DNA of 21,154 nucleotides from a virus: IMG/VR virus record IMGVR_UViG_3300049214_000108, positions 1-21,154 of that record. One strand, 5' to 3'. Positions within the stretch are counted from its first letter, which is position 1. Every line of letters starts with the position of its first letter. The notes below the pieces were generated by a model, which made no database searches, had not been told where the DNA came from, and worked only from the letters and a program-made list of their open reading frames with translations. The translations under genes were made by a program, and so were the position numbers. Shown here in pieces: positions 1 through 21,154 of this stretch.

Positions 1-1595
1 TCCATGACCGGGATTTTCGGGCAGGTTTGTCCTGCTGCACCACTGGATGTTGGTTGGCAAGTCGTGCTTAACGCCGCTAAATGCGTCCGCATTGTCGCCA
101 CATAGTTTTGCAACGTCGGCTGTCCATCGAGGGAATATGTAAACGGAATCGCGCCCCAAAAACCAATTCTTGCATGCTGCTGGTCGGCAAAGCCTTCGCA
201 TTTTCCGGCTAACATTTGGAAATCCCACAGTGTAATACCATCATTGCGAGAAATAGGCTGGCACACGATTGCGCTTGCGATATCTGGCTCGACGTTTCTT
301 CGGAGCACTTCGAAATAGATCGGCGATGCCTGCCCACCCCAGCAGTAATTCGAGAATGAAATCGGCGCTGCTGGGGTCGAAAGCAACCAAGACGCTCGGA
401 ACATCCAGCTCGAAAAGTTGTCATCTGGCGGTGCGCAAGAAATGCTGTCTCCCACGGCAATAACGTTTCGAACAGGCGCGTCTACGTGGGCGTCGATGCG
501 GATAAACGGATTATATGACGCCCCCTTCCAGCCTGTAGAGGCCGGGTTATCGGACACGTCGCCCGCACCGTATGCTTGCCCTTCGAGATAGTAAAATCCA
601 CCCAAACCTGAAGCGACGTTGGTATCATAGTTCCCGAGGCCTGTTGCCCCTCCCATCGCCGCCTGCATTATGGACGTAGTAGAACCCGTTAACGTCACGT
701 AAACAAAAAGCAAATGACTTCCGTTATTTCCAGAAGCCGCTTGAGGAATTGAGCCAAGCGGAACAAAGTCAGAATGTTGAAGCGTGAATACTTGAGGATT
801 GCTGTTCGCACTGCTCGGGTTCGGTTGGATCGTAAACGCTCTAGCTGTTCCGCTAAGATTTACATAGTCGCTGTCTGCCCCCTGGTTATCCCAATAAATC
901 TTCCCCTCTGGATAAGTGGCGGTTGTGTTGTTGGCGTAATTGCAAAATTGCAACGTCACTGTGCCACTTGCTGTCGCGGCCTGATTGAGCGTTACCGTGG
1001 TGCCGTTTGTGATAGTTGCAGTGGTGACTGGGTATGTCATAACTATTCCGGGACCAAACACAAAAATCGTGCCGCCACCCGTGGGAATTGTCGATGTGCT
1101 GGAACAGGTTACTGTTACCGAAGAAATAGTGGTCGTGCATTGCAAATATACGCTGTTTGTTGTCGGAAACATTTGCACTTGGCTGCTATTGGTGTTCCAT
1201 GTGCTTGGTATATAAGGATAAGCCGCGTAGCTATCGCTTGCCCACGCGGAAACGGAGTTGATTACAGCACCGCCTGCGGTCGAATATGGGTTTGCGAGAG
1301 AGACCGAAATGTCGTTGATCTGCGTCGGAACAGGTATTACATACATATATGTGGTGTATGTAGAATATTGGTTTGTGGTTTTCTGGGCCAGTTGTGTTGG
1401 GCCAAAAGTGGCTGTCATGCGATAACGGCTCGGAGCAAGTTCGGCAGCGGATAGGTTTTTCCGCGCCCAGGCGGGCGTCGGAACAGTTCCTTTTTGGGCC
1501 TGTATAGCCAATCCAATAGCTGCCGACACAGGTTGAGCAAAAACAGAGCGCGTGGATAACAGCAACAAGATTGTTGCAAAGATTCTGAGAAGCAT
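1..1595 (-). CDS. Secreted SGNH/GDSL-type hydrolase, partial at window edge
   Basis: The reading frame starts at the ATG at 1595-1593 and is still open at base 1, giving at least 531 residues. It begins with a clear signal peptide (MLLRIFATILLLLSTRSVFA, likely cut before QP at residue 21), so the product should leave the cytoplasm. Residues about 25-370 are Ser/Thr/Asn/Gly-rich and look beta-structured, as in phage adhesins. From about residue 375 an SGNH hydrolase pattern appears: VIAVGDSIS (GDS at 382-384) fits block I with the nucleophile Ser, NYCWGGQ may be block II, and ISRNDG (449-453) fits block III, although the usual GxND reads SRND. The Asp/His block would lie beyond the window. Family members are esterases or deacetylases acting on polysaccharide O-acetyl groups; the substrate here is unknown. 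The ATG overlaps the TGA of the upstream gene (TGATG). Codons are notably A/T-ending compared with the structural genes. Confidence 0.65.
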   Translation of the reverse strand, partial: MLLRIFATILLLLSTRSVFAQPVSAAIGLAIQAQKGTVPTPAWARKNLSAAELAPSRYRMTATFGPTQLAQKTTNQYSTYTTYMYVIPVPTQINDISVSLANPYSTAGGAVINSVSAWASDSYAAYPYIPSTWNTNSSQVQMFPTTNSVYLQCTTTISSVTVTCSSTSTIPTGGGTIFVFGPGIVMTYPVTTATITNGTTVTLNQAATASGTVTLQFCNYANNTTATYPEGKIYWDNQGADSDYVNLSGTARAFTIQPNPSSANSNPQVFTLQHSDFVPLGSIPQAASGNNGSHLLFVYVTLTGSTTSIMQAAMGGATGLGNYDTNVASGLGGFYYLEGQAYGAGDVSDNPASTGWKGASYNPFIRIDAHVDAPVRNVIAVGDSISCAPPDDNFSSWMFRASWLLSTPAAPISFSNYCWGGQASPIYFEVLRRNVEPDIASAIVCQPISRNDGITLWDFQMLAGKCEGFADQQHARIGFWGAIPFTYSLDGQPTLQNYVATMRTHLAALSTTCQPTSSGAAGQTCPKIPVM

Positions 1596-2272
1596 CACTG
1601 GCTAATCCCGTAGGTTATCGTTCCTGTGGAGTACGAGCTGCAAATAAGCTCGTAACTGACGGTTTTTGTAGTGCCGTTTTGCGATCCGGGCTCCGACCAC
1701 TGTTCGCTTGCTACCGTCGTGAAACTTTCAAGTTGCGACCCGTTTGCTGTGACTGGCAAATAAGGCGATCCGTTGATGCTTCTGGCTAGATAAACCGTGC
1801 CGCCCAGAGCCGCGCCAGGTGACTGGCTACTCGATCCATAAACGGCAACGTTAAATGTGCCGCCGTTTCGCGCGACATCAGGCGTGAAAGGCGCGCTTGC
1901 ACCCGTCCCGGTGAATGTGCCGGCCAAATTGTTTGCTGAAGAAACCGCCGTCGTTCCAATCGGCACTGCGCCATCGACGGTGAGAGTCGGCGAGACAAGA
2001 TTGCCCGAAGAGTTCGGAAACGCGACTTGCTGGCCTGATGTGGGCGCGGTGGCGTTAATCGTTCCGACGGAGGCGTCCCCGCCTGATCCGCCGCCGCCGG
2101 TCGGGCAAGGAACGGCGTTCTGGGTGCCGTCCGACTTTGGGCAGAGCTGCACGAACGCTTGCGCCGTCCCGTTGCCGGTCCCGTACGTCGTGTAGACGCT
2201 GCTGCTCGCCACAATTAGTACGGCGCTTGCCCCGAGGCATAAGCCCAAAGCCAACGGACGAAAGTTTCGCAT
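1595..2272 (-). CDS. Signal-anchored protein with phage decoration-like C-terminal domain
   Basis: This 225-residue protein has a basic start (MRNFRP) and a hydrophobic segment at about residues 7-26, so it is probably a signal anchor or signal peptide. Residues 11-56 are identical to a segment of the protein encoded at 4800-5297. A Gly-rich linker (PTGGGGSGGDA) follows. The last roughly 110 residues (FTGTGASAPFTPDV, GTVYLARSINGSPYLPVT, ASEQWSEPG, YSTGTITYGISQ) resemble a beta-sandwich domain I recall from phage virion decoration and fibre proteins; that match is from memory. An SD-like AAAGG lies 7 nt before the ATG, and the TGA overlaps the next ATG (TGATG), so it should be translated together with the hydrolase gene. 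No catalytic motif is visible. It could be a virion protein or an envelope-displayed one. Confidence 0.7.
   Translation of the reverse strand: MRNFRPLALGLCLGASAVLIVASSSVYTTYGTGNGTAQAFVQLCPKSDGTQNAVPCPTGGGGSGGDASVGTINATAPTSGQQVAFPNSSGNLVSPTLTVDGAVPIGTTAVSSANNLAGTFTGTGASAPFTPDVARNGGTFNVAVYGSSSQSPGAALGGTVYLARSINGSPYLPVTANGSQLESFTTVASEQWSEPGSQNGTTKTVSYELICSSYSTGTITYGISQ
2105..2242. repeat. 138-bp direct repeat, copy 1
   Basis: This stretch matches 5127-5264 in the same orientation at 136 of 138 positions by direct reading; the differences are at 2138 (t versus c) and 2153 (g versus a). It encodes residues 11-56 of the 1595-2272 protein. Both differences are synonymous, so the encoded segment is identical. 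The similarity stops at both ends, which marks an exchangeable N-terminal module. Confidence 0.95.
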
Positions 2273-2283
2273 AGGCGTGCCTT

Positions 2284-4800
2284 TCAGTTAAAACAGCCGC
2301 CCACAGCCACAGTGTAGGTGCTGCCAGACGACAGGTTGGAAACCGCGAGCGCGGGGCTCGGAAGGGCTGCGCCAGAGGCGCCGAATACTATTGTCCCATA
2401 CGGCTGGTTAGGCTGCGGCCGGAACAACGCCTGCGTTCCGCCGTTAGGCCATGTGATAGCAGAAAGCCCCTGGACCGCGAAAACTCTTTCTGAGTTGATT
2501 GATGCGGCGATCGGTAGCCCAAACTCCAAAACGCCGTAGGGGTGGGTCGGGCCACTGCTGGCAAAAGTTGGCGCGAATGTTTCAGTGAAATCGAAACACC
2601 CGTTACCCCACAAAAAACCGGCAGAACTGATCATGTTCGTTTGCCAGTTACCAAGGTTTTGCGGCACGACGGTTGGGGTAAACGTAGATTGCTCCGTCGA
2701 GTTTGCGGCCTGTGTGATCGCGCTTAGCGATGGGTTCAATACCCAACCGCTCCATTGAATCAACGGCTGAATCGTAGGGTCTATGTTGAGAGCTAGCGCC
2801 GAAAGGTTTTGCGGGTAAGTCAGCGCAAGATTATTGACAGTTGCCGTGCTGGCAATCTGCGTATCCACTCCCAGCGTTACGAGGCTTGGGGTTCGGAAAC
2901 TGCATGATAGACAGTCGCCTACATTCAAGCCGCCCCCATACGGATCGCCCCCGCTCGTCGCAAAATCCGCATCGACAATAAAATGGTTTCCAGTGCCCGT
3001 GTTAACGAGGTCAAGTGCCCAGGCGTTTATCGGCGGGTCGTTTAGAATCAGATTATGGAGCGTCATCACACTCGCGTAGCCCTGGTCGCCCGTTCCAGTG
3101 CAACCGATCTGGAAAAGGTCACCGCTGGGCGCGCCGCCCGGCGGTGCGATATCGACCGCGCCTTCGATATGCATACCTTCCACGATGATGTTATTTATTT
3201 GGCCGTTTGTGGCCGCACAAAACCGCACACCTGGGCCATAAGGTTGAAATGCTCGAACATCGTCCAGGGTTATATCCCCATAACTCGCTCGCGAGGACGT
3301 TGTTATCGAATTAAAATCAAGCTCCGCCAAGTTTGCGGTGCCTGAGTTCATACAATAAATATCTGTCATATGCGTTTCGCCCATATAACTGACGTGCTGG
3401 CCCGCGGCGACAATGCCAGCGCCCCCCTGGATACATGGGCCGGGGATAAATTCCATGTGTAAATGCTCGAAATTCGCGTGCTGCAATGCGTCGTAGCCAG
3501 CAACGCCAATCTGTCCGCCAGGCGCCGTGCGATCCCCCAGAATGCTGCAATCGGCAACCTCGTAAGCTACCGTCCCCTCAGAAATCGCTCCGCTATTGCC
3601 GGAAAAAGGCCGTGTGCTGCCTTGATTGATGCCATCAAACCCGATTGCAGCACCAGTGTAGCCGACACCCATGTCGATTATACTCGCGCCTTCACCTGCA
3701 CATTTGACGCCCTCGCTAAGCAGCAAAGGATTGGTCCCAGAAGCAAGGAAATAATGCCCGACCGGCACAAATACCAGCGCTGACTGACCTTGCGCCTTGA
3801 GCGCGTTTGCCGCCGCGTACGCGGCCGCGAAGGCAGGCTGGTCGTTTGCTCCAAATTTAAAATTTCCGCCCATTGTTTGCTTCCCCAGCCCCGAGAGAGT
3901 GCCGCCGCTGCCGCTTCCCGTAACCGCAGTAACCGCGTAATTACTCTGGTTAGGGAAGCTCGTGGGCGTGCTGCCTTGGCTGGAAATCAAAATTTTGCGT
4001 AGCCCGGTCGAGAGGTAAAACGACGCCCCTACTAAGTCACCTCCGCAGCCGCTTACGGGGTCCGACGTGCTACCTGTATTCGGGTTGATGGCGTAGCTGC
4101 CGCCATTGGAAATGGAGTTGATTGCCGAGATTGAACCATTCGTCGCCGTGACGTTATAATACGCAAAGTTAAAAGACTTTCGCTTAATTGGCGTGCCGCT
4201 GGTGCCGTATACGGTGAGCGTTCCGTCTGCGTTGTCTGCGCCGCCCTGAGCACAGTCGATACCTGAACCGGCGCTGGCGATTGACGCAGCAACCACCTGA
4301 CTGTTCAGCACCGTAAATGTCGGGGCGACGGTTTGGCCTGGCAACGAGATAGAAATGGTATCGCCAGCGTCGTATCCTGTGCCGGGGGAGACGATCCCGG
4401 CTTGGAAAACCGAATAGGTGGGAATCGGATCGGTCGCACACACGGACAGAGAGACATCATTGGAGTCGATTACCGAAATTATCGAACCGTTAAGGCTTGT
4501 CGTGTCCGTCGTCACATTGATCGGCAGGCCCACGTCCAGCGTTGTGAATCCTGGACCTTTGGCAGTCACGTCATTGCTGTTCAGGATGCAGCCCCCGCCG
4601 GGCATCGTTCCGTCGTTGTACGATAATTCGTTGCCCTGCGCGCCGAAAGATTTGACGGAGACCGTATTTCCAAAGAAGGCCAGATACGTACCATTTGGAA
4701 TCGTATACCTCGGCGCGCCCTGCCCACAAGCCACTACAGGCGCCAGCATCGTGCTCAGCATCAGCGCCGCACGGATCGGATGTTTCACAATGCCTGCCAT
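2284..4800 (-). CDS. Beta-helix tailspike-like protein with lipobox signal
   Basis: This 838-residue protein has the pectate-lyase-like right-handed beta-helix pattern of phage tailspikes and depolymerases. VSVKSFGAQGNE (47-58) corresponds to the usual VxVkdFGAkGdG start. The expected continuation appears only at 318-354 (ANDQPAFAAAYAAANAL, then LVFVPVGHYFLAS), so about 260 residues are inserted within the motif. The inserted part contains a DVGlPI...ISVI module and GTGYDAGDTISI plus GGSYA segments. The helix proper runs from about 340 to 660, followed by a C-terminal domain. The N-terminus is a signal sequence with K6, H7 and R10, a hydrophobic core, and VVAC at 22-25, which satisfies the lipobox rule with C25 as the lipidated residue. 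The ATG overlaps the upstream TGA (TGATG at 4802-4798). It probably binds or cleaves a host surface glycan; whether it is on virions or cells is unclear. Confidence 0.75.
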   Translation of the reverse strand: MAGIVKHPIRAALMLSTMLAPVVACGQGAPRYTIPNGTYLAFFGNTVSVKSFGAQGNELSYNDGTMPGGGCILNSNDVTAKGPGFTTLDVGLPINVTTDTTSLNGSIISVIDSNDVSLSVCATDPIPTYSVFQAGIVSPGTGYDAGDTISISLPGQTVAPTFTVLNSQVVAASIASAGSGIDCAQGGADNADGTLTVYGTSGTPIKRKSFNFAYYNVTATNGSISAINSISNGGSYAINPNTGSTSDPVSGCGGDLVGASFYLSTGLRKILISSQGSTPTSFPNQSNYAVTAVTGSGSGGTLSGLGKQTMGGNFKFGANDQPAFAAAYAAANALKAQGQSALVFVPVGHYFLASGTNPLLLSEGVKCAGEGASIIDMGVGYTGAAIGFDGINQGSTRPFSGNSGAISEGTVAYEVADCSILGDRTAPGGQIGVAGYDALQHANFEHLHMEFIPGPCIQGGAGIVAAGQHVSYMGETHMTDIYCMNSGTANLAELDFNSITTSSRASYGDITLDDVRAFQPYGPGVRFCAATNGQINNIIVEGMHIEGAVDIAPPGGAPSGDLFQIGCTGTGDQGYASVMTLHNLILNDPPINAWALDLVNTGTGNHFIVDADFATSGGDPYGGGLNVGDCLSCSFRTPSLVTLGVDTQIASTATVNNLALTYPQNLSALALNIDPTIQPLIQWSGWVLNPSLSAITQAANSTEQSTFTPTVVPQNLGNWQTNMISSAGFLWGNGCFDFTETFAPTFASSGPTHPYGVLEFGLPIAASINSERVFAVQGLSAITWPNGGTQALFRPQPNQPYGTIVFGASGAALPSPALAVSNLSSGSTYTVAVGGCFN

Positions 4801-5297
4801 CAGTTTGCTCCCATCGTAGCGCCATCACCAGATGCGCCATCCACCCAAAAATCCGATGATTGGTTGTCGGTGTATGTGATGCACACACCAGGCTGGAGCG
4901 GCGCACCCGTGCTCTGCGTGACGCTCGAACCGCCCACCCACACCGTGCCGGTATTATTGACCACCGTGGTGCCGCTGACATGCTGACCGCAGATGGTGAC
5001 ACCTTGTAGCAGCGTGTGCGCACCGAACTGGACCGCAATGCCCGTATTGGCGATGGTGACGGGGGTTACGTTGATTGGGGGCGCAGAGGGCGCGTTTATG
5101 GTGACGTTGCCTAAAGGAGTTGACGAGCAAGGAACGGCGTTCTGGGTGCCGTCCGACTTCGGGCAGAGCTGCACAAACGCTTGCGCCGTCCCGTTGCCGG
5201 TCCCGTACGTCGTGTAGACGCTGCTGCTCGCCACAATTAGTACGGCGCTTGCCCCGAGGCATAAAATTAAACCTAGCCGGCGCAAACAAACCTCCAT
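4800..5297 (-). CDS. Signal-anchored protein with fibre/decoration-like domain
   Basis: This 165-residue protein heads the leftward cassette. I place the start at the ATG at 5297-5295, because GAGG lies 6 nt upstream and because this aligns with the start of the paralogue at 1595-2272. An upstream in-frame ATG at 5381 would add 28 residues without similar support. The N-terminus (MEVCLRRLGLI, then a hydrophobic run) is a probable signal anchor. Residues 12-57 match the paralogue exactly. The C-terminal half (GVTICGQ, TGTVWVGGSSVTQSTGAPL, PGVCITY, SSDFWVDGAS) resembles short jelly-roll-like domains in phage head-decoration and fibre proteins; that match is from memory. The TGA overlaps the tailspike ATG (TGATG), which points to coupled translation and perhaps a joint structure. 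Four Cys residues in the mature part (38, 57, 102 and 138) would suit disulfides if exported. Confidence 0.7.
   Translation of the reverse strand: MEVCLRRLGLILCLGASAVLIVASSSVYTTYGTGNGTAQAFVQLCPKSDGTQNAVPCSSTPLGNVTINAPSAPPINVTPVTIANTGIAVQFGAHTLLQGVTICGQHVSGTTVVNNTGTVWVGGSSVTQSTGAPLQPGVCITYTDNQSSDFWVDGASGDGATMGAN
5127..5264. repeat. 138-bp direct repeat, copy 2
   Basis: This is the partner of 2105-2242, encoding residues 12-57 of the 4800-5297 protein. The two copies bracket the entire tailspike-like gene. Homologous recombination between them would remove 3,022 bp and fuse the first 57 codons of this gene in frame to the C-terminal domain of the downstream paralogue. Confidence 0.95.
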
Positions 5298-5323
5298 TAG
5301 CCGCCTCGGTAGCCGAAAATCGC

Positions 5324-5329
5324 TTGACA
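5324..5329 (+). promoter_or_regulatory. Candidate -35 element of rightward promoter
   Basis: A perfect TTGACA sits in the divergent intergenic region, about 95 bp before the scaffold start. The best -10 candidates (around CATATG/TATGCT at 5349-5356) match poorly or are spaced too far, so this is only a weak promoter candidate. Divergent transcription on both sides means promoters must lie in or near 5298-5424 unless the structural operon is read from elsewhere. Confidence 0.3.
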
Positions 5330-5368
5330 AGCCAGCTTTTCCGATTGTCATATGCTCTAACATTCGAC

Positions 5369-5388
5369 TAACCCCCGTCATAGGGTTA
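5369..5388. promoter_or_regulatory. Inverted repeat in divergent intergenic region
   Basis: TAACCC (5369-5374) and GGGTTA (5383-5388) form a 6-bp inverted repeat with an 8-base spacer, between the divergent leftward cassette and the scaffold gene. It could be an operator bound by a dimeric regulator or a short RNA hairpin in the 5' leader. Its location is suggestive, but six base pairs can occur by chance. Confidence 0.3.
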
Positions 5389-5424
5389 ATTTTCGATCCG
5401 GGTCACGTATCCCGCGGAGTGGCA

Positions 5425-6213
5425 ATGTCCGAATCCCTAGACGACGAGCTTGCGCAATTTTTGGAGGATGACGGTGGCGAAGAAACCAACGAAACCGAAG
5501 AAAATGGGCAAGGGCAAGGCGATGCCGAAGGGCAAGAAGCCGGGCCGGTCGATGAAGGGGCGCAAGGAAGCCGCAGAGGATCAGAAGGGGATGTAGAGCC
5601 GCCGGCTCGGCCCGCCCGCCGCGAAAACGATAGCGTTCGCGCCCTTCGGGAACGTGCGCAGGCAGCGGAAGCCAGAGCCCTAGTCTACGAACAGATGCTG
5701 GGGCAGCGTAATGCGGCGCCGCAGCTTCCTCAGAACGATCCGGTAGCGGCTGCGGCGGCGCAGGCGGCTGAAAACGAGCGGATCATGAACATGATGCCGC
5801 ACGAACAGGCGCAGTATTTCGCCAATCGGGCAGAGCAGCGTGTCCAGCAGCAGATTCAGGCCTTGGCGCGCCAGCAGCAGGATGCGCTCGACAGGATGCA
5901 CTTCGACACCATTAAGGCGACCAACAAAGTCGCCGCGAAGTACGAGTCGCAGGTCGAAAAGCTGGTAGCAGAGCAGGCCGCGCGGGGCGTGACCGTGCCG
6001 CGGAAAGCGGCGCTGGCGTATGTTTTGGGCGAAGCGGTTCTCGCCCGTGCGCCCGCCGCGGCAGCAAAGCAAAGGCAGGGTGCGGCGGAGAGGACAGCAG
6101 GCGCGACGGTGCGGCGCGGATCGCCAGGCGGCGATACGGCGGCCGAGCCGAGAGGTAACAGAGGCAACGATCTTGCGGCGCTGGAACGGCGCCTGGCAGG
6201 GAAAATCATCTAA
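5425..6213 (+). CDS. Capsid scaffolding protein
   Basis: This 262-residue acidic to Gln/Ala-rich protein lies directly upstream of the major capsid gene, the standard place for the scaffold that guides procapsid assembly and then leaves. The N-terminal 50 residues are very acidic and Gly/Glu/Gln-rich (DDELAQFLEDDGGEETNETE). Residues about 70-180 are helical and coiled-coil-like (RALRERAQAAEARALVYEQM; AEQRVQQQIQALARQQQDAL). The C-terminus is basic (RRLAGKII), as in scaffolds that dock on capsid protein through a basic tail. I choose the ATG at 5425, because GGAG at 5416-5419 is 5 nt upstream; an in-frame GTG at 5419 overlaps that SD. It begins the plus-strand structural operon. No protease motif is visible. 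The role rests on position and composition, not on a specific motif. Confidence 0.8.
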   Translation: MSESLDDELAQFLEDDGGEETNETEENGQGQGDAEGQEAGPVDEGAQGSRRGSEGDVEPPARPARRENDSVRALRERAQAAEARALVYEQMLGQRNAAPQLPQNDPVAAAAAQAAENERIMNMMPHEQAQYFANRAEQRVQQQIQALARQQQDALDRMHFDTIKATNKVAAKYESQVEKLVAEQAARGVTVPRKAALAYVLGEAVLARAPAAAAKQRQGAAERTAGATVRRGSPGGDTAAEPRGNRGNDLAALERRLAGKII

Positions 6214-6214
6214 C

Positions 6215-6237
6215 CCGGAGGTAATCCCTCCGGTTTT
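6215..6237 (+). terminator. GC-rich hairpin plus T tract between scaffold and capsid genes
   Basis: CCGGAGG (6215-6221) pairs with CCTCCGG (6227-6233) around a 5-base loop, and TTTT follows at 6234-6237. It begins one base after the scaffold stop codon and ends just before the capsid SD (GGAGGGG at 6238-6244). It looks like a weak intrinsic terminator or a processing/stability hairpin that could set the scaffold-to-capsid ratio. The T tract is short, so read-through is likely. Confidence 0.5.
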
Positions 6238-6252
6238 GGAGGGGTACCAACG

Positions 6253-7611
6253 GTGACAGTCACCAATACGTCCAGTGCGTTTCGCGGCGATGTCGTCAAT
6301 TACATCGAGCAGAAAACGCTCCCGCTCGCTCGCAAACAACTGGTGGTCTACCAGTTCGCCAACAAGGTAGAACTGCCTAAAGGCATGGGGAACCAATGGA
6401 CGGCGACACGGTACAACCGCCTGCCGCTCCCTTCCGCGCCGTTGGCCGAAGGCGTGCCGCCCAACGGCGAAAACATGACGGTAAGCCAAGTTACGGGCGT
6501 CGTACAGCAATGGGGCGACGCGGTTTACATCACCGACGTTGCCGAAATGCAGATTTTTCACCCGCTGTTTCAAGAAGCGATCAATCTCGTATCGCTTCAG
6601 GTCGCGGAAACGGACGAGCGACAAGCGTACCTCACGCTTGGCGGCGGAACACAGGTTAATTTCGTCAACCAGCGGGGCGCCCGCGCCTCGCTCGTGGCCG
6701 GCGACGTACTTGACCCCCACACCGTCAACCGCACGTCCGCGGCTCTGATGACCGTTGGCGCGCCCCGGTTCAACGGCGACGAAAACACCGACGAAATGGT
6801 CGATATCCGCGGCGGCGGGCGAAACGCCAGCCAAAACCCCCGCGTTCACGCGCATTACGTCGCTGTAGTCCACCCCCTTGTGGCCGCCGATTTTTCGGAA
6901 AATCCGACCGTGCAGACGGCATGGTCCTATTCCGATATCAACCGGCTTTACAATTTCGAAACCGGCGAGTGGCGCAGCATCACGTTCTGCGAATCGAACC
7001 TGGTGCCCTTCTGGACCGGGGTTGCCGCGGTCAACGGCGGCACCGCGACCACGGGCGGTTCGCTGGCGACGACCACGACCTATTACTTGCAGGTGACGGG
7101 CCAAAACGGCACCACGCAGTACGAGAGCCAGATCTATCAGGTCGATACCGGGATCGCGATCGGGTCGAACACCGCGATTTCCTACGTGCTGCCGAGCACG
7201 CCTAACTACACGTATTCGGTCTATATCGGCACCAGCGCGACCGGCGTTAGCAACCTGGCGCTGACCAGCAGCACCTATGCGCCGAGCAGCGGGCCGTATG
7301 CCGGCGTTGCGACGCAGTTGCCGCCGGGTGCCACGGTGCTTTTGACTGCGATCGGACCGCAGCAGGTGCCTCCGGCGGCGCCGGCCTCAGGTATTACCGT
7401 GTTCCCGACTTTCGTTTTTGGCCGCGATTACTACAGCATGATAAAGCTGGATGGGCTGAAGATGACGTATCTTACGCAGGCCGACAAATTCGATATTCTG
7501 AACCAGAAACGGGTAGTGGGCTGGAAAAAGTTCTGGGGAATGGTCATCACCAATCAGCAGTTTGGCGCGCGGATCGAAAGCACTAGCAATTTCACCGCCA
7601 CTTTCGGTTAA
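6253..7611 (+). CDS. Major capsid protein, N4-gp56 family, with Ig-like insertion
   Basis: This 452-residue protein forms the icosahedral head shell. Its N-terminal half has the N4-gp56 family signature: EQKTLPLARKQLVVYQFANK (19-38), LPKGMGNQWTATRYNRLPLP (41-60), APLAEGVPPNG, and VVQQWGDAVYITDVAEM (83-99). The family's C-terminal part reappears at 380-452 (VFPTFVFGRDYYSMIKLDG, LNQKRVVGWKKFWGM). Between them, residues about 257-378 form a Thr/Ser/Gly-rich Ig/Fn3-like domain (TYYLQVTGQNGTTQYES; YTYSVYIGTSATG) of the type phages use as surface decoration. The start is GTG at 6253 with GGAGGGG 8 nt upstream. It follows the scaffold and a hairpin, and precedes a run of small virion-type genes. The family assignment is by motif recognition. 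Confidence 0.92.
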   Translation: MTVTNTSSAFRGDVVNYIEQKTLPLARKQLVVYQFANKVELPKGMGNQWTATRYNRLPLPSAPLAEGVPPNGENMTVSQVTGVVQQWGDAVYITDVAEMQIFHPLFQEAINLVSLQVAETDERQAYLTLGGGTQVNFVNQRGARASLVAGDVLDPHTVNRTSAALMTVGAPRFNGDENTDEMVDIRGGGRNASQNPRVHAHYVAVVHPLVAADFSENPTVQTAWSYSDINRLYNFETGEWRSITFCESNLVPFWTGVAAVNGGTATTGGSLATTTTYYLQVTGQNGTTQYESQIYQVDTGIAIGSNTAISYVLPSTPNYTYSVYIGTSATGVSNLALTSSTYAPSSGPYAGVATQLPPGATVLLTAIGPQQVPPAAPASGITVFPTFVFGRDYYSMIKLDGLKMTYLTQADKFDILNQKRVVGWKKFWGMVITNQQFGARIESTSNFTATFG

Positions 7612-7622
7612 GGAGAAAACGC

Positions 7623-7904
7623 ATGGCGTGGAATTTTTCGGCAAGCATCAACGCCAATTGGGTACCGGATGGCGCCGGACCCATGAGCGTGCCGAGTATG
7701 CAAACCCTCCAACTCGATATCGGCCCGCTCGCCGCGAACAACATCGCCGGTTACGGCCCGGTGCAGATCGTGAACAGCACAAACGACACTTTAACGGCCG
7801 CGCAGGTCAACACGGCCGCGACTGCGCTCGGGAGCCTGGTCGCGTCGTATTTCGGCACCACCGCCCTTTCGACGCTTCAGGGCTGGGCGACGGGATCGCC
7901 GTGA
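7623..7904 (+). CDS. Small phage protein after capsid, function unknown
   Basis: This 93-residue protein starts at ATG 7623. Its SD (AAGGAG, 7610-7615) overlaps the capsid stop codon, so it should be co-translated at high level with the capsid. The sequence (MAWNFSASINANWVPDGAGP, SVPSMQTLQLDIGP, then a helical NTAATALGSLVASYFGTTAL) resembles a short conserved protein I have seen next to phage capsid or adaptor genes, but no function is known to me. There is no signal peptide, transmembrane segment or catalytic motif. A head-decoration, completion or minor virion role is plausible from position only. Its TGA overlaps the GTG of the next gene (GTGA at 7901-7904). Confidence 0.8.
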   Translation: MAWNFSASINANWVPDGAGPMSVPSMQTLQLDIGPLAANNIAGYGPVQIVNSTNDTLTAAQVNTAATALGSLVASYFGTTALSTLQGWATGSP

Positions 7905-8224
7905 GCACCCGCACGCTCGTCACAAAAGCCGCCACCGTCTTAACTGCGGTGCAGATACCGTCGAAGACGGTAGCAGCGGGACACTTTAATCCGGCCGATA
8001 TCGCGACGATCAACAAAGCGATATTGTTGGACCCGGTAAACAACGCTGCCGCTGCTGCGCAACAAACTTGGCAAAATTTAACGCCGAACGGGTTGCTGAC
8101 AGTGCCAAATCGTGGGCAACTAAAATGTTTTCCCGGCGACGTGGTGGCTGTGGATTTGTCGGGCAACGTGATTATCGTCAGCGCCTACAGCATCGCCCAA
8201 GGGCTTTCTTGGACGCTGACCTAA
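7901..8224 (+). CDS. Small phage protein, function unknown
   Basis: This 107-residue protein begins with GTG at 7901 in a GTGA overlap with the previous stop. This start is preferred because the same coupling recurs at 8720, 11189 and 17613, and the upstream extension of the frame only shadows other genes. The N-terminal half is helical (RTLVTKAATVLTAVQIPSKT; PADIATINKAILLDP). The C-terminal half is beta-rich (LLTVPNRGQLKCFPGDVVAV, GNVIIVSAYSIA). No recognisable domain, signal or membrane segment is present. It lies in the capsid-to-connector gene run and is most simply a minor structural or assembly protein. Confidence 0.75.
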   Translation: MSTRTLVTKAATVLTAVQIPSKTVAAGHFNPADIATINKAILLDPVNNAAAAAQQTWQNLTPNGLLTVPNRGQLKCFPGDVVAVDLSGNVIIVSAYSIAQGLSWTLT

Positions 8225-8237
8225 AAAGAGGGGTTTT

Positions 8238-8723
8238 ATGACAAAAGATTTGGGGGACATGCCGTTTTATGCGACCGGCGTTCTATCCGCAGAAGACATG
8301 GCGCGGGCAAAAGAACAGGCGCGCGCCGCGGTGCAGAAAGAACTGCACGATAAGCTGTTTAAAGCAGCGCTTGAAGAAGCCGAGCGCGAGGCGCGCATCG
8401 AAGCCGGTCTCGCGCCGAAGGTCGGGCCGACGAAGCTGGACGAAGGAAAATTGGGCGTCATGCTCAATCTGCCCGAGTCGGTCACGCCGATCCCCGCCAT
8501 CGTCATCGATGGGCGCGCTTATTACGACGGGCAGGCGTACGAGCTTCCGAAGTCGATCGCTCTGCAACTGCATGAAATGCAGGCGCGGGCCTGGGAAAAC
8601 GACGACCGGATGAGCCGCGGGCGGGAAAAAGACCGCAAACGGCCAAAGCCGCAAGTGCTGAACGGCGCCACGGGCAGAATCACAGGCGCGCCGCTCGCTC
8701 TCGTCGCGAGCAAAGCAGCGTGA
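8238..8723 (+). CDS. Phage protein with coiled-coil start, function unknown
   Basis: This 161-residue protein starts at ATG 8238 with GAGGGG 4 nt upstream. Residues about 20-55 form a charged helix (DMARAKEQARAAVQKELHDK; EEAEREARIEAG). A compact segment follows with IDGRAYYDGQAYELP (about 90-104), then a helix and a strongly basic tail (RMSRGREKDRKRPKPQ). The pattern IDGxxYYxGxxYxxP recurs in small proteins near phage capsid genes, but I know of no assigned role. The basic tail could touch DNA or the acidic scaffold. Its TGA overlaps the GTG of the next gene (GTGA at 8720-8723). Cytoplasmic or virion location is inferred from the lack of a signal sequence. Confidence 0.8.
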   Translation: MTKDLGDMPFYATGVLSAEDMARAKEQARAAVQKELHDKLFKAALEEAEREARIEAGLAPKVGPTKLDEGKLGVMLNLPESVTPIPAIVIDGRAYYDGQAYELPKSIALQLHEMQARAWENDDRMSRGREKDRKRPKPQVLNGATGRITGAPLALVASKAA

Positions 8724-9307
8724 GCCGCACCACCGAAGCGCCGCAGGGCGCCGCGATCGTCGCCGAGACCCCCGTGGTGGCGCTCGGAATGGCGCTCACG
8801 ATCCAGCTCGGGCCGCCCAACGCGCCCGTGGGGCAGGTTGTGTTTCAGACGCATGTAGACCGCGACGGGTCGGCCGCCGAGCACGCGCACACGCTTGACC
8901 GTTTGTATCTCGCCGGCCGCCGGCTACAGCACAGCTACCGGCTTCAGGATTTGGAGGCAATTACCAAAAGCCAGGGTGTCGAACTCGACCAGATGGCGGC
9001 ACAGGAAGATGCCGCCGCGCGCCAACTGGCGGCGGACGATAACCGGCGCGCCGCGGCACTTGACCAAGCGCAACAGGACGACGAAGCGGCGTGGCAACGG
9101 CAGGCAAAGCGCGGGGAGTATGCGCCGAGCACCAGTGCCGTGCAGAGGGCCAAGGCGTTGCGCGCCGAGCAGGAAAAGGCGCACGAGCTGCACGCGCAGA
9201 TGCTGCAAGGCAATGCCGGCCGGCGCGCTCAGATCGCGCGGCAGCAGGAAGGCATTCAGTCGGAAATCGCCGACATTCAGGCTTTTCTCGATGCCGTTGA
9301 CGGCTAG
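8720..9307 (+). CDS. Coiled-coil phage protein, function unknown
   Basis: This 195-residue protein starts at GTG 8720, overlapping the previous TGA. A short N-terminal beta-like stretch (VALGMALTIQLGPPNAPVGQ, VVFQTHV) is followed from about residue 52 by an almost continuous Ala/Gln/Glu/Arg-rich helix (LDQMAAQEDAAARQLAADDN; ALRAEQEKAHELHAQMLQ) to the C-terminus, predicting a long coiled coil. No catalytic motif, signal or membrane segment is seen. Its position before the adaptor gene suggests an assembly, tail or minor virion role, which is inference only. It overlaps the next gene by 17 bp, with stop codon 9305-9307. Confidence 0.75.
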   Translation: MSRTTEAPQGAAIVAETPVVALGMALTIQLGPPNAPVGQVVFQTHVDRDGSAAEHAHTLDRLYLAGRRLQHSYRLQDLEAITKSQGVELDQMAAQEDAAARQLAADDNRRAAALDQAQQDDEAAWQRQAKRGEYAPSTSAVQRAKALRAEQEKAHELHAQMLQGNAGRRAQIARQQEGIQSEIADIQAFLDAVDG

Positions 9308-10004
9308 TCAGCTCATCACGCTTGCGCTGCAAACTTGCAAAGTTCCAAAATTTGTGAGCCAGGCGGAGCAGCTTCTTAACATGATCCTGGCTGACCTCGC
9401 CGATACGCAGGATTTGGACCTGTGCCGTGGCAAATTCACCGGCACTTTTATCCAGGACAACGGCAGCGGAAACGGGTCAGGACCGTATTCTCTTCCGTTC
9501 GATTACAAGCGAGTCGAGCGCGATGGGGCGTGGTATGTCTACAACGGCATTTCCTATCCGATGATATCGGTGGATTTGACCGAGTACGAGCAGCAAGTGC
9601 AGCAGAGCGGCTTGGCCGATCTGCCTGAGTTGTTCGCGACCGACATTAGTCCCCAAAGCCAAGACCCACCCAGCAACGCGTTGTTGTACGTGTGGCCGCC
9701 CGCCAGTCTGCCGCTGACGTTCTATATTCAGTACCGCCGGGTGGTGCCAGACCTTACGAATTTTTCGGATATTCCATGGTTTCCGAATCAGGGTTATCTC
9801 CGGCTTAAATTGACCGCGTGCGTCATGGAAATCACTGATGACACGCGGAAGTTGCAATTCGAGCAGTTGGCGGATGCGCAGCTTCGCTCTTTTCTGCAAC
9901 TGACCAATGACGACGAAGGGCGGGCAAAAACGGTTACGCTCGATCGCCGCCGGTTCGGTAAAAACATAAACACGTTGCCGGACACGAAGAAGGTTTGGGG
10001 GTGA
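9291..10004 (+). CDS. P22 gp4-like head-to-tail adaptor / DNA stabilisation protein
   Basis: This 237-residue protein starts at ATG 9291 inside the end of the previous gene, so translation is likely coupled; the SD is weak. The N-terminal helical part (ASQLITLALQTCKV; EQLLNMILADLADTQDLDL) resembles the start of gp4-type adaptor proteins, which bind under the portal and close the DNA-filled head. The middle section (GPYSLPFDYKRVERDGAWYV, NALLYVWPPASLPLTFYIQY, RRVVPDLTN) and a late helical part (YLRLKLTACVMEITDD) fit the same family arrangement. About 240 residues is longer than P22 gp4. The following gene looks like the gp10-type partner, which supports the assignment. It is recognition by pattern, not by search. 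Confidence 0.6.
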   Translation: MPLTASQLITLALQTCKVPKFVSQAEQLLNMILADLADTQDLDLCRGKFTGTFIQDNGSGNGSGPYSLPFDYKRVERDGAWYVYNGISYPMISVDLTEYEQQVQQSGLADLPELFATDISPQSQDPPSNALLYVWPPASLPLTFYIQYRRVVPDLTNFSDIPWFPNQGYLRLKLTACVMEITDDTRKLQFEQLADAQLRSFLQLTNDDEGRAKTVTLDRRRFGKNINTLPDTKKVWG

Positions 10005-10007
10005 GCC

Positions 10008-11192
10008 ATGCCGGTTCGCGGCGCGCGCACGCTTACCTGGCGTCCTCGGGGCGTGCAGGACACCACCGACTCGACTGACTACGCACCAGGCGCCATGTCG
10101 GCGCTGGCGAACCTTATCCCTTCCCCTACGACGCGAGGCGTTTTTGTCCCGCGGCCCGCATCGATCCAGTTAGCAAATACCGCCAGTTTCGGTAGCGCTG
10201 GCGTCACGGTTTTTTTGATTCTCGGCGCGATCGTTTACGGCATGGTATCGAACGCCAACGGGTTCGACGCGCCGTTCATCTACAATTTGCAAACGCAAGT
10301 CGGCACCGTGCCGGCCGGCGTCACGGCCGCGAATCTACCTTACACTCAGCCTACGAACGGCGATTGGTCGCCCCCCACGATCGCCACGCTTGGCGTTTAC
10401 GTGATCGTGACGCACCCTGGCTTTCAGGGTCCGGCCAACGGGTATATTGGCTGGTTCGATCTGACAAAGCCGAGCGCGCCGATATGGAAGTCGGGCAATT
10501 TTCAAACTGAAGCGGGCGTCCCGTCCCCGTACCTTTTGCCTTCGCCGCCGACTGCGGTGGCGGTGTTCGGCGGCCGGGCTTATTACGCGGTGGGCAACGC
10601 GGTGCAGGCCTCCGACGAATTTTTGCCGCTCCAGCAGAGCAACGCCGGGCAAGTGCTCACTTTTGGCGACTCGACCGTCATCACCGCGCTCGCCGGCCTC
10701 CCCTTGAACAACACTAGCCTTTACGGCGGCATCGTGCAAAGCCTTATGGTGTTCAAAGGTATAGAGAATATTTATCAAGTCACAGGGGATTACACCGGCA
10801 TCCCCTCTCCCTGGTCCATCAACACACTGAATATCTCGACCGGCACGCTTGCGCCAAACACCGTCACGCCGACGCCTCGGGGCTTGGCGTTCGTGGCGCC
10901 GGACGGCGTACGTATTATCAGTTTTACAGCGGTTGTATCAGATCCTATAGGCGATTGGGGCGACGGCATAAAACTGCCTTTCCAAAACGCCGTTTACCCG
11001 TCGCGCATGTGCGCTGCGTTCAACATGCAAACGCTTCGTATCGCGCTTCAGGTCGCTGGGGCCGAACTGCAATCAAATCAGGAATACTGGTATAATTTCG
11101 GGCTGAACGCCTGGACTGGCCCGCACTCGATCCCTACGGTTTTTATGAAGCCTTACCTAAATACTTTCATTTGCTCAATGGCGCTGCCGTGA
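10008..11192 (+). CDS. P22 gp10-like tail/connector propeller protein, apparently lacking its C-terminal domain
   Basis: This 394-residue beta-rich protein starts at ATG 10008 just after the adaptor gene. Features typical of gp10-like connector proteins include an N-terminal strap (MPVRGARTLTWRPRGVQDTT), repeated propeller blades with VAVFGGRAYYAVGNAVQASD and QSLMVFKGIENIYQVTGD, then RGLAFVAPDGVRIISF and a last blade (YWYNFGLNAWTGPHSIP at about 359-375). The protein ends 19 residues later, after KPYLNTFICSMALP. In the related proteins I recall, a further domain beginning with an LFQSDV-type motif continues here; that domain appears in the next gene. The TGA overlaps a GTG start (GTGA, 11189-11192). 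Likely role: connector or tail hub plugging the head and holding the fibre. Confidence 0.6.
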   Translation: MPVRGARTLTWRPRGVQDTTDSTDYAPGAMSALANLIPSPTTRGVFVPRPASIQLANTASFGSAGVTVFLILGAIVYGMVSNANGFDAPFIYNLQTQVGTVPAGVTAANLPYTQPTNGDWSPPTIATLGVYVIVTHPGFQGPANGYIGWFDLTKPSAPIWKSGNFQTEAGVPSPYLLPSPPTAVAVFGGRAYYAVGNAVQASDEFLPLQQSNAGQVLTFGDSTVITALAGLPLNNTSLYGGIVQSLMVFKGIENIYQVTGDYTGIPSPWSINTLNISTGTLAPNTVTPTPRGLAFVAPDGVRIISFTAVVSDPIGDWGDGIKLPFQNAVYPSRMCAAFNMQTLRIALQVAGAELQSNQEYWYNFGLNAWTGPHSIPTVFMKPYLNTFICSMALP

Positions 11193-12547
11193 TCATAAGT
11201 TACCCTTTTTCCTACACAGGCACGCTCAACGCGACCACGCGCAGCGCGACGTTTACACTGGCGCAGCCTGCACAGACTATTGTTTTCGATTGCTCGACAA
11301 CACAAACGCTGGCCAGCTACCCGCTCGGCGGTTTAGGCACAGATTTGGATTTTTATGTGCAGAGCACGAACCCCGGCGTGGGGTTCGGACCCTTTTTGAT
11401 CTTCGACGCAGAGTTCAGCACGTATCCTAGCACGCTTCAGGGGTTTTCCGGCGAAGCCACTGTCACGCTCAACCCGTTCCTGGGAACGGGCTCGCCACCA
11501 ACAACGGGGTCGAATTCGGGTAGTGTTTCGGTGGGGACTCCGCCTGCCGGGACCTTAATCGGATTTGACGTTAGCGGGGTCATTAGCACAGCTAGCTCTG
11601 CTGGAGTCGGGCAGTATTCCTACGGAAACCTGGCCATATCATCTCCGCTAGGTGAGACGACATGGATAAACGTTGAATTCCCGCAAGAGAATAGCAGCCA
11701 AGCGTTGCTTAATGACATTGCTTATTTGGAAATATCAAACGATGAAGGGATAGACATAAACTACTCAATCACCGGGACTGCATACGTCAGTTCCGGCGGT
11801 GACACGGGCGAAATCATCATTCTCGACAACGTTTCGCCCACGTACGACGCCGCGATCCCTCTTGCCGGGGCCAATTACGGCCCGCTTGCGACCGCGATGC
11901 AGGTCAGCCAGGACGGCGGGGCGTGGAGCACAGTCGCCGGTTTTGACTCGGGCGTAGCGTGGTTAGGAAACGGCGCGCTTGGCGAATACGGCACGCATAC
12001 GCTGCAAGTGCGCGACACGAACACGCTAGTTCAGTCCAACACGGTTACGTACACGCTCAATCTGCCCCCCAACACCACTTTTTTAGGGTTGTTCCAGTCC
12101 GACGTAATTCCAACCGCCAAAAGCGAATACATCGAGTTCGGCGCGGCGATGGCGTGGACGTACGAAACTTCGCTTTTGCCCGACAACAAAGAACTGCTGG
12201 CCAACAGCGCGATCGTAACGGCGCTGGATGTAAGTTTTATTGGCGCGCTGCCGATCGTCAACTGCTACTTCTACGACGCTTCGGGGGCCAACGAACTTGG
12301 CGCCGCAACTGTTTATCCAGTCGGTACAAATACAATTTGGGATGAGTTTGTTTGGGGCGAAGCGCCATGGGGCGGCACGAGCGAGTATTATGCTCGCGCG
12401 CTTGTAAATTGGAGTGCGCCCCTGGCTTTTGTGCAGGGGTATTTCAAAGCGTCCGGCGCATCCGCCGAAGGTTTTTCGGTCGGCGCTCTTTACATGCAGA
12501 TGCAGGTTATGGGTTACGTGCAGCAGCTTGCGTCGGGAGTAGCCTAG
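11189..12547 (+). CDS. Beta-sandwich/Ig-like protein carrying gp10-like C-terminal domain
   Basis: This 452-residue protein starts at GTG 11189 in a GTGA overlap with the propeller gene; a TTG 18 bp upstream is an alternative. Residues about 1-205 are a Ser/Thr/Gly-rich beta module without a known match. Residues about 206-290 look Ig-like (EIIILDNVSP; AMQVSQDGGAWSTVAGF; YGTHTLQVRDTN). Residues about 296-452 (FLGLFQSDVIPTAKSEYIEF, YETSLLPDNKEL, IWDEFVWGEAPWGG, GFSVGALYMQMQVMGYV) resemble the C-terminal domain that normally follows the last blade of gp10-like proteins. The product is probably a partner of the preceding protein in the connector or tail. Codons are A/T-richer near 11590-11780. 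Function is inferred from context and the C-terminal pattern. Confidence 0.65.
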   Translation: MIISYPFSYTGTLNATTRSATFTLAQPAQTIVFDCSTTQTLASYPLGGLGTDLDFYVQSTNPGVGFGPFLIFDAEFSTYPSTLQGFSGEATVTLNPFLGTGSPPTTGSNSGSVSVGTPPAGTLIGFDVSGVISTASSAGVGQYSYGNLAISSPLGETTWINVEFPQENSSQALLNDIAYLEISNDEGIDINYSITGTAYVSSGGDTGEIIILDNVSPTYDAAIPLAGANYGPLATAMQVSQDGGAWSTVAGFDSGVAWLGNGALGEYGTHTLQVRDTNTLVQSNTVTYTLNLPPNTTFLGLFQSDVIPTAKSEYIEFGAAMAWTYETSLLPDNKELLANSAIVTALDVSFIGALPIVNCYFYDASGANELGAATVYPVGTNTIWDEFVWGEAPWGGTSEYYARALVNWSAPLAFVQGYFKASGASAEGFSVGALYMQMQVMGYVQQLASGVA

Positions 12548-13681
12548 ATGCCTTCGATATCCGTCCCTTACACTTTCTCGAACGGCGGCACCAACACAGC
12601 CGACGCGAATCAGGTTAACGCCAATTTCGCAGCGATTGTCTCCGGCGTGAACGGGCTATCAATCCCAACGACACCCGTTACAATCGCGAACGGGGGTACG
12701 GGCGGCAATTCCGTGCAAACCGCGCTCACGGCCCTGGGCCTGGGCGCGGGCATCATAATTTCCTGCACCGCCACCACGTCGGGCAGCGGGACGATCGCCA
12801 TTGTCGCGACGACGGCCGCAGCCGCGCCAACGGTAAGCTCCTATGAAGACGGACTCGCCCTTCTTTTTCGGATGCCGAACACCGCGTTGACAGGATCGGA
12901 GTTTACGATCGCGTATACGCCGAACGGCGGTGCGGCGCTCGGCGCAGTGCCGTTGTACGACGCTGGCGCGGAAAACCTGATTAGCTCGACCGCAGCCAAC
13001 CAAATTATCCTGGCTCTTTACTCGGCGGCAGCCGGCGTTTTCTGCTTGGTCAACACGCCGCCGTCCGCCTTCAACAGCGCCAGGTTCGCGCAATTCCTTC
13101 AATCCAGCAGCACGCAGACATGGACGGCCCCGGCAGGCGTGACAGCAGCTTATGCAACCGCGTGCGCGTCAGGCGGGGCCGGCGGCGGTTCGCAGTCAAA
13201 CACAAAATCGGGAGGCGGGGGCGGGGGCGGGGGCGACTCGATCGTAAAACAAATCGTCAACGTCACTGCGGGGGGGATTTATAACATCAACGTAGGCGTG
13301 TTTGGTGCGGGCGGTGCTGGTGCCAACGGCGGAAACGGCAACCCTACCAATATGATAAGCGTTTCGTCCGGCACAACGCTTGTGGCCCTCGCTGCCGGTC
13401 TCGGGGGCACGGCCGGCACGAATACGAGTGCTGCGCCAGGCGGTAATCAAGGCGGTAGCGGCGGTTCCAACGGGCGTGAAGGGTTCTATGCGGGAAGCCT
13501 GTCGGTCGGCGGCGCTGGTGGCGATTGTATTCTCGGAAAAGGAGGCACGCCGGCTTTCGATAGCCAAAATGGCCAAAATGGCCAGGGATTCGGCAGCGGC
13601 GGTGCAGGAGCTTCCGGGAGTAGCGCCGGTAGCACAACCGGCGGCAGCGGTGCGCCAGGGTATTTTCTTTTAGAGTGGTAA
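12548..13681 (+). CDS. Tail fibre / receptor-binding protein with glycine-rich tip
   Basis: This 377-residue protein starts at ATG 12548 with GGGAG 8 nt upstream. An N-terminal segment (TADANQVNANFAAIVSGVN) is followed by PVTIANGGTGGNSVQTALTA, close to the VANGGTGxxxxxxAxxxLGLG motif of phage tail fibres. Residues about 75-190 are beta-rich. After SSTQTWTAPAGVTAAYA (about 188-204) the rest is Gly-rich with poly-Gly runs and NGGNGN, GGSGGSNG and QNGQNGQG repeats, and it ends in GAPGYFLLEW, the usual last strand of glycine-rich tip domains. Such tips form polyglycine-helix sandwiches whose loops contact the host receptor. It follows the connector genes and precedes the lysis-type genes. The gene carries G5 and G7 tracts that could slip. 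Confidence 0.8.
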   Translation: MPSISVPYTFSNGGTNTADANQVNANFAAIVSGVNGLSIPTTPVTIANGGTGGNSVQTALTALGLGAGIIISCTATTSGSGTIAIVATTAAAAPTVSSYEDGLALLFRMPNTALTGSEFTIAYTPNGGAALGAVPLYDAGAENLISSTAANQIILALYSAAAGVFCLVNTPPSAFNSARFAQFLQSSSTQTWTAPAGVTAAYATACASGGAGGGSQSNTKSGGGGGGGGDSIVKQIVNVTAGGIYNINVGVFGAGGAGANGGNGNPTNMISVSSGTTLVALAAGLGGTAGTNTSAAPGGNQGGSGGSNGREGFYAGSLSVGGAGGDCILGKGGTPAFDSQNGQNGQGFGSGGAGASGSSAGSTTGGSGAPGYFLLEW

Positions 13682-13708
13682 ACAGTTGCGTGTTAAGGAG
13701 TTGTTGCC

Positions 13709-13972
13709 GTGACGGAAGGCTGGGAAAGGTCGCTAGGTAAATTGGAAGGCGAAGTTTCGGGTCTTCAGGCCGGGCAAGCCTCGCTTCAGCGCGACATGGC
13801 GACCTTGCGTGCGGAGACCGCCGCGAATTTTGCGAAGGTCTACGAGAAACTCGACGAGGCAAAAGAAACCCTCGCACAAGGAAAAGGCGGCTTTCGCGCA
13901 GTGATTCTTTTTGTCGGGGGCGCTGGCGTCGCCATTGGCTGGGCCGTTCCATATCTTTTCCGCGTGCATTGA
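13709..13972 (+). CDS. Small coiled-coil membrane protein, lysis-type (XhlA-like arrangement)
   Basis: This 87-residue protein starts at GTG 13709 with AAGGAG 8 nt upstream. Residues 1-58 are a charged coiled coil (SLGKLEGEVSGLQAGQASLQ; AANFAKVYEKLDEAKETLA), and residues about 62-84 form one transmembrane segment (FRAVILFVGGAGVAIGWAVP). Coiled coil followed by a single C-terminal membrane helix is the layout of the haemolysin XhlA family and of several small phage lysis helpers. It stands between the fibre gene and a holin-like gene. It may assist membrane permeabilisation or tether other proteins at the inner membrane. The assignment rests on architecture, not on sequence identity. Confidence 0.7.
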   Translation: MTEGWERSLGKLEGEVSGLQAGQASLQRDMATLRAETAANFAKVYEKLDEAKETLAQGKGGFRAVILFVGGAGVAIGWAVPYLFRVH

Positions 13973-14005
13973 CCGTGCTATAAAGCGCGAAAGCGGAGGT
14001 TAGTA

Positions 14006-14296
14006 ATGGACCCGAACGCAGCGGCGAGTTTGAGCACTGTTCTGACGGCGCTTGGCTTCGGCCAACACGTATCGGGCATCATCAGCCTCATTGTCGCGGC
14101 CATGGGCTTGATCCAGGCAGCACTCATTTTTCTGCCGGTGGCTCACGCGACTTCGCCCGGCTGGTACCAAACCCTTTACGGTGTGCTGGCCAGGATCGCG
14201 CTGAATGTCGGCAAAAACGCGCCCAGCCCACCCGCCGGCACGGTGCCTGCCGGCGGTGTGGTGCCGACGCCCCCGGCGTTAAAAACGTCCAGTTAG
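14006..14296 (+). CDS. Holin-like small membrane protein
   Basis: This 96-residue protein starts at ATG 14006 with GGAGG 6 nt upstream. It has one strong hydrophobic segment (residues about 24-45, GIISLIVAAMGLIQAALIFL), a second amphipathic or weakly hydrophobic helix (GWYQTLYGVLARIALNVGK, 52-70), and a Pro/Gly-rich C-terminal tail ending KTSS. Size, topology and position next to another small membrane protein and a lipoprotein fit a phage holin that opens the inner membrane at lysis. No endolysin gene is visible in the window, so the call remains tentative. Similar small membrane proteins with an ALNVG motif are known to me from phages but lack proven function. Confidence 0.6.
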   Translation: MDPNAAASLSTVLTALGFGQHVSGIISLIVAAMGLIQAALIFLPVAHATSPGWYQTLYGVLARIALNVGKNAPSPPAGTVPAGGVVPTPPALKTSS

Positions 14297-14306
14297 GAGA
14301 CATGCC

Positions 14307-14648
14307 GTGAAAAACATTTTTCTAGCCGCTGCGCTGTTACCTTTGGCTGGTTGCAACGCAAGCAGTTCGACAACCGCAACCGCGTTGCAATCCCAGGCAG
14401 GCCAGCTTTTTTGCGCAATCGACACCGCGGGCGGCGGCCAGATCGTGGCGGGCGTGATTGACGCGGACGCAACGGCGGCGGGCGGCGCGACGGCGGGAGA
14501 AGTTGCGGTGCTGGCGACCAATCTCGCGCAGGCGACCGTGCAGAATTATTGCCAAAAGGCGGCGCAAGCGGTAGGGGGTGTCTCAGGTGTGCCGGTGTCA
14601 CCGCCCGCAACGCCGGTCGCCAACGTAGCAATTCACGAAGGGAGCTAA
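14307..14648 (+). CDS. Small lipoprotein, possible spanin-type (o-spanin/Rz1-like)
   Basis: This 113-residue protein starts at GTG 14307 with AGGAG (14295-14299) 7 nt upstream, overlapping the holin-like stop codon. A nearby ATG at 14302 opens only two codons. The N-terminus is a lipoprotein signal: K2, a hydrophobic core (IFLAAALLP) and a perfect LAGC lipobox at 13-16, so Cys16 should be lipidated and the mature protein held in a membrane. The mature part is Ala/Thr/Gly-rich with two Cys (LFCAIDTAGGG; VQNYCQKAAQ) and a Pro-rich tail. In a lysis region this suggests an outer-membrane spanin or a surface-exclusion lipoprotein. The expected nested i-spanin frame is not evident. Confidence 0.65.
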   Translation: MKNIFLAAALLPLAGCNASSSTTATALQSQAGQLFCAIDTAGGGQIVAGVIDADATAAGGATAGEVAVLATNLAQATVQNYCQKAAQAVGGVSGVPVSPPATPVANVAIHEGS

Positions 14649-14651
14649 ATC

Positions 14652-14696
14652 ATGGAGCTGATCATTTGGATTCTTGTTCACGTAGGTGTCCTGTAA
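14652..14696 (+). CDS. 14-codon hydrophobic micropeptide frame
   Basis: The frame MELIIWILVHVGVL starts at ATG 14652, with AGGGAG (14639-14644) 7 nt upstream overlapping the lipoprotein stop region. It ends in TAA at 14694-14696, which overlaps the next ATG (TAATG). A strong SD and tight coupling argue that it is translated. The peptide is almost entirely hydrophobic and could span or lie on a membrane, or act only to load ribosomes onto the next frame. It is too short for similarity evidence. Confidence 0.35.
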   Translation: MELIIWILVHVGVL

Positions 14697-14842
14697 TGGC
14701 GCGCGCCACCGGCCCGCAGGGCATCGTCAGTTCATCCGACGCCTCCACGTCGCGCCTGCCGAAAGGTACGACCGTCAACAACGAAGCCACGCGATCGGCC
14801 CCGCCAACCTGCTGCAAGCCGCCGGGACCGCGCAACGCCTGA
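14696..14842 (+). CDS. Small basic protein frame, function unknown
   Basis: This 48-residue frame starts at ATG 14696 in a TAATG overlap with the micropeptide, and its TGA overlaps the next ATG (TGATG at 14840-14844). The sequence (MARATGPQGIVSSSDASTSR; PPTCCKPPGPRNA) is hydrophilic and Pro/Ser-rich with a CC pair. There is no signal, membrane segment or known domain. Support comes only from its exact fit between two coupled starts. It might be an authentic tiny phage protein or a translated spacer. Confidence 0.4.
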   Translation: MARATGPQGIVSSSDASTSRLPKGTTVNNEATRSAPPTCCKPPGPRNA

Positions 14843-14997
14843 TGTTCTGGATAGGGCTGTCGCTGGGGGGAATGGTTGGACTCTTCGCCGCAGCGATATG
14901 TCTCGCAACAAAAGGCCCTGACTTTCGGGTTCCAACCGATCCTGGACCTCCTGGTCAACGACCGGCTGGGCGACCTCGTAAAAACCCATTGGGCTGA
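14842..14997 (+). CDS. Small single-span membrane protein frame
   Basis: This 51-residue frame starts at ATG 14842 in a TGATG overlap. Residues 1-23 are strongly hydrophobic (MFWIGLSLGGMVGLFAAAI), and the tail is Pro/Gly/Arg-rich (PGPPGQRPAGRPRKNPLG), giving an N-terminal membrane helix with a basic cytoplasmic or periplasmic tail. It overlaps the GNAT-like gene by about 120 bp in another frame, so most of its tail is constrained by that gene. It may belong to the lysis group; function is unknown, and it may be unexpressed. Confidence 0.4.
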   Translation: MFWIGLSLGGMVGLFAAAICLATKGPDFRVPTDPGPPGQRPAGRPRKNPLG

Positions 14998-15388
14998 AAT
15001 TGGCGCGGACAAAGCCGCTGTCCCGCTTGCCGTGAACTGGGGCGCGGTGCTCCAAAGAGAAGCCGCCGGCACTCTGCGGGCTTTTACCGCCCGTCGAGAC
15101 GGCGCCCTCGTCGGTTATATCGGGTTCAATTTTTTTTGTCCCGACCGACACACGGGCACCCTCTACATCCGCGACGAAACGATATGGGTCGTGCCGACAG
15201 AAGCACATCGCGGCCTCGTGTGGCGCGCGATGTGGCAGGCGGCGGTGCCGATGTTGCCGCGCCCGTGCAAACTGATGGCGGGGCTGACCATGGGGCGGGA
15301 CAAGCGGCACACGCGCGTTTTGGCCAAGGTATTGAAACGGCTTGGACTGCGCCCGATGGAAATGGTAATGGGGGCGTATCTGGAATAG
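14876..15388 (+). CDS. GNAT-like acetyltransferase-fold phage protein
   Basis: This 170-residue protein matches from memory a GNAT-type family widespread beside podovirus virion genes. TFGFQPILDLLVNDRLGDLV and HWAEIGADKAAVPLAVNW (about 39-56) fit the family N-terminus. EAAGTLRAFTARRDGALVGY, then IGFNFF, corresponds to core strands, TLYIRDETIWVVPTEAHRG (about 95-113) to strand 4 and the acetyl-CoA loop region, and VLKRLGLRPMEMVMGAYLE to the end. The canonical Q/RxxGxG/A loop is degenerate (AHRGLVWRAMW), so catalytic activity is doubtful. The only plausible start is TTG 14876, because a stop lies in frame at 14852-14854 and no ATG or GTG follows early. Its place before the ejection-protein genes recalls T7 gene 13. 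Confidence 0.65.
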   Translation: MDSSPQRYVSQQKALTFGFQPILDLLVNDRLGDLVKTHWAEIGADKAAVPLAVNWGAVLQREAAGTLRAFTARRDGALVGYIGFNFFCPDRHTGTLYIRDETIWVVPTEAHRGLVWRAMWQAAVPMLPRPCKLMAGLTMGRDKRHTRVLAKVLKRLGLRPMEMVMGAYLE

Positions 15389-15400
15389 GATTTTCGGCCG

Positions 15401-16189
15401 GTGAGTGAGCCATCCGTCCCGCAAGCGCCGAACTACAGCAATTTCGGCCAGGCGAACAACGCTTTTTCGGGCGGTTTGCAAGGCCTCCAAGGCTTGGCCG
15501 GGCAGGGGCAGGGGCTTACCAGCAACATCGTCAACAACCCCTATGCCGGCGCCTATCAGGGGGCGGCAGGGGCCGCCGGCGGGCAGCTTGGCACGCTCGG
15601 TGGTCAGGCAGGTAGCGCGTCGGGAAGTCTCTACGGCTCGGGCGCGTCGATCCTGAATACCGCTTTTGATCCTCAGAACGCGCTTTACAACCGCACGCAA
15701 CAGCAGAACCAGGACCAGACGGGCGCGATGCTGGCGGCGACGGGTGTAGGCGCCACGCCCTATGGTGCCGCGGTGATGGGGCAGAACAACTCGAATTTCA
15801 ACATCGACTGGCAGAACCAGCAGTTGCAGCGCCAAGCACAGGGTATTCAATCCGCGAACCAGGCGTATGCGGGCGGCGGGCAGCAGGGCACGCTGGGGGC
15901 GCAATCGACGCTTGGGGCCGGGCAGCTTCCATATTCGACCTCCGTGGGCATCAGCAACGCCGGCCTGGGGGCGCTCGGCACCGAGCAAGGGCTTTACCAG
16001 GGCGTGACGGGGGCGGCGGACCAGTATCTCGGCTTAGCCAACACCGGGTACCAGGACCAGCTCGGCCAGTATAATGCGCAGGACCAGCAGTTTACGCAGA
16101 TGCTCTCGGGCCTTGGTTCGATCCTTGGGTTCGGCGGGAATAGCAGCTTGGGCCAATCGGGGCTTAACTGGCTGAATAAATTCATATGA
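15401..16189 (+). CDS. Gly/Gln-rich internal virion (DNA ejection) protein, smallest of three
   Basis: This 262-residue protein starts at GTG 15401, 12 bp after the GNAT-like gene. It is rich in Gly, Gln, Ala and Asn, with repeated GLQGLQGLAGQGQGL, GGQLGTLGGQAGSASG and YQDQLGQYNAQDQQF patterns. It ends in a Gly/Leu-rich amphipathic segment (QMLSGLGSILGFGG). That composition, and its place as first of three coupled genes of growing size, is typical of podoviral ejection proteins (the T7 gp14-15-16 or P22 gp7-20-16 sets), which leave the virion and help DNA cross the envelope. The ATG of the next gene overlaps its TGA (ATGA at 16186-16189). Role is inferred from order and composition. Confidence 0.65.
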   Translation: MSEPSVPQAPNYSNFGQANNAFSGGLQGLQGLAGQGQGLTSNIVNNPYAGAYQGAAGAAGGQLGTLGGQAGSASGSLYGSGASILNTAFDPQNALYNRTQQQNQDQTGAMLAATGVGATPYGAAVMGQNNSNFNIDWQNQQLQRQAQGIQSANQAYAGGGQQGTLGAQSTLGAGQLPYSTSVGISNAGLGALGTEQGLYQGVTGAADQYLGLANTGYQDQLGQYNAQDQQFTQMLSGLGSILGFGGNSSLGQSGLNWLNKFI

Positions 16190-17616
16190 GCGGCGCTCTT
16201 GCCTTCCTGGGCTCAGTCGGTCATGTGCTGGATTACGCGCAGCAGGAGCAGCAGCGCCTGCAGCAGTTCCAACTTGAAAAAATGAAGGCGCAGCAAGCCG
16301 CCGCGCAGTTTCAATTCACGCAGCAACAGATGCAGGCCGACCAAATGATCGGCAAAACGAAGCTGCTTCAGAACCTCGTCAAGACGAAGCAGGCTGCGCA
16401 GGGCGACCAGCAGCAAGATCCGTCTCAAATCATGTACGGCGCGCAGCCGCACCCCTCGCTTACTCAGGCGCCGCAGCAGGGGCGGCGGGGAGCTGCCGCG
16501 GGATCGCCGGGCAATGCTCTGATGGGCGGGTTGCCCGGAAGCGGCGGGCTTGCGCCGGAAGGCGGCCAACAGCCCATGCAGGGGCAGGGGCAGGGGCAGA
16601 TGCAGCCGCCTGCCGGGCAAGACGGGCCGCCGCCACAGCCCTCGTGGCAGCAAAGCCGCGATTCTTTTGTGAAGGCTATCGAGCAGCAGGCCGGTATTCC
16701 TGTCGCGAAGATGCCGCCCGCGATGCAGCAGCGTGTTCTGCAATCGGCGCAGGAAAATTACAAACAGGAAATCGAGACTTGGGAAAATGATTTTCAAGTT
16801 TGGAAAACGAAAACTGAAATAGCTTACCGCCGCGACAACCAAGCGGCAAACCGTGAAATTCGCCTGCACGGTTTGGACCTTGCCGCGCAGAACCACGCGG
16901 ACATGGTTACGCTCGAAAAAATGCGGTTGGCGCAATCCGAACAAGAGCGGCAAATGGCTTTACAGATGCGCCGGCAGGAATTCGATATTGCGCAAAGGGA
17001 ACGGCACGATGAATTTGTGGCGCGCGAGCAAGATCGGCACTGGCAGGAAACGCATCGGCCGCCAACCGCATCCGAGCTAAAAGAAATCAATACGGCCAGT
17101 GATGTAAGCGGTATTCTGGACGATATTGATTCACTCTCAACGCGGCTAGGTGCGGTACGAGGCCCGGACGGACAATTTATGTTCGGGAAAGATGCGCCGC
17201 CTCCTGCCCCGGGAGCGGCCTCGGTCGGTCTTGTGGGTCTAGGAAAACGCGCTTTCGAGACCGTGACCGGCCCGTTCGGCTTCGACCAGTCGAACCGCAT
17301 ATTCGCTGACGACCTAACCGAACTTCGTAGTCGTCTTTTGCGCGCCGTAGGGCGCGGATCGTATTTGACTAAAGCGGATCGAGAAGAAGCTAACAAGTTG
17401 GTGCTAGGCCTTAACCCCGGCGACAACCCGTCAAGAACCATCAACAGCCTGAACAACGCGACAAAATGGCTGACGACTAAATTCGGCCCGATTTTGAAAA
17501 AATATCCTGGCGGCGAAGCGCCTGCCCCGGAGGCACCGCCGGCAACGGACGCTGAGTCAGGCGGTAAAAAAACGTACAACTACGATCTGAAAACGGGCGC
17601 TCTGGTGCAGCAGTGA
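16186..17616 (+). CDS. Gln-rich coiled-coil internal virion protein, middle of three
   Basis: This 476-residue protein starts at ATG 16186 in an ATGA overlap. Residues about 15-65 are a Gln-rich helix (QQEQQRLQQFQLEKMKAQQA). A low-complexity Gly/Pro/Gln stretch (about 80-160) includes GQGQGQ encoded by three CAGGGG units. Residues about 195-300 form a long charged coiled coil (EKMRLAQSEQERQMALQM; RERHDEFVAREQDRHW), followed by a compact C-terminal part (NRIFADDLTELRSRLLRAVG) and an acidic Pro-rich tail. Gln-rich helical proteins in this position are usually ejection proteins forming a periplasmic tube. Its TGA overlaps the next GTG. No enzymatic motif such as lytic transglycosylase is visible. 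Confidence 0.65.
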   Translation: MSGALAFLGSVGHVLDYAQQEQQRLQQFQLEKMKAQQAAAQFQFTQQQMQADQMIGKTKLLQNLVKTKQAAQGDQQQDPSQIMYGAQPHPSLTQAPQQGRRGAAAGSPGNALMGGLPGSGGLAPEGGQQPMQGQGQGQMQPPAGQDGPPPQPSWQQSRDSFVKAIEQQAGIPVAKMPPAMQQRVLQSAQENYKQEIETWENDFQVWKTKTEIAYRRDNQAANREIRLHGLDLAAQNHADMVTLEKMRLAQSEQERQMALQMRRQEFDIAQRERHDEFVAREQDRHWQETHRPPTASELKEINTASDVSGILDDIDSLSTRLGAVRGPDGQFMFGKDAPPPAPGAASVGLVGLGKRAFETVTGPFGFDQSNRIFADDLTELRSRLLRAVGRGSYLTKADREEANKLVLGLNPGDNPSRTINSLNNATKWLTTKFGPILKKYPGGEAPAPEAPPATDAESGGKKTYNYDLKTGALVQQ

Positions 17617-20558
17617 CGATCACGGTCAATTTGTCGGACGGGTCAAAGGCGAATTTCCCTGACGGAACGCCTCTTGATGTTATGCAGAAAGCCTTGGCCA
17701 AGCTCAAGACGCCTGCGCAGCCTATGGACCCGTCTACGCGCGCTGCCGCGCAAGATTTTATCGCCGACCCAACGCTGCCTTCGCCTTCTACCTCGCCGCA
17801 AGAGCAGGCCCGGCGCACCCAATCCGGTCCCGCCGATCCGGCACAGCGCGCGGCTGATCTTCGCGCAGGCTCTCACGATGCGCCCCCCTACCAAAAAACA
17901 GGGCAAACGCTGCCGGGCTGGCGGCAAATCCTTTACGACATGGCCGCGAATGACGTAGAGCGGTTCAAAATTCTCTCAAAATACTACGGGCAAAACAACG
18001 TAGGGCGCGACGAATACGGCCTTTACGTGCGCCAGTCGGGCGGCAAGCAGATTTACCCGAAAAGTAGTTTGGTGTCCGGTGCTGTGTCCGGTGCGGCTCC
18101 CGTGGTCGGCGGGACGATCGGCGCGGTAGCAGCCAGCGAAGCCGGGCCAGTAGGGGCTATCGGCGGATCGGCAGCGGGTGCTGCGGTGGGCCAGGGGGTC
18201 AACGATGCTGTGCTGAGCATTATGGGGTTTTACGACCGCACAATGGGCAGCGAAGTCGGCAATCTGGCCTCGACGGCCGCCAGCAACGCAGCGCTGGAAG
18301 GTGCGGGACGGGGCTTAGGAGCTGCGGCCAAGCTGGCGGGGACGACCGCAAAGGACGCGGCCCTGTCACCTGTCCGCAAAGCGTTGGGGTTCGATGCTGC
18401 GGCGGCCGCGCGGGCGAAGGAGTTGGCCGATCAGGGGTACAGTGTAAACCCCATGTCCTATGTGCAGGATGCCAAGAGAATCGGCCGGCAAATCGAATTG
18501 TCGCGCCTGTATGGCGGCGACTACACCGCGAAATCCGAAGAAAAATTCGCCCACGACAAAGCGATTGCGGCCCTGAAAAAAGCCGGCATGTCGGATGCAG
18601 ATGCAGCGGCGGAATACGAGCGAATGAAAACGCCGGCCGCTGTGACGGCGCAGCCAGCCGGCCAGGCGCTGAAGGGCGCCGCTGCGGCGGAAACAAGTGC
18701 CGCGCGTGGAGGTGCGGACCAAGCAAAGCAAGCCATTTTAGCTGGCGCGGAAGCCGAAGGAAAAGCGGCGGTAGCGGCGCGCGATGCGTCGGTGCGCGAC
18801 CTCACAACGCGGCTGCGCTTGATGGAGACAACGCTGCAAAAGAACTTGGACCAGGGCAAGCGCACACTGGACCAACTTGCCACGCAGGTAAAGAAGGGGC
18901 CTCTCGCGGAAGATTACGCGAAAAAAATACTCTCCCTAAAAAGCGACATTCAGGACGCGGCTAAAAAAATGTATGCTGGCGCAGACGCTCTTGCCGGCGG
19001 CGCAAAAGCTAATACGGCGCCATTAAGAGAAGCGGCTTTGCAATTTACCGAAAATCTTCCGGAAGAATTGCGCGCGCAATTCCCGGCCCTAGTAAAGCGT
19101 ATTGCCGGTCTAGGGGGCGAAGAAGGAGAAAACTTGCAGGATATGACTTTCGGAGAGCTGCATTACTTGCGTTCGCAGCTTAGAGATTTAGCATATTCTC
19201 CTAAGCTTTCTCCGGAGTTCAAAAAAGGCCCCTACAATCATTTAGCGAAGCAAGTAGATGTTGTAATCCATGACGCAGAAGCGCCGCAAGAGTTTAGAGA
19301 CGCTGCGAAAGCTCTCGACCAGGCGGATAAATTTTATGCCTACAACATAAAGCAATTTAACAACGCCACTCTGCAAAAATTAGTAAACGAGACGCGCGAC
19401 GGCCTTCCGCCTGACGGCGTGGTCATTGCACGCACGGTAGCGCAAACAGGCCAAATGGCGACACTGGACAAACTATTAAAGATAGGCGGCCCCGAATTGC
19501 GCAAGCGCGTGGCGGCGGCCGATCTTCAGGACGTGCTCGCGCAGTCGCGTAAACTCGGGAGCCAGAACATTGACCCAAAGGAGCTGCTCAAGGCGCTTGA
19601 AGAGCGGCAAGCGAACCGCACCTTGACCCGCCTGTACGGACCGCAATCTCAGCAACTCATGCTCTACGCACGTCGCTTGGCCGCAAAGAGCGGTGCGATC
19701 CCGCCTGCGGCGTTCAACCCGAAAGGCATCATTGAGACGGACGGGTTCATGCGAACGCTCGCGGCGGCGAACAAGGTGCAGGACCGGATTACCGAACTGA
19801 CTAAATTGAAGCCTATGGAAATCATGGAAGCGGCGATGAAGCCGGCGCGCGAGCGTGCGGCGCTTCTCGAAAAAGAGTTCGGCGGTAAGCTCTCAGCAGA
19901 CATGATGAAATTCTTGCGCGACCCGGAACTGCTCGCGGAAGCGGCGGCGCATCGTGTGCTCGGTAGCGAGGATTTACTCGAAGAAGCTGCGCGACGGTTT
20001 CCGCAAGCCCTGCCTACTTTACAAAAATACGCTTTGGAGCGGGTGCTGGCCCCACTGGCCCGCGGCGACGGATCGCGCACGCTGCTGACCACGCTCGGGC
20101 AGTTGACCCAGAAGCAGCAGGCGATTTTGTTTCCGGCGGGCATGGCGGCTGATCTGAAGCGGCTGGCTGACGGCCTCGCGCTCATCCGCGGGCCGTCTAC
20201 ACGCTCAATGCCTGGTTTCGCTGCCGGCAACGTGCTGGGCGCTGAGCCTGTCGGTTTGGAAGGGCTGACTCCCGCCGGCAAGCGGCAATTTATCGCGGAA
20301 GGGATTGCGAAGCTCGTCACGTCGCCCGGCTTCAACCGGGCGTTGATCGGTATATTGTCGCGCGACGTGGCGAGCGGGCCGGCGGGTGTCGCGAAAGCTA
20401 TGACCAAAATACAGGCGCTTCTTTCGTTTGCGCAACGCGGCGCGATGCGCGCGGGGTTTCCGGCGCAAACGACCGGCACGCCCGAAGGACAAGCGATGCT
20501 GCCGCCGCAAGACGCGCGAGCGAGCGGAGGCGGCTCATGGCGGGACCTGTTGCGTTGA
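17613..20558 (+). CDS. Large internal virion / DNA ejection protein
   Basis: This 981-residue protein starts at GTG 17613 (GTGA overlap). It opens with ITVNLSDGSKANFPDGTPLD, an FPDGTP module common at the start of phage virion proteins. Residues about 150-205 are an uncharged Gly/Ala/Val run with GxxxG spacing (GAVSGAAPVVGGTIGAVAAS; GAIGGSAAGAAVGQG), a probable membrane-inserting glycine zipper. Most of the rest is helical and Ala/Lys/Glu-rich (GLGAAAKLAGTTAKDAALSP; AERA-type helices). As the largest and last of three coupled genes it resembles the large podoviral ejection protein that reaches the host inner membrane. No peptidoglycan hydrolase motif is apparent. Codons are A/T-richer at about 18900-19390, hinting at mosaic ancestry. 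Confidence 0.7.
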   Translation: MTITVNLSDGSKANFPDGTPLDVMQKALAKLKTPAQPMDPSTRAAAQDFIADPTLPSPSTSPQEQARRTQSGPADPAQRAADLRAGSHDAPPYQKTGQTLPGWRQILYDMAANDVERFKILSKYYGQNNVGRDEYGLYVRQSGGKQIYPKSSLVSGAVSGAAPVVGGTIGAVAASEAGPVGAIGGSAAGAAVGQGVNDAVLSIMGFYDRTMGSEVGNLASTAASNAALEGAGRGLGAAAKLAGTTAKDAALSPVRKALGFDAAAAARAKELADQGYSVNPMSYVQDAKRIGRQIELSRLYGGDYTAKSEEKFAHDKAIAALKKAGMSDADAAAEYERMKTPAAVTAQPAGQALKGAAAAETSAARGGADQAKQAILAGAEAEGKAAVAARDASVRDLTTRLRLMETTLQKNLDQGKRTLDQLATQVKKGPLAEDYAKKILSLKSDIQDAAKKMYAGADALAGGAKANTAPLREAALQFTENLPEELRAQFPALVKRIAGLGGEEGENLQDMTFGELHYLRSQLRDLAYSPKLSPEFKKGPYNHLAKQVDVVIHDAEAPQEFRDAAKALDQADKFYAYNIKQFNNATLQKLVNETRDGLPPDGVVIARTVAQTGQMATLDKLLKIGGPELRKRVAAADLQDVLAQSRKLGSQNIDPKELLKALEERQANRTLTRLYGPQSQQLMLYARRLAAKSGAIPPAAFNPKGIIETDGFMRTLAAANKVQDRITELTKLKPMEIMEAAMKPARERAALLEKEFGGKLSADMMKFLRDPELLAEAAAHRVLGSEDLLEEAARRFPQALPTLQKYALERVLAPLARGDGSRTLLTTLGQLTQKQQAILFPAGMAADLKRLADGLALIRGPSTRSMPGFAAGNVLGAEPVGLEGLTPAGKRQFIAEGIAKLVTSPGFNRALIGILSRDVASGPAGVAKAMTKIQALLSFAQRGAMRAGFPAQTTGTPEGQAMLPPQDARASGGGSWRDLLR

Positions 20559-20725
20559 CGCGGCGAGCGGTGCTTTCGGGGCTCGCCGCGGGCGGCCCCG
20601 AGGATGACCTGGACGAACGGTGCAACTGCCCGATAGACCCTCCGCCGACCCACGAGGAAGATGAGGATACCGACCCTGTGGACCAGCCCGACGAGGCGCT
20701 TGACGATGGAGACGATGATGAGTGA
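20537..20725 (+). CDS. Small acidic protein with twin-arginine-like start
   Basis: This 62-residue protein starts at ATG 20537, 22 bp inside the end of the ejection-protein gene, with GGAGG 6 nt upstream. The N-terminus reads TRRAVLSGLAAGG, which resembles the twin-arginine (Tat) export motif, though the hydrophobic stretch is very short. The remainder is extremely acidic (HEEDEDTDPVDQPDEALDDG) with a CNC pair, and could mimic DNA or bind metal. No family is recognised. Its TGA lies inside the beginning of the next gene, so both are probably translated from the same message. Confidence 0.6.
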   Translation: MAGPVALTRRAVLSGLAAGGPEDDLDERCNCPIDPPPTHEEDEDTDPVDQPDEALDDGDDDE

Positions 20726-21026
20726 TGTCCTTGATAAAAAATACCGCGTGGACGACGTAGCGTACAAAAATGAAGACGACCCTGACGTAATTGCTTCGCT
20801 TCTTATTATGGAGCCTGAGCAGACAGACCCTCTCGATGATTTCGTAATTTTCGCCTGGAAGACGGAACACGGAAACTTCTCGCAAAAATTCGGCCCTTTT
20901 AAATCGGGTTTGGCGAAGAAACTATTTGCGCAAGAACACTGGCCTAAAGCCTACAAAGCGTTTCGCGAAAAGTGTATGGCGGCCCCTGCTGCCAGGGAGA
21001 TAGTGCTTGCGCCTACTTTGCCTTGA
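20718..21026 (+). CDS. Small acidic phage protein, function unknown
   Basis: This 102-residue protein has several in-frame ATGs. I choose ATG 20718 (MSDVLDKKYRVDDV), because GGAG at 20708-20711 lies 6 nt upstream; ATG 20715 and 20706 are alternatives. The sequence is acidic at the N-terminus (NEDDPDVIASLLIMEPEQTD), followed by a compact globular-looking segment (DDFVIFAWKTEHGNFSQKFG, LAKKLFAQEHWPKAYKAFRE). No signal peptide, membrane helix or known motif is present. It overlaps the preceding gene by 8 bp. Function is unknown; a role in packaging or DNA metabolism cannot be excluded. Confidence 0.7.
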   Translation: MSDVLDKKYRVDDVAYKNEDDPDVIASLLIMEPEQTDPLDDFVIFAWKTEHGNFSQKFGPFKSGLAKKLFAQEHWPKAYKAFREKCMAAPAAREIVLAPTLP

Positions 21027-21154
21027 CGCCCAAGCGAACGCGGTAGACTGGCTCCTGCGCTGCCAGGCGGCCGGGCACGCGGTCAAGTGGTATGTACCGC
21101 CTAAGCCGCGCCTCGACCCGATCGGGCGCGGCCTTATCGAGCGCGTACCCGAAT
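21007..21154 (+). CDS. PurD-like/ATP-grasp-type phage protein, N-terminal fragment
   Basis: The frame begins at TTG 21007, overlapping the previous gene, with AGGGAGA (20994-21000) about 6 nt upstream and an in-frame stop just before it (21001-21003). It remains open to the window end (49 residues). The fragment (RLLCLDAQANAVDWLLRCQA; AGHAVKWYVPPKPRLDPIGR; GLIERVPE) resembles the first Rossmann-like strand-helix-strand of phage proteins annotated as phosphoribosylamine-glycine ligase-like or ATP-grasp, which open LxLDxxGxxLDxxxRCQxxGHxVR. The ATP-binding core lies outside the window, so the activity cannot be judged. Its role in phages of this type is unknown; nucleotide metabolism or a ligase-type modification are guesses. 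Confidence 0.55.
   Translation, partial: MRLLCLDAQANAVDWLLRCQAAGHAVKWYVPPKPRLDPIGRGLIERVPE

What the first reader, a model, noticed from the sequence alone, without database searches (positions are those of the whole stretch)
1..5297. Four-gene phage cassette whose products all carry export signals
Directly seen: all four minus-strand proteins begin with a basic residue plus a hydrophobic core, one with a classic cleavable signal (SVFA|QP) and one with a lipobox (VVAC). Their C-terminal parts look like phage adhesin, decoration, tailspike and SGNH hydrolase domains, which normally assemble in the cytoplasm without signals. This suggests a surface-display system: the phage may coat the infected or lysogenised cell with glycan-modifying adhesins (superinfection exclusion or lysogenic conversion), or release them as free depolymerases. 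The divergent orientation fits separate control from the virion operon.
Basis: partly seen in the sequence, partly recalled or inferred. Interest (0 to 1): 0.75.

Follow-up and report, generated by a model that had tools for sequence, protein, structure and literature searches.

The report
Phage tail fibres carrying export signals
A whole group of uncultured short-tailed phages, and one sequenced Bradyrhizobium phage, write their tail-fibre-like proteins with secretion signals and paired cysteines, which suggests that these proteins are sent out of the cytoplasm and oxidised in the cell envelope, a route not described for tailed phages in the papers I could search.

Summary
All four minus-strand genes (P1 5297-4800, P2 4800-2284, P3 2272-1595, P4 1598-3, cut by the contig end) begin with Sec-type signals; among 19 other genes only one lipoprotein does. 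The P2 'lipobox' is doubtful: its Cys is not conserved in relatives, while a G|Q signal-peptidase-I site is.

It is not a local oddity. In about 80 relatives, fibre-like genes carry signals very often (25 of 37 in the fibre family; 4 of 640 core virion genes). Homologues exist with and without the signal, and the mature N-terminus then coincides with the start of the signal-less form. An independent test agrees: signal-bearing proteins have about twice the cysteine, almost always an even number (59 even : 2 odd, against 50 : 27), as expected for disulfides made outside the cytoplasm. The cassette lies at a receptor-binding/lysis locus between portal and scaffold, inverted in this clade.

So export is well supported. 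Most likely these are fibres or spikes that mature in the periplasm and join virions at or after lysis. A purely secreted role, including superinfection exclusion, stays open. Lysogenic conversion is unlikely (1 of 20 relatives has a clear integrase). Virion incorporation is inferred, not shown.

The parts
4800..5297 (-). P1: short exported protein (165 aa) = signal peptide + linker with Cys pair (LCPKSDGTQNAVPC) + small C-terminal domain with a second Cys pair
   Evidence: related by linker to L005/L006/L009 and L011 first cassette genes
5223..5297 (-). signal peptide of P1, cleavage inferred ASS|SVY from alignment with L006 ALA|QPY
   Evidence: inference
2284..4800 (-). P2: 838-aa tailspike-like exported protein, 14 Cys in the mature part; homologue of the second cassette gene of L011
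   Evidence: (tblastn E 2.5e-4); no Pfam/PHROG/PDB match
4723..4800 (-). signal peptide of P2; SPase I site ACG|Q preferred over the lipobox VVAC
   Evidence: G|Q kept, Cys not kept in L006 and L011
1595..2272 (-). P3: 225-aa exported fibre/decoration-like protein sharing signal and linker with P1
2201..2272 (-). signal peptide of P3 (ASS|SVY)
   Evidence: inference
3..1598 (-). P4: exported protein with an SGNH-hydrolase-like C-terminal part (GDSIS, ..SRND), truncated by the contig end
   Evidence: no family match; AF2 uninformative
1536..1598 (-). signal peptide of P4 (SVFA|QP); ATG at 1595 is an alternative start
12548..13681 (+). g13: signal-less member of the fibre family whose relatives in sister phages carry signal peptides
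5419..7611 (+). scaffold and major capsid genes that flank the cassette (portal lies on the other side in relatives)

Best explanation
The four genes are the receptor-binding (fibre/spike/decoration) part of a locus that in this phage group also holds the lysis genes, placed between portal and scaffold. Their products are made as pre-proteins with Sec signal peptides, cross the inner membrane, lose the signal at an A-x-A/G/S site, and fold with disulfide bonds in the periplasm. At or shortly after lysis they meet the virions that were assembled in the cytoplasm and dock through their mature N-terminal segment, giving oxidised fibres or spikes. Shown by sequence: the signals, the locus, homologues with and without signals, and the even-cysteine signature. 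Inferred: export, cleavage and disulfides in the cell. Inferred and weaker: docking on the virion after export.
For: Signals in 4 of 4 genes. Fibre family: 25 of 37 with signals against 4 of 640 core virion genes, Fisher 1.7e-32. Near-identical pairs with and without the signal (L048 MKKLASILLMSLGFLCGPAAA|QIVGTLPFQLQNGTTADATQVMADFNKI; L020 MTTIIGTLPFQLQNGTTADATQVMADFNKI). The distance from the cleavage site to the N-terminal motif (13-16 residues where the site is clear) equals that from Met to the motif in signal-less members (12-18), so the signal is simply prepended. Even cysteine counts: 59:2 in signal-bearing against 50:27 in signal-less proteins after removal of relatives above 40% identity; 44 of 46 protein families; Cys content 1.51% against 0.67%. 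An N-domain Cys pair occurs in 13 of 22 signal-bearing and 0 of 11 signal-less fibres, never singly. In G008 and G009 every fibre candidate I could recognise bears a signal. Bradyrhizobium phage ppBdUSDA122-1: two tail-fibre-type proteins with signals and a Cys pair that signal-less Rhizobium phage homologues (TM16, I4) lack.
Against: No experiment: neither cleavage nor presence in virions is shown. SignalP/DeepTMHMM could not be run; the predictor is my own rule set. On the capsid tree the signal of the g13 fibre family changes only twice and its Cys pair once, so the within-family counts are not independent events. P1-P4 themselves match no annotated family. P3 has an odd number of Cys (3) and P4 is truncated. 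How exported fibres would reach cytoplasmic virions is unexplained except by lysis.
Confidence: 0.5

Rival explanations
1. The proteins are exported and disulfide-bonded but never join virions: they act on the infected cell or its surroundings, for example by masking receptors (superinfection exclusion), trimming exopolysaccharide so progeny escape, or as released depolymerases and decoys.
For: Same export evidence. Genes sit with lysis genes. The window keeps a signal-less fibre (g13) that could do the virion's work. A bacterial tailspike-fold enzyme with a Tat signal, WceF, works in a biofilm (PMC7949094).
Against: In G008 and G009 no signal-less fibre candidate was recognised. Mature N-termini match those of signal-less fibres, and P1/P3 share a linker ahead of different bodies, as docking modules do.
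Confidence: 0.33
2. The N-termini are uncleaved signal anchors or lysis-associated membrane tethers that hold the proteins at the inner membrane facing the periplasm.
For: One hydrophobic segment per protein; neighbouring TM and lipoprotein genes belong to lysis modules.
Against: Canonical A-x-A/G/S sites follow the core and +1 is often Q; sites align between non-identical proteins.
Confidence: 0.09
3. Lysogenic conversion or moron genes expressed from a prophage.
For: Divergent strand in this clade; one relative (G002, the L011 contig) has an integrase-like gene above cut-off.
Against: 19 of 20 relatives have no integrase above the cut-off; the genome-collection scan gave only two contigs of about 41-43 kb, of phage-genome size; the genes are the only fibre-like set in several records and lie on the late strand in sister phages.
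Confidence: 0.04
4. Chance or artefact: hydrophobic N-termini from wrong start codons or composition.
For: Starts of P1 and P4 are ambiguous (ATG 5297 or upstream; GTG 1598 or ATG 1595); P4's score was reached by 7% of shuffles.
Against: Recurrence in homologues, 4 of 640 control rate, and the independent cysteine parity.
Confidence: 0.03

Closest known systems
Tail fibres/tailspikes of cytoplasmically assembled tailed phages (T7 gp17, P22 gp9)
   Same: Relatives of the cassette proteins match PHROG tail-fibre families and sit in tail and receptor-binding loci
   Different: T7 gp17 and P22 tailspike have no signal; here signals are the rule and cysteines come in even numbers
Filamentous phage coat proteins (pIII, pVIII; own knowledge)
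   Same: Virion proteins made with Sec signal peptides; pIII is disulfide-bonded
   Different: Inoviruses assemble at the membrane; these are capsid/portal/scaffold podovirus-type phages
WceF of Pantoea stewartii (PMC7949094)
   Same: Tailspike-like protein exported by a bacterial signal
   Different: Bacterial gene, Tat signal, crystal structure known; not a phage gene
Lambda Lom (PMC12309495)
   Same: Phage protein with signal peptide encoded among tail genes
   Different: Outer-membrane beta-barrel made by lysogens, not a fibre
Bradyrhizobium phage ppBdUSDA122-1 tail fibre WAX24263.1
   Same: Annotated tail fibre with signal and 18 Cys
   Different: Unrelated phage type with a tail tape measure gene; signal not remarked in the record

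Membership tests
Sec/SPase I signal peptide | positive n-region, uncharged hydrophobic core, small residues at -3 and -1 | tested here: met
   P1-P4
Sec/SPase I signal peptide | cleavage in the cell and translocation | not testable with these tools
   needs N-terminal sequencing; cysteine parity is indirect support
Bacterial lipoprotein (P2) | lipobox [LVI][ASTVI][GAS]C | tested here: met
   VVAC at residues 22-25
Bacterial lipoprotein (P2) | lipobox Cys conserved in homologous or positional relatives | tested here: not met
   L006 LARG|Q, L011 GYG|Q; only L005/L009 keep Cys
Tailed-phage fibre/tailspike | gene in the receptor-binding locus of the late region | tested here: met
   between portal and scaffold in the window's clade and sisters
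Tailed-phage fibre/tailspike | sequence match to fibre families | tested here: inconclusive
   P1-P4 none; relatives L006 and L048 weak PHROG tail matches; P3 to fibre-like L002 E 2.8e-4
Tailed-phage fibre/tailspike | present in virions | not testable with these tools
   needs virion proteomics
Pectate-lyase-type beta-helix (P2) | fold or Pfam match | tested here: inconclusive
   no Pfam match; AF2 pLDDT 32 (111)
SGNH hydrolase (P4) | GDS, Gly/Asn blocks and DxxH | tested here: inconclusive
   GDSIS and SRND seen; DxxH lies beyond the contig end; no Pfam match
Lysogenic-conversion gene | temperate phage | tested here: not met
   window truncated; 19 of 20 relatives without integrase above cut-off

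The most novel reading that the evidence does not exclude
A tailed-phage assembly route in which receptor-binding fibres are matured outside the cytoplasm by the host Sec and disulfide machinery and loaded onto virions only at or after lysis ('late arming'), widespread in a large uncultured podovirus-type group and arisen separately in at least one other phage type.
Probability: 0.45. Interest if true: 0.9.

Novelty: new variant of a known kind. Interest (0 to 1): 0.74.

Why it matters
Tailed-phage virions are taken to be built wholly in the reducing cytoplasm, and lack of a signal peptide has been used as support for phage origin of a binding protein (PMC6199706). If whole phage groups export and oxidise their fibres, that assumption fails, annotation pipelines will misfile such genes as bacterial secreted proteins, infection would depend on host Sec/Dsb functions, and assembly would have a step outside the cytoplasm. 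The cysteine-parity test offers a cheap way to find such proteins in other genomes.

Tried and rejected
Relatives of P2 and P4 in viral contigs: none; with P2+L011 only L011's own contig. Cultured-phage tblastn with P2, P4, P1's domain, an N-terminal fibre peptide and the L026 fibre: none. PDB sequence search: nothing usable. AlphaFold of P4 alone and of P2 with one homologue: pLDDT 32, so no fold search was made. PF00940 search: its control did not ring, not used. Host from genome contigs: two MAG contigs only (an Acetobacteraceae and a Burkholderiales bin), weak. Tat pathway: no RR in P2-P4; P1 has one RR without the Tat consensus. Promoter scan upstream of P1: nothing above chance. Rfam: nothing in 1-6300. 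Independent-pairs test of signal against Cys pair in the g13 family: too few events. Alignment of the P1/P3 linker with signal-less L002/L003/L010 first genes is suggestive only. Ten literature searches: no report of signal peptides on tailed-phage fibres (110, on in vitro attachment of P22 spikes, found nothing).

Full report
What is there. The window is a 21,154-base virus record with a plus-strand late operon: scaffold, major capsid (PHROG 1357, E 4.5e-32), tail genes, a fibre (g13) and internal virion proteins. Upstream lie four minus-strand genes, P1-P4. They have no match in Pfam, PHROGs, PDB sequences or cultured phages (P1's C-terminal domain, P2 and P4 were searched there) at useful significance. 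Each starts with a signal-peptide-like N-terminus. Of 19 other genes only the small lipoprotein at 14307-14648 scores similarly; two others fall just below my threshold of 5.

The lipobox. P2 fits the lipobox pattern, but the equivalent second gene in relatives reads ...LPKLACG|QSS (L005)...LPELARG|QSS (L006) and ...LPGYG|QSF (L011). A G|Q SPase I site is kept and the Cys is not. Only the L011 gene is a demonstrable homologue of P2 (E 2.5e-4); the L005/L006 gene is equivalent by position. The alignment of P1/P3 with L006 and L011 likewise puts the cleavage at ASS|SVY.

The locus. Capsid-based searches gave about 80 related contigs. In the window's own clade the interval between portal and scaffold holds an inverted cassette of one or more fibre-like genes, usually with signals, plus lysis genes: an endolysin-like protein (PHROG 873) in L002 and the same kind of gene in L003 and L011, and a GH108 endolysin, TM gene and lipoprotein in L006. 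In sister phages (G008, G009, G015) the same interval holds signal-bearing genes on the virion strand. The divergent orientation is therefore a clade feature, not evidence of separate function. Some relatives have no cassette there and carry signal-bearing fibres elsewhere, and a few members of the window clade (L002, L010) carry signal-less fibres at the locus.

With and without signals. The family of the window's g13 has 37 members here: 25 score as signal-bearing (one more, L056, was missed by the rule set but reads MKKLLLVLALLFAPTGAPAQ), against 4 of 640 members of twelve core virion families. L020 and L048 differ at the N-terminus essentially by the signal. In members with a clear cleavage site the mature N-terminus lies 13-16 residues before the shared motif, where signal-less members have their Met at 12-18. 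On the capsid tree this is as few as two changes of state, so counts within the family are not independent evidence.

Cysteine parity. Exported proteins that form disulfides tend to have even cysteine counts. After removing relatives above 40% identity, signal-bearing proteins of at least 150 aa with two or more cysteines are 59 even: 2 odd in the mature part; signal-less proteins are 50: 27 (Fisher 1.8e-6); cysteine content is 1.51% against 0.67%. Taking one member per protein family, 44 of 46 are even. The signal predictor is used only to sort the proteins; the cysteine count itself is independent of it. In the window P1 has 4 and P2 14 mature cysteines, P3 has 3, and P4 is truncated at 9.

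Outside the group. T7 and P22 fibres/spikes have no signal. Two Manatee Spring phage records with distant capsids have signal-bearing genes near their tail genes, at least one with a fibre-type N-terminus. In Bradyrhizobium phage ppBdUSDA122-1 the annotated tail fibre (18 Cys) and its upstream neighbour both have signals. Its fibre's C-terminal part matches fibres of many cultured phages. Its neighbour aligns along the N-terminal half with signal-less Rhizobium phage proteins encoded directly after tail protein J, and has a Cys pair (ASC...GLCW) where they have none (ATG/LTE...GQTW/GMAW).

Mechanism. Export and oxidation are the best-supported inference. That the products end on virions follows from three points: mature N-termini match signal-less fibres, P1/P3 share a linker in front of different bodies, and G008/G009 show no other fibre candidate. 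All three are indirect. P22 tailspikes are known to add to finished particles in vitro (own knowledge, not found in the library), so attachment after lysis is feasible. Purely secreted roles remain possible. Lysogenic conversion is unlikely given integrases above cut-off in 1 of 20 relatives, though these records may be incomplete.

Known or new. The full-text searches found no report of Sec signals on tailed-phage fibres; one paper uses absence of signals on phage binding proteins as support for phage origin. Subscription papers and preprints were not searched, so novelty is provisional.

Noticed in passing
window 5285-5124 and 2264-2102 (minus strand): About 160 nearly identical bases encode signal plus linker of P1 and P3 in front of different C-terminal parts: a recent module duplication or recombination point.
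   Followed up: partly
window 14006-14648 (+): Small TM protein followed by a lipoprotein gene (GTG start, LAG|C), conserved in L002/L004 and, on the minus strand beside a GH108 endolysin, a similar pair in L006; possibly holin and outer-membrane spanin.
   Followed up: no
L006 5711-5983, L026 5872-6093, L032 3889-4107: Very short (72-90 aa) signal-bearing proteins ending the fibre cassettes (MKKLLLLLLLATPAQA|Q...); function unknown.
   Followed up: no
L088 9131-11728 and 7647-9095 (Bradyrhizobium phage ppBdUSDA122-1): Annotated tail fibre and its neighbour carry signal peptides; the neighbour's Cys pair is absent from Rhizobium phage homologues.
   Followed up: partly
window 14876-15388 (+): Conserved protein of unknown function (about 160 aa) between lysis-like and internal virion genes in many relatives; not characterised here.
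   Followed up: no
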